Source: Methanofastidiosum sp.
Lineage (GTDB): Archaea > Methanobacteriota_B > Thermococci > Methanofastidiosales > Methanofastidiosaceae
DNA: 46,723 nucleotides
Assembly: GCA_020854815.1 (NCBI GenBank)
Contig: JAHKLW010000033.1
Coordinates: forward strand, 1-46,723
Direction of reading: 5' to 3'
The notes under the pieces: generated by a model
Databases searched by the model: none
The model's input: the letters and a program-made list of their open reading frames with translations, nothing else
What the model was told of the DNA's origin: nothing
Program-made: the position numbers and the translations under genes
Shown here: piece after piece, positions 1 to 46,723 of the stretch
Layout of the letters: each line of letters starts with the position of its first letter
Position numbering within the stretch: the first letter of the stretch is position 1

Positions 1-74
1 AAAAAATCTAATGACAGGTAGAACTCTCCTCTTTTAACTAAACTCTCGTTGTATTTGCTCCAGTTGCGCTGCAT
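1..74 (-). CDS. Transposase N-terminus, cut by the window edge
   Basis: Reading leftward from an ATG at 74, 24 codons run off the window edge. The translation begins MQRNWSKYNESLVKRGEF and continues YLSLDF. The pattern W-x-x-YNE-x-LVKRGE followed by a hydrophobic DF segment is how many archaeal IS4/IS5-type DDE transposases begin, so this is most likely the start of an insertion-sequence transposase. An in-frame stop lies six codons upstream of the ATG, and no clear Shine-Dalgarno is visible. The terminal inverted repeat should lie between about 75 and 150, but it cannot be recognised without the other end. The family call rests on 24 residues only. Confidence 0.6.
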   Translation of the reverse strand, partial: MQRNWSKYNESLVKRGEFYLSLDF

Positions 75-154
75 AAAGCAGTAGGGTTTTTATGGGGTTT
101 AAGCTTTTCGCTTCATTTGAGGTGAATTATTCAACAAAGCAGTATATCTAAAAA

Positions 155-190
155 GTTTTAAATAGTATTGATTACAAAAGGTCAGGTGAT
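155..190 (+). promoter_or_regulatory. TATA box and SD of the ApbC/Mrp gene
   Basis: A TATA-like GTTTTAAATAGT lies at 155-166, and the Shine-Dalgarno AGGTGAT at 184-190 sits 3 nt before the ATG at 194. This supports the first ATG rather than the three in-frame ATGs further in. Confidence 0.5.
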
Positions 191-193
191 ATA

Positions 194-970
194 ATGGTGT
201 CTAACCTTCAAGAACAAATGAAAGTTCAAAAGATGAACATTGAAGAAAGAATGTCAAAAATTGATAAAAAGATAGCTATCGGAAGTGGTAAGGGCGGGGT
301 TGGGAAATCCGTTGTTACTTCATTAATTGCATCTTATCTTGCCAAGCAGGGAAAAAATGTAGGTATCCTAGACCTTGATATAACTGGGCCCAGCATACCA
401 ATGATGTTTGGGGCAGATGAAAAGCCTATTGGAGGCAGCTCTGGCATAATGCCTGTAGTTACGGAAAGTGGAATCAAAATTATGTCCATGAGTCTACTAT
501 TGCCCAATAATGAAGACGCCGTAATTTGGAGAGGCCCAATGATTAGTGGCGCAGTATCTCAATTTCTTGCAGATATTATTTGGGATGAACTTGACTATTT
601 GTTATTTGATCTACCGCCTGGAACAAGTGATGTCCAGCTGACTTTAATGCAGAGTATCAAATTAGACGGATTTGTAGTAGTAACATCTCCTCAAACACTT
701 GCTGCAACAATTGTGAAAAAGGCGATATCAATGGCAGAAGAACTAAATGTAAAAATTTTGGGTGTTGTAGAAAACATGTCTTATGCAACTTGCCCAGACT
801 GCGGTAAAAAAATAGATGTATTTGGAAATAGCCAGAACAATAAAATGGGAGTGTCCACTATAGGCACAATACCAATTGATCCACAAATCTCAAAGCTATG
901 TGATGAAGGAAAAATAGAAAAGTACGAAATAGATCTTGGAGGAATTTATAAAATCCTGGAAGGATTGTAA
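194..970 (+). CDS. apbC: ApbC/Mrp/Nbp35-family Fe-S carrier ATPase
   Basis: This is a 258-residue SIMIBI/MinD-type P-loop ATPase. The deviant Walker A GKGGVGKS is at residues 32-39, the ILDLDITGPS block follows, and LFDLPPGTSD near residue 138 is the switch region. A CxxC pair (C200, C203, in YATCPDCGKK) is the dimer-interface Fe-S ligand motif of the family. Such proteins bind and transfer [4Fe-4S] clusters to apo-enzymes in the cytoplasm. In archaea they often stand in for larger assembly machineries. About 25 residues precede the P-loop. The gene shares one base with the following MBL-fold gene (TAATG), so the two are probably co-transcribed. Confidence 0.93.
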   Translation: MVSNLQEQMKVQKMNIEERMSKIDKKIAIGSGKGGVGKSVVTSLIASYLAKQGKNVGILDLDITGPSIPMMFGADEKPIGGSSGIMPVVTESGIKIMSMSLLLPNNEDAVIWRGPMISGAVSQFLADIIWDELDYLLFDLPPGTSDVQLTLMQSIKLDGFVVVTSPQTLAATIVKKAISMAEELNVKILGVVENMSYATCPDCGKKIDVFGNSQNNKMGVSTIGTIPIDPQISKLCDEGKIEKYEIDLGGIYKILEGL

Positions 971-1821
971 TGCATACTAAGATTAAATGTGTTGTAGATA
1001 ATAATGTTAAGCTCTCCTCTAATTTTTGGGGAGAGCACGGACTTAGTTTTTTAATCCAAAACAAAGAGAAAATTTTATTTGACACAGGAAAATCTTTCGA
1101 CGTATTTAATCATAATTTAGAAACATTAGGCGAAAAAAAAGAAGACATATCTAAGATATTTATAAGTCATGGGCATCACGACCATACCGGTGGGCTATTG
1201 GACATTTTAAAATATTCCAATGCGAAAGTATTTGCTCACCCTTCAATTTTTGATGCAAAATACAAAAAAAAAGTCACAGAAACTAAATATATCGGAGTCC
1301 CTTTTGAGAAAAAAGATTTCCCAGAAATATATCTAACCAAAGAAAGCATAGAGTTATCTAAGAATATATTCACGACTGGGCAAATAGAAAGAACTTTTGA
1401 TTTTGAAAAAGTATCTCCAATATTCCTAAAGAAAGTAGGATCGAAATATAATCATGACGAGATAATAGATGATCAGGCTTTAATAATAAAAACTCATGTT
1501 GGAGGAGTAGTGATACTGGGATGCAATCATTCAGGGCTATTGAATACAATTGAACACTCAAAGGATCTTATCGGTGATGATGTGTTCTTAGTTCTAGGTG
1601 GAACTCATCTCGTTTCAGCAGATGAAAAAAAGATTTCGCTCACTGTTGAATACCTAAAGAAATATGGCATAACTCTATTTGGATTTCATTGTACTGGTGA
1701 CTATGCTTCGTCTAAGCTTCTTTATACACTCGGTAAAATGTATTGCCGAGGGTACACTGGATTTGAAGTATCAATTGAATTTGAAGGCTATAATTTAGGG
1801 AAAGATACAAAATGTCAGTGA
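970..1821 (+). CDS. MBL-fold metallohydrolase of the COG1237 type
   Basis: This 283-residue protein has the metallo-beta-lactamase motif HxHxDH (H67-G-H-H-D-H72 in ISHGHHDHTGG), preceded by LFDTGKS, and later GCNHSGLLN and VLGGTHL. That set is typical of COG1237. Members are often labelled 7,8-dihydropterin-6-methyl-4-(ribofuranosyl)aminobenzene-5'-phosphate synthase, but that label is weakly supported across the family, so I do not assign a substrate. The start overlaps the stop of the ApbC/Mrp gene, with GGAAGG just upstream. Translational coupling with an Fe-S carrier is the only context clue. It converges on the acylphosphatase gene, whose stop abuts its own. Confidence 0.85.
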   Translation: MHTKIKCVVDNNVKLSSNFWGEHGLSFLIQNKEKILFDTGKSFDVFNHNLETLGEKKEDISKIFISHGHHDHTGGLLDILKYSNAKVFAHPSIFDAKYKKKVTETKYIGVPFEKKDFPEIYLTKESIELSKNIFTTGQIERTFDFEKVSPIFLKKVGSKYNHDEIIDDQALIIKTHVGGVVILGCNHSGLLNTIEHSKDLIGDDVFLVLGGTHLVSADEKKISLTVEYLKKYGITLFGFHCTGDYASSKLLYTLGKMYCRGYTGFEVSIEFEGYNLGKDTKCQ

Positions 1822-2091
1822 TCATTTAATTAAAAAATCTTTGAATTGTCCCGTATATTGCTCGTTTATTACTTCAACTTTATTTACTCTTGCGTATTTT
1901 GGGCCAACTTCGCACCATTCAATCATTTTATTAACGCAAATATCTTCTCCTTCAACAATCGCTTCTACTCTACCGTCCGGAAGATTTCTAGCATAACCAG
2001 TTACTTTTAGTCTTTGAGCTTCTTTCTGAGCATTGGCACGATAAAATACTCCTTGTACTAATCCCGAAATAAAAATCCTAGCTCTTTTCAT
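1822..2091 (-). CDS. acyP: Acylphosphatase
   Basis: An 89-residue protein of normal acylphosphatase length. The phosphate-binding loop GLVQGVFYR carries the catalytic Arg, and ARNLPDGRVEAIVEG carries the catalytic Asn. It hydrolyses acyl phosphates such as acetyl phosphate or 1,3-bisphosphoglycerate in the cytoplasm. On the minus strand a TATA-like CTTTAATAAATC lies at about 2112-2123, roughly 25 nt upstream of the ATG with no Shine-Dalgarno, so the message is probably leaderless. It is divergent from the KaiC-like gene and convergent with the MBL gene. Confidence 0.93.
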   Translation of the reverse strand: MKRARIFISGLVQGVFYRANAQKEAQRLKVTGYARNLPDGRVEAIVEGEDICVNKMIEWCEVGPKYARVNKVEVINEQYTGQFKDFLIK

Positions 2092-2159
2092 TGCAACTTA
2101 TACTATTCGTGATTTATTAAAGCTTATGCTTGATTAATGTGGAAATATTAATAATTACC

Positions 2160-2168
2160 CTTTTATAG
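2160..2168 (+). promoter_or_regulatory. TATA box of the KaiC-like gene (leaderless)
   Basis: CTTTTATAG lies 28 nt upstream of the ATG at 2189. No Shine-Dalgarno lies between, which fits transcription starting at or next to the start codon. Confidence 0.4.
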
Positions 2169-2188
2169 TTCAAAATTTAATACTATTT

Positions 2189-3001
2189 ATGAAAGGATTT
2201 AAAGAACGTCAAAACATTAAAACAGATATACAGCTTTTAGATGATTTAATAATAGGTGGAATACCAAGAGATTCATTTTTAGTACTTCTTGGGGAAGGTG
2301 GAACCGGAAAATCAGCAATACTTGGAGAGTTATGCTATAAATTTCTTAATAGGGGCGAACCTGTAATATATGTGGCGCTTGATAATTCGCCACCATCTAT
2401 CTATTCAGATATCAATGGCCTTGGGTGGGACCTTACACCTTTCTGTGAGAAAGGTCTTCTAAGATTTTTAGATTGTTATTCATTCAGAATGAGAACGGAT
2501 TATGATGAGAAGTGTATTACTATACTAAGAGAACCAGAAAATTTACCAAACTTCACAGATAGATTGGTTAGTTTAATGGATGAAATGGGCATGAATGGCA
2601 AAGGGATAGTATTGATTGATTCTCTCACTGAATTCATGACTTTATCTGATCCTTCTCAAGTAGTAGATTCTGTTAAAAACTGGAGGGCAAAGGGGACAAA
2701 GGAAAGAAATGTATTATTTATTTCAACACTCCATTATGGGCTCAAGGCATTTGAGGGATTCTCGGATGTATTTGATTATATTGTGGATGGAATTATAGAT
2801 TTAAGATATGACCCAACTTATATGGCTTCAGATATTCTTCTAAAACAAATAAGAATTAGAAAAATAAAAGGTTCAAACCATTATACAAATTGGGTAAATT
2901 TTATCATCCAGAAAGGAGGATTAAAACCTCTTATAATTGAAACTAAAAATACAAAAAAGAAAAAAACAGATAAGAATTTAAAGAAGAAAAGTCAAAAATA
3001 A
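2189..3001 (+). CDS. KaiC-like RecA-superfamily ATPase
   Basis: A 270-residue single-domain protein. The N-terminus DIQLLDDLIIGGIPRDSF is the KaiC/RadA-type lead-in, followed by Walker A GEGGTGKS at residues 35-42 and Walker B GIVLIDSLTEF at about 138-148. Archaeal KaiC-like ATPases of this size are common and mostly uncharacterised. They are thought to act in signalling or motility rather than as circadian clocks. The last 20 residues are almost all Lys with a few Asn and Thr, a basic tail that could bind nucleic acid or be disordered. It sits alone upstream of the aminopeptidase, with a 41-nt gap holding a separate TATA-like stretch. Confidence 0.85.
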   Translation: MKGFKERQNIKTDIQLLDDLIIGGIPRDSFLVLLGEGGTGKSAILGELCYKFLNRGEPVIYVALDNSPPSIYSDINGLGWDLTPFCEKGLLRFLDCYSFRMRTDYDEKCITILREPENLPNFTDRLVSLMDEMGMNGKGIVLIDSLTEFMTLSDPSQVVDSVKNWRAKGTKERNVLFISTLHYGLKAFEGFSDVFDYIVDGIIDLRYDPTYMASDILLKQIRIRKIKGSNHYTNWVNFIIQKGGLKPLIIETKNTKKKKTDKNLKKKSQK

Positions 3002-3042
3002 GATTTTTAATTTAAATTTCTTTAATCAGAAGCAGTGATTTT

Positions 3043-5865
3043 ATGAAAAGACTTTTCAAATATTACCCCGAAGATTTCAAAGATCTTCCTGTCAAAGTGC
3101 TACACATGGATTTAATCTTTGATGTTTATGATGATCACACGAATGTAAAATCAAAACTTAAAATAAAATCTTTAACTTCTCCACTATCAAAGCTTGAGTT
3201 GAATGCTAAAAATCTAGAAATCATATCTATATCTGTAGAAAATTATGATATAGAATATGAATACAGAACAGATGAGAATATTATTGCAATAAATTTTAGA
3301 AAATCAGTGGCACCTGAAACAGAATTTGTAATAAATACTGAAACTATCTGCAGGCCAACTACAAATATCTTAGAGGGATTATATTATGATGAAACACCCA
3401 AAGGAGCGCCACCACAACAAATTACTCAGTGTCAACAATGGGGATTCCAGAGACTTGTCCCATGTTTCGATGATATGATGGCAAAATGCACTTACGAAAC
3501 TACAATTATTGCAGATTCAAGATATACTAATCTAATTACAAATGGTGACATCCTTGAAGAGAGACATTCTGTCGGGAATGGAAGAGACAAAATAAAATAT
3601 TCCAATATAATTACTCCAATGGCGCCATACCTTTTCTTTTTAGGAGTTGGAACTTATTCAACTTTTAAGAGAGAAGTTGAATATCCAGAAGGACATAAAT
3701 TTATCTTGGAATTACTTGTACCTCCTAACTCAAAAAAAGAAATAGCAGAAAAGGCTTTGGATGTTCTACATAATTGCGTAATCTGGACATATCTTTTTAC
3801 TGGGCCTAATCAATATGATAATCTTGGCATCAAACATCAAATGATGTCTTTAATTGAGGAAAGAGAAAAATCTAAAATTGAAGGAGATAGTCAAAAACTT
3901 GAATTATCAAGGAAGAAGTTATTGGAACTAAATAATAAAATTGTACCCGGATATAGATATACCGGTACAGTTTATCGTGAAATTGGAATGCAAAATTCTG
4001 ATTTTGGAGGTATGGAAAATGTTGGCAATACAACAATCAGTACAAATAGAATCATGCCTTTCAACGATATGACTGATAATGGCTTTGAGTACATGACTTC
4101 TGTTAAGGTGCATGAATACTATCATAATCTAAATGGTTCAGAAGTCACAGGTAAAGACCCATTCCAGATATGGTTAAATGAAGCAGTCACTGTAATCATT
4201 GAAAGATGGTATCATGAATTTCTTTTTGGAAAAGATTACAGTAGGCTAAAAACTGTATTAACTTTACTCGCTCCGAGCAGTGGAACATTTGCATCTGATC
4301 AGGGTTCATCCGTAATGCCCATATTGCCGGATGGATTTAATGACCCAAATGAACTTATTACAGGAGTAACATATGTCAAAGCACCTGAATTTGTAAAAAT
4401 GATTGAAACTTTCATGGGGAAAGAAAAATTTGTCAAAGGTTTAGATTTATATCACAAGAGATTCAGTCATGGAAACGCAACAACAGACGATTGGATCAAA
4501 GCAATGGAAGAAGTTTCAGATATGAGATTTTCTGAAATGGCCAAACAGTGGCTAAAACAAACAGGTTTTCCAACAATTGAAATAAAATCACAATACGACA
4601 ATAAAATGAAAAGACTAAAACTTTATTTAAAACAATTGACTCCAAAAAAAGAGATATTATGGACCTTTCCACTAAAACTTGCTGTTGTCGATGAAAAAGG
4701 TAATGATATCATTGAAACTATAAAAAAAATAGATAGTCCAGAAACCACTGTTATTTTTGATAATATTCCAGAATCTCACTTTCTATCTTTGAACAGAGAT
4801 TATTCTTTTTACGGGAAGATAAATTTTGATATACCCACAGAGGAGATAATATCTCAAATCAGAAAGGACAAAGATACAATTGCTAAATATGTTGCATTCT
4901 ATAAGCTTCTTGATAAGGAGAAAATGCGGCTTTTAAATAATATAGAGCTTGAGCCAATTGGAGATATAATTGATCTATATTTTGAACTCATTTCTGATGA
5001 AAATCTAATGGAAAGAGCTGGCGGTCAATTTCTTACAATATTTGAATCTGTCGACGATCAAAAATTTGCCCACCATTATAACAAAATATACAATGTTAAA
5101 AAGAAGCTAATGGAATCAATTGCAAATAAATACAAGAAGGAGCTTTTAGATATATATCATAAATATAGTGTTCCCTGTTCAGGCAAGAGTTATATCGAAA
5201 CTAAGAGTATCGAAATAAAAAGAAGGCAAGTAAAAAATATTGCTTTGTCTTTATTGGCCACTTTAGATACACAAGATATCCACAAAATTATCAAAGACCA
5301 ACTTGAGAAGTCAGATTCTGCAACAGATAAATTGACAGCTTTTTCTTTGTATCTTAATAGTTCAGCAAAAGATAAAATGGAAGTTCTTAAATTAGTTGAG
5401 GAACGGTCAAAAAAGAATTTGGTGAGCTGGGAAACATTTCTTGCAATTATTGCATCAAACAGTAGCGATGATACATTAAAAATTATAAAAAGAATTGAAA
5501 GCTCCGATTCATTTAGGATTGAGCAATCTAATGATCAAAGAGCATTGTATGTTCAATTTGCCCACAATAGAAAGAAGTCCTTAGAAACTGAAGAAGGAAG
5601 AGATTTCTTAAAAGATTCAATAATAAAGATTTCTAAAATAAATGAGTATACAGCTGTCAATGCAATAAAGGTATTTGGGAATATAGATGATATGGAAGAA
5701 AAACACCATTTAGCTTTGGTGAAGGTGCTTATTGATATAATTTCAAATATAACCCAAGAAAAAATGCCAAGCGTCTATAACACTGCTAGAAGATTATTGA
5801 TAGGGGCTCCAGTAGCTGTAGAAAAATATAAAGATAAATATGGCGAAATTAATTTCATAAAATAG
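3043..5865 (+). CDS. M1-family zinc aminopeptidase (PepN-like)
   Basis: A 940-residue protein, long for the family. The exopeptidase motif GGMEN is at residues 322-326. The zinc site HEYYH is at 357-361, with the third ligand E380 in WLNEAV at the usual spacing of 23. The N-terminal domain has QITQCQQWGFQRLVPCFDDMM-like sequence typical of PepN. It removes N-terminal residues from peptides and is probably cytosolic, as no signal peptide is seen. The C-terminal half beyond residue 600 is helical and lysine-rich, as in ERAP-like C-terminal domains. The start is supported by AGTGATTTT directly before the ATG. Confidence 0.93.
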   Translation: MKRLFKYYPEDFKDLPVKVLHMDLIFDVYDDHTNVKSKLKIKSLTSPLSKLELNAKNLEIISISVENYDIEYEYRTDENIIAINFRKSVAPETEFVINTETICRPTTNILEGLYYDETPKGAPPQQITQCQQWGFQRLVPCFDDMMAKCTYETTIIADSRYTNLITNGDILEERHSVGNGRDKIKYSNIITPMAPYLFFLGVGTYSTFKREVEYPEGHKFILELLVPPNSKKEIAEKALDVLHNCVIWTYLFTGPNQYDNLGIKHQMMSLIEEREKSKIEGDSQKLELSRKKLLELNNKIVPGYRYTGTVYREIGMQNSDFGGMENVGNTTISTNRIMPFNDMTDNGFEYMTSVKVHEYYHNLNGSEVTGKDPFQIWLNEAVTVIIERWYHEFLFGKDYSRLKTVLTLLAPSSGTFASDQGSSVMPILPDGFNDPNELITGVTYVKAPEFVKMIETFMGKEKFVKGLDLYHKRFSHGNATTDDWIKAMEEVSDMRFSEMAKQWLKQTGFPTIEIKSQYDNKMKRLKLYLKQLTPKKEILWTFPLKLAVVDEKGNDIIETIKKIDSPETTVIFDNIPESHFLSLNRDYSFYGKINFDIPTEEIISQIRKDKDTIAKYVAFYKLLDKEKMRLLNNIELEPIGDIIDLYFELISDENLMERAGGQFLTIFESVDDQKFAHHYNKIYNVKKKLMESIANKYKKELLDIYHKYSVPCSGKSYIETKSIEIKRRQVKNIALSLLATLDTQDIHKIIKDQLEKSDSATDKLTAFSLYLNSSAKDKMEVLKLVEERSKKNLVSWETFLAIIASNSSDDTLKIIKRIESSDSFRIEQSNDQRALYVQFAHNRKKSLETEEGRDFLKDSIIKISKINEYTAVNAIKVFGNIDDMEEKHHLALVKVLIDIISNITQEKMPSVYNTARRLLIGAPVAVEKYKDKYGEINFIK

Positions 5866-5873
5866 GTTAGAAT

Positions 5874-6552
5874 ATGTCCGAAAATAAAGAATATCTCCCT
5901 TTTGTAGTAAAAGAAGAAGTGAGTTTTTCCTTAGTTGGATTTGTTAGAAGAGATATTGTTCACAGTAGTTTTAGAATACCTCACTTCTCAGTTAATATTG
6001 TTCCAATTATCAGAGGCACAGAAAAAACTATTTTGCATAAGAGGTCTAAAAAGAGGAAGATAGACCCTTAAATATGATTTCAATGGCGGGCATGTTAGTT
6101 ATGACCCCCTTATTTTGTTGGGCTCAAAGGCAATTGAGCAGTCAAACGATAAAACGGCCTTGAGGGAAACTAGGGAAGAAATAGCCGTTTCAAATGATGG
6201 AAGACCTTATGTATTCTCGTCTAGAGATCTGATAAGATTCACAAAAGTCGGCGAACTCTTAACAGGCTTTGATGATCACAGTTCAATAAATGTTGGATAT
6301 ATGACAGGGTATATCTTGTTTTTGCCTAGAGATTCAACAATTATAGTCACTGATGAAAATGAGGATGGGACAATTGAAGAACTATCTTACGAAGAGATCG
6401 ATATGTCCGAAGTAGTTTCATCATTTAAAGAAAGACCATCCGATTTTGCAGGTGGTGCAACAGCTGTCTTAAAAGAGTTATCCAGTACGAAAAGCGACGC
6501 TTACAATAGATTCTGGCACATTGTAAATATAAACAAAAATAAAAAGAATTAA
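5874..6552 (+). pseudogene. Nudix hydrolase gene with a frameshift
   Basis: Two pieces in different frames make one protein. Frame A (5874-6071) starts MSENKEYLPFVV and ends in KRKIDP. Frame B becomes open at 6064 and reads TLKYDFNGGHVSYD through to 6552. Taking one C out of the CCC at 6065-6067 joins them as KIDLKYDFNGGHV. The Nudix signature is FNGGHV followed, after an insertion, by ALRETREEIAV. The catalytic REx2EE core is kept, while the usual earlier Glu aligns with Gln (KAIEQ). Nudix enzymes cleave nucleoside diphosphates linked to another group; the substrate here is unknown. A sequencing error in the C run is at least as likely as a real loss. A +1 slip at CCT-TAA is a remote third option. 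Confidence 0.75.
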
Positions 6553-6556
6553 TTAT

Positions 6557-6760
6557 TTATTCAACAACAAAGATTAATTTAACTGTAGCTTTATATTTTG
6601 TTATCTTACCGTCAGTAACTTTGCCTGTTAATTTTTCAACTTCCACGCCTTTAATGTTGTGGATGGTCTTTGAAGCAACAAAAACTGCTTTTGCTACTGC
6701 ATCTTCCCAGCTTATCTCAGATTTTCCAACTACTTCAATCACTTTCGCAACTTCAGACAT
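6557..6760 (-). CDS. Dodecin, flavin-binding small protein
   Basis: A 67-residue protein beginning MSEVAKVIEVVG, with the flavin-stacking Trp in KSEISWEDAVAKAV and the closing strand YKATVKLIFVVE. This is the whole dodecin fold. Dodecins assemble as dodecamers that store or buffer flavins such as FMN or riboflavin. An in-frame ATG four codons upstream (6772) also exists. I prefer 6760 because GGGGATTATT precedes it, and because the minus-strand TATA-like CTATTTATAG at 6791-6800 would put the transcript start near 6768, inside the longer reading. It is convergent with the Nudix gene. Confidence 0.9.
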   Translation of the reverse strand: MSEVAKVIEVVGKSEISWEDAVAKAVFVASKTIHNIKGVEVEKLTGKVTDGKITKYKATVKLIFVVE

Positions 6761-6867
6761 AATAATCCCCATTACAATAAGCTTCTTTCTATAAATAGTT
6801 TTGCTTTATTAACAATCAAAGATTAACCATTTAAATCAGCAATAGTTTTTCATCAACGAGGGATGAA

Positions 6868-7050
6868 ATGAGGATTATCCTACATAAACTTAGATCATAT
6901 TTAACTGATTGGAAGAACTTATTAACGCACTCTGTTTTCGGCATAGGAATCCTAGTTATAGGAGTTTTTTCTCCAATACATCCACATGCAAGGATGACTC
7001 TAGTTGGGTCTGTAGTTTGTTTGAATATAATAAGGATGAAACATTTCTAG
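6868..7050 (+). CDS. Small putative membrane protein
   Basis: A 60-residue ORF beginning MRIILHKLRSYLTDWKN, with a hydrophobic stretch at about 19-35 (LTHSVFGIGILVIGVF) and a second, weaker one at 43-54. The start has GAGGGATGAA just upstream, and a TATA-like ATTTAAATC lies near 6829-6837, so it has its own promoter and SD. I do not recognise the family. Basic ends around hydrophobic cores fit a small membrane protein with two segments. It stands alone between the dodecin gene (divergent) and the 2H phosphoesterase gene. Confidence 0.5.
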   Translation: MRIILHKLRSYLTDWKNLLTHSVFGIGILVIGVFSPIHPHARMTLVGSVVCLNIIRMKHF

Positions 7051-7154
7051 GTTAATCTTAGATTCCTTTTTTCCTATTTACTTTACTAATTACCCCTATA
7101 TATCTCTGCACTTAAAATAGATAAATTTTTATTATAAGAAATATAATAATTATT

Positions 7155-7679
7155 ATGTCGCTTTTAGTAATTGCATATCCAGAAATTAAAAAGAAGAATT
7201 ATGATTGGATTCAAGATTTAAGAAATAAATATGATATGCTTTACTATGATGTTGTCAAACCCCATTTTACTTTTGTCTTTCCAGTTTTTAATTTAAATAA
7301 AAAAGAACTTACTCATGAAATAAAGGAAAAATCTAAAGGGTTAAAAGAGATTGATTTCTACCTTAGATGTGCTGTGCTAAATAAAGATGCCTTCAATGAT
7401 TACTGGCATGTCTTTTTAGTCCCAGATGAAGGATTCAGCAGTATTACAAAAATCCATGATAAATTCTATTCTGGGAAACTCAAAGATGAGCATTTTCTTG
7501 CTATCCAGTTTATACCTCACTTGGGAGTTGGGAATTCTACAAATGCAAATGAATGTAAGAAACTTGTGGATGAATTAAACGAAAAGAATTTCGAGATTCA
7601 CGGCAAAATAAAAAAGCTTACAATAGTAAATTATGAGGATAAGAAGGTAGAGGATATAGAAACAATCGATCTAGGGTAG
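7155..7679 (+). CDS. 2H phosphoesterase / 2'-5' RNA ligase-like protein
   Basis: A 174-residue protein with the two histidine motifs of the 2H superfamily: PHFTF at residues 36-40 (H37, T39) and PHLGV at 121-125 (H122). The second motif has Gly where many members have Thr or Ser, as in some YjcG-like relatives. The family includes 2'-5' RNA ligases and cyclic phosphodiesterases acting on RNA ends or cyclic nucleotides. The substrate cannot be told from sequence. The gene appears leaderless: TTTTATTATA at 7127-7136 lies 28 nt before the ATG and no SD is visible. Confidence 0.8.
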   Translation: MSLLVIAYPEIKKKNYDWIQDLRNKYDMLYYDVVKPHFTFVFPVFNLNKKELTHEIKEKSKGLKEIDFYLRCAVLNKDAFNDYWHVFLVPDEGFSSITKIHDKFYSGKLKDEHFLAIQFIPHLGVGNSTNANECKKLVDELNEKNFEIHGKIKKLTIVNYEDKKVEDIETIDLG

Positions 7680-7786
7680 AAATTTTCAATCATTTGATTC
7701 CTTTATTACAATAATCTGCCTTAATGTACCCACTAAACTTAAAAACTTAATCAATATACCAAAGAAAAGAGATTATAATGAACAAT

Positions 7787-7796
7787 TGGTGATTAT
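7787..7796 (+). promoter_or_regulatory. SD of aconitase; TATA upstream
   Basis: GGTGATTAT immediately precedes the ATG at 7797. A TATA-like ACTTAAAAAC lies near 7737-7746, leaving a leader of about 25-30 nt. This is the only visible promoter for the aconitase-isocitrate dehydrogenase pair. Confidence 0.4.
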
Positions 7797-9713
7797 ATGA
7801 AATATAATGTTTCTGAAAAGATTATATCTGCTCATTTGGTTGAGGGCGAGATGCAAAGTCAAAGCCTTATTGCAATTAAAATTGATCAGACTTTAACTCA
7901 AGATGCAACAGGCACACTTGCCTACTTACAGTTTGAAGCAATGGGGGTACCAAAAGTAAAAACTGAATTATCGGTAAGTTATGTTGATCACAATACTCTA
8001 CAGACTTCATTTGAAAATGCAGATGATCACGCATATCTGCAAAGCGTTGCAAAAAAATATGGGCTAGTCTTTTCAAGACCTGGAAATGGAATCTGCCACC
8101 AGCTGCATCTTGAAAGATTTGGAGTTCCTGGGAAAACTCTACTTGGCTCTGATAGTCACACGCCAACAGGCGGCGGTATAGGAATGATTTCTATGGGTGC
8201 GGGGGGGCTTGACGTCGCACTTGCAATGGCAGGTGAGCCATTTTACTTGAAAATGCCAAACATAGTGGAAGTTTGTCTTGATGGAGAACTTTCTGATTGG
8301 ACTTCTGCAAAGGATGTAATTTTAGAATTATTGGGGAGATTATCCGTTAAGGGCGGAGTTAATAAAATATTTGAATTTACTGGGAAAGGTATTGAGAGTT
8401 TATCTGTTCCTGAAAGGGCAACAATTACAAATATGGGAACTGAACTTGGCGCTACAACTTCTATTTTCCCAAGTGATAAAATAACAAAAAAGTTCATGGA
8501 ATCTGAGGGCAGAGGAAAGGAATGGCAAAGGATTGAAGCTGACAATAGTGCAGAATATTCTGAATCTATTTCAATTGATTTAGACAAATTAGAACCAATG
8601 ATTGCAAAACCCCACATGCCCGACAATGTTGTGAAAATAAGTGAAATTGAAGGCACTAAAGTATCTCAAGTAGCAATTGGAAGTTGCACCAATTCATCCT
8701 ACAAGGATTTAGCACTAGTATCAGAAGTTCTAAAAGGAAAGACAGTTCATCCCAATGTAAGTCTTGTTGTTTCTCCTGGTTCTAAACAAGTTTTGTCTAT
8801 GATAGCAAAGGATGGCCATCTGAAGAATATTGTTGATGCTGGAGGAAGAATATTAGAGTGTACGTGTGGTCCATGTATTGGAATGGGACAAGCCCCTACA
8901 TCGGAGGGTACTTCCCTTAGAACATTCAACAGAAATTTCAAAGGTAGAAGCGGTACAAAAGATGCAGATATCTACTTAGTAAGTCCTGAAGTTGCAGTTG
9001 CGGCTGCTCTTTATGGAGTTATAACTGATCCTAGAAAATTAGGCAAATACCCAAAGGTAGAGATGCCAGATAAATTTGAGATTAACGATAACATGTTCAT
9101 TTTTCCAACAGAGGATGGAAAGGATGTTGAGATAGTCAGAGGGCCAAATATAAAGCCTGTTCCAAGAAACGAGAGTCTAAAAGATCCCTTGAGAGGTTCT
9201 GTTCTATTAAAAACTGGAGACAATATTACAACTGACGATATAATGCCTGCAGGGGCGAAGATATTGCCACTTAGATCAAATATTCCAAAAATTTCTGAAT
9301 ATACTTTTGAGAGGATAGATAAAGACTTCCCTTCAAGGGCTAAAGCTAAAGATGGCGGATTCATTATCGGAGGTTCAAATTATGGTCAGGGCTCTTCAAG
9401 GGAACATGCGGCAATTGCCCCAATGTTCTTGGGGGTCAAGGCCGTAATTGCTAAGAGTTTTGCAAGGATTCATCATGCAAATTTAGTTAACTTTGGGATA
9501 GTACCCTTAACATTTTCAGATGAAAAGGACTATGACAGAATTGAGTTTGGGGATGAGCTAGTAATTGAAATAGGAGATTTTAGTAACATCGGCTGTAAAA
9601 ATGTTACAAAGAATCAAACATACAAGCTCAATAAAAATCTCTTGGGCAGAGATTTAGACCTTTTAAAGGCCGGCGGGGCCTTAAATTATGTGTATAACAA
9701 AATGAGGAGATAA
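7797..9713 (+). CDS. acnA: Aconitate hydratase
   Basis: A 638-residue aconitase-superfamily enzyme. The [4Fe-4S] ligands are C297 ([13 protein letters not shown]) and C357/C360 (CTCGPCIG). The swivel domain follows ([15 protein letters not shown] near residue 522). It isomerises citrate and isocitrate via cis-aconitate in the cytoplasm. The length is well below the roughly 900 residues of bacterial AcnA and fits the shorter, 640-residue archaeal/anaerobe type. Leucine-pathway isopropylmalate isomerase usually has two separate subunits, so the fused form and the icd neighbour favour aconitase. One base separates its stop from icd, so the two form an operon. Confidence 0.92.
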
Positions 9714-9714
9714 A

Positions 9715-10914
9715 ATGAGTGGAGATTTAATCACAATAAAATCGGGAAAGATCGATGTTCCTGATTATCCTATAATTCCTTTCATTGAAGGGGATGGAAT
9801 AGGTCCTGACATATGGAAGGCATCCCAAAAGATTATGGACGCCGCCATCCAAAAAGCATACGGAAGCAAGAGAAAAATATACTGGACAGAAGTATTGGCT
9901 GGAGAAAAGGCTTTCAATAAAACAAAAAGCTGGCTCCCAGATGAAACAGTTGATAAGATAAAAGAGTGCATAGTGGGCATTAAGGGACCTTTGACAACTC
10001 CTGTTGGAGGAGGTATAAGAAGTATTAATGTTACACTAAGACAAGTTCTTGACCTTTATGCATGTATAAGGCCTGTTAGGTACTATACTGGGATCCCATC
10101 TCCAATGAAACATCCAGAATATGTTGATATGATTGTTTTTAGAGAAAATACCGAAGATGTTTATTCTGGCATAGAATGGCCTGCGGGCTCTGACGAAGCC
10201 AACAAAGTTATTTCTTATCTTGAAACACAGTTTGGAGTAAGAATAAGGAAAAACTCTAGCATAGGTATAAAACCCATTTCAGAGTTTGGAACAAAAAGGA
10301 TTGTTAAGAAAGCATTTGATTTTGCCATTGAAAATAGTAGAAAGTCCGTAACTGTAGTTCACAAAGGAAACATAATGAAATACACAGAAGGGGCTTTTAA
10401 GAATTGGGCATATGATCTTGCTAATCAGGATTACAAGGGTAAGATTATCCCTTATACTGAGTACAAAGATTCTGGTATTGTGCTAAAAGACGCTATAGCT
10501 GACAACATGTTCCAGCAAGCTCTTTTGAGGCCCGCTGAATATGATGTACTTGTCATGCCAAATCTAAACGGAGATTACTTCTCTGATGCACTTGCAGCTC
10601 AAGTTGGCGGACTTGGGATTGCGCCTGGTGGAAATGTCGGAGATGGCTACGCAGTATTTGAAGCAACTCACGGCACCGCACCAAAATATACAGGAATGGA
10701 CAAAGTAAATCCGGGATCATTACTACTTTCTGGCGTTATGATGCTAAACTACCTTGGATGGAAGGAAGCTGCAACTTTAGTTGAAAAGAGCTTTGGCGAA
10801 ACAATAAAACAAAAATATGTCACATATGACTTCGCTAGGCAGATGGAAGGCGCAACAGAAGTAAAATGCTCCGAGTTTGGAGAAAGAATAATTAAAAATA
10901 TGGATAAAAATTAA
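9715..10914 (+). CDS. icd: Isocitrate dehydrogenase, NADP-type
   Basis: A 399-residue protein colinear with bacterial/archaeal type I isocitrate dehydrogenase. The substrate loop [17 protein letters not shown] contains the Ser that is phosphorylated in E. coli. [17 protein letters not shown] carries the metal-binding Asp. HGTAPKYTG retains the Lys-Tyr pair that in E. coli contacts the NADP 2'-phosphate, hence the cofactor call. It converts isocitrate to 2-oxoglutarate. SD GAGGAGAT lies within the end of acnA. Product 2-oxoglutarate would feed the glutamate dehydrogenase encoded about 10 kb away. Confidence 0.95.
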
Positions 10915-11171
10915 TCCTCTTTTTTACCTTTCTTTTTCTTTTGAACAACTTCTTTTCTGAATTCTTCGATATCCTCTTCAGGGATTTCTGGGAAATATAT
11001 CAGATCGTTTACAAATACACTTTCCTTAATACTTCCATAGCCGCATTCTTTACAGATATCCCTTACCATATAATTGAATGATTCAACAGAAACATCAGTA
11101 CTACCGCAATTTGGGCAGATTTTGATGTACCCTTTCATGCGTGTTTCATCAATAGGTTTTTTCTTCTTCAT
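10911..11171 (-). CDS. Small zinc-ribbon protein
   Basis: An 86-residue protein with a four-cysteine zinc ribbon (C19/C22 in CPNCGS and C40/C43 in CKECGYG), then an acidic-hydrophobic segment and a lysine-rich tail ending [10 protein letters not shown] do not recognise a named family; archaeal genomes carry many such free-standing ribbons. The last four bases overlap the stop region of icd on the other strand. The Lys-rich tail is encoded by T-rich sequence on the plus strand, which may double as the icd transcription terminator. Confidence 0.75.
10919..10943 (+). terminator. U-rich terminator of icd inside the opposite gene
   Basis: Directly after the icd stop the plus strand reads T-rich (CTCTTTTTTACC then TTTCTTTTTC), the kind of U-tract that ends archaeal transcripts. 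The same bases encode the Lys-rich tail of the convergent zinc-ribbon protein. Confidence 0.35.
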
Positions 11172-11184
11172 AATTCTTCAGGTT

Positions 11185-11198
11185 ATCTATTAGATTAT
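11185..11198 (-). repeat. 14-bp shared element, copy 1
   Basis: ATCTATTAGATTAT (plus-strand reading) lies between the minus-strand TATA-like TTTTTATAAT (about 11201-11210) and the start of the zinc-ribbon gene. The identical 14-mer occurs in the same relative place at 11684-11697 before the GNAT gene. Confidence 0.4.
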
Positions 11199-11216
11199 TT
11201 GATTATAAAAATCTAT

Positions 11217-11681
11217 TCAATCAAGATAGTACATTCTGACCTTTTTACCGCCAGATGTTAGAGTTCCTACCTCTTTAAATCCAACTTTATTATGGAATTT
11301 AACTGAGTCTTCATTTGGGGGTTCAATAGATACTTCTGCTACAAGGGGTATTGGCCCTTTCTTGTTTATCACTTCTTTGTATAACATAGACACAATCCCT
11401 TTGCCTCTCATAGACTCATCAACAATTACTCTATCGATATAGTAGTATCTCCTGAACTTATTTTTAAACCATAGAAAATTGATATTATCATAATCTGTGC
11501 TGTGATCCATAGCCATCAAGAATCCAACTACTTTCTCAGTATTTTCAATCACACTGAAGAATGGGATGTTCATATATTTTTGAAAAAACGCAATTTCCTT
11601 TTTACCTACCCATTTAGATTCTATATTGTTTAATTCTAGTATTCTAGGTAAGTCTTTTTCTTGTGCTCTTCTAATATTCAT
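11217..11681 (-). CDS. GNAT-family N-acetyltransferase
   Basis: A 154-residue GNAT protein. Motif A, VIVDESMRGKGIVSMLYKEV, contains the acetyl-CoA pyrophosphate loop RGKGIV at 92-97. The C-terminal KFHNKVGFKEVG is the usual motif B ending. It transfers an acetyl group from acetyl-CoA to an amine of unknown identity. The gene seems leaderless: a minus-strand TTTTAATATA near 11702-11711 lies about 22-30 nt before the ATG, and a palindromic TAATCT-ATT-AGATTA abuts the start codon. A separate promoter rather than an operon with the zinc-ribbon gene is likely. Confidence 0.85.
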   Translation of the reverse strand: MNIRRAQEKDLPRILELNNIESKWVGKKEIAFFQKYMNIPFFSVIENTEKVVGFLMAMDHSTDYDNINFLWFKNKFRRYYYIDRVIVDESMRGKGIVSMLYKEVINKKGPIPLVAEVSIEPPNEDSVKFHNKVGFKEVGTLTSGGKKVRMYYLD

Positions 11682-11697
11682 TAATCTATTAGATTAT
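11682..11697 (-). promoter_or_regulatory. Palindrome at the start of the GNAT gene; shared element copy 2
   Basis: TAATCTATTAGATTA at 11682-11696 has perfect 6-bp arms around ATT and ends one base from the ATG. It would overlap the transcription start of a leaderless message. It includes the 14-mer also found at 11185-11198. Confidence 0.4.
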
Positions 11698-11787
11698 TAG
11701 GTATATTAAAATCTTTAGTTCTATCTTTCATATGTTAGTTTTTTAAAAAGATAGGGTATCTATCTAAAATAGAAGAGAGGATATTCA

Positions 11788-12876
11788 ATGGATAATTCAT
11801 CAGTTGATCTAGAAACTATTGGTTGGGATTCATACTTTGAAGATAATTTTACCGAGTATAAAGAGGAAGGATTTGTACCTGGCCGAATTACTGAAGTCCA
11901 ACGTAAAAGTTTCATGGTGATCACAGAATTAGGCGAGATTGAATCAAGAGTTTCTGGTAAATTTAGATTTAATTCTCCGGACAAAAGTAATTTCCCGGTA
12001 GTTGGAGATTGGGTGGCCATAAAGACAGAGATTAATAACAAGGGAACTATTCATGAAGTGCTGCCAAGAAAGAGCAAATTCTCTAGAAAAATTGCAGGTA
12101 AACTTACAGAAGAACAGGTCTTACTTGCAAATGTTGATGTGGTTTTGATTGTATCGAGACTTGATCATGATTTTAATATTCAGAGGATTGAAAGATACCT
12201 TACTTTAGTTTCAAAGAGTGGTTCAAAACCAGCCATTGTACTGAATAAATCTGATATTTGTGAAGATATTGATCATAAGCTAGAAGAAGTGAAGAAAATA
12301 GCTCCAAATGTTGCAATACATAATTTGAGTGCAGAGTTAAATGAAGGTTTGGATTCAATTGAACAATATCTAGAAAAAGGAAAGACCATAGCACTTCTTG
12401 GGTCTTCTGGCGTAGGTAAATCAACAATTATTAATAGATTACTTGGTACTAATCGTCAAAAAGTTAGTTCTGTAAGAAAATCAGATAGCCATGGGCGACA
12501 TACTACGACTTACAGAGAGATGATTATGCTTCCAAATGGAGGGATGATTATTGACAATCCCGGAATGAGAGAGCTTCAATTGTGGTCTGATGGTGACGAT
12601 GTTAGTGATGTCTTTTCTGATATAGAAGCACTTTCAGATAACTGCAGATTTTATGATTGTACTCATATTAGCGAGCCAGGATGTGCTGTAAAGGTTGCAA
12701 TTGAAAACGGTGATCTCGAAGCACGTCGTTATGAACATTATCTCAAACTGAAAAAAGAGATAGAATACCTTAATATAAAACAGAACGAGATGGGTAGAGT
12801 TACAGATAAGGCTAGAGGGCGAGGCATGTCTAAAAAAATAAAACTCATAAGAAAAATGAGGACTGATAAATACTAG
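11788..12876 (+). CDS. rsgA: Ribosome small-subunit-dependent GTPase RsgA
   Basis: A 362-residue circularly permuted GTPase. The order is an OB-fold N-terminal domain, G4 NKSD, G1 GSSGVGKST at 205-213, G3 DNPGMRE, then the RsgA zinc site C286, C291, H293 and C299 (CRFYDCTHISEPGC). It matures or checks the 30S subunit and hydrolyses GTP on the ribosome. RsgA is essentially a bacterial family with patchy presence in mesophilic archaea, so transfer from bacteria is likely. GAGAGGATATTCA precedes the ATG and supports the start. It stands alone, divergent from the GNAT gene. Confidence 0.95.
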   Translation: MDNSSVDLETIGWDSYFEDNFTEYKEEGFVPGRITEVQRKSFMVITELGEIESRVSGKFRFNSPDKSNFPVVGDWVAIKTEINNKGTIHEVLPRKSKFSRKIAGKLTEEQVLLANVDVVLIVSRLDHDFNIQRIERYLTLVSKSGSKPAIVLNKSDICEDIDHKLEEVKKIAPNVAIHNLSAELNEGLDSIEQYLEKGKTIALLGSSGVGKSTIINRLLGTNRQKVSSVRKSDSHGRHTTTYREMIMLPNGGMIIDNPGMRELQLWSDGDDVSDVFSDIEALSDNCRFYDCTHISEPGCAVKVAIENGDLEARRYEHYLKLKKEIEYLNIKQNEMGRVTDKARGRGMSKKIKLIRKMRTDKY

Positions 12877-12918
12877 ATTAATAATTTTAGTAAAATCATT
12901 AAGCAATCATTTCAAAAC

Positions 12919-12928
12919 CTTTAAAACT
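12919..12928 (+). promoter_or_regulatory. TATA box of the VOC gene (leaderless)
   Basis: CCTTTAAAAC lies about 25 nt upstream of the ATG at 12949, and no SD is present between them. Confidence 0.4.
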
Positions 12929-12948
12929 ATCCATTTCTTAAAGTATTT

Positions 12949-13392
12949 ATGGCAACTTTAAACCATATAGCGCTACTTGTTTCAAATCTTGAAGCATCAA
13001 AAAGATTCTATAAAGAAACACTAGGATTAGAACCAATCTTTGAACATCCAATAAGTGGCGAACAGTTCGAAAAAGTAACAGGTTTAAATGATTTTGATGT
13101 TGTATTTGCAGTATTATCTGATAATAAATCAAAGGTAAACATCGAACTAGTAGAATTTAAAAATGGCCTCATGGAAAGTCCTTCAATATTTAATCACATT
13201 GCATTTGAAGTAGATGATGTCGATGAACTCCATCAAAAGTTTGTTAATAATTGTATAGAAACAGTTTCTGAACCAGTAACACTTACTCATCCACACCCAA
13301 AAATAAATGGCAAGAGATTCTTCTATTTTTATGATCCGGATGGGAACATAATAGAAGTATATAATAAAAAAGAAGGATTGTACTCAGAATAA
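12949..13392 (+). CDS. VOC-superfamily (glyoxalase/dioxygenase-fold) protein
   Basis: A 147-residue protein with two beta-alpha-beta-beta-beta modules: LNHIALLVSNLEASKRFYKE at the start, FNHIAFEVDDVDELHQKF in the middle, and FYFYDPDGNIIEVYN at the end. The His of each first strand and the C-terminal Glu of GNIIEVY fit the vicinal-oxygen-chelate metal site. Lactoylglutathione lyase, methylmalonyl-CoA epimerase and fosfomycin-resistance enzymes share this fold, and nothing here chooses between them. It converges on the F420H2:NADP oxidoreductase gene with a 16-nt gap. Confidence 0.85.
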   Translation: MATLNHIALLVSNLEASKRFYKETLGLEPIFEHPISGEQFEKVTGLNDFDVVFAVLSDNKSKVNIELVEFKNGLMESPSIFNHIAFEVDDVDELHQKFVNNCIETVSEPVTLTHPHPKINGKRFFYFYDPDGNIIEVYNKKEGLYSE

Positions 13393-13408
13393 AATTAAAA
13401 ATAATTTA

Positions 13409-14149
13409 TCATTCAGGAAGGTAAGTAAATCTTATTCCCATTCCTTCTCTGACCTTATACCTTATGTTCATTCCTATTAGCAATGCAGTTATTGGCTCAA
13501 TCAGTCTTGCATTCTGTAGTGGTCCACCATCAATTGCCCTAGCACTAGGTATATCCTTTGCAAGTTCCATTATGTTTTTCCTTGCATCTTTTGAGCCGCC
13601 ACATACCATTATATCACAATCGACATCTTTTTCAAGGTCAGAAAGTCTGTCTGCGCTTACATTCTGAAATGCGCTGATTACTTGAACATTCTCTGGTACT
13701 AAGCTCTGAATAACTTCGGCAGCACTTCCTTCCCAAGGAGAAATAACAGTCGTTGCTTTTCCACCAACTGCAGTTGAAAGAGGCACAACTACCGATATAA
13801 TTGTTTTCCCTTCAGTTAAAGCCTCTTTAATAGACGCTACAGTAGGAATAAGATGCGAATAAGGAACACTTATCACAATTATGTCTGCTTTTTTTGCCGC
13901 TTCTAGATTATCGAATCCTAGTATCTTTGCTTCAGGAACTTTTTCCTTTATAGTTTGAACATCAGACCTTTCTATTTCTAATAAAGAACATGCAGTATCG
14001 ATACATATCTCTTTTAGATTATCGGCAGATGCACAAGCCTTACTTTCTTCTCTAGATCCAATAAAGATTTCATGTCCAGCTCTTGCCCATCTTAAAGCAA
14101 GTCCCGTTCCCTGTCCGCCAGTTCCCCCAATAATGGCAATTTTCTTCAT
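13409..14149 (-). CDS. npdG: F420H2:NADP oxidoreductase
   Basis: A 247-residue protein starting MKKIAIIGGTGGQGTGLALR, with the Rossmann dinucleotide loop at 8-14 and GSREESKA supplying the NADP 2'-phosphate contact. The central IIVISVPYSHL and C-terminal GPLQNARLIEPITALLIGMN are the conserved F420-dependent NADP reductase blocks. It moves hydride between reduced coenzyme F420 and NADP and so supplies NADPH in methanogens and relatives. A TTG three codons upstream (14158) is possible, but GGTTGAT directly precedes the ATG at 14149. It has its own promoter downstream of the corrinoid methyltransferase gene. Confidence 0.93.
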   Translation of the reverse strand: MKKIAIIGGTGGQGTGLALRWARAGHEIFIGSREESKACASADNLKEICIDTACSLLEIERSDVQTIKEKVPEAKILGFDNLEAAKKADIIVISVPYSHLIPTVASIKEALTEGKTIISVVVPLSTAVGGKATTVISPWEGSAAEVIQSLVPENVQVISAFQNVSADRLSDLEKDVDCDIMVCGGSKDARKNIMELAKDIPSARAIDGGPLQNARLIEPITALLIGMNIRYKVREGMGIRFTYLPE

Positions 14150-14180
14150 TTTAATCAACCTTAGAATAAATTATACTTGT

Positions 14181-14194
14181 CTATATATAAAAAG
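14181..14194 (-). promoter_or_regulatory. TATA box of npdG
   Basis: On the minus strand CTTTTTATATATAG lies about 32-45 nt before the npdG ATG, leaving a short leader that contains GGTTGAT. Confidence 0.45.
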
Positions 14195-14225
14195 TTTTTG
14201 AGAGAACACTTTCCAATAAAATAGG

Positions 14226-14266
14226 ATGAAAAATTAATTAAAAAAAGAATAAGAAAAATAAAATAA
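14226..14266 (-). terminator. U-rich terminator after the fused methyltransferase gene
   Basis: Directly after the stop codon at 14268 the minus strand is almost pure T with a few A and C over 40 nt, including runs of five and seven T. No hairpin is needed; this is the usual archaeal style of terminator. Confidence 0.5.
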
Positions 14267-14267
14267 T

Positions 14268-16022
14268 TTACTTGTATTTCTTGTGTTCTTCTTCTCTGAT
14301 CTGTTGCCACTTCTTGCCTTTTCTTATACCTTCAAAGACAGGCTCAGCATCTCCTGGTCCTTTACAATATATGGCGTAGTCCATTGTTTCTGCGTATGCT
14401 GGGTCAACTGCTCCACCGGCAACTATGAATGGTACTTCTATACCCTCCTTCTTCATAAGTTCGGCTACCTTGGGGAATGCAGTTCTTGTAGTTGTCATTA
14501 ATGCTGTTCCAGATACGACATCTGGTCTTTCCTTCTTTGCTGCCTCAATTACTTTATCCCATGGAACACTTGCCCCTAGATCAGTTACTTGGTATCCCTT
14601 TGCAATCAAGATTGACTTAACAATGTCTTTTCCAATGGCGTGAACGTCACCGAATGCAACGTGCATAATAATCTTACCCTTTGGCTTGACATCTCCCATT
14701 GCGCTTTGGCAGTGGCTGATACCTTTCTTCATTGCATTTGCGGCAAGTAATATTTCAGGCACGAATGCATATCCACCATCATACATCTCTGCTACTCCAA
14801 TTGCACCAGGCAATAAGGCTTCTTCTACTAAATCGATTGGCTTTACTCCTTTCTTAAGAGCTGCTACTACTAGATCTTCAGTTGTTACAGCATCTCCTAC
14901 CATAACTGCTCTTGTAATATCTGCAAGGTCAGCATTTGTTGGTATGTATTTCTTTATGATTTCTTCTTTGCTTAGTGCGACAACTTTTCTCTTTACTTTC
15001 TTTGGTTCGCAAGCTTCGACCATTGCCCTTATGTTTGCATTTGGAGTCATTGGTGGTGTACCGCAAGCAGGTGATAGAATATCAACACCATCTGTGATAT
15101 CTCTTAATGACTGTGTGTAAACATAATCTGGTTTACCCATCATGACTACCGGGATTGTTTCCAAACTACCAACTAGTGTAACTCTGTCTCCAAGACCCAT
15201 TACAGCTTCCTTAACGGATGTACCAGGAGCTTCAAATGAGAATGCATCAAATCCAGAATGTGGAATTCTGTCCATGTAACCTCTTGTGTCACCACAGATA
15301 TGTAACATTGATACAACATCCTTTGTTTCCTTTGTTAATCTCTTATATCTTGGTTCAAGGAAATACTGGAAGTCCTTTGGATCCAATAAGTCTCCTGATG
15401 CTGTTGGATCAGGCATGTAGAATCCGTCTACACCGCTTGAATCTGCAGAGTTTCTAATGATTTCAATACATAGATCAGTACAAATATCAAGACAAGCTTC
15501 AAACTTCTTCTCTTCTTGTTTTGACCACATTAATATCCTATCAACACCAAAAAGGTGCCCTGCAATAGTCATTGGTCCGGTAACTGTTCTTAGAACGGGA
15601 ACAAGATTTTCATATTTTTCAACGAGAATCTTTGCAGACCCTTCAACTATTGGATTTCTCCCCTTTGATACAACATCTTTAGGCATGTTGTATTTTGTTG
15701 GATCAGTATTCTCAAGTGCATGCTTCAATACTGATGGATGTCTAAGGTCTGTTCCAAGGTCAATTTCTGCTCCTAGCATAGTTGCTTCAGATACTAAATC
15801 GTTATGGGATATCAATACATCTAGGCCCCAAACTTCGTATCTGCCTGCTTGGAACTGTGCCATGACCTTTGAATCTGTCTGACATGCTGGCCAAGTAACA
15901 TTTGTTGAAGCCATTAATTCTTTACAAAAGTTAGAAAGAACCATTACAGGTGTTCTATCAACACGGCCGCCTGTCATAGCGGACATGAATCTTCTATATG
16001 GTGTCATTTCTCTTAATGCCAA
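14268..16022 (-). CDS. Fused UroD-type methyltransferase and corrinoid protein
   Basis: This 584-residue protein joins two normally separate methylotrophy modules. Residues 1-340 are a uroporphyrinogen-decarboxylase-fold methyltransferase (MtaA/MtbA/CmuA type) with zinc-site residues H241 and C243 (LHICGDTRG) and C320 (SPACGTPP). Residues 355-570 are a cobalamin-binding module: a helical cap (VEEALLPGAIGVAEMYDGG), then D459-x-H461-x-x-G464 (FGDVHAIGKDIV), SGTALMTTT and VAGGAVDPAYAE. It should take a methyl group onto cobalt and pass it to a thiol, probably coenzyme M. Fused proteins of this layout were proposed in WSA2 archaea for methylated thiols, but the substrate here is inference. The start is TTG, fixed by GGAGGAGAT 3 nt upstream. 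Confidence 0.88.
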   Translation of the reverse strand: MALREMTPYRRFMSAMTGGRVDRTPVMVLSNFCKELMASTNVTWPACQTDSKVMAQFQAGRYEVWGLDVLISHNDLVSEATMLGAEIDLGTDLRHPSVLKHALENTDPTKYNMPKDVVSKGRNPIVEGSAKILVEKYENLVPVLRTVTGPMTIAGHLFGVDRILMWSKQEEKKFEACLDICTDLCIEIIRNSADSSGVDGFYMPDPTASGDLLDPKDFQYFLEPRYKRLTKETKDVVSMLHICGDTRGYMDRIPHSGFDAFSFEAPGTSVKEAVMGLGDRVTLVGSLETIPVVMMGKPDYVYTQSLRDITDGVDILSPACGTPPMTPNANIRAMVEACEPKKVKRKVVALSKEEIIKKYIPTNADLADITRAVMVGDAVTTEDLVVAALKKGVKPIDLVEEALLPGAIGVAEMYDGGYAFVPEILLAANAMKKGISHCQSAMGDVKPKGKIIMHVAFGDVHAIGKDIVKSILIAKGYQVTDLGASVPWDKVIEAAKKERPDVVSGTALMTTTRTAFPKVAELMKKEGIEVPFIVAGGAVDPAYAETMDYAIYCKGPGDAEPVFEGIRKGKKWQQIREEEHKKYK

Positions 16023-16024
16023 AT

Positions 16025-16034
16025 AATCTCCTCC
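16025..16034 (-). promoter_or_regulatory. Strong SD that fixes a TTG start
   Basis: On the minus strand GGAGGAGATT ends two bases before TTG (16022-16020). The next in-frame ATG is five codons further in, too far for this SD, so TTG is the start of the 584-residue protein. Confidence 0.7.
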
Positions 16035-16041
16035 TTTATGT

Positions 16042-16067
16042 AGTCAACCAATTAAAATAGGTTAACT
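16042..16067 (-). promoter_or_regulatory. Stem-loop in the leader of the fused methyltransferase gene
   Basis: On the minus strand AGTTAACC, a 10-nt A/T loop, and GGTTGACT form an 8-bp stem (seven Watson-Crick pairs and one G-U) ending 8 nt before the SD. It could be an RNA element or an operator. Confidence 0.4.
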
Positions 16068-16090
16068 TACCCAATTGTTCCTTTTGATTA

Positions 16091-16128
16091 ATTAATAAAA
16101 GGTTTTTCATGGATGGTCTAGCCATCCA
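16091..16128 (-). promoter_or_regulatory. Promoter and upstream palindrome of the fused methyltransferase gene
   Basis: The minus-strand TATA-like CCTTTTATTAAT (16091-16102) is preceded by the palindrome TGGATGG-CTAGA-CCATCCA (16110-16128, perfect 7-bp arms). The position just upstream of BRE/TATA suits an activator or repressor site. The palindrome could instead be a hairpin ending the message from the gene at 16202-16651, but no U-tract follows it. Confidence 0.5.
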
Positions 16129-16201
16129 ATTATTTAATCAACAATAGTCAAAAAATAAATTTTAATTTAAAACAATAAATATAGAAAAAATTATAGAAAG
16201 A

Positions 16202-16651
16202 TTATTTCTTTTTTGGTTTCTCAGCCTTAGCAGCATCTGGAGAAGCGCTGTATCTGAATGGAGTTGCTATTGGAAGTCCAAGTTCTTTTATTAGCATCAT
16301 TGAAAATACATAGCATTTCGCATTTATTCCGTTAATAACTTCATCAAAAAATGCAGTATCAAGAGGTTTCTTTCCTTCCCATTGTTCAAGGATTTTTTTC
16401 CTGAACTCTTCTCCTTCTTGGTAGTAAACATTTCCTTTCATGCTTGCGCTTCCGACATCTGGATCGTAATTTGAGAGAAAGTTAAATTCAACATCCAATA
16501 CGTTCAATCTTCCACCTGGGCCAGACATCTGTATTTCTTTAATTGAAACAATATTTGGTGTCTGAGTGAAACTTACAGGCCCTTCAGGAGCTTTCTCCAA
16601 TTTTTTCTTTTCTACTTCGGCTTTTGTAATATTAAAATTAATTATTGGCAT
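16202..16651 (-). CDS. Conserved-looking protein of unknown function
   Basis: A 149-residue protein with a good start: GGAGGTCGTAT directly before the ATG. It begins MPIINFNITKAEVEKKKLEK. The middle (LNVLDVEFNFLSNYDPDVG then SMKGNVYYQ) looks like alternating beta strands, and a helix follows (INAKCYVFSMMLIKELGLP) before a basic tail KAEKPKKK. The strand-rich body followed by a helix and a LP-x-x-x-PF turn recalls SecB-like folds, but I cannot establish homology. It has a TATA-like AATTTTAAAA upstream and lies directly before the fused methyltransferase gene on the same strand. Confidence 0.7.
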   Translation of the reverse strand: MPIINFNITKAEVEKKKLEKAPEGPVSFTQTPNIVSIKEIQMSGPGGRLNVLDVEFNFLSNYDPDVGSASMKGNVYYQEGEEFRKKILEQWEGKKPLDTAFFDEVINGINAKCYVFSMMLIKELGLPIATPFRYSASPDAAKAEKPKKK

Positions 16652-16710
16652 ATACGACCTCCTTTTTCCTATGGAATGAAGATTTGTTTTTAAAATTAAC
16701 TATTGATATA

Positions 16711-17256
16711 TTATATTTTATCAAGAATATCTGCTCTTGTGATTATTCCTACAACTCTTCCCGTTTCTTCAATAAGGACAGCTTGATTTTCTTTTAGAAG
16801 TGTGTAAACTTCAGCAAAACTTTGTTCTTTAGATACTACTGGGAAACTTTCATCCATGATCTCGGAAACAGTAAGATCGGGAGTTTCACAAATCTTCCCA
16901 ATCCCTAGTTTTTTAATAAGGGATTTCTCCGATAGGCTCCCAACTGGAGACCCATTTCTCAAAACAGGCAACTGGGATATATTATATCTTGCCATTATTG
17001 TTATTGCATCACTAACCTTATCCTTCGGATGAACGAATATTACTGGAGAAACCATTACATCCTGTATTTTTTTCATTCTAACTCTTAACTCTTCCAATGC
17101 ATTTAAGATCTTATTAAAAGTAGAAAGTTTGGGATCAATCTGTTTATTCTCAAGTTTGGCAATGTATGCTTGTGTAACCCCAGCTTTAATTGCAAGCTCT
17201 TTTTGAGTAGCTCCAAATTTTTTCCTCAATTTTTTTACTTCGCCAAGATCGATCAT
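16711..17256 (-). CDS. XRE-type HTH regulator with a CBS pair
   Basis: A 181-residue protein. Residues 1-58 are an XRE/Cro helix-turn-helix (LRKKFGATQKELAIKAGVTQAYIAKLENKQ). Two CBS repeats follow at about 64-118 (VMVSPVIFVHPKDKVSDAI...NISQLPVL) and 125-181 (VSEIMDESFPVVSKEQSF...GIITRADIL). The HTH-CBS architecture is widespread in archaea. CBS pairs usually bind adenosine nucleotides or SAM, so a nucleotide-sensing transcription factor is likely. It follows the PRPP synthetase gene with 8 nt between, and the pairing suggests control tied to PRPP or adenylate levels. Confidence 0.9.
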   Translation of the reverse strand: MIDLGEVKKLRKKFGATQKELAIKAGVTQAYIAKLENKQIDPKLSTFNKILNALEELRVRMKKIQDVMVSPVIFVHPKDKVSDAITIMARYNISQLPVLRNGSPVGSLSEKSLIKKLGIGKICETPDLTVSEIMDESFPVVSKEQSFAEVYTLLKENQAVLIEETGRVVGIITRADILDKI

Positions 17257-17264
17257 TGAATCGC

Positions 17265-18113
17265 CTAAAACATTTCTTGTATAATTTTAGCAATTGATAT
17301 ATCTGAAAATTTTGAAGGAATTGAATCAGAACCGAATATGCCATCAATCCCTGCATTTTTTAATCTTTCTTCTGCATTTGATATCATTAAAAGATGAGTT
17401 GCGCCAGATAGTACCTTTAAAGTGCCTTCTCTTTTAAGAACTTCACACGCCTTAGCCATAGTTCCACCGGTTGATATTATGTCATCGACAATTGCGACAT
17501 CTCTGCCTCTAGTGTTTATTTCTTTTGGCCTAATCTCCACAGTATCTCCAGAAAGCCTTGTCTTTTCGAGATGGTCAAACTCTGCTTCCATTTGGTCTGC
17601 AACAATCTTTGCCCTTTCGACTGACCCTTTATCGGGCGATATAACAACAGGCTCGTTAAGTTTTAGATCCATTAAATATTCTGCTATTAATGGCATAGCT
17701 GATAAATTTTCTCCACCCATAGCTTTTGTGATTTTTATATCATGTATATCAACAGTATATTTTGATTCAAGTTCGAATCTGTCAATCATCTTTGCTAGAG
17801 AGATCCCAGAAACAGATTCCCAGTCCTTAAATCTCTTGTCTTGTCTTGCATAAGCCATGTAGGGGATTAACAGGTTAATCTTGATGTTTAAGTCTTTTAA
17901 CGCATCAATCATGAAAAAGAGCTGCATTATATGCTCATCTTGGGGATAATATAACGATTGAACTATTAAAATTTCTTTAATATCTTTGACTTTTTCATCA
18001 AATCTAACATATCCTTCTCCATCGGGGAATCTTTCAAAATGGCAGTCGATTAATTTGAAATCACCTTTTAATTTTTCAAGAGTTTTTTTCGATGAAAGTG
18101 ATGTAACAAACAT
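17265..18113 (-). CDS. prs: Ribose-phosphate pyrophosphokinase (PRPP synthetase)
   Basis: A 282-residue archaeal-length PRPP synthetase. YMAYARQDKRF (85-95) is the ATP-binding flexible-loop block, ISPDKGSVERAKIVAD the ribose-5-phosphate side, and VAIVDDIISTGGTM (207-220) the PRPP loop. It makes PRPP from ribose 5-phosphate and ATP for nucleotide, His and Trp synthesis. The usual VDxH motif is kept at 121-124 (VDIH), although the following residues differ from bacterial enzymes. It is the first gene of a minus-strand pair with the XRE-CBS regulator and is divergent from lonB. Confidence 0.93.
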   Translation of the reverse strand: MFVTSLSSKKTLEKLKGDFKLIDCHFERFPDGEGYVRFDEKVKDIKEILIVQSLYYPQDEHIMQLFFMIDALKDLNIKINLLIPYMAYARQDKRFKDWESVSGISLAKMIDRFELESKYTVDIHDIKITKAMGGENLSAMPLIAEYLMDLKLNEPVVISPDKGSVERAKIVADQMEAEFDHLEKTRLSGDTVEIRPKEINTRGRDVAIVDDIISTGGTMAKACEVLKREGTLKVLSGATHLLMISNAEERLKNAGIDGIFGSDSIPSKFSDISIAKIIQEMF

Positions 18114-18184
18114 GGAAACACCTTAAATTAGGTATATCTAATCATTAATATATTTTTCTCTTTATAAGCATTATATAAGCGATA

Positions 18185-18232
18185 TATTTTTAAAGGCTAG
18201 ACAACTATAAACGCTAAAGTATTTCTAGAGGA
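18185..18232 (+). promoter_or_regulatory. Promoter and SD of lonB
   Basis: TATTTTTAAAG at 18185-18195 is a good TATA box, and GAGGA at 18228-18232 is the SD for the ATG at 18240. The 126-bp gap also serves prs in the other direction. Confidence 0.45.
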
Positions 18233-18239
18233 AATCAGA

Positions 18240-20174
18240 ATGGTAAGGAAAAAATCTTCTTTAGAAGAAGTAAAACCAGTCAACGAAGAATTAGTAGATA
18301 TTACTGAAGAAGTTAAAAGAGTTAGAGACCAGATTAAATCTTTTTACGATGTCGCTACTACTGAAGAAATAGAAGTGCCTGAAAATTTAATTGATCAAGT
18401 CATTGGCCAAGATCATGCTGTTGAAATCGTTAAGACGGCAGCTAAACAAAGAAGAAACGTATTGCTAATAGGTGAGCCTGGAACAGGAAAATCAATGCTA
18501 GGATTGGCAATGGCCGAACTTCTTCCAAAGGAAGATCTTGAAGATATACTTGCTTATCCAAACCCTGATGACCCGAATACGCCCAGAATTAGAACGGTAC
18601 CAAGAGGGAAAGCAAGACTTATAATTGACGAACACAAGGCCATGGCAAAAAAACAGGAAGAAAGCAAAAAGATGATAATGTTCTTCGTTATAGGTGCGAT
18701 AATTGTTATTGCGTTAACTCAAGGACAGTTAATATGGGGGCTGTTTCTTGCAGTTATTATATTCTTTGGAATGCAGACATTTAAGATTAAAAATCAAGTC
18801 ATGATTCCAAAGATATTAGTTGATAATTCTAAGTGGGATCATGCTCCGTTTTTGGATGGAACAGGAGCCCACGCTGGAGCATTACTTGGAGATGTTAGAC
18901 ACGACCCATTCCAGTCCGGAGGGCTTGGTACACCTGCACATGAAAGAGTTGAAGCGGGTATGATTCACAAGACCCATAAAGGTTTACTTTTCATAGACGA
19001 AATCTCAACATTAAAAATCCAGATGCAACAAGCCATTCTTACAGGTATGCAAGAAAAAGCATACCCTATAACTGGGCAAAGTGAAATGAGTTCTGGTGCA
19101 ATGGTTAGAACTGAAAAAGTTCCATGTAACTTTGTTTTAGTTGCTGCCGGAAATCTTGAAACTTTAAGAGACATGCACCCTGCATTACGTTCAAGAGTTA
19201 GAGGTTATGGTTATGAAGTTTACATGGAAAATTCAATGCCTGCCAACGAAGAGAACATTAAAAAGATTGTAAGATTTGTTGCACAGGAAGTTAAAAAAGA
19301 TGCAAAAATACCACATTTCTCCCTTGATGCAGTAGCTGAAATTGTTCAAGAAGCAAGAAGGAGAAGTAACAGAAAGAATCACCTTACCTTGAGATTGAGA
19401 GAACTCGGAGGAATGGTAAGGGCAGCTGGGGACGTCGCATTGTCTAGAGGAGACACTATTGTGACAGTTGAGCATATTGTTGAGGCAAGAAAACTTTCTA
19501 GATCTCTAGAACATCAAATAGCTGACGACTATATTGATAGGAAAAAAGCTTACCGGATATTTGGATCCAAAGGAGCTCAGATAGGAAAGGTTAATGGGCT
19601 TGCTGTTTTGGGCGAAGGAAGTGGAATTATCACTCCTATAGAGGTCGGTGTTAGTAGATCATCATCAAAATCTCATGGAAATGTAATTGCAACAGGAAAA
19701 CTTGGAGAAATAGCAAAAGAGTCAATATCTATTGTATCTTCTTTAATAAAGAGATATTCGAACAAGGATTTATCTAGTTTTGATATTACTATTCAGTTCC
19801 TTCAAGCATATGAAGGAGTCGAAGGGGATAGTGCCAGTGTATCTGTTGCAACAGCAGTTATCTCTGCGCTAGAAGAACTTCCAATAAGACAAGATGTTGC
19901 AATGACTGGCTCACTTTCAGTTAGGGGTGATGTTCTCCCAATAGGTGGTGTCACTGCCAAAATAGAAGCTGCCCTAGAGAGTGGAATGAAAGAAGTAATT
20001 ATCCCTGAATCAAACAAAGACGACGTATACATAGAAAAATCAAAGAGAGAACAGATTAAAATAGTTCCAGTAAAGAGATTAGAAGATATTTTGAGCTATG
20101 TACTAATAACAAATAATTCAGATTTTATTAAAAATCTAACAAAATTAAAAGAATCTCTAGGAGTACAAGCGTGA
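18240..20174 (+). CDS. lonB: Archaeal LonB membrane-bound ATP-dependent protease
   Basis: A 644-residue protein with AAA+ Walker A GEPGTGKS at 78-85 and Walker B LLFIDEIS near 250. Between them lie two membrane helices at about 145-161 and 164-180, the archaeal LonB hallmark. The C-terminal protease domain has catalytic Ser531 (EGDSASVSVA) and Lys574 (GGVTAKIEAA), 43 residues apart as in bacterial Lon. It degrades misfolded and regulatory proteins at the inner face of the membrane. It lacks the long N-terminal domain of bacterial Lon, as expected. The MBL gene begins 4 nt after its stop. Confidence 0.97.
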   Translation: MVRKKSSLEEVKPVNEELVDITEEVKRVRDQIKSFYDVATTEEIEVPENLIDQVIGQDHAVEIVKTAAKQRRNVLLIGEPGTGKSMLGLAMAELLPKEDLEDILAYPNPDDPNTPRIRTVPRGKARLIIDEHKAMAKKQEESKKMIMFFVIGAIIVIALTQGQLIWGLFLAVIIFFGMQTFKIKNQVMIPKILVDNSKWDHAPFLDGTGAHAGALLGDVRHDPFQSGGLGTPAHERVEAGMIHKTHKGLLFIDEISTLKIQMQQAILTGMQEKAYPITGQSEMSSGAMVRTEKVPCNFVLVAAGNLETLRDMHPALRSRVRGYGYEVYMENSMPANEENIKKIVRFVAQEVKKDAKIPHFSLDAVAEIVQEARRRSNRKNHLTLRLRELGGMVRAAGDVALSRGDTIVTVEHIVEARKLSRSLEHQIADDYIDRKKAYRIFGSKGAQIGKVNGLAVLGEGSGIITPIEVGVSRSSSKSHGNVIATGKLGEIAKESISIVSSLIKRYSNKDLSSFDITIQFLQAYEGVEGDSASVSVATAVISALEELPIRQDVAMTGSLSVRGDVLPIGGVTAKIEAALESGMKEVIIPESNKDDVYIEKSKREQIKIVPVKRLEDILSYVLITNNSDFIKNLTKLKESLGVQA

Positions 20175-20178
20175 TTAA

Positions 20179-20799
20179 ATGTTTCATTTTATAGAGTCAA
20201 TTGGTGTTGACTCTAATTGTTACATCCTTGAAAGTGATATAACTGCACTGATTGATACTGGGACATTCAAAAACTACAGAATATACGATTATGTAGATGA
20301 AAATGATTTACAAATAGACCTTATTATTAACACCCATTGCCACTACGATCATATCGGCGGCAATAAATTTTTTCAGGTACCAATATATGCTCATGAAAAA
20401 GACTATCTTGACATAAAAAATGGATCGGAAAAAACTTTTTTCTGGGGATTTTCAGAAACTTTTGAAGGATTTAAAGATGTAAATCCCCTCAAAGAAAACG
20501 ATGAAATAGACCTTGGAGATTACTTGCTTAAAGTAATTCATACACCCGGGCATACATCAGGATCAATGTGCTTACTTGAAGAAGATAAGAGTTACCTCTT
20601 TTCAGGCGACACTGTCTTCAAAGGGTCAGTTGGTCGGTATGATCTACCCTCTGGAAATCTTCAAGAATTAAAGGAATCGTTACAAAAGCTTTGCGATATT
20701 AAAGTAAATGAAGTATTCCCTGGGCATGGCGAAAGTTTCCCCGGGAAAGATCTTTTATTTAACAAGTATATGATTACTCTAATGGAAGAGGATATATAA
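20179..20799 (+). CDS. MBL-fold hydrolase, glyoxalase II-like
   Basis: A 206-residue single-domain metallo-beta-lactamase protein with NTHCHYDHIGG (H53, H55, D57, H58), HTPGHTSGSMCL, LFSGDTVF with the bridging Asp, and VFPGHGE. The motif set supports a binuclear metal hydrolase similar to glyoxalase II, but it lacks that enzyme's C-terminal glutathione-binding domain, so a different thioester or ester is likely. GTGATTAA, overlapping the lonB stop, supplies the SD, so the gene is probably expressed with lonB. Confidence 0.87.
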   Translation: MFHFIESIGVDSNCYILESDITALIDTGTFKNYRIYDYVDENDLQIDLIINTHCHYDHIGGNKFFQVPIYAHEKDYLDIKNGSEKTFFWGFSETFEGFKDVNPLKENDEIDLGDYLLKVIHTPGHTSGSMCLLEEDKSYLFSGDTVFKGSVGRYDLPSGNLQELKESLQKLCDIKVNEVFPGHGESFPGKDLLFNKYMITLMEEDI

Positions 20800-20895
20800 A
20801 CTTAGGATATCGTTCGGCTTAACTATTTTTACATATAATTTATGATGCAATTAAAGGCCATTTATACCTAGAGAGTATTCAATAATAATTATAAA

Positions 20896-20969
20896 TGGCA
20901 TGAATTTAATTCACTAAATGCCAAATAGTGTTTATTCCTGCCAAATAAAATGACTAAGATTTAAATACT
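20896..20969 (+). promoter_or_regulatory. Promoter and repeated operator-like boxes before gdhA
   Basis: TGGCA at 20896-20900 mirrors TGCCA at 20919-20923. The 9-mer TGCCAAATA occurs twice (20919-20927 and 20939-20947), exactly 20 bp or two helical turns apart. The TATA-like TTTAAATACT follows at 20960-20969. The layout suits a regulator binding as a multimer on one face of the DNA. Confidence 0.45.
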
Positions 20970-21002
20970 TAAAAAATTAACATCGTAATGGGGAGGTATT
21001 CT

Positions 21003-22250
21003 ATGGAGAACATAGATCCTTTTGGAAATGTATTAAAACAACTTGATAAAGTAAACAAAGTTCTAAAACTTGACGAAGGAATATACGAAGCGCTGAAGAA
21101 ACCTAAGAGATTTGTTGAAGTAACTATCCCTGTTACTATGGATAATGGTAATGTTAAAGTTTTTACTGGTTATAGATGTCAGTATAATGATGCCCGTGGA
21201 CCAACAAAAGGAGGAATAAGGTATCATTGGAATGTATCTCCATCTGAAATAAGGGCACTAGCGGCTTGGATGACGTGGAAATGTGCAGTTGTTGATATAC
21301 CTTATGGAGGGGGCAAAGGAGGAATAATCTGTAATCCAAAAGAAATGAGCGATCGAGAAATTGAAAGACTTTCTAGAGGATTTATTGCAGCTATTTACAA
21401 ATTTATAGGGCCAGAATTGGACATACCCGCTCCAGACGTTTATACCAATCCGAAAATTATGGGATGGATGATGGACGAATTTTCAAAGATAAGACAACAC
21501 TACACCCCGGGAGTAATTACGGGAAAGCCACTATCGATTGGAGGTTCTCTAGGAAGGGGAGACGCAACAGCAAAAGGGGCATGGTACACTATTAGAGAAT
21601 ACATAAAATATTTGAAATGGGATATAAAGAAAACAACCTCAGTGGTCCAAGGATTTGGAAATGCTGGAGCTTATATTGCTAAATTTTTACATGACCAAGG
21701 CTCTAAGATTATAGCTGTTTCTGACTCGCAAGGAGCAATTTACAACGAGGCCGGAATTGATCCATATAAAGTCTTTGAACACAAAGAAAAAACAGGGTCT
21801 GTTTCTAACTTTGCAGGTGCAAAAAACATAACTAATGAAGAACTTCTAACACTTAAATGTGATATTCTATGTCCAGCCGCACTTGAGAATCAGATTACTG
21901 CAAAAAATGCCGACAAGATTCAGGCTAGGATGATTGCTGAACTAGCCAATGGACCAGTGACACCTGAAGCCGATGAAATTCTTATCAAAAAAGGAATATT
22001 TCAGTTGCCTGATTTCTTATGTAATTCTGGAGGAGTAACAGTTTCATATTTCGAGTGGGTCCAGAACTTAATGAACTATTACTGGTCTGTTGACGAAGTA
22101 TATGAAAAACTTGACAAAAAGATGACAAAGGCATTCTGGGATGTAATTGCGGCTAAGGAGAAATATAATATTGACATGAGAACAGCTTCTTACGTTGTTG
22201 CAATTGAAAGAGTGGTCGATGCAATGAAAGCAAGAGGATTCGGTTACTAG
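21003..22250 (+). CDS. gdhA: Glutamate dehydrogenase
   Basis: A 415-residue hexameric-type Glu dehydrogenase. [16 protein letters not shown] contains the catalytic-site glycines and lysine, [19 protein letters not shown] the substrate-binding block, and [16 protein letters not shown] the nucleotide-binding fold. It interconverts 2-oxoglutarate plus ammonia and glutamate. Coenzyme preference cannot be read reliably. I start at 21003 ([10 protein letters not shown]) because GGAGGT at 20992-20997 is correctly placed 5 nt before it. An ATG at 20988 is too close to the TATA-predicted transcript start and has no SD. Confidence 0.95.
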
Positions 22251-22290
22251 TTCTTATTTTTTCTTTTTAATTATTTTCATTTATTTCCAA
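22251..22290 (+). terminator. U-rich terminator of gdhA
   Basis: The 40 nt after the gdhA stop are mostly T, with runs of six and five, and no strong hairpin. This is a typical archaeal terminator and separates gdhA from the next promoter. Confidence 0.5.
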
Positions 22291-22310
22291 AATTCGTATC
22301 ATGTAAAACA

Positions 22311-22319
22311 CTTATATAG
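22311..22319 (+). promoter_or_regulatory. TATA box of gatD (leaderless)
   Basis: CTTATATAG lies about 25 nt upstream of the gatD ATG at 22340, with only A/T-rich sequence and no SD between. Confidence 0.45.
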
Positions 22320-22339
22320 TATTATTCTTATTTTTTGAC

Positions 22340-23629
22340 ATGGAACCAGAAGTTGGAGATGTAATTACATTAAGGAAGGGGCAAATTAGTTATGAAGGCA
22401 TAGTGATACCCTCTCCAAAAAAAGATTCAATTATTATTAAATTATCAAACGGTTATAATATAGGTTTCCAGAAAGACACTGTTGAAATAATCAATGTAGA
22501 GAAAAAACAAAAACCTAAAATTTTTTCTGAAATAAAATTTCAAAAAAGAAACGATATTCCTGAAATATCCCTTATATCAACAGGAGGTACAATCGCCTCT
22601 AGAGTTGACTATGAAACTGGTGGGGTAAGATGGCTAATGAAGCCAGAAGAGATATTTTTTATGGCCCCAGAGCTGTCTGATATAGCAACATTTAGAAATA
22701 TCTCTTCTCCTTTTCAAATTGCTTCAGAATCAATGACATTTGAATGTTATAGAATCCTAGCCAAAGAAGCGGCAAAAGAATTAAACTCAGGATCAAAGGG
22801 AATAATTATTACTCATGGTACAGATACACTTCACTATACATCAGCCGCTTTATCTTTCATGCTTCAAAATCTGTCTAAGCCAGTTTGTCTTGTAGGTGCG
22901 CAAAGAAGTCCCGATAGAGGAAGTTTTGATGGTTCTATGAATCTCATTTGTGCTTCATACGTTGCAGGACATTCAGATATAGGCGAAGCGGTCATTGTAA
23001 TGCATGGTGAGATGAGTGATACCTATTGTAATGTTCTTAGAGGAACAAAAGTTAGAAAAATGCATTCTACCCGAAGAGATACTTTTAAACCTATTAACAC
23101 ATCACCATTGGCTAAAGTTTTCATGAACGGAAAAATTGAGAAATTATCGGATTACAGAGTAAGAAACGACGAAAACGAGGTATATCCGGATATAGAGTTG
23201 GAAGAAAGAACTGCAATTATTAAAGCATATCCAAATTTTAATCCCGAAATTCTTGATTATTTTATCGATAAAGGGTATAAAGGATTAGTGATTGAAGCAT
23301 CAGCACTTGGTCATGTTCCGACTGATACAATAAATGATAAATTTTCATGGGTAAAATCAATTAAGAGGGCAAGAGAAGAAGGCGTAATAATTGTTTTTGC
23401 AACACAATGTCTCTTTGGACGAGTTGATCCATTTGTATACTCAAATGGTAGGATAATGGAGGAAATGGGAGTTATCTATGTTGAGGATATGCTACCAGAA
23501 ACGGCATATCTCAAACTTTCATGGATTTTGGGCCATACCAACGAATACTTTGAGGTAAAAAGAAATATGCTGGATAATATGACAGGCGAAATAAACTATC
23601 GCATTAAGGGTGATAAAAATGGATTATAA
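22340..23629 (+). CDS. gatD: Glu-tRNA(Gln) amidotransferase subunit D
   Basis: A 429-residue L-asparaginase-like subunit. Residues 1-60 form the small GatD-specific N-terminal barrel. The asparaginase motifs follow: SLISTGGTIASRVDYETGG with the catalytic Thr, and IITHGTDTLHYT with the second Thr-Asp. It releases ammonia from glutamine (or asparagine) for the GatE kinase/transamidase in making Gln-tRNA(Gln). GatDE is confined to archaea. Its end overlaps gatE, so the two subunits are made from one message. Confidence 0.96.
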   Translation: MEPEVGDVITLRKGQISYEGIVIPSPKKDSIIIKLSNGYNIGFQKDTVEIINVEKKQKPKIFSEIKFQKRNDIPEISLISTGGTIASRVDYETGGVRWLMKPEEIFFMAPELSDIATFRNISSPFQIASESMTFECYRILAKEAAKELNSGSKGIIITHGTDTLHYTSAALSFMLQNLSKPVCLVGAQRSPDRGSFDGSMNLICASYVAGHSDIGEAVIVMHGEMSDTYCNVLRGTKVRKMHSTRRDTFKPINTSPLAKVFMNGKIEKLSDYRVRNDENEVYPDIELEERTAIIKAYPNFNPEILDYFIDKGYKGLVIEASALGHVPTDTINDKFSWVKSIKRAREEGVIIVFATQCLFGRVDPFVYSNGRIMEEMGVIYVEDMLPETAYLKLSWILGHTNEYFEVKRNMLDNMTGEINYRIKGDKNGL

Positions 23630-25490
23630 AGAACTTGGCCTTAAAGTAGGATTGGAAATTCATCAGCAACTAAACACTAAAAGAAAATTATTTTGTCATT
23701 GCCCAACCGTTCTTAGAACGGATAATCCTTTGGATACGATTGAACGAAAACTTAGACCAACACCCTCTGAGATAGGTGAAGTAGATGTTGCTGCATTGAA
23801 GGAATACATGAAAGGAAAAACCTATATTTATCAGTATTATGATTCAAATTGTCTCGTTGAGCTCGATGAAGAGCCTCCGCATAACGTTTCTGACGAAGCT
23901 AAAATAATAGGGGTGGAAGTATCATTACTTCTTAATTCTAATATAATTGAAGAAATACAAGTAATGAGAAAAACAGTTCTTGATGGTTCAAATACTTCAG
24001 CATTTCAGAGAACCATGCTTATCTCAACAGATGGATTTATTGAAACAAAAGAAGGGCCTGTTTCTATTCTCACAGTATGTCTTGAAGAAGACGCAGCAAG
24101 AATAATTAGTCAAGATGAGGCCACTAAAACATTCAGACTCGATAGATTGGGGATTCCTTTAGTTGAAATTGCCACTGGGCCAGACATATCAAATCCCGAA
24201 CAAGCAAAGGAAGCGGCGTATATTTTAGGCCAAATCTTAAGAGCCACAGGGAAGGTAAAGAGGGGTCTTGGTACTATAAGGCAGGACCTAAATGTTTCAA
24301 TCAAAGAGGGCGGAAGAGTTGAACTAAAAGGTGTTCAAAAGTTAGAATTGATACCTCTATGGGTAGAAAGAGAAATAGAAAGACAAATTAATCTTGTCGA
24401 AATCAAAAAAGAATTGCATCGTCGAAGTTCTGAAAAAGAACTTGAATTTAAATTCATTGAAATAACAGATATATTTTCCAATACTTCATCCAAAGTTATT
24501 GTCAACTCAATTAAAAAAAATGGCGGCGTCTACGGAATTAAATTGAAAAGTTTCAAAGGCATTTTAGGAAAAGAAATACAAAAAGGCAGAAGATTTGGAA
24601 CTGAATTAGCAGACCATGTGAAAACATACGGGTTATCCGGATTATTTCACTTAGATGAGCTTCCAAACTATGGGATAACTGCCGATGAAGTGAGAAAAAT
24701 AAAAACTAAATTAAAAATTAATGAATTAGATTCATTTGTTATTGTCAGTGGAAAAGAAAGCATATGCCATAAGGCTTTAGAAGAAGTATTTGAAAGATGC
24801 AAAAAGGCCTTTTCTGAAGTACCGAACGAAACACGAGATGCCTTAGAAGATGGAAATTCCAGATATTCTAGGCCACTTCCGGGCAGAGCAAGAATGTACC
24901 CCGAAACTGATATTTTACCATTTACCATTGATACAAAGCTAATTGAAAATATTAAAGAAAATTTACCAGAAACATTCGATGAAAAAGTAAACAAATTTGT
25001 CTCCAAATATGGCCTCAAGAAGGAAGAAGCAGAAAAGATTGTGTATGAAAACCCTGAACTTTTTGAAAGAGTTACATCTTCTCTTGATATAAAATCTACT
25101 ATTTTCATTAAGGCCTTAGACTTATCAAAAAACTTGGAAAGAGAAGAGGGATATATAACAGAGGACGATACACTATACTTACTTTTTGAGAAAGTATCAA
25201 AAGGAATAATTGCAAAAGAAGGGATTGAAGAAGTTTTGAAGAGAGTTTCAAAAGGAGAAGATATTGAAAAAGTCATATCAGAATTCTCTTCAGAGAACAA
25301 TTCTTCTGATGTTGAATTTGCTATTGAGAAAATTATTCTTGAGAAAAGAGATTTCATAATAGAAAAAGGAGACCGCGCTATTTCTCCACTAATGGGTTTA
25401 TGCATGAAGGAATTTAGGGGAAAAGTTGACGGTAGTTTAATCAATAAAATTCTAAAAGAAAAGATAGAAGAAATCCTCAAATCTTCTTAA
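23619..25490 (+). CDS. gatE: Glu-tRNA(Gln) amidotransferase subunit E
   Basis: A 623-residue GatB/GatE-family subunit: LKVGLEIHQQLNTKRKLFC at the start and EDAARIISQDE in the cradle domain. RLGIPLVEIATGPDI follows, then an AspRS-GAD-like insertion typical of GatE around residues 270-410, then RPLPGRARMYPETDILP and a YqeY-like helical tail. It phosphorylates Glu-tRNA(Gln) and amidates it with ammonia from GatD. The ATG at 23619 is preceded by GGGTGAT. A GTG at 23610 is the alternative. It overlaps the gatD end by 11 nt. Confidence 0.96.
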   Translation: MDYKELGLKVGLEIHQQLNTKRKLFCHCPTVLRTDNPLDTIERKLRPTPSEIGEVDVAALKEYMKGKTYIYQYYDSNCLVELDEEPPHNVSDEAKIIGVEVSLLLNSNIIEEIQVMRKTVLDGSNTSAFQRTMLISTDGFIETKEGPVSILTVCLEEDAARIISQDEATKTFRLDRLGIPLVEIATGPDISNPEQAKEAAYILGQILRATGKVKRGLGTIRQDLNVSIKEGGRVELKGVQKLELIPLWVEREIERQINLVEIKKELHRRSSEKELEFKFIEITDIFSNTSSKVIVNSIKKNGGVYGIKLKSFKGILGKEIQKGRRFGTELADHVKTYGLSGLFHLDELPNYGITADEVRKIKTKLKINELDSFVIVSGKESICHKALEEVFERCKKAFSEVPNETRDALEDGNSRYSRPLPGRARMYPETDILPFTIDTKLIENIKENLPETFDEKVNKFVSKYGLKKEEAEKIVYENPELFERVTSSLDIKSTIFIKALDLSKNLEREEGYITEDDTLYLLFEKVSKGIIAKEGIEEVLKRVSKGEDIEKVISEFSSENNSSDVEFAIEKIILEKRDFIIEKGDRAISPLMGLCMKEFRGKVDGSLINKILKEKIEEILKSS

Positions 25491-25609
25491 AAAATATATC
25501 CTTCCTATTTTTGAAAATAGTTAATTATTTAAAGGCCCTTCCAAAAGACTTTCTAGAAGAAAATTCTAAAGATTTTATTTCCTAATTTTATTCTTTAGGA
25601 GGAATTATA

Positions 25610-27124
25610 ATGTGTGGTTTTATTGGAAGCTTTCCTAGCCGAGATAATGATAGTGTATCAAAAGGGTTAATTACCATCCTGCATAGAGGGCCGGATGACA
25701 ATAATATAGTTGAATCTGAAATGGGTGCCTACGGCCACTGCAGGCTTGCCATACTTGATGTTGATTGTGGTATACAACCAATGGAATATGATGGCCATTT
25801 GATAGTTTTTAATGGAGAAATATACAATCACAAGAATCTACGCTCTTTATTGAATGAAGAATTTTTAACTGACTCTGACACTGAAACGCTTTTAAGACTT
25901 TATTTAAAATTTGGGCCAGAAATTGTAAACAAATTTAACGGCATGTTTTCGTTTGCCATTATTAACAAAAATAGTTTATTCTTGGCAAGAGACCCTATTG
26001 GGATAAAGCCTTTATATTACTTGAAAAATGAAGATACTCTTTATTTTGCATCAGAGATTAAAGCCCTATCTGGTTTAGACGGGATAATTAATGAATTCCC
26101 TATTGGAACATATTGGCATTCCAACTTTGGATTTAAAAAATATCATGATTTTTCTAATTCATTAATGCCAAATCTAAAAACATATCCATTTTTAGAGGAA
26201 GATTTAATTAAAATAAAAGACTCTCTAAAAAAGGCCGTTAAATTAAGATTGATTGTAGATGAAAATGTTCCGCTTGGCGTTGCTTTAAGTGGTGGGCTTG
26301 ATAGTAGTATTATAACGGCCCTAGCAAGAGAGCAAAAAGATCCTTTGGATACGTTTGCTGTGGGCACACTTGGATGTAAGGATTTGGAATTATCCTTAAT
26401 GGTTTCTGAATATTTGGATACTAACCACCATACTTATTTGTATGATGCCGAAGATATTCTAAAAGTCCTCCCTACAGTGATAAAGCACTTGGAGTCTTTT
26501 GATGCTGCATTACTCCGAAGCGCAGTTCCAAATTATTTTCTTGCAAAGCTGGCTTCAAAATATGTTAAAGTAATATTAACTGGTGAGGGGGCAGATGAAT
26601 TGTTTGGCGGATATAAATACATGTCAGAAATATCTAATCCGTATGAATTCCAAAGTGAATTATACAATCTGATATCTAATCTACATAATACAAATCTTCA
26701 ACGTACCGATAGGATGACCATGGCATTTAGTTTAGAAGCAAGAGTACCTTTTCTCGACAAAAATGTTATTGAAACTTCATTAGGGATTCCTGTAACCTGG
26801 AAATTACATCACAAAAAAAGAGTTGAAAAATATATTTTAAGAGAAGCATTCAAAGATATGTTGCCTTATGAGATTATTCATAGGCCAAAAGAAAAATTCT
26901 CTCACGGCGCCGGGTCAAAAGATTTGATGGCAAATCATGCAGAGAATCAGATATCGAATAAGGAATTCGACAAAGAAAAAAATATAGGAAAAAATATAAT
27001 ATTAAGATCAAAAGAAGAACTATTATATTATAGGATATTCAACGATATATTTGGGGACTCTATTAACCCAGAAACTGTGGGCAGGACTAGATCAATAGTA
27101 AAGGATGAATTGATAAAAATATAG
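25610..27124 (+). CDS. asnB: Asparagine synthetase, glutamine-hydrolysing
   Basis: A 504-residue AsnB. The N-terminus MCGFIGSFPS exposes Cys1 of the class II glutaminase domain (residues 1-190), with RLAILDVDCGIQPM and FNGEIYNH. The PP-loop SGGLDSS of the ATP-pyrophosphatase synthetase domain is near residue 227, and TGEGADELFGGYKY follows. It makes asparagine from aspartate, glutamine and ATP. TAGGAGGAATTATA gives a strong SD. Following gatDE, it places amide-amino-acid supply functions next to each other, though it has its own 119-bp upstream gap. Confidence 0.95.
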   Translation: MCGFIGSFPSRDNDSVSKGLITILHRGPDDNNIVESEMGAYGHCRLAILDVDCGIQPMEYDGHLIVFNGEIYNHKNLRSLLNEEFLTDSDTETLLRLYLKFGPEIVNKFNGMFSFAIINKNSLFLARDPIGIKPLYYLKNEDTLYFASEIKALSGLDGIINEFPIGTYWHSNFGFKKYHDFSNSLMPNLKTYPFLEEDLIKIKDSLKKAVKLRLIVDENVPLGVALSGGLDSSIITALAREQKDPLDTFAVGTLGCKDLELSLMVSEYLDTNHHTYLYDAEDILKVLPTVIKHLESFDAALLRSAVPNYFLAKLASKYVKVILTGEGADELFGGYKYMSEISNPYEFQSELYNLISNLHNTNLQRTDRMTMAFSLEARVPFLDKNVIETSLGIPVTWKLHHKKRVEKYILREAFKDMLPYEIIHRPKEKFSHGAGSKDLMANHAENQISNKEFDKEKNIGKNIILRSKEELLYYRIFNDIFGDSINPETVGRTRSIVKDELIKI

Positions 27125-27175
27125 ATTTTACAAAATATATTTAAATTAGCTAGTACCATAGAAGTTTGTGAAAAT

Positions 27176-28585
27176 ATGAAAGACTTAGATTTCTTTTTTA
27201 ATCCTTCTTCTATCGCAGTCATAGGCGCTTCAGACACTGTTGGGAGTGTGGGTTATGAAATAATGAAAAATCTCCTTGAAGACTTTCCTGGAGAACTATA
27301 CCCAATAAATATTAAACAAAAACCTATTTTTGGCAAACCTAGTTACAAGAGTATACTTGACGTGCCCAAAACTATTGAAATGGTAGTTATAGCCATTCCA
27401 GCACAATATGTTGCTGACGTTTTAGAAGAATGTGGTAAAAAAGGTGTAAAGGGAGTAGTTATAGTTTCTGGAGGATTTTCAGAAATTGGAGAAAAAGAGA
27501 GGGAAGCTAATCTTTTAGAGATATCTAATAAATATGGCATTAGAATAATAGGTCCAAATTGTATAGGAATTTACGATAATTTTTCTGGCGTAAATACAGT
27601 ATTTTTATCAAAGGAGAAAATTTCTTTCCCTCAAAAAGGTAATATTTCTTTTATTTCACAGAGCGGGGCATTTGCAGGACTTATATTGGACTGGACAAGT
27701 AAGGAAAGAATTGGAATATCAAAAGTTGTAAGCTATGGAAATAAAGTAGATGTAAATGAAGCTGACCTTATTGACTACTTATATGATGATGAAACCTCAA
27801 AAGTTATTTGTTTGTATATTGAAGGCATACGTCGTGGTCTTAGATTTATGGAATCTGCAAAAAGAGCCTCAAAAAAAGTGCCCATTCTCGCATTGAAATC
27901 CGGCAAAACTAAATCTGGAGCTAAAGCCGCTTCAAGCCATACTGGAAGCCTTGCAGGAGAGGATATAATATATGACTCTGCATTTAAACAATCTCACATA
28001 ATAAGGGCAAGTAATTTTGAAGAACTTTTTGACATGGCAAAAGCTCTAGAAAAACAGGTTTATCCTAAGAGTGACGGGGTTGCAATTTTGACTAATGCGG
28101 GCGGACTAGGGGTAATGACAGCAGATGCATTAGAAATGAATGGACTTAGACTTGCCAATTTGGGCGAAGAAACAGTAGAAAAGCTAAAGACCCAGTTTCC
28201 CGAAAGAGTAGTTGTTTCAAATCCAATGGACTTAGTTGGAGATGCAGATAAAGAACGTTATGAAATTGCTCTAAAATCCCTTATGGAAGATAAAGACGTA
28301 GGTTTAATCGTAGTTATTTTGTTACTTCAGGTTCCAACACTTTCCTTAGATTCTGCAGACATAATCCTCAATATTAAAAAAAATTCTGATAAACCCATTA
28401 TTATTCTAGCAGCAGGAGGAGAAATCATAACTCCATGCCTTAGAAAATTGGAAGAAGGTGGGCTTGCAGTTTACCCTTCTCCTGAGAGAGCAGCTAGAGC
28501 AGCATACGCCTTAGTTAATCATGCAATAGTTCGAGGTGATATCCATAGAGAGGGTAAGGAAAATATTGGAATTTGTAAGATCTGA
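27176..28585 (+). CDS. acdA: ADP-forming acyl-CoA synthetase, alpha subunit
   Basis: A 469-residue protein with CoA-binding FFFNPSSIAVIGASDTVGSVG at the start, the succinyl-CoA-synthetase-like Rossmann domain, and the phospho-histidine region AASSHTGSLAGEDI (H255). The family makes ATP from acyl-CoA (usually acetyl-CoA), ADP and phosphate, releasing the acid. It works in energy conservation in archaea and can also run toward acyl-CoA. Alpha and beta are separate genes here, as in Pyrococcus, rather than fused. A TATA-like TATTTAAATT lies near 27138-27147. The 3' end overlaps the beta gene. Confidence 0.93.
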   Translation: MKDLDFFFNPSSIAVIGASDTVGSVGYEIMKNLLEDFPGELYPINIKQKPIFGKPSYKSILDVPKTIEMVVIAIPAQYVADVLEECGKKGVKGVVIVSGGFSEIGEKEREANLLEISNKYGIRIIGPNCIGIYDNFSGVNTVFLSKEKISFPQKGNISFISQSGAFAGLILDWTSKERIGISKVVSYGNKVDVNEADLIDYLYDDETSKVICLYIEGIRRGLRFMESAKRASKKVPILALKSGKTKSGAKAASSHTGSLAGEDIIYDSAFKQSHIIRASNFEELFDMAKALEKQVYPKSDGVAILTNAGGLGVMTADALEMNGLRLANLGEETVEKLKTQFPERVVVSNPMDLVGDADKERYEIALKSLMEDKDVGLIVVILLLQVPTLSLDSADIILNIKKNSDKPIIILAAGGEIITPCLRKLEEGGLAVYPSPERAARAAYALVNHAIVRGDIHREGKENIGICKI

Positions 28586-29240
28586 AGGAAGAAATTCTTT
28601 GATGGAACATGAAGCTAAGGAAATAATGAAAGCTTATGGGATAAAAGTACCAAAAGAAGGAATTGCAACTTCTGAAGAAGAAGTACTAAAAATTGCAAGA
28701 AAAGTAGAGTATCCGGTAGTACTAAAAATTGCGTCACCCGATATCCAACACAAGACTGATGCAGGTGCAGTATTTTTGAATTTATCAAAAGCAGAGGATA
28801 TTTTAGAAGGATATAGGAAGGTAATACAGAACTCAAAGAACTTTAAGCCTGATGCAGACATAAGAGGAGTAATAGTCCAGCACATGATGCCAAAGCAAAG
28901 AGAAGTTATTATAGGAGTTTCTAAGGACAATCAATTTGGCCATGTTCTCATGTTTGGGCTTGGCGGTATATTTGTTGAAGTATTAAAAGATGTATCTTTT
29001 AGGATTATCCCTATTGAAATGGAAGATGCATACGAAATGATTTCTGAGATAAGATCACATCAGATGCTTTGTGGTGTCAGGGGAGAAAAACCATCAGATA
29101 TAGATGCACTCGTGGATATTATGCTAAAAGTATCAAAATTTGTTTCAGATTTTCCTGAAGTAAAAGAACTCGATTTAAATCCGGTATTTGTTTCCGAAAA
29201 AGGTGCTGTAGCCGTAGATGCGTTGATTGTAATAGAGTAA
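28536..29240 (+). CDS. acdB: ADP-forming acyl-CoA synthetase, beta subunit
   Basis: A 234-residue ATP-grasp subunit, of the usual size for the separate beta chain: LMEHEAKEIMKAYGIKVP at the N-terminus, YPVVLKIASPDIQHKTDAGAV for ATP binding, GGIFVEVLKDVSFRIIP, and VKELDLNPVFV at the end. It binds ADP/ATP and accepts phosphate from the alpha-subunit histidine. The start is uncertain. GTG at 28536 gives the best match to family length and overlaps acdA by 50 nt. TTG at 28566, behind GAGAGGG, is the alternative and would remove 10 residues. Confidence 0.9.
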   Translation: MISIERVRKILEFVRSEGRNSLMEHEAKEIMKAYGIKVPKEGIATSEEEVLKIARKVEYPVVLKIASPDIQHKTDAGAVFLNLSKAEDILEGYRKVIQNSKNFKPDADIRGVIVQHMMPKQREVIIGVSKDNQFGHVLMFGLGGIFVEVLKDVSFRIIPIEMEDAYEMISEIRSHQMLCGVRGEKPSDIDALVDIMLKVSKFVSDFPEVKELDLNPVFVSEKGAVAVDALIVIE

Positions 29241-30002
29241 TCATTCAATTGCTTCATAATATAAATCATTAAAAGAGCCTTTGTAACTTGCATTGATTAA
29301 TGAGTAATATCTTGTTTTTTCGATATAGTCACTTGCACTACTAGTTGGATCAAAAACAACCCAGTTCCCTTGATAAAAAAGCTCTACCCATGCATGGCCC
29401 GTATTTGATGAAGTGAGACCAAATACTACTTTTACATCTTCTGGACTATATCCTTTTGCCCTTAATAAAGTGCACAATAAAATAGCTTGATCTTCACAGT
29501 CACCAGTTCTTAAGTTAAGTGTTTCTTCTGGTAATTGCCAATATTCGAATCTATAGTCGTAAGTTAGATAATCCTCTTCGTACTTAATTTCATCACGCAC
29601 AAATCTATATATTATAACAGGGTCATTTGTACTAATCCCATTAGAAAAAGACTTTATACTCTGATTTTCAGGTGTTATAAAAACAGTCATATCATATTTT
29701 TTTAATTTTTCATAGATATTTATTTCTTCTTTTAATATGTTTATACTTTCGATTCTTTGATTTATTCTGTCCTTAAGATTCTCTATGTTTTTGTTTTCAG
29801 TGACAATATTAAGTTCTATCGCCTTAACTTTAGCTTCAATATTAGATCTTTCGTTATTGTAGTAAAGAAGTCTATTCTCTAGTTCTTTCTCTTGGATTAA
29901 ACTATTGCTATATTGGTAATGCTTAATTAAAAAACCTGAAAATAAAACTGATGAAAAGATCATTAGGATGATAATTAGGATCTTAAAATTTTTGTATTCC
30001 AT
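29241..30002 (-). CDS. Membrane-anchored transglutaminase-like protease-fold protein
   Basis: A 253-residue protein. An N-terminal membrane helix (about 8-26) is followed by a long coiled coil (about 34-103) and a transglutaminase-like domain with an intact triad: C169 (RTGDCEDQA), H203 (TGHAWVEL) and D218 (VVFDPTSS). The domain should face outside the cell. Transglutaminase-fold proteins of archaea are mostly thought to be cysteine proteases or cross-linking enzymes; the substrate is unknown. It begins one base after the stop of a paralogue that lacks the triad, so the two are co-expressed. It converges on acdB with adjoining stops. Confidence 0.85.
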   Translation of the reverse strand: MEYKNFKILIIILMIFSSVLFSGFLIKHYQYSNSLIQEKELENRLLYYNNERSNIEAKVKAIELNIVTENKNIENLKDRINQRIESINILKEEINIYEKLKKYDMTVFITPENQSIKSFSNGISTNDPVIIYRFVRDEIKYEEDYLTYDYRFEYWQLPEETLNLRTGDCEDQAILLCTLLRAKGYSPEDVKVVFGLTSSNTGHAWVELFYQGNWVVFDPTSSASDYIEKTRYYSLINASYKGSFNDLYYEAIE

Positions 30003-30003
30003 T

Positions 30004-30783
30004 TTATGACCTCATCAGTTTTTTATCATTGAATCTGAATAATTCTTCGACACTATATACCTTATATATATCATTTTTATTAAATGAATCAAAATTATTA
30101 TTTTCCCTGGGTAAAAGCAAATATATATTTCCATTCAGTTTCAGCTCTACCCATATATCTGAAGAAGTGGAATTGAGCAAATTTATTTTTGCACCAACCA
30201 CTTCAACGTCATTTTCACTGAATCCAGAGGCCCTAAGCATAGAAACTAATAAAATAATTTTATCTTCATATTCTCCTTTTTTGCTTTGAATAATATTTTT
30301 TGGATAGTTCCAGTAGTCGATTCTACCATTTCGTATTAGCTTATCGTCTTTCTTAATTTCGTCTCTTGCGTAATTGAATATTGCTCTAGCTTTTTCCGCA
30401 TTTCCCATACTAGGAGTAATAATCTGATTAAGAGTTTCGGTAACTAAAGAATCATTTAAATCAACAAAAATTCTAGGATCTTTTGATTCATATATCTTAT
30501 AAGAACTAATTTCTTGATTTAATTTATTTTGGGATTCTAGGAGAAATAATTCTTCTTCATTTAATTTATCTTTATACTGGACCATTTCTTCAAGTTCAAA
30601 TCCTTTTTCCATTAAAGTAGAATTAGTTTCTTGAAGCTCTAAATATGATTCCATAATTTTTTCTTCTATTTGGTAATTTGATTTTATTTGAAAGTTTAAT
30701 TTGTGTGTTTCTGACATAAACATAAACGAAAACAATATAATTCCAAATATAAAAAAAGAAACAACAAAAAATCTCTTCATCAT
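30004..30783 (-). CDS. Transglutaminase-like paralogue with a lost catalytic triad
   Basis: A 259-residue protein with the same plan as its downstream neighbour: membrane helix (about 5-22), coiled coil (about 35-95) and transglutaminase-like domain. Alignment of the two shows all three catalytic residues replaced: Cys by Tyr172 (KKGEYEDKI), His by Asp209 (SSDIWVEL) and Asp by Leu224 (YLLLPREN). The framework around them (LRASGFSENDVEVVGAK) is well kept and the frame is open throughout. This suggests a maintained pseudoenzyme rather than a decaying gene. A likely role is partner or regulator of the active copy. The transcript appears leaderless. Confidence 0.82.
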   Translation of the reverse strand: MMKRFFVVSFFIFGIILFSFMFMSETHKLNFQIKSNYQIEEKIMESYLELQETNSTLMEKGFELEEMVQYKDKLNEEELFLLESQNKLNQEISSYKIYESKDPRIFVDLNDSLVTETLNQIITPSMGNAEKARAIFNYARDEIKKDDKLIRNGRIDYWNYPKNIIQSKKGEYEDKIILLVSMLRASGFSENDVEVVGAKINLLNSTSSDIWVELKLNGNIYLLLPRENNNFDSFNKNDIYKVYSVEELFRFNDKKLMRS

Positions 30784-30803
30784 ATTTTTTTAAATATTAA
30801 ATC

Positions 30804-30841
30804 TATATTTAAGAATAACTTAAATCAAATATATGATTTAA
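30804..30841 (-). promoter_or_regulatory. Promoter with a perfect palindrome before the transglutaminase pair
   Basis: TTAAATCA-AATATA-TGATTTAA at 30820-30841 has perfect 8-bp arms with a 6-bp spacer. The minus-strand TATA-like CTTAAATATA is at 30804-30813, and the ATG at 30783 lies about 25 nt beyond it. The palindrome therefore lies just upstream of the promoter core. Confidence 0.5.
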
Positions 30842-30902
30842 TTTGGAATTCTTTATTATTAAAAATATTTAAGATTTAAAGAGATAAGTTATTAGTTGTA
30901 TA

Positions 30903-32240
30903 CTAATCAGAACCGATTATTTTTCTTGCTGCCATTGTAAGGGGATCTAGAGCGCTAGATATTGGGGGGGCGTATGACGTTTCTGAAGTTGCAAGTTGAT
31001 GAACTGTTGTTTTCCTACCTATAAGGAGTGACATAGCGTCTATCCTTCCTTTTACTCCTTCTTTAGAAATAACTTGGGCCCCAATTACTCTGTAATCACT
31101 GTCAGACAATATCTTAACGTAGATATCTTCTCCACGTGGATAATATTTTGCTCTCGTTAATCCTTTTGCATTACCTTCTATTGGATTTATCCCGTATTCT
31201 AGTGCCTTTTCTTTTGTAATCCCTACTGTACCAACTTCCAATTCTCCAATAACAGCTATACTTGGACTCGATATGGGCCCAAAAACTGAATTTTTTCCAT
31301 TAATATTATCTGCTACCACTACACCTTGCCTTATCGCTGTGGATCCTAATGCACTTATTGTTGATTTATGGGTAATAATATCTGTTACTTCAACGCAATT
31401 ACCACAAGAATATACATTCTTAAGGAATTTACCCTTCCTTCTCACCCTTAGTGAGGCATCTGTAACAATTCCTCCAGTACTTCCAGTTTCAATACCTGCG
31501 TTTTTTGCCAATTCTACATTTGGTCTTACACCCACTGACACAAGAACTAAATCCGTTTCAAACTCATTTCCATTGGCTTTAACATGATTTACTTTTTTCT
31601 CACCTAGAATTGCTGAAGCGACTGTGGACGTATGTATATTCATATTTAGATATGTTAGATAATTTTCTACTATGATACTCATATCCTTATCAAGCATATT
31701 TGGGAGAACACGATCTTTCATTTCAATGACTCTTGATTTGAGCCCCTTTTTAAGAAAAGCATGGGCCATTTCGAGACCTATCGCCCCAGCGCCTATAATT
31801 GTTGGCGATTTTGTGTTTTTTAAAGAGTTAGATATTTTAAAGGCGTCTTCTAGAGAATTCAAAAAATAAACGCCCTCAAGATCTATTCCCGGAACAGGAG
31901 GTATTATTGGTTTTGCCCCAGTGGCGATTACTAAAATATCATATTTTAATGTTTCATTACCCAAAATAATCTCATTATCGTCCATATTTATTTTATAAAC
32001 AGCAGTATTATTCAATATGTTAATGTTCATTTCGGAATAATATTTCATATCTCTAAGAATGAGTGTATCGAATGAATTAATCATCCCAGAAATTACAAAT
32101 GGAATGCCACAAGGACTATAAGCGAAATATTCGCGATCTGTAATTACAGTTATTTCTATATTTTTGTTTTTTCTCCTTACTTGAGAAGCAACAGGTAGGC
32201 CCGCAGCTCCTGCACCTATAATTACAAGGTGTTTTGGCAT
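30903..32240 (-). CDS. CoA-disulfide-reductase/NADH-oxidase-like flavoprotein
   Basis: A 445-residue pyridine-nucleotide-disulfide oxidoreductase with FAD loop VIIGAGAAGLPVAS at 7-20. The single redox Cys44 is in AYSPCGIPFVISG, the signature of the CoA-disulfide reductase, NADH oxidase and polysulfide reductase group. NAD(P)H loop IIGAGAIGLEMAHA follows near 149, then the second FAD motif VYSCGNCVEV, then a dimerisation domain. It probably reduces CoA disulfide, polysulfide or oxygen with NAD(P)H. Which of these cannot be decided from sequence. TATA-like CTTTAAAAG lies near 32262-32270. Confidence 0.9.
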   Translation of the reverse strand: MPKHLVIIGAGAAGLPVASQVRRKNKNIEITVITDREYFAYSPCGIPFVISGMINSFDTLILRDMKYYSEMNINILNNTAVYKINMDDNEIILGNETLKYDILVIATGAKPIIPPVPGIDLEGVYFLNSLEDAFKISNSLKNTKSPTIIGAGAIGLEMAHAFLKKGLKSRVIEMKDRVLPNMLDKDMSIIVENYLTYLNMNIHTSTVASAILGEKKVNHVKANGNEFETDLVLVSVGVRPNVELAKNAGIETGSTGGIVTDASLRVRRKGKFLKNVYSCGNCVEVTDIITHKSTISALGSTAIRQGVVVADNINGKNSVFGPISSPSIAVIGELEVGTVGITKEKALEYGINPIEGNAKGLTRAKYYPRGEDIYVKILSDSDYRVIGAQVISKEGVKGRIDAMSLLIGRKTTVHQLATSETSYAPPISSALDPLTMAARKIIGSD

Positions 32241-32319
32241 GTCTATTATAAAAAGATAAAGACCTTTTAAAGTTAAGGTTTAATATCTATATAGTACTGG
32301 CCACTATTCACATCTTCAT

Positions 32320-32853
32320 TCACAAAGCATTTCTTAGAATAATTATCAAAAAAATACCTGCTGTATTCAGAACATAAGAGATAATCCCGAAGTGTCTAAG
32401 TTTTATGTTTTTTACCAAAGCTAGAATTACAACCCCTATTTCATCGGGGAGAGGCGATGATATAAAAAATGCCCCTATGATATATGCCAGATATTTTCGA
32501 TAAGTTTCAGGTATTTTGTTCAATGTAAAAAGAGAAATTTTATGTTGTGAAAAATCTTTTATCTCGTCATTAAATGATATACGTATAAAGTGGAATATTA
32601 TTACATCGCCTACTAAAGACCCAATACCCGCAATTATACCCAATAATAAGATATTTTTATTGGCCGAAAATATTAAAATTAGAGCAGTTGCAATCGGTGC
32701 GGTAAAGGAAAATACATAGAATATGCCCGAAATAAATATACCTAGGTATCCTAATTCAATAAAACTTTCAGGTATGGCATTTCTTAAACTCCCGAAGAGA
32801 AAGAAAGTCAATATATAAATTGTACCTAAAGTTTTAAATTTTTTATATTTCAA
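32320..32853 (-). CDS. DedA/VTT-like integral membrane protein
   Basis: A 177-residue protein with about five hydrophobic segments (roughly 8-25, 33-55, 55-88, 118-135, 150-173). The core LLGIIAGIGSLVGDVIIFHFIR has the G-x-x-x-G-D pattern of VTT/DedA-type proteins, and FFISSPLPDEIGV matches the family's second re-entrant motif. DedA-like proteins act in lipid translocation or membrane homeostasis. It is shorter than typical DedA (about 200 residues), so the label is tentative. Confidence 0.75.
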   Translation of the reverse strand: MKYKKFKTLGTIYILTFFLFGSLRNAIPESFIELGYLGIFISGIFYVFSFTAPIATALILIFSANKNILLLGIIAGIGSLVGDVIIFHFIRISFNDEIKDFSQHKISLFTLNKIPETYRKYLAYIIGAFFISSPLPDEIGVVILALVKNIKLRHFGIISYVLNTAGIFLIIILRNAL

Positions 32854-32897
32854 CTTATCACGTCGGAATAGATTTATTATTTCTTATTTGGTGAATC

Positions 32898-33131
32898 TTA
32901 TAGAGAAGATATTTTTTCATAAATTAATTTTTTAGCATTATTTTTTGCATCAAGATTATCCAGTATTACCATCATTTCTTCTTCTGCTTTTAAATGTATC
33001 AAGTAATCGGCATGCGTTTCCAATCTAGTTTTTGCATCTTGTCTGTTTGGCCCATCATTATGATAGGCACAATATAAGATGCCAATAAGGAAACAACTAG
33101 ATTTAAGAATATGAATGGGTAAGGATACCAT
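32898..33131 (-). CDS. Small hypothetical protein
   Basis: A 77-residue ORF, MVSLPIHILKSSCFLIGILY at the start, then a polar half with HADYLIHLKAEEEMM and a Lys-rich end. I recognise no family. The third-position A/T bias and Lys/Glu/Asp/Asn content look like the neighbouring genes, but there is no clear SD before the ATG, and an in-frame TAA lies two codons upstream. The 489-bp stretch 32854-33342 holds no other candidate gene, so this ORF may be real or a decayed remnant. Confidence 0.4.
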   Translation of the reverse strand: MVSLPIHILKSSCFLIGILYCAYHNDGPNRQDAKTRLETHADYLIHLKAEEEMMVILDNLDAKNNAKKLIYEKISSL

Positions 33132-33342
33132 TGATTAATTCATGCAGTAATATTCAAAGATACCCATATTGATAAAATAACCGAACAAAAATGAATTTCC
33201 ACGAGCCTATCTTAGATGTGGCCCAATCGGATGCCTTTTCTCCAAAAGTTAAATATAAATTTCTATTTTCATAAAGAGTAGTCGAAAAACATATAAGAAG
33301 AATAATTGTAGAAATCTCAAGGCAATTATAGGTGGAGGTATA

Positions 33343-34554
33343 ATGAAATTAATAACTTATTTAATAATTGGGATGTTGCTTTTAACATCATTGACATTTG
33401 TTTCTGCAGATAATAAAAATTTTGATGTAATTGTACTCCAAGGATCATCTCTTAAAGCTGGTACAGAAAATAATTTAGTTACAGTTACAATAAATAATGA
33501 AACTTCTTTAGAATTTCAGACTGTAAAAGTATATCTAGATCTTTCAGCTCCCTTTTCAGCTTCCCGTAAAGAATCAGATCAGTTTGTTATTGGAAATCTT
33601 ACAACAATTCCCAAAGGGGCTTTTTTTGTAGTCGATGTTGACGGCGGGGCTGCATATGGAAATTACAAAATTCCCGTGATTATTGAAACAAATAGGGGAA
33701 ATTATCGTGAGGAGATAGAAGTCAAAGTTATTGGAGATACTCTTGTTAGCGTTGAAGACTTTTCTATTGATGGAGTAAAAGGGCAAACAGTTGATCCTGG
33801 GAAAATATTTAATATTAATCTCCGATTGAAGAATGTTGGAGGTAACAGACTACAATGGATAAAAGTAGAACTTAACACACAGGATCCCGGGATTGTTCCA
33901 GTTTCTTCATCACTAACTAAAACATTCCAAGACTTAAGGACAGGAGAATATATTATTGCATCGTATGATCTCTCAATTGGTAAGGATATCGTTCCAAAGA
34001 ATCATATCATGTCTCTTGTTTTAACTTTTCAAGATAATCTTGGAGTAACCTATACTCAAAATGAAGTTCTTGGTCTAAAGATAAGAGGACAGCCCCAGTT
34101 GGAACTTGGTAGAAGAACAACAGATCCAACAAGAATTGTCCAGAATCAGCCTTTTGTGTTAACATTGAAGATAGAAAATATTGGAACAACCAACGCAGAT
34201 AACGTTAAACTAAAAATTGAATCTCCGTTTACTGGAGACAGTGAAGCATACCTTGGTAAGATTCAAAAAGGGGATTATGCCAATGGGGTTTTTGCCTTAA
34301 ATTCTGGAGCAAATAATGGAGAAATTAAATGCAAACTCATTATTACTTACAATGACGATCAAGGTTCGCATACTAATGAAAAAGAGTTCTTTGTATCTGT
34401 CAATTCTATCCCTCAAGCAACTGGAGGACAAGTTGCGGCTAATTTGATTGTTCCTGTAATAGTACTGGCTATGATTATTGGTGGAATATATCTATACCGA
34501 AAAAGAAGAAAATCGAAAAAAGAGGGGTCTTCTAAAGAGATATCTGAGCAATAA
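33343..34554 (+). CDS. Secreted CARDB/COG1361-like protein with C-terminal anchor
   Basis: A 403-residue surface protein with a signal peptide at 1-22 (LITYLIIGMLLLTSLTFVSA) and three or so immunoglobulin-like CARDB domains. The domains are marked by repeated phrases such as INNETSLEFQTVKVYLDLSAP, LKNVGGNRLQWIKVELN and IENIGTTNADNVKLKIESP. A C-terminal helix (about 368-389) is followed by a basic stop-transfer tail. The mature domains lie outside the cell. It has a very strong SD, GGTGGAGGTATA. It sits 27 nt before an ABC ATPase and FtsX permease, so it is probably the extracytoplasmic partner of that transporter. Confidence 0.85.
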   Translation: MKLITYLIIGMLLLTSLTFVSADNKNFDVIVLQGSSLKAGTENNLVTVTINNETSLEFQTVKVYLDLSAPFSASRKESDQFVIGNLTTIPKGAFFVVDVDGGAAYGNYKIPVIIETNRGNYREEIEVKVIGDTLVSVEDFSIDGVKGQTVDPGKIFNINLRLKNVGGNRLQWIKVELNTQDPGIVPVSSSLTKTFQDLRTGEYIIASYDLSIGKDIVPKNHIMSLVLTFQDNLGVTYTQNEVLGLKIRGQPQLELGRRTTDPTRIVQNQPFVLTLKIENIGTTNADNVKLKIESPFTGDSEAYLGKIQKGDYANGVFALNSGANNGEIKCKLIITYNDDQGSHTNEKEFFVSVNSIPQATGGQVAANLIVPVIVLAMIIGGIYLYRKRRKSKKEGSSKEISEQ

Positions 34555-34581
34555 ATTGAAATCTTTAGAGGTTAAGTAAAA

Positions 34582-35274
34582 ATGGAACCACCGGTAATTG
34601 ATGCAAGGGCACTATACAAGTGCTATACTCTTGGAAATGCTCAGATTCCTATTTTGCGGGGAATAGACCTTACCGTAGAAAAAGGAGAAATTGTCGCTTT
34701 AATGGGGCCATCTGGGTCAGGTAAGAGTACACTTTTGGGGATACTTGGAGGTTTAGACTTACCTACTTCGGGTAAAATACTAATAGATGGAATTGATATA
34801 ACAAGGCTTCCTGAAAGTAAACTTGCAGAGATCAGAGGTAGGAAAATTGGATTCGTTTTCCAGGCATATAATCTCGTTTCAACTCTTACGGCAATTGAAA
34901 ATGTGATGTTACCTGCTTATTTTGTTAAAGGCAAGAAAAAAGATCCTGAAGAGCTTCTTGAGATAGTAGGACTTAGCCACAGAAGGAATAACAAGCCGAA
35001 CGAGATGAGCGGCGGTGAACAGCAAAGAGTAGCTATCGCAAGAGCATTAATAAATAATCCTAAAATTCTTTTCGGTGATGAACCTACGGGTAACTTAGAT
35101 ACTAAGACAGAAGTTAAAATATTAAATCTATTTAAGAGATTAAGGGAAGATTATGGCTCTACTATTTTTTTAGTTACGCATTCTGATGAAGTAGCTAAGA
35201 TCGCCGATCGTATTATTCATATCAGAGATGGAAGATTGGAAAGGGAGACAAATGTTGGAAAAATCAAAAATTAA
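34582..35274 (+). CDS. ABC transporter ATP-binding protein (LolD/MacB type)
   Basis: A 230-residue ATPase with Walker A GPSGSGKST near residue 42, Q-loop VFQAYNLVSTLT, signature MSGGEQQRVAIARAL, Walker B ILFGDEPTGNLD and switch His in VTHSDE. The sequence GLDLPTSGKILIDGIDI and the short length are typical of LolD/FtsE/MacB ATPases that pair with FtsX-like permeases and move lipoproteins, peptides or drive periplasmic machines. The permease gene overlaps its 3' end, so they form one complex. Confidence 0.95.
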   Translation: MEPPVIDARALYKCYTLGNAQIPILRGIDLTVEKGEIVALMGPSGSGKSTLLGILGGLDLPTSGKILIDGIDITRLPESKLAEIRGRKIGFVFQAYNLVSTLTAIENVMLPAYFVKGKKKDPEELLEIVGLSHRRNNKPNEMSGGEQQRVAIARALINNPKILFGDEPTGNLDTKTEVKILNLFKRLREDYGSTIFLVTHSDEVAKIADRIIHIRDGRLERETNVGKIKN

Positions 35275-38239
35275 CATATATTTTAAATATGCTGCAACCT
35301 CCCTTTTAAGAAGAAAACAACGATCTCTTTTTTCTTTACTTGCGATTGCCATAAGTATATCCTCAATAGTGGCAATTAGCCTTATGGGAAATTCTGTCGA
35401 TTACACTCTTCAAAGTAGTGTTAAATACTATTTTGGAGGAGATTTGCGTCTAGATATGGATGCAATTGGCTTTAGAACTGGTGAATTCGACTTCAAAGAA
35501 ACAGAGGAATTTATCATCTCTTTGAGAGATAGGGGTACAATTCAAGATTACACTTATCAGATAGATACTGTTAGAGGAACTGATATCCAAAGAGAGGGCG
35601 TAACTCAGACATTTTTAGGTCTCAGAGGAGTTGAAATAGGGAAATATCCTCTTTATAACGAGATCCCTGTTATTGAACCAGAAGGTGCTAAATTTAATTC
35701 TTTGATAAAAGAACCTTATGACATTGTAGTCAATGACATATTAGTTCAAAATCTTAAATTAAAATTAGGCGATACACTTCCAGTTCTTTCAGATAATGGA
35801 AGAACCGAATTCAAAGTTGTAGGCATAGTAAAAGAAGGAGGAGGAGTTGCAGATATCTTTGGAGTTGGGATAATAAGGCATGAAACGATGCTTGAATTAC
35901 TTAAACTTAATGAAAGAGATGCAACAAGTTTTTTCATAAAAACTCAGAACGATTCATTAATGTATGATGCTGAGAGGTCTTTAAAAACAGAGTTCATTGA
36001 GAGAAATAAATATGATATTAGAGTTAATAATTATGTAGATCAAAATAAAGAAACAATTCAGATATTGAGGCCAGTACTTCAGTTTTTTGGACTTGCAGGT
36101 ATTATAGCATTATTAGTTGGTGCTATAGGCATAATCACAACAATGTTTATTTCAATGAAGGAGAGAAAAAAAGAAATAGGGACAATGAAAGCCGTAGGAA
36201 TTAAAAGTGGAGAAGTACTTAATTTCTTTCTTTTCGAAGCGTTACTTCTAGGTGTTACTGGCAGCCTTTTAGGTGTTATTTTAGGAATTATAATCTCTAC
36301 TCAACTAGTATTAGTCGCCGAGGCATTATTTAATACACCTCTAATTTTAGTAATTGATCCGTTCATTTTAGTATATGGATTTCTAGTGGGCGTGTTTTCA
36401 GTATTGACATTTCAAATTGTTCCCGCGTATATTGGAAGTCAGATTAGGCCAATAATAGTTCTTAAAGACATGGAAGGAGAAAAACCCTTTTATAGGGATT
36501 GGGGATTCATAAAAATAGTATTTATCTCTTTTTTAGTCTTTGGGGGCATACTCTATATTAATTTACGTTCATTATTATTAGTTCTTGGGGTTTATGGATT
36601 AATTCTCTTAATGTTCATTTTCACGATTGTTGCAAGATATATAATTAGATTAGTTTCAAGATTCCCAACATTTAATCTTGTATCTCTAAAGCTAGGCCTG
36701 AGGAGTATAGAACGAAATCATTGGACCGTTGCAACAGCACTTTTGGCAATTGCAATTGGACTTGGAAGTGTTGGGGCAGTATTAACAACTGGTGAAGGAC
36801 TTAAAGATTTTGTAGCCGACGCTTTTTCCTCATTTGCAGACTATGATGTTCAGATAAATGGAATATCCGATTCAAAAATTTCGATAATGGAAGAAAGACT
36901 TTTACTAATGGAAGAAGTAAAAACTATTTATAGAACAACAGATGAATTCTCAGGATTTTCAGTGAATATTAAGGCAGTCAATGGTAAAGATATCTATAGA
37001 TATATTAGTGATTTTACAGAGGAGAAACGTAAACAAGCCGAAGAGGGATGTTTAAATGTAAATATAGGGGGCCGAAATCTTGAACATAATCCTCTTAATC
37101 TGGTAACATTTAGAACAATAAAAGGAAGGCTTCTAGATAAACAAGACATTGGAAAAAACAGAATAATCGTGTCAACTAGATGTGTAGAGACATTTGGGTT
37201 TGATGTAGGCGATAAGATTACATTTGAATTTAATGATTACAATGTTGACATGGAGATTGTTGGAGTATATTCCCCAAGTTTCCAAGGAGGTGGACCTCCC
37301 TCTTCAAATCTGGGAATTATAACTTCAGTTGAAACTCAAGACAAGATTAGAAGAACATCTTCAAATAAACAATTTAATATTTTAGAGATAAATAACCTCA
37401 GTCTAAAGGATTATGTTTCTGTATTGCCTCCGTCTCAAGCTAAATTCATTCCAATTTTCTCAAATCCAAAAGCGAATATAGTCGGTTTAGAATTAGAAAA
37501 TGAATTTTTTGGCAGATATGACACAGAAGGCATAATAATATCTACAAAACTGGCACAATCGTTAGGTTTAAAGAAAGGCGACACTTTACTGCTAGAAGAA
37601 AATGATTACAAAAAGATATTTATTATTCGGGAAATTAGAGAGGGACCATTCAATAAGGATGCGGAGATTATCATTCCCTACAAGGCTTTAGAAAGAACAT
37701 TTCCAGATATATATTCCTATACCCTCAATGTAATTGCAAAAGAAGGACAGTTAGAATCTTTATCTAAAAAAACTAAATCAATGTTTGCGCCTGACTATTA
37801 CGTGTTTGAATCTTCAGAAGTGTTGTCGATAGTAAATAGATTAATAGATCAAGTAGTTATTCCTATATCTTTGCTTGCATCATTTTCTCTTTTTGTCGCA
37901 ATAATTGTAATATCTAATACAATGTATCTCTCTATACTTGATAGAAAGAGAGAAATAGGCATAATGAAAGCAATCGGGGCAAGTAATCTTACGGTGTTAA
38001 AGAATCTTGCAGTTGAAAATCTGGCAATAGGTACAATAGGGGGAATCCTTTCTTTAGTAATTCTATACATGGCTTTCGTAGGATTATCTTTAATCTTACA
38101 GATTGGTAACATTCCTATTAGTTTTGCCATATTGATGGGCATATTCACCTTATCCCTCGTTGTTTCTGTCTTAGCGTCAATCATACCGGCGTACAACACT
38201 TCAAAAATAAGACCCTTATCTGTTCTAAGATATGAATAA
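35252..38239 (+). CDS. FtsX-like ABC permease with two extracytoplasmic domains
   Basis: A 995-residue permease. A helix near 26-46 is followed by a MacB-type periplasmic-like domain (about 50-270), three helices with the FtsX core ISMKERKKEIGTMKAVG (about 280-400), further helices, a second soluble domain (about 500-850), and a second FtsX core SILDRKREIGIMKAIG with three helices. It thus has a duplicated FtsX architecture on one chain. I chose ATG 35252 (MLEKSKINIY) because GGGAG lies 4 nt before it; an ATG at 35228 is also in frame. It overlaps the ATPase gene by 23 nt. Substrate unknown. Confidence 0.92.
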   Translation: MLEKSKINIYFKYAATSLLRRKQRSLFSLLAIAISISSIVAISLMGNSVDYTLQSSVKYYFGGDLRLDMDAIGFRTGEFDFKETEEFIISLRDRGTIQDYTYQIDTVRGTDIQREGVTQTFLGLRGVEIGKYPLYNEIPVIEPEGAKFNSLIKEPYDIVVNDILVQNLKLKLGDTLPVLSDNGRTEFKVVGIVKEGGGVADIFGVGIIRHETMLELLKLNERDATSFFIKTQNDSLMYDAERSLKTEFIERNKYDIRVNNYVDQNKETIQILRPVLQFFGLAGIIALLVGAIGIITTMFISMKERKKEIGTMKAVGIKSGEVLNFFLFEALLLGVTGSLLGVILGIIISTQLVLVAEALFNTPLILVIDPFILVYGFLVGVFSVLTFQIVPAYIGSQIRPIIVLKDMEGEKPFYRDWGFIKIVFISFLVFGGILYINLRSLLLVLGVYGLILLMFIFTIVARYIIRLVSRFPTFNLVSLKLGLRSIERNHWTVATALLAIAIGLGSVGAVLTTGEGLKDFVADAFSSFADYDVQINGISDSKISIMEERLLLMEEVKTIYRTTDEFSGFSVNIKAVNGKDIYRYISDFTEEKRKQAEEGCLNVNIGGRNLEHNPLNLVTFRTIKGRLLDKQDIGKNRIIVSTRCVETFGFDVGDKITFEFNDYNVDMEIVGVYSPSFQGGGPPSSNLGIITSVETQDKIRRTSSNKQFNILEINNLSLKDYVSVLPPSQAKFIPIFSNPKANIVGLELENEFFGRYDTEGIIISTKLAQSLGLKKGDTLLLEENDYKKIFIIREIREGPFNKDAEIIIPYKALERTFPDIYSYTLNVIAKEGQLESLSKKTKSMFAPDYYVFESSEVLSIVNRLIDQVVIPISLLASFSLFVAIIVISNTMYLSILDRKREIGIMKAIGASNLTVLKNLAVENLAIGTIGGILSLVILYMAFVGLSLILQIGNIPISFAILMGIFTLSLVVSVLASIIPAYNTSKIRPLSVLRYE

Positions 38240-38243
38240 TAAA

Positions 38244-38294
38244 TTGTCCAGTACCATCTGGACAAAACCAAGATAACCGAAAATCTTATAAATG
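38244..38294 (+). promoter_or_regulatory. Heat-shock operon promoter with a perfect palindrome
   Basis: TTGTCCAG-TACCAT-CTGGACAA at 38244-38265 is a perfect inverted repeat with 8-bp arms and a 6-bp spacer. The TATA-like CTTATAAATG follows at 38285-38294 and the SD AGGTGA at 38313-38318. The repeat begins 5 nt after the permease stop, but no U-tract follows, so an operator is more likely than a terminator. Confidence 0.55.
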
Positions 38295-38325
38295 GATTGA
38301 TTAGATTAACTTCAGGTGAACTTAA

Positions 38326-38771
38326 GTGGCCGTTTCACGAAGCTGTCCAATGCGAATAGTTGTCAGAGATTTAGATGCGCCGTTTGACGATTCTCCAGTA
38401 GAATACATGAAATGTGTTTGTGAGTCTTTAGGAATTGTTACTGGCAGGGATGTAAACAAGACAGCAATTACAGTATTTAGGGCGATAATTGAAAAATCAG
38501 CCATCGATATGGCATTTCAAGTACAGATTTGGCGGAAGAACTCTCGATGTCTCGTGGAGCCGTTATCAATCAACTCAACAAGCTAATTGAATGTGGCCTT
38601 ATAAGAAAAAGTGGAAGAAATTATACTCTCCGAGGTGGAAATCTAACTAGAACAATGATGGAGATTAGAGGGAATTTTGATAGACTCTTTGAACGACTAG
38701 AGAAAGCTGCAACCTATATGGACAATTGCTTTGGCTTCCCAAGGGAGAATAGAATCTATAAAAAATTATAG
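38326..38771 (+). pseudogene. Winged-helix regulator of the heat-shock operon, frameshifted
   Basis: Two overlapping frames give one protein of about 148 residues. Frame 1 starts at GTG 38326 (SD AGGTGA, 7 nt away) and reads MRIVVRDLDAPFDDSPVEYM through TAITVFRAIIEK. The other frame then reads ISHRYGISSTDLAEELSMSR followed by GAVINQLNKLIECGLI, a clear winged-helix DNA-binding motif, and ends with a helical segment near FDRLFERLEKA. Adding one A to the A run at 38492-38496 joins them cleanly. It is the first gene before grpE-dnaK-dnaJ and so is the natural candidate for the operon's regulator. A base-calling error in the A run is a serious alternative to real loss. Confidence 0.78.
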
Positions 38772-38779
38772 GTGTTGTA

Positions 38780-39322
38780 ATGGCAGAAGAAAATGAAATA
38801 CTTGAGAATAATGAAGACAAAATCACTGAACTAGAAAAAAAAATATCTCAACTTGAGGACCAGCTTTCCCAAAATGAATCAAAGTTAAAGGAAACTTTTG
38901 AAAGACTATTAAGAAGCGAAGCAGATTTTCAGAATCTTAAAAAAAGAACGGAAAAAGAAAAAGACGATACAAGAAAATATGCTCTACAGGATGTAATAAT
39001 GGGAATTTTAAACGTGCTTGATCATATAGAAAGAGGAATAAAAGTCTATAAAGACTCAGAGAAAGATATTTTAGACAGGGGAGAAGTGCTGAAAGGAATG
39101 GAACTTATATACAAAGATCTAAGGGATGTACTCAGTACTCATGGACTATGTGAGATTGAATGTGTAGGCAAAGAATTTGACCCATACTACCACGAAGCTT
39201 TGGCCACAACTTGTTCAGAAGAGACTGAGGATAATACAGTAGTGGAAGAATTTCAAAAAGGATATATTTTAAATGATAGGGTCATAAGACCTTCAAGAGT
39301 TAAAGTAACAAAAAATGAATAA
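38780..39322 (+). CDS. grpE: GrpE nucleotide exchange factor
   Basis: A 180-residue GrpE: a long N-terminal coiled coil (about 10-60, ITELEKKISQLEDQLSQNES), the dimer helix RSEADFQNLKKRTEKEKDD, ILNVLDHIERG, and the C-terminal beta wing ending VEEFQKGYILNDRVIRPSRV. It releases ADP from DnaK. AGGTGTTGTA precedes the ATG. The gene lies 8 nt after the regulator and 35 nt before dnaK, in the order usual for archaeal heat-shock loci. Confidence 0.95.
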   Translation: MAEENEILENNEDKITELEKKISQLEDQLSQNESKLKETFERLLRSEADFQNLKKRTEKEKDDTRKYALQDVIMGILNVLDHIERGIKVYKDSEKDILDRGEVLKGMELIYKDLRDVLSTHGLCEIECVGKEFDPYYHEALATTCSEETEDNTVVEEFQKGYILNDRVIRPSRVKVTKNE

Positions 39323-39357
39323 TTAATATGGTATTATATAAAATGAGGTGAATTATA

Positions 39358-41268
39358 ATGGGAAAAGTATTAGGAATTGATTTAGGAACAACAAATTCAT
39401 GTATGGCCATAATAGATAAAGGTCAACCTCTTGTCATACCCAACGCAGAAGGTGGAAGAACTACTCCGTCCGTTGTGGGCGTTTCATCAAAAAGTGAATG
39501 GTTGGTAGGCAGAGTGGCAAAGAATCAGATTGTTTCAAATCCAGAAAACACTGCCTATTCAGTTAAAAGATTTATTGGCAGAAGGTATGATGAAGTTGAC
39601 AGTGAAAAAAAGATTATCCAGTATACAATAAAATCAGGAAATAATCAGGAAGTAAGAATAGTTCTTGGTGGAAAGGATTATACTCCTGAAGAACTTTCTG
39701 CAAAAATCCTTAGTAAACTTAAAGATGATGCAGAAGCATATCTTGGAGAAAAAATCACTGAAGCCGTTATCACTGTTCCCGCTTACTTCAATGATTCTCA
39801 AAGAAAAGCAACAAAAGATGCCGGAGAAATAGCCGGACTTAAAGTCTTAAGAATTATCAATGAACCTACGGCAGCAACTCTTGCGTACGGCCTTGATAAA
39901 CAGGAAGAGCAAACTGTCCTCGTTTATGACCTCGGAGGGGGTACCTTTGATGTTTCAATTCTTGAAATAGGCGAAGGAGTATTTGAGGTAAAATCTACAA
40001 ATGGCGATACTCATTTGGGCGGTGACGATTGGGATCAGCGCGTAGTCGAATGGTTAGTTGAAGAATACAAAAAACAATATGGAAAAGATATAACTAAAGA
40101 CAAAATGGCTATGCAAAGATTAAAAGAAGCTGCTGAAAAGGCAAAAATTGAATTGTCTGGATTAGCTGAAACCTCTATTAACTTACCATATTTAACTGCA
40201 GACGAAACTGGGCCAAAACACTTAGAAGTGTCTTTATCTAGATCTAAATTTGAAGCAATGACAAAGGATCTCATCGATAGAACAATGAAACCAATCCAAC
40301 AAGCAATGACTGATGCCAAGGTAGAACCAGAAGACATTGATTCTATATTACTTGTAGGTGGATCAACAAGAATGCCCCAAGTATATAACTATGTAAAACA
40401 GTACTTTGCCAAAGAACCGAGAAGAGACATAAATCCTGATGAGTGTGTGGCAATTGGTGCAGGAATTCAAGGTGGGGTATTAAAAGGGGAAGTAAAGGAT
40501 GTACTTCTTCTAGACGTCACGCCATTATCCCTAGGAATCGAAACTTTAGGAGGAGTATTCACTAAATTGATTGATAGAAATACAACTATACCTACAAAGA
40601 AAAGTGAAGTTTTCTCAACAGCTACAGATAATCAATCTTCAGTAGAAATACACGTACTTCAGGGAGAAAGACCAATAGCGGCAAACAACCATACTCTTGG
40701 TAAATTTACTCTAAGCGGTATACCACCTTCTCCGAGGGGTGTACCTCAAATAGAAGTTACATTTGATATTGATGCAAATGGAATTCTAAATGTCACAGCT
40801 AAGGACAAGGGAACCGGAAAAGAACAGAGCATTACAATACAAGCATCGGCCAATTTATCCAAGAATGAAATAGAAAATCTAAAAAAAGAAGCCGAAGCGA
40901 ATGCACAAGAAGACACTAAAAAGAAAGAATTAGTAGAAGCAAGAAATCAGGCAGATACTGTGGTATATACAACTGAAAAGGCAATAAAAGATTTTGCAGA
41001 TAAAATAGATTCATCAAAGAAATCCGAATTAGAAGCGTTAATCACTGAATTAAAGAATTCCATGAATGGTGATAATCCTCAGGAAATAAATGAAAAAACA
41101 GAGAAACTATCCAAAGCAATGTACGAAATAAGTGCTAAGATTTATCAACAGACACAAAGCTCTCAAGAACAGCCAAGCGAGGAACCAAAAACTGAAGGTC
41201 AAACTAATGCAGGCGATAACGTTTACGATGCTGATTTTGAAGTAACAGACGAAGATAAAAAAGATTAA
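39358..41268 (+). CDS. dnaK: DnaK (Hsp70) chaperone
   Basis: A 636-residue Hsp70 with the ATPase domain starting [17 protein letters not shown] and phosphate loops [16 protein letters not shown] and [13 protein letters not shown]. The linker [19 protein letters not shown] and the substrate-binding domain follow, with a disordered Gln/Glu tail ending [15 protein letters not shown]. The latter is a bacterial-type C-terminus. The sequence is bacterial-like throughout, in line with acquisition of Hsp70 by mesophilic archaea. GAGGTGA gives a strong SD. Confidence 0.98.
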
Positions 41269-41298
41269 TTTATTTTTTCTATTATTTTGAGGTTTTAG
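41269..41298 (+). terminator. T-rich gap between dnaK and dnaJ
   Basis: The 31-nt gap reads TTTATTTTTTCTATTATTTTG before the dnaJ SD (GAGGTTTTAGG). A U-tract of this kind could end part of the transcripts, making dnaJ less abundant than dnaK. Confidence 0.3.
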
Positions 41299-41299
41299 G

Positions 41300-42424
41300 A
41301 TGACTAAAAGAGACTACTACGAAATTCTAGAAATTAATAAAAATGCTAGTGACGATGAAATAAAAAAGTCATACAGAAGACTTGCTAAAAAATATCATCC
41401 TGATCTCAACAAAGGAGATAAAGCAGCTGAAGAAAAATTCAAAGAGATTTCTGAAGCATATGAAATCCTGATGGACAAAAATAAAAAAGCTAACTATGAT
41501 AAATATGGCCATGCAGGGGTAAATAATCAGTTTGGGCGAGAAGGATTTGAATGGAGTAACTTTACTCATTTCTCCGATTTAGAAGACATCTTTGGAGGTG
41601 GCTTTGGAGGAGGAGGTTTTGGGGATTCTATTTTTGACATATTTTTTGGTTCTTCTGGACAAAGAGGAGGAAGTTACCGCCCACAAAGAGGTAGAGATCT
41701 TAAAACAGAGATATCTATAACACTTGAAGAAGCATACACCGGAACAAAAAAATCACTTAAAATGAATAAAGGACTAAAATGTTCTGATTGCCAAGGAACT
41801 GGATCAAAAGGAGGTTCTCCTCCAAAAGTTTGTCCTGCATGTGGAGGCACCGGCAGAGTTCAAGCTAGGAGAGATACAGTTTTTGGCACTTTTGCAACAG
41901 TCACTGCATGCAATACTTGTGGGGGAAGGGGTAAGGTAATTGTAGAAAAATGCCCTAAATGTAGCGGCATTGGCAGTGTGCGTGGAGAAAAAACAATTAG
42001 CATAGACATACCTAAAGGTATTGAAGACGGAAGTACCCTTAGAATATCCCAAGAAGGCGAAATTGGGTCAGTTGGGGCCCCCTCTGGGGATTTATATGTT
42101 GAGATCAAAATTATCCCTCATAGCAAATTCAAGAGAGAAGGCCCAGATTTGATATATTCACAACCAATTGGGATAGCTCAAGCTGCATTAGGCTGCTCAT
42201 TATCCGTACCTACAATTGATGGGAAAGCAAATGTGAAGGTTCCAACAGGAACCCAACCAGAAACTATTTTGAGATTAAAAGGTAAGGGCATGCCTAAAAT
42301 TAGAGGGTTTGGAACAGGCGATCTTCTCGTAAAAATAAAGATTGAAATCCCAAAGAATTTAACCTCAGAAGAAAAAGACATACTGAAAAAATATGCTCAG
42401 GTAAGAAAAGAGAATCTTAATTAA
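41300..42424 (+). CDS. dnaJ: DnaJ (Hsp40) co-chaperone
   Basis: A 374-residue type I DnaJ. The J domain has the HPD motif (KKYHPDLNKGD) near residues 32-35. A Gly/Phe-rich segment (about 90-120) follows, then four CxxCxGxG-type zinc repeats (CSDCQGTG, CPACGGTG, CNTCGGRG, CPKCSGIG), then the C-terminal substrate-binding and dimerisation domains. It delivers unfolded clients to DnaK and stimulates its ATPase. It closes the heat-shock operon. Confidence 0.97.
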   Translation: MTKRDYYEILEINKNASDDEIKKSYRRLAKKYHPDLNKGDKAAEEKFKEISEAYEILMDKNKKANYDKYGHAGVNNQFGREGFEWSNFTHFSDLEDIFGGGFGGGGFGDSIFDIFFGSSGQRGGSYRPQRGRDLKTEISITLEEAYTGTKKSLKMNKGLKCSDCQGTGSKGGSPPKVCPACGGTGRVQARRDTVFGTFATVTACNTCGGRGKVIVEKCPKCSGIGSVRGEKTISIDIPKGIEDGSTLRISQEGEIGSVGAPSGDLYVEIKIIPHSKFKREGPDLIYSQPIGIAQAALGCSLSVPTIDGKANVKVPTGTQPETILRLKGKGMPKIRGFGTGDLLVKIKIEIPKNLTSEEKDILKKYAQVRKENLN

Positions 42425-42504
42425 TTTATTCTCTCCACTTAATTCTATGAGCATCAAAAATACAATTGTAACATTGAAAGCTATAAAATAGAGTATATAC
42501 TTAC

Positions 42505-42540
42505 AGATTAACTAATCTTAGATAATAATAACCTATAAAT
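42505..42540 (+). promoter_or_regulatory. Promoter region of the HAD gene with a short palindrome
   Basis: AGATTA-AC-TAATCT at 42505-42518 is a short perfect palindrome, followed by the TATA-like ACCTATAAAT at 42531-42540. GGGGGAGAAG is the SD for the ATG at 42581. Confidence 0.4.
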
Positions 42541-42580
42541 AGTACAGCAATCAATTGTTATATATATATGGGGGAGAAGA

Positions 42581-42997
42581 ATGACCTATCTTAGAGAGAA
42601 CATTGGCCCTAATGGAAAAAAAACAAGTCCTAGATTACTAGAAGGGTTGAAAAACTTCATTATAGATATTGATGGAGTAATATGTGATGACATACCAAAC
42701 GAAGAGCCAGAAAGGATGGGATCTGCAAATGAGATTCCAAATGCTAAATTAACTATTAATAAATGGTACGATGAAGGTCACATCATTACATTTTTTACCT
42801 CTAGAACAGAAAAAGAGAGAGATGTAACGGTCAAATGGTTAAAAGAACATGAAATCAAATACCATAACATTATTTTTGGTAAACCTAGGGGTGGAAATTA
42901 TCACTATATTGACGATAAAGACATAAGAGCGACAAGATTTGAAGGTAAATTTGGGGAGTTTGTTAAAAAAACTAAAGAAATACAAGTTTTTGAATAA
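42581..42997 (+). CDS. HAD-superfamily phosphatase-like protein
   Basis: A 138-residue protein with the HAD nucleophile motif FIIDIDGVICDD (D29, D31), motif II FFTSRT (T73/S74), motif III Lys101 in FGKPRGGNYHY and motif IV acidic pair D111-D112. The cap is nearly absent, as in small capless HAD phosphatases. The substrate could be a sugar or lipid phosphate. It stands alone, 156 nt after dnaJ, with its own promoter and a strong SD, and is followed by a long gene-free stretch. Confidence 0.82.
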   Translation: MTYLRENIGPNGKKTSPRLLEGLKNFIIDIDGVICDDIPNEEPERMGSANEIPNAKLTINKWYDEGHIITFFTSRTEKERDVTVKWLKEHEIKYHNIIFGKPRGGNYHYIDDKDIRATRFEGKFGEFVKKTKEIQVFE

Positions 42998-43326
42998 ATT
43001 CTTAAAAATATTTTACATTGTACATTTAGAACCTTGGTTCAGCGGTTAATTAGATAACAGAGAATTCCTTGAATATGTTAATTATAAAAGCAAATAAATT
43101 TCCTTAGTTTAATATAAAATATGAAAAAAATATTTTTTTTTGTTCTATTCTTTTTGTATCATTATTATTTTATCTTATAGATTACCCAAATATAGTTATA
43201 ACTAAAATATTCCATAGTTCTTATAAAATAATCTGAATAAAAATAAATAATAGAGATTAATTGTATCCTTTTTTATATCGATCATAGTTAGAAATATTTT
43301 TATATTCTTGTTTCATAAGTACTTAT
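42998..43326. other. 329-bp A/T-rich gap without a gene
   Basis: This stretch has no plausible ORF. It contains a T-run at 43133-43141 and a nearby T-rich segment that may end the HAD transcript. The TATA-like TTTTTATATT at 43297-43306 lies about 25 nt before the next ATG, which therefore looks leaderless. I see no tRNA fold or other recognisable RNA. Confidence 0.5.
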
Positions 43327-44592
43327 ATGAGTTATGAGAGTGATTTGAATTTCTATTTTTTTAATAGTTTAACTAAAAGAATAGATAAGCTAGATATACC
43401 TAAATCAAAAGAAATTAAAATGTTCACATGTGGCCCTTCAATTTACCGAAAACCACATATTGGAAATTATAGAACTTTTATATTTGAAGATATACTCCAG
43501 AGATATTTGGAATATTTGGGATATAAAGTAACAAGATTGATGAATTTTACCGATATTGAAGATAAAGCAATCGAAGAAGCTAAAGTCAAGGGGACAACTG
43601 TAAAAAAATTGACAAAAAAAATAGCAGATATATTTCATGATGAAATAAAACTTCTTAACATTAAGACTCCAACTTACATCGTAAGATCAACAGAAGCGAT
43701 TGAGGAGACAATTAATATAATTGCAAAACTGGTAGAAAAGGGCTATGCGTATTACTATAAAGAAGATATCTATTTTGATCCTACTAAATTTAAAAATTTT
43801 GGAAAACTGTATGGTCTCGACATGACTAAATGGCCAAAAAAGAAGATTCGATTTAAAAGAGATAATTATTCAAATAATGTATGGAATTTAGGTGACTTTA
43901 TTCTATGGCATTCCTGTAAAGATGAAGCCTATCCATGTTGGGATGCGCCAATAGGGAGGGGGTGGCCAGCATGGAATGCTCAAGACCCAGGGATTATTAT
44001 GCATTCATTAGGGGCTAAAGTTGATATCTGTTGTGGCGGTATTGATAACAGATTAATGCACCATGACTATAATATTGCTATAATGGAAAGCTGCTCTGGA
44101 GAAGATTTTTGCCCTTATTGGTTACATGGTCATCATCTTTTTGTAAATGGAAAAAAGATGTCAAAAAGAAAAAATAATATTCTGTATGTTGAAGATCTTA
44201 TAAAAAATGGTTATTCAATCAAAGAAATACGATTCTTTTTGATATATTCTCACTATCGTGAAAAAATGAATTTTACTTTTTACAAATTTGATAGAACTTC
44301 AATAAAACTTGATGAATTTGTAAGAATGATTAATCACATTGTAACAATGAAAAACATTGAATATTCTTCGCCTACAGTGTCAAGATTAATAGACGAGTTA
44401 TCTAATGCCTTTGAAGAAAATATGGGAAATGACTTAAATGTAAAAAAAGCTTTTGACAATGTTTATGTGATTATCAAGAAATTATATGCCTATAAACAGA
44501 AAGGGACGATTAGTGATAAAGATTCTGAACTTATTTCAAATAAAATGCTAAAAATAGATGAGGTACTACAAGTAATATTTACCAATCAGTAG
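43327..44592 (+). CDS. Cysteinyl-tRNA-synthetase-like protein with altered zinc site
   Basis: A 421-residue class I synthetase fold, colinear with CysRS: FTCGPSIYRKPHIGNYRTF (C35; HIGN at 44-47), FTDIEDKAIEEA, FILWHSCKDEAYPCWDAPIG, and KMSKR at 277-281. In E. coli CysRS the substrate-binding zinc is held by C28, C209, H234 and E238. Here the equivalents are C35, Asp220, H245 and Asn249, so two of four differ. DIHGGG has become DICCGG with new C235 and C236. It ends where the C-terminal anticodon-binding domain would begin, about 50 residues short. It may be a true but divergent CysRS or a paralogue that activates another acid. Confidence 0.8.
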   Translation: MSYESDLNFYFFNSLTKRIDKLDIPKSKEIKMFTCGPSIYRKPHIGNYRTFIFEDILQRYLEYLGYKVTRLMNFTDIEDKAIEEAKVKGTTVKKLTKKIADIFHDEIKLLNIKTPTYIVRSTEAIEETINIIAKLVEKGYAYYYKEDIYFDPTKFKNFGKLYGLDMTKWPKKKIRFKRDNYSNNVWNLGDFILWHSCKDEAYPCWDAPIGRGWPAWNAQDPGIIMHSLGAKVDICCGGIDNRLMHHDYNIAIMESCSGEDFCPYWLHGHHLFVNGKKMSKRKNNILYVEDLIKNGYSIKEIRFFLIYSHYREKMNFTFYKFDRTSIKLDEFVRMINHIVTMKNIEYSSPTVSRLIDELSNAFEENMGNDLNVKKAFDNVYVIIKKLYAYKQKGTISDKDSELISNKMLKIDEVLQVIFTNQ

Positions 44593-44600
44593 TGATCTTT

Positions 44601-45785
44601 ATGATAAGAAAATCTTTACTATTAAGAATTTTTGATTCTGCTTATATGCAAAGATGGAATGACAAAATAAGGCCTCTAGAACTTGTAGAACTTGATAAAC
44701 AGGGACATAAGATGATAATTGCCTATGTCTTGGGCAAGTACGAAGAAAAAAAGAGCGATTTCAGCTGGATAGACATAATAGAAGGAGGCATATTTGAACT
44801 TCTGCAAAGAATAGTTATTACGGACCTTAAGCCGACAATTCTCTATGAATTTAAAAAAGATGAAGACAAATACAGAAAATTAAATCAGTGGGTATTTAAA
44901 GAGCTAGAACCAGTAATATCTCCTTTAGGCACAGATTTTTCAGAGAGATTTAGGGCATACTTTAATGATAGCGACGATACATTAAATAAAAGAGTTCTTA
45001 GCGGCGCTCACTTTTATGCAACTAGGTGGGAATTTGACATAATTAAACAGTTGAATACACATGATTACGAAATGATTGGAATTGAGCGTGATCTACAACA
45101 AAAACAGAACAGATATTATGACCTTGAAGGCATAAAAGCTGGAGCTTATACCAAATTCGGGAGATTTATTAGTTTTGCTGGTCAACTTAGATTTCAGGCT
45201 AGATGGGCCCATGTACACAGAGTTCCAAAAACATCTGTATTGGGACATATGATGTTTGTTGCTATCCTATCCTACCTTTTCTCCCTTGAAATAGATGCAT
45301 GTGAGAAGAGAAGAGTGAATAATTTTTTTACCGGACTTTTTCATGATTTGCCCGAAGTCCTAACAAAGGACATACATTCCCCTTTAAAAAGATCCGTTGA
45401 AGGATTAGAGGGATTAATCAAGGGTTATGAAAAGGAGCAGATGGAAGAGAAAGTCTATCCTTTGATCCCAAAAGACTGGCATGATCAGCTTAGGATGTTT
45501 ACTGAAAATGAATTTGAGAATATCATTCACAATAAAGGAAAGCCCAAGATAATTTATGAAGATATTGAATCAGAATTTAATTTTGACAAATATTCTCCCA
45601 GAGATGGTAAACTAATTAAAGCTATTGATAAAATCTCTGCATTTATAGAGGCTTATGAAGCCATAAAGAATGGTAGTGCTAGCCCTGAATTGCATAAAGC
45701 AAGATGGTCTCTGAAATTTGAATCTGAGAAAAATCCCATTAATTCGGGAATAAATTTTGGAGAAATATATGCTGATTTCGATTAG
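44601..45785 (+). CDS. HD-domain phosphohydrolase
   Basis: A 394-residue protein whose central part carries the HD metal-binding set H206/H216/H248-D249/D257: ARWAHVHRVPKTSVLGHMMF then FTGLFHDLPEVLTKDIHSPLKR. That pattern resembles YfbR-like nucleotidases. The N-terminal 190 residues are not recognised and may be a partner-binding region. HD enzymes hydrolyse nucleotides or cyclic phosphates. The ATG at 44601 has GTGAT just upstream; a GTG at 44592 is also in frame. It follows the CysRS-like gene with 8 nt between and precedes xthA by 8 nt, so the three form an operon. Confidence 0.85.
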   Translation: MIRKSLLLRIFDSAYMQRWNDKIRPLELVELDKQGHKMIIAYVLGKYEEKKSDFSWIDIIEGGIFELLQRIVITDLKPTILYEFKKDEDKYRKLNQWVFKELEPVISPLGTDFSERFRAYFNDSDDTLNKRVLSGAHFYATRWEFDIIKQLNTHDYEMIGIERDLQQKQNRYYDLEGIKAGAYTKFGRFISFAGQLRFQARWAHVHRVPKTSVLGHMMFVAILSYLFSLEIDACEKRRVNNFFTGLFHDLPEVLTKDIHSPLKRSVEGLEGLIKGYEKEQMEEKVYPLIPKDWHDQLRMFTENEFENIIHNKGKPKIIYEDIESEFNFDKYSPRDGKLIKAIDKISAFIEAYEAIKNGSASPELHKARWSLKFESEKNPINSGINFGEIYADFD

Positions 45786-45793
45786 GTGTTTTA

Positions 45794-46570
45794 ATGAAAA
45801 AACTTAGGATAATATCTTGGAATGTAAATGGGTTGCGTTCAGTGGCAAAAAAAGGATTTTTTGAGTTCTTAGAGAACGATAGTCCAGATATACTATGTAT
45901 TCAAGAAACAAAGGCAAGAGATGAAGATATATATAACGAATTAAAAGAAATACCCGATTATTATTCTTATTTCTCTTCACCGGGAAGAAAGGGGTACAGT
46001 GGAGTAGGAGTATACTCAAAAGAAGAACCATTATCTGTGAAAACTAATTTCGGAATAGATAAGTTCGACGTAGAAGGAAGGGCCTTAATCCTTGAATATC
46101 CTAATTTTAGGCTATTAAACATCTATTTTCCAAATGGAAAAATGTCTAATGAAAGGCTGAAATACAAAATGGATTTTTATCAGATGTTTTTAGATTATAC
46201 TAAAGATTTACTTATTCAAGATAAAAAAATAATAGCATGTGGAGATGTAAATACTGCCCACAAAGAGATTGATATTGCAAGACCAAAGGAAAATGAAAAA
46301 ATATCTGGTTTTCTGCCTGAAGAAAGGGCTTGGATTGACAAATTTATTGAAACAGGATTTATAGACACTTTTCGCCATTTTAATAAAGAACCCAGCAATT
46401 ACAGCTGGTGGGACTATAAGAGTAAAGCAAGAGAACGAAATGTTGGATGGAGAATTGATTATTTTTTCATTAGTAATAATTTGATTGAAGCTTTAAATTC
46501 GGCATTTATTCTTAACAAAGTAATTGGATCTGATCATTGCCCAATAGGAATAGAACTATCAATGCCATAA
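45794..46570 (+). CDS. xthA: Exodeoxyribonuclease III / AP endonuclease
   Basis: A 258-residue EEP-superfamily nuclease with RIISWNVNGLRSV, LCIQETKA (E38), GDVNTAHKEIDIARPKEN and SDHCPIG near the C-terminus. It is the full ExoIII catalytic set, of normal length. It cuts DNA 5' of abasic sites and removes 3' blocks in base-excision repair. The SD AGGTGTTTTA spans the end of the HD gene, so it is part of the same transcript. Confidence 0.95.
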   Translation: MKKLRIISWNVNGLRSVAKKGFFEFLENDSPDILCIQETKARDEDIYNELKEIPDYYSYFSSPGRKGYSGVGVYSKEEPLSVKTNFGIDKFDVEGRALILEYPNFRLLNIYFPNGKMSNERLKYKMDFYQMFLDYTKDLLIQDKKIIACGDVNTAHKEIDIARPKENEKISGFLPEERAWIDKFIETGFIDTFRHFNKEPSNYSWWDYKSKARERNVGWRIDYFFISNNLIEALNSAFILNKVIGSDHCPIGIELSMP

Positions 46571-46639
46571 GATATTATAAATTGTGTAATCTGCTAAAAA
46601 TTTCGCCTAGCTTTAAATCGCTCTTTTGCCTTAAATGGC

Positions 46640-46723
46640 ATGAAGCTTAAGGATGCAGATCTTGAGGCGATTGTACTTAGGGTAACAAAGTACAAACTTC
46701 CCACAAGAATCGTTGCCTCTCAG
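46640..46723 (+). CDS. N-terminus of a protein cut by the window edge, possibly transposase
   Basis: Twenty-eight codons from an ATG run off the edge: MKLKDADLEAIVLRVTKYKL followed by PTRIVASQ. A TATA-like CTTTAAATC about 25 nt upstream fits a leaderless start. A helix followed by RIVASQ resembles the first half of a helix-turn-helix as found at the start of some archaeal transposases, but the call rests on too few residues to be sure. Confidence 0.35.
   Translation, partial: MKLKDADLEAIVLRVTKYKLPTRIVASQ

Follow-up and report, generated by a model that had tools for sequence, protein, structure and literature searches.

The window analysed here, a 46,723-nucleotide stretch of a contig of the methanogen Methanofastidiosum sp., encodes a protein that resembles cysteinyl-tRNA synthetase (CysRS) but ends early and carries substitutions at two zinc-ligand positions. 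The initial annotation proposed either a paralogue that activates another substrate or a CysRS with a rewired metal site. Is this protein, then, the CysRS of the cell, or has the CysRS core been put to a different use? We label the product of the gene, and the family to which it belongs, CysX.

CysX is a truncated protein with the fold of CysRS

In a profile search, the best family matches of CysX were those of CysRS, PF01406 (250 bits) and TIGR00435 (296 bits), although the latter score lies below the curated cut-off of 340 bits. Full-length CysX members in other genomes scored 275-314 bits against TIGR00435, compared to 510-584 bits for true CysRS. The profile of the mycothiol ligase MshC (TIGR03447) gave 174.5 bits and thus fell short of its cut-off of 485. 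AlphaFold2 models of CysX were confident, with a pLDDT of 86.8 and a pTM of 0.87 from 17 sequences and 89.8 and 0.91 from 30 sequences. The best solved-structure match of the first model was CysRS 8qhp (TM 0.87/0.89), followed by MshC (TM about 0.8). As the aligned part ends at residue 422 of the 490 residues of 8qhp, the helical bundle is kept while the anticodon-binding domain is missing, in agreement with the initial annotation. This domain is absent in all members of the family, whose lengths range from 403 to 433 residues apart from one of 470 with a long alternative start. Both class I signatures, HIGx and KMSK, are present and were rightly described as intact (HIGN and KMSKR, Table 1). 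Their preservation suggests that adenylate formation is probably retained and that CysX would still form an aminoacyl-adenylate. A further segment, residues 161-194, is highly conserved, occurs in the CysX family only and served as a search tag for relatives.

Table 1. Features of the CysX locus, in positions of the window
Feature	Position	Strand	Remark
Small HAD-like phosphatase-type protein, directly upstream of CysX	42581..42997	+	conserved there across Methanofastidiosum
CysX, CysRS-like truncated class I ligase, 421 aa	43327..44592	+	stop TAG at 44590-44592
C35, equivalent of E. coli zinc ligand C28	43429..43431	+	invariant, 30/30
HIGN, first class I signature	43456..43467	+	N47 in 30/30 of family; His in 16 sampled CysRS
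Family-specific segment LYGLDMTKWPKKKIRFKRDNYSNNVWNLGDFILW, residues 161-194	43807..43908	+	stands where CysRS has LSG...GARVEV...DFALW
W216-N217-A218-Q219-D220, in place of W-H-I-E-C (E. coli 205-209)	43972..43986	+	D220 for ligand C209, 30/30
C235-C236, in place of H224-G225	44029..44034	+	C236 in 29/30; C235 variable (10/30)
H245-H246-D247-Y248-N249, in place of HHENE	44059..44073	+	H245 = ligand H234; N249 for ligand E238
KMSKR, second class I signature	44155..44169	+	KMSK invariant in family
HD_3 / YfbR-like HD-domain protein	44592..45785	+	after CysX; order conserved in genus
Exodeoxyribonuclease III	45794..46570	+	third gene of likely operon

The amino-acid pocket has been rebuilt

CysX was aligned residue by residue to E. 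coli CysRS (1li5 chain), whose zinc ligands are C28, C209, H234 and E238 and whose W205 and D229 line the amino-acid pocket. The equivalent positions are C28=C35, H206=N217, E208=Q219, C209=D220, H224=C235, G225=C236, D229=D240, H234=H245 and E238=N249. Between C209 and E238 the alignment holds without a single gap, which confirms an earlier reading, as does the incomplete set of ligands: C35 and H245 are kept, whereas D220 and N249 replace the other two. Of the two cysteines said to have been added to the pocket, C236 turned out to be a family feature with a single exception (Thr in L218), whereas C235 is variable. Throughout the family, WHIEC and HHENE of CysRS have become WN-x-QD and HHDY-x, with N, T, S, I or L at the E238 position, while W216, D240 and KMSK are invariant. 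Comparison of 30 CysX with 16 sampled CysRS sequences yielded 11 columns that are fixed one way in CysX and another way in CysRS, represented by S38, N47, E54, F158, Y181, N217, Q219, D220, C236 (29/30), D247 and Y248. The protein from the window displays all hallmarks of the family, namely N217-x-Q219-D220, HHDY, a GLDM[ST]KWP-like segment, the missing anticodon-binding domain and a place in the one clade. Since its orthologues in the genus carry the same pocket residues and all 30 homologues share the change to D220, an error in a single assembly does not account for them.

Overall, CysX has in common with CysRS (cysS) the fold, the PF01406 catalytic domain, HIGx, KMSK and the equivalents of W205, D229, C28 and H234. 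It differs by C209->D, E238->N/T/S/I/L, H206->N, E208->Q and G225->C, by the lack of the anticodon-binding domain, by its score under the curated cut-off and by its separate clade. MshC resembles CysX in being a truncated free-standing CysRS paralogue that has lost the E238 equivalent and has Tyr in HHxY (Y248 position). The statement that MshC keeps the zinc site applies only in part: the Mycobacterium smegmatis enzyme reads WHVEC, GGGSD and HHEYS and therefore retains the equivalents of C209 and H234, whereas Ser stands in for E238. As MshC has also lost the fourth ligand, only the loss of C209 sets the CysX family apart at the zinc site: MshC keeps WHVEC and GGGSD, whereas CysX has WN-x-QD in 30/30 sequences. 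The zinc-site fragment of M. smegmatis MshC is 52% identical to CysRS and 36% identical to CysX.

Judging from these residues, CysX would not form the canonical four-ligand cysteine-binding zinc and probably prefers another amino acid; we put the chance of a switch away from cysteine at roughly even. On the other hand, D220, C35, H245 and C236 may yet coordinate a metal. With such a rewired site, made up of C35, D220, H245 and perhaps C236, CysX would activate cysteine and ligate it to an acceptor other than tRNA, giving a low-molecular-weight thiol as a counterpart of MshC. Asp and Cys can bind zinc, C35, H245 and D220 are invariant with C236 close behind (29/30), and MshC uses cysteine despite lacking the fourth ligand. 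Still, we consider this unlikely given that C209, fixed in 16/16 sampled CysRS and kept in MshC, is replaced in 30/30 CysX together with H206 and E208, that C236 is Thr in one member, and that the CysX neighbours looked at included no mycothiol-type genes.

CysX forms a family of its own

The 30 relatives compared belong to four groups: Methanofastidiosum, Bathyarchaeia, Desulfobacterales and Nitrospirota. CysX was present in 9 of 10 Methanofastidiosum genomes searched (67-81% identity). When each species was represented by a single genome, the close relatives proved to belong to Candidatus Methanofastidiosum. Additional scans found CysX in 9/155 sampled genomes of Desulfobacterales, 4/257 of Bathyarchaeia and 8/396 of Nitrospirota (strict motif); motif counts are lower bounds, and the samples include some already known carriers. 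An HMM of the family scored full-length members at 618-719 bits and CysRS at 252-310 bits, with only two fragments in between. In a tree calculated without MshC and CysRS* sequences, all 30 CysX lie on one side of a 100/100 branch with a long stem, and the cellular CysRS of CysX-bearing genomes are all found outside this clade. Tree, HMM gap and pocket columns together rule out that CysX is an ordinary archaeal CysRS, and the tree does not place it among these enzymes.

Close CysX pairs have dN/dS values of 0.06-0.13, which identifies CysX as a working gene under purifying selection. CysX is thus a distinct truncated CysRS paralogue with a rebuilt pocket that is maintained by selection. Because this pocket is common to about 30 relatives in four distant groups, CysX probably represents a so far unstudied enzyme family doing a different job from CysRS. 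We found no description of it in the open-licence literature on CysRS paralogues, MshC-like proteins and Methanofastidiosum. The many ligand-pocket positions unlike CysRS would also fit a catalytically silent regulator, but pseudoenzymes usually lose the signatures, whereas KMSK, W216 and D240 are invariant in CysX and dN/dS is low, and such a role seems very unlikely. A function in defence was rejected as PADLOC returned no match.

The searches brought up other CysRS-like genes. About 500 Klebsiella plasmid records contain a CysRS-like gene that matches CysX; the matches listed are about 29% identical, and for some of them the only annotation is DALR domain protein. Two loci (L085:592-2895 and L086:1501-3801) encode a fusion of cysteine synthase with a CysRS-like domain without KMSKS, and many of the 155 Desulfobacterales genomes contain CysRS-matching ORFs of like size (about 720-820 aa).

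Cys-tRNA is most likely supplied without CysX

The initial annotation had suggested a search of the same genome for a second CysRS or for SepRS/SepCysS. No second CysRS-like gene was detectable in the source genome or in ten Methanofastidiosum genomes, and the source genome itself carries both SepRS and SepCysS. Across the genus, SepRS scored above the cut-off in 9/10 genomes, as did SepCysS, whose gene is divided between two contigs in the remaining genome. This agrees with Mukai et al., who list Methanofastidiosa among the holders of SepRS (PMC5424206). An overlooked canonical CysRS was rejected, as the source genome is 96% complete and has a single strong PF01406 match; the weaker matches are partial and fall in ORFs of greater length, the pattern that other class I synthetases would give. 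The source genome has one genuine tRNA(Cys), which was also recovered in two other Methanofastidiosum genomes. A second tRNA(Cys) was discarded as a private substrate of CysX because it sits on a contaminant-like contig. The genes of this contig (C10, L198), which has its own tRNA-Cys, resemble those of a contaminating candidate phyla radiation bacterium. With SepRS/SepCysS present, no other CysRS and one genuine tRNA(Cys), the most likely source of Cys-tRNA in Methanofastidiosum is SepRS/SepCysS, a supply that does not depend on CysX.

CysX might nevertheless act on the same tRNA(Cys) as a backup or direct-route CysRS beside SepRS/SepCysS. It is the sole CysRS-like gene in Methanofastidiosum, and both routes coexist in some methanogens (PMC8762117). 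However, the CysRS pocket and the anticodon-binding domain have been lost family-wide, and CysX elsewhere coexists with a true CysRS, so that we regard a backup function as highly improbable. Among 11 genomes checked from outside Methanofastidiosum, 10 have a canonical CysRS (510-584 bits) alongside CysX; none was seen in the eleventh, G120, which may reflect an incomplete assembly. Together with the separate clade, the presence of SepRS/SepCysS strongly supports the earlier proposal of a paralogue, and the refutation test set out with that proposal failed. CysX is not the CysRS of the cell. In another family of the same order (f3), five genomes (G014-G018) have neither a detectable CysRS nor CysX and presumably use SepRS.

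A possible RNA acceptor for CysX

The catalytic core of a synthetase has been reused without anticodon recognition in GluQRS and EpmA, which come from different parent synthetases and serve as an analogy only. CysRS* (cysS*) of Desulfobacterales is, like CysX, a CysRS paralogue without the anticodon-binding domain and nevertheless charges selC* tRNA (PMC7609411, PMC9437257). According to its description, cysS* sits in a selC*-selB* cluster; CysX does not and also occurs in genomes without selC*. Likewise, CysX could aminoacylate an RNA, either the body of a tRNA or one of its nucleosides, with no need to read the anticodon, comparable to CysRS*/selC* or to GluQRS and queuosine. This would agree with the stand-alone CysX gene of Desulfobacterales and with two Nitrospirota genomes that carry, besides CysX, 92-95-nt tRNA-Cys(GCA) genes scoring as tRNA-Sec and thus selC*-like (L110:1501-1592 and L122:1497-1591, both on the minus strand). 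However, no selC*-like tRNA above the cut-off was present in Methanofastidiosum or Bathyarchaeum and none was found near CysX, none of the 45 tRNAs of the source genome is unusual, and the MATE partner described below is hard to account for. Neither a tRNA-Cys nor a tRNA-Sec gene was found in the CysX family loci scanned, and no selB* was seen among the neighbouring ORFs of the loci read by eye. On balance, an RNA acceptor appears unlikely.

Gene neighbourhoods differ between lineages

In Methanofastidiosum, the order HAD-like gene, CysX, HD-domain gene and exoIII is conserved. The HD-domain gene is likely co-transcribed with CysX; the GTG listed as its start shares one base with the CysX stop, and an ATG lies nine bases further along. 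In Nitrospirota, a MATE exporter gene lies directly upstream of CysX on the same strand at 8/11 loci, the family being confirmed for three, which suggests that a small CysX product is pumped out. In two lineages of Bathyarchaeia, genes for DNA polymerase IV and formylmethanofuran dehydrogenase are located downstream of CysX, and the pol IV gene separates CysX from the formylmethanofuran dehydrogenase operon (L196, L065). Pol IV also adjoins CysX in Desulfobacterales L063 and L064. The CysX loci of this order showed no conserved neighbours. As the context differs by lineage, no single pathway is indicated, and a link to the Fwd/H4MPT cluster as a general function was set aside since it is conserved in two Bathyarchaeia lineages only. 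Elsewhere in the window, a 584-aa ORF (14268-16022, minus strand) fuses a methylcobamide:CoM methyltransferase of the MtaA/CmuA type to an MtaC-type corrinoid protein.

Proposed function and meaning

Our best explanation, which may equally well prove right or wrong, is that CysX is a free-standing CysRS-derived amino-acid ligase that no longer charges tRNA(Cys) and acts like MshC without being MshC. The aminoacyl group would pass to a small-molecule amine or another acceptor that is not tRNA(Cys), as in MshC. Both the likeness to MshC (truncation, Tyr and missing Glu) and the MATE partner speak more for a small-molecule product than for an RNA acceptor, and in Nitrospirota this product would be exported through the adjacent MATE. 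More tentatively, and with somewhat less than even confidence, we propose that CysX comprises horizontally spread ligases that activate a non-cysteine amino acid without the cysteine-specific zinc and form an aminoacyl conjugate that is exported in some bacteria.

Known reuses of the CysRS core are few, namely MshC and CysRS* (PMC9437257). CysX would add a third that spans archaea and bacteria and has lost the C209 equivalent kept by MshC. Genome annotation is likely to mislabel CysX as cysteine--tRNA ligase. In Methanofastidiosum, CysX persists despite charging by SepRS/SepCysS and is therefore kept for another purpose; identifying its product could bring to light a new cofactor, thiol or RNA modification of anaerobes.
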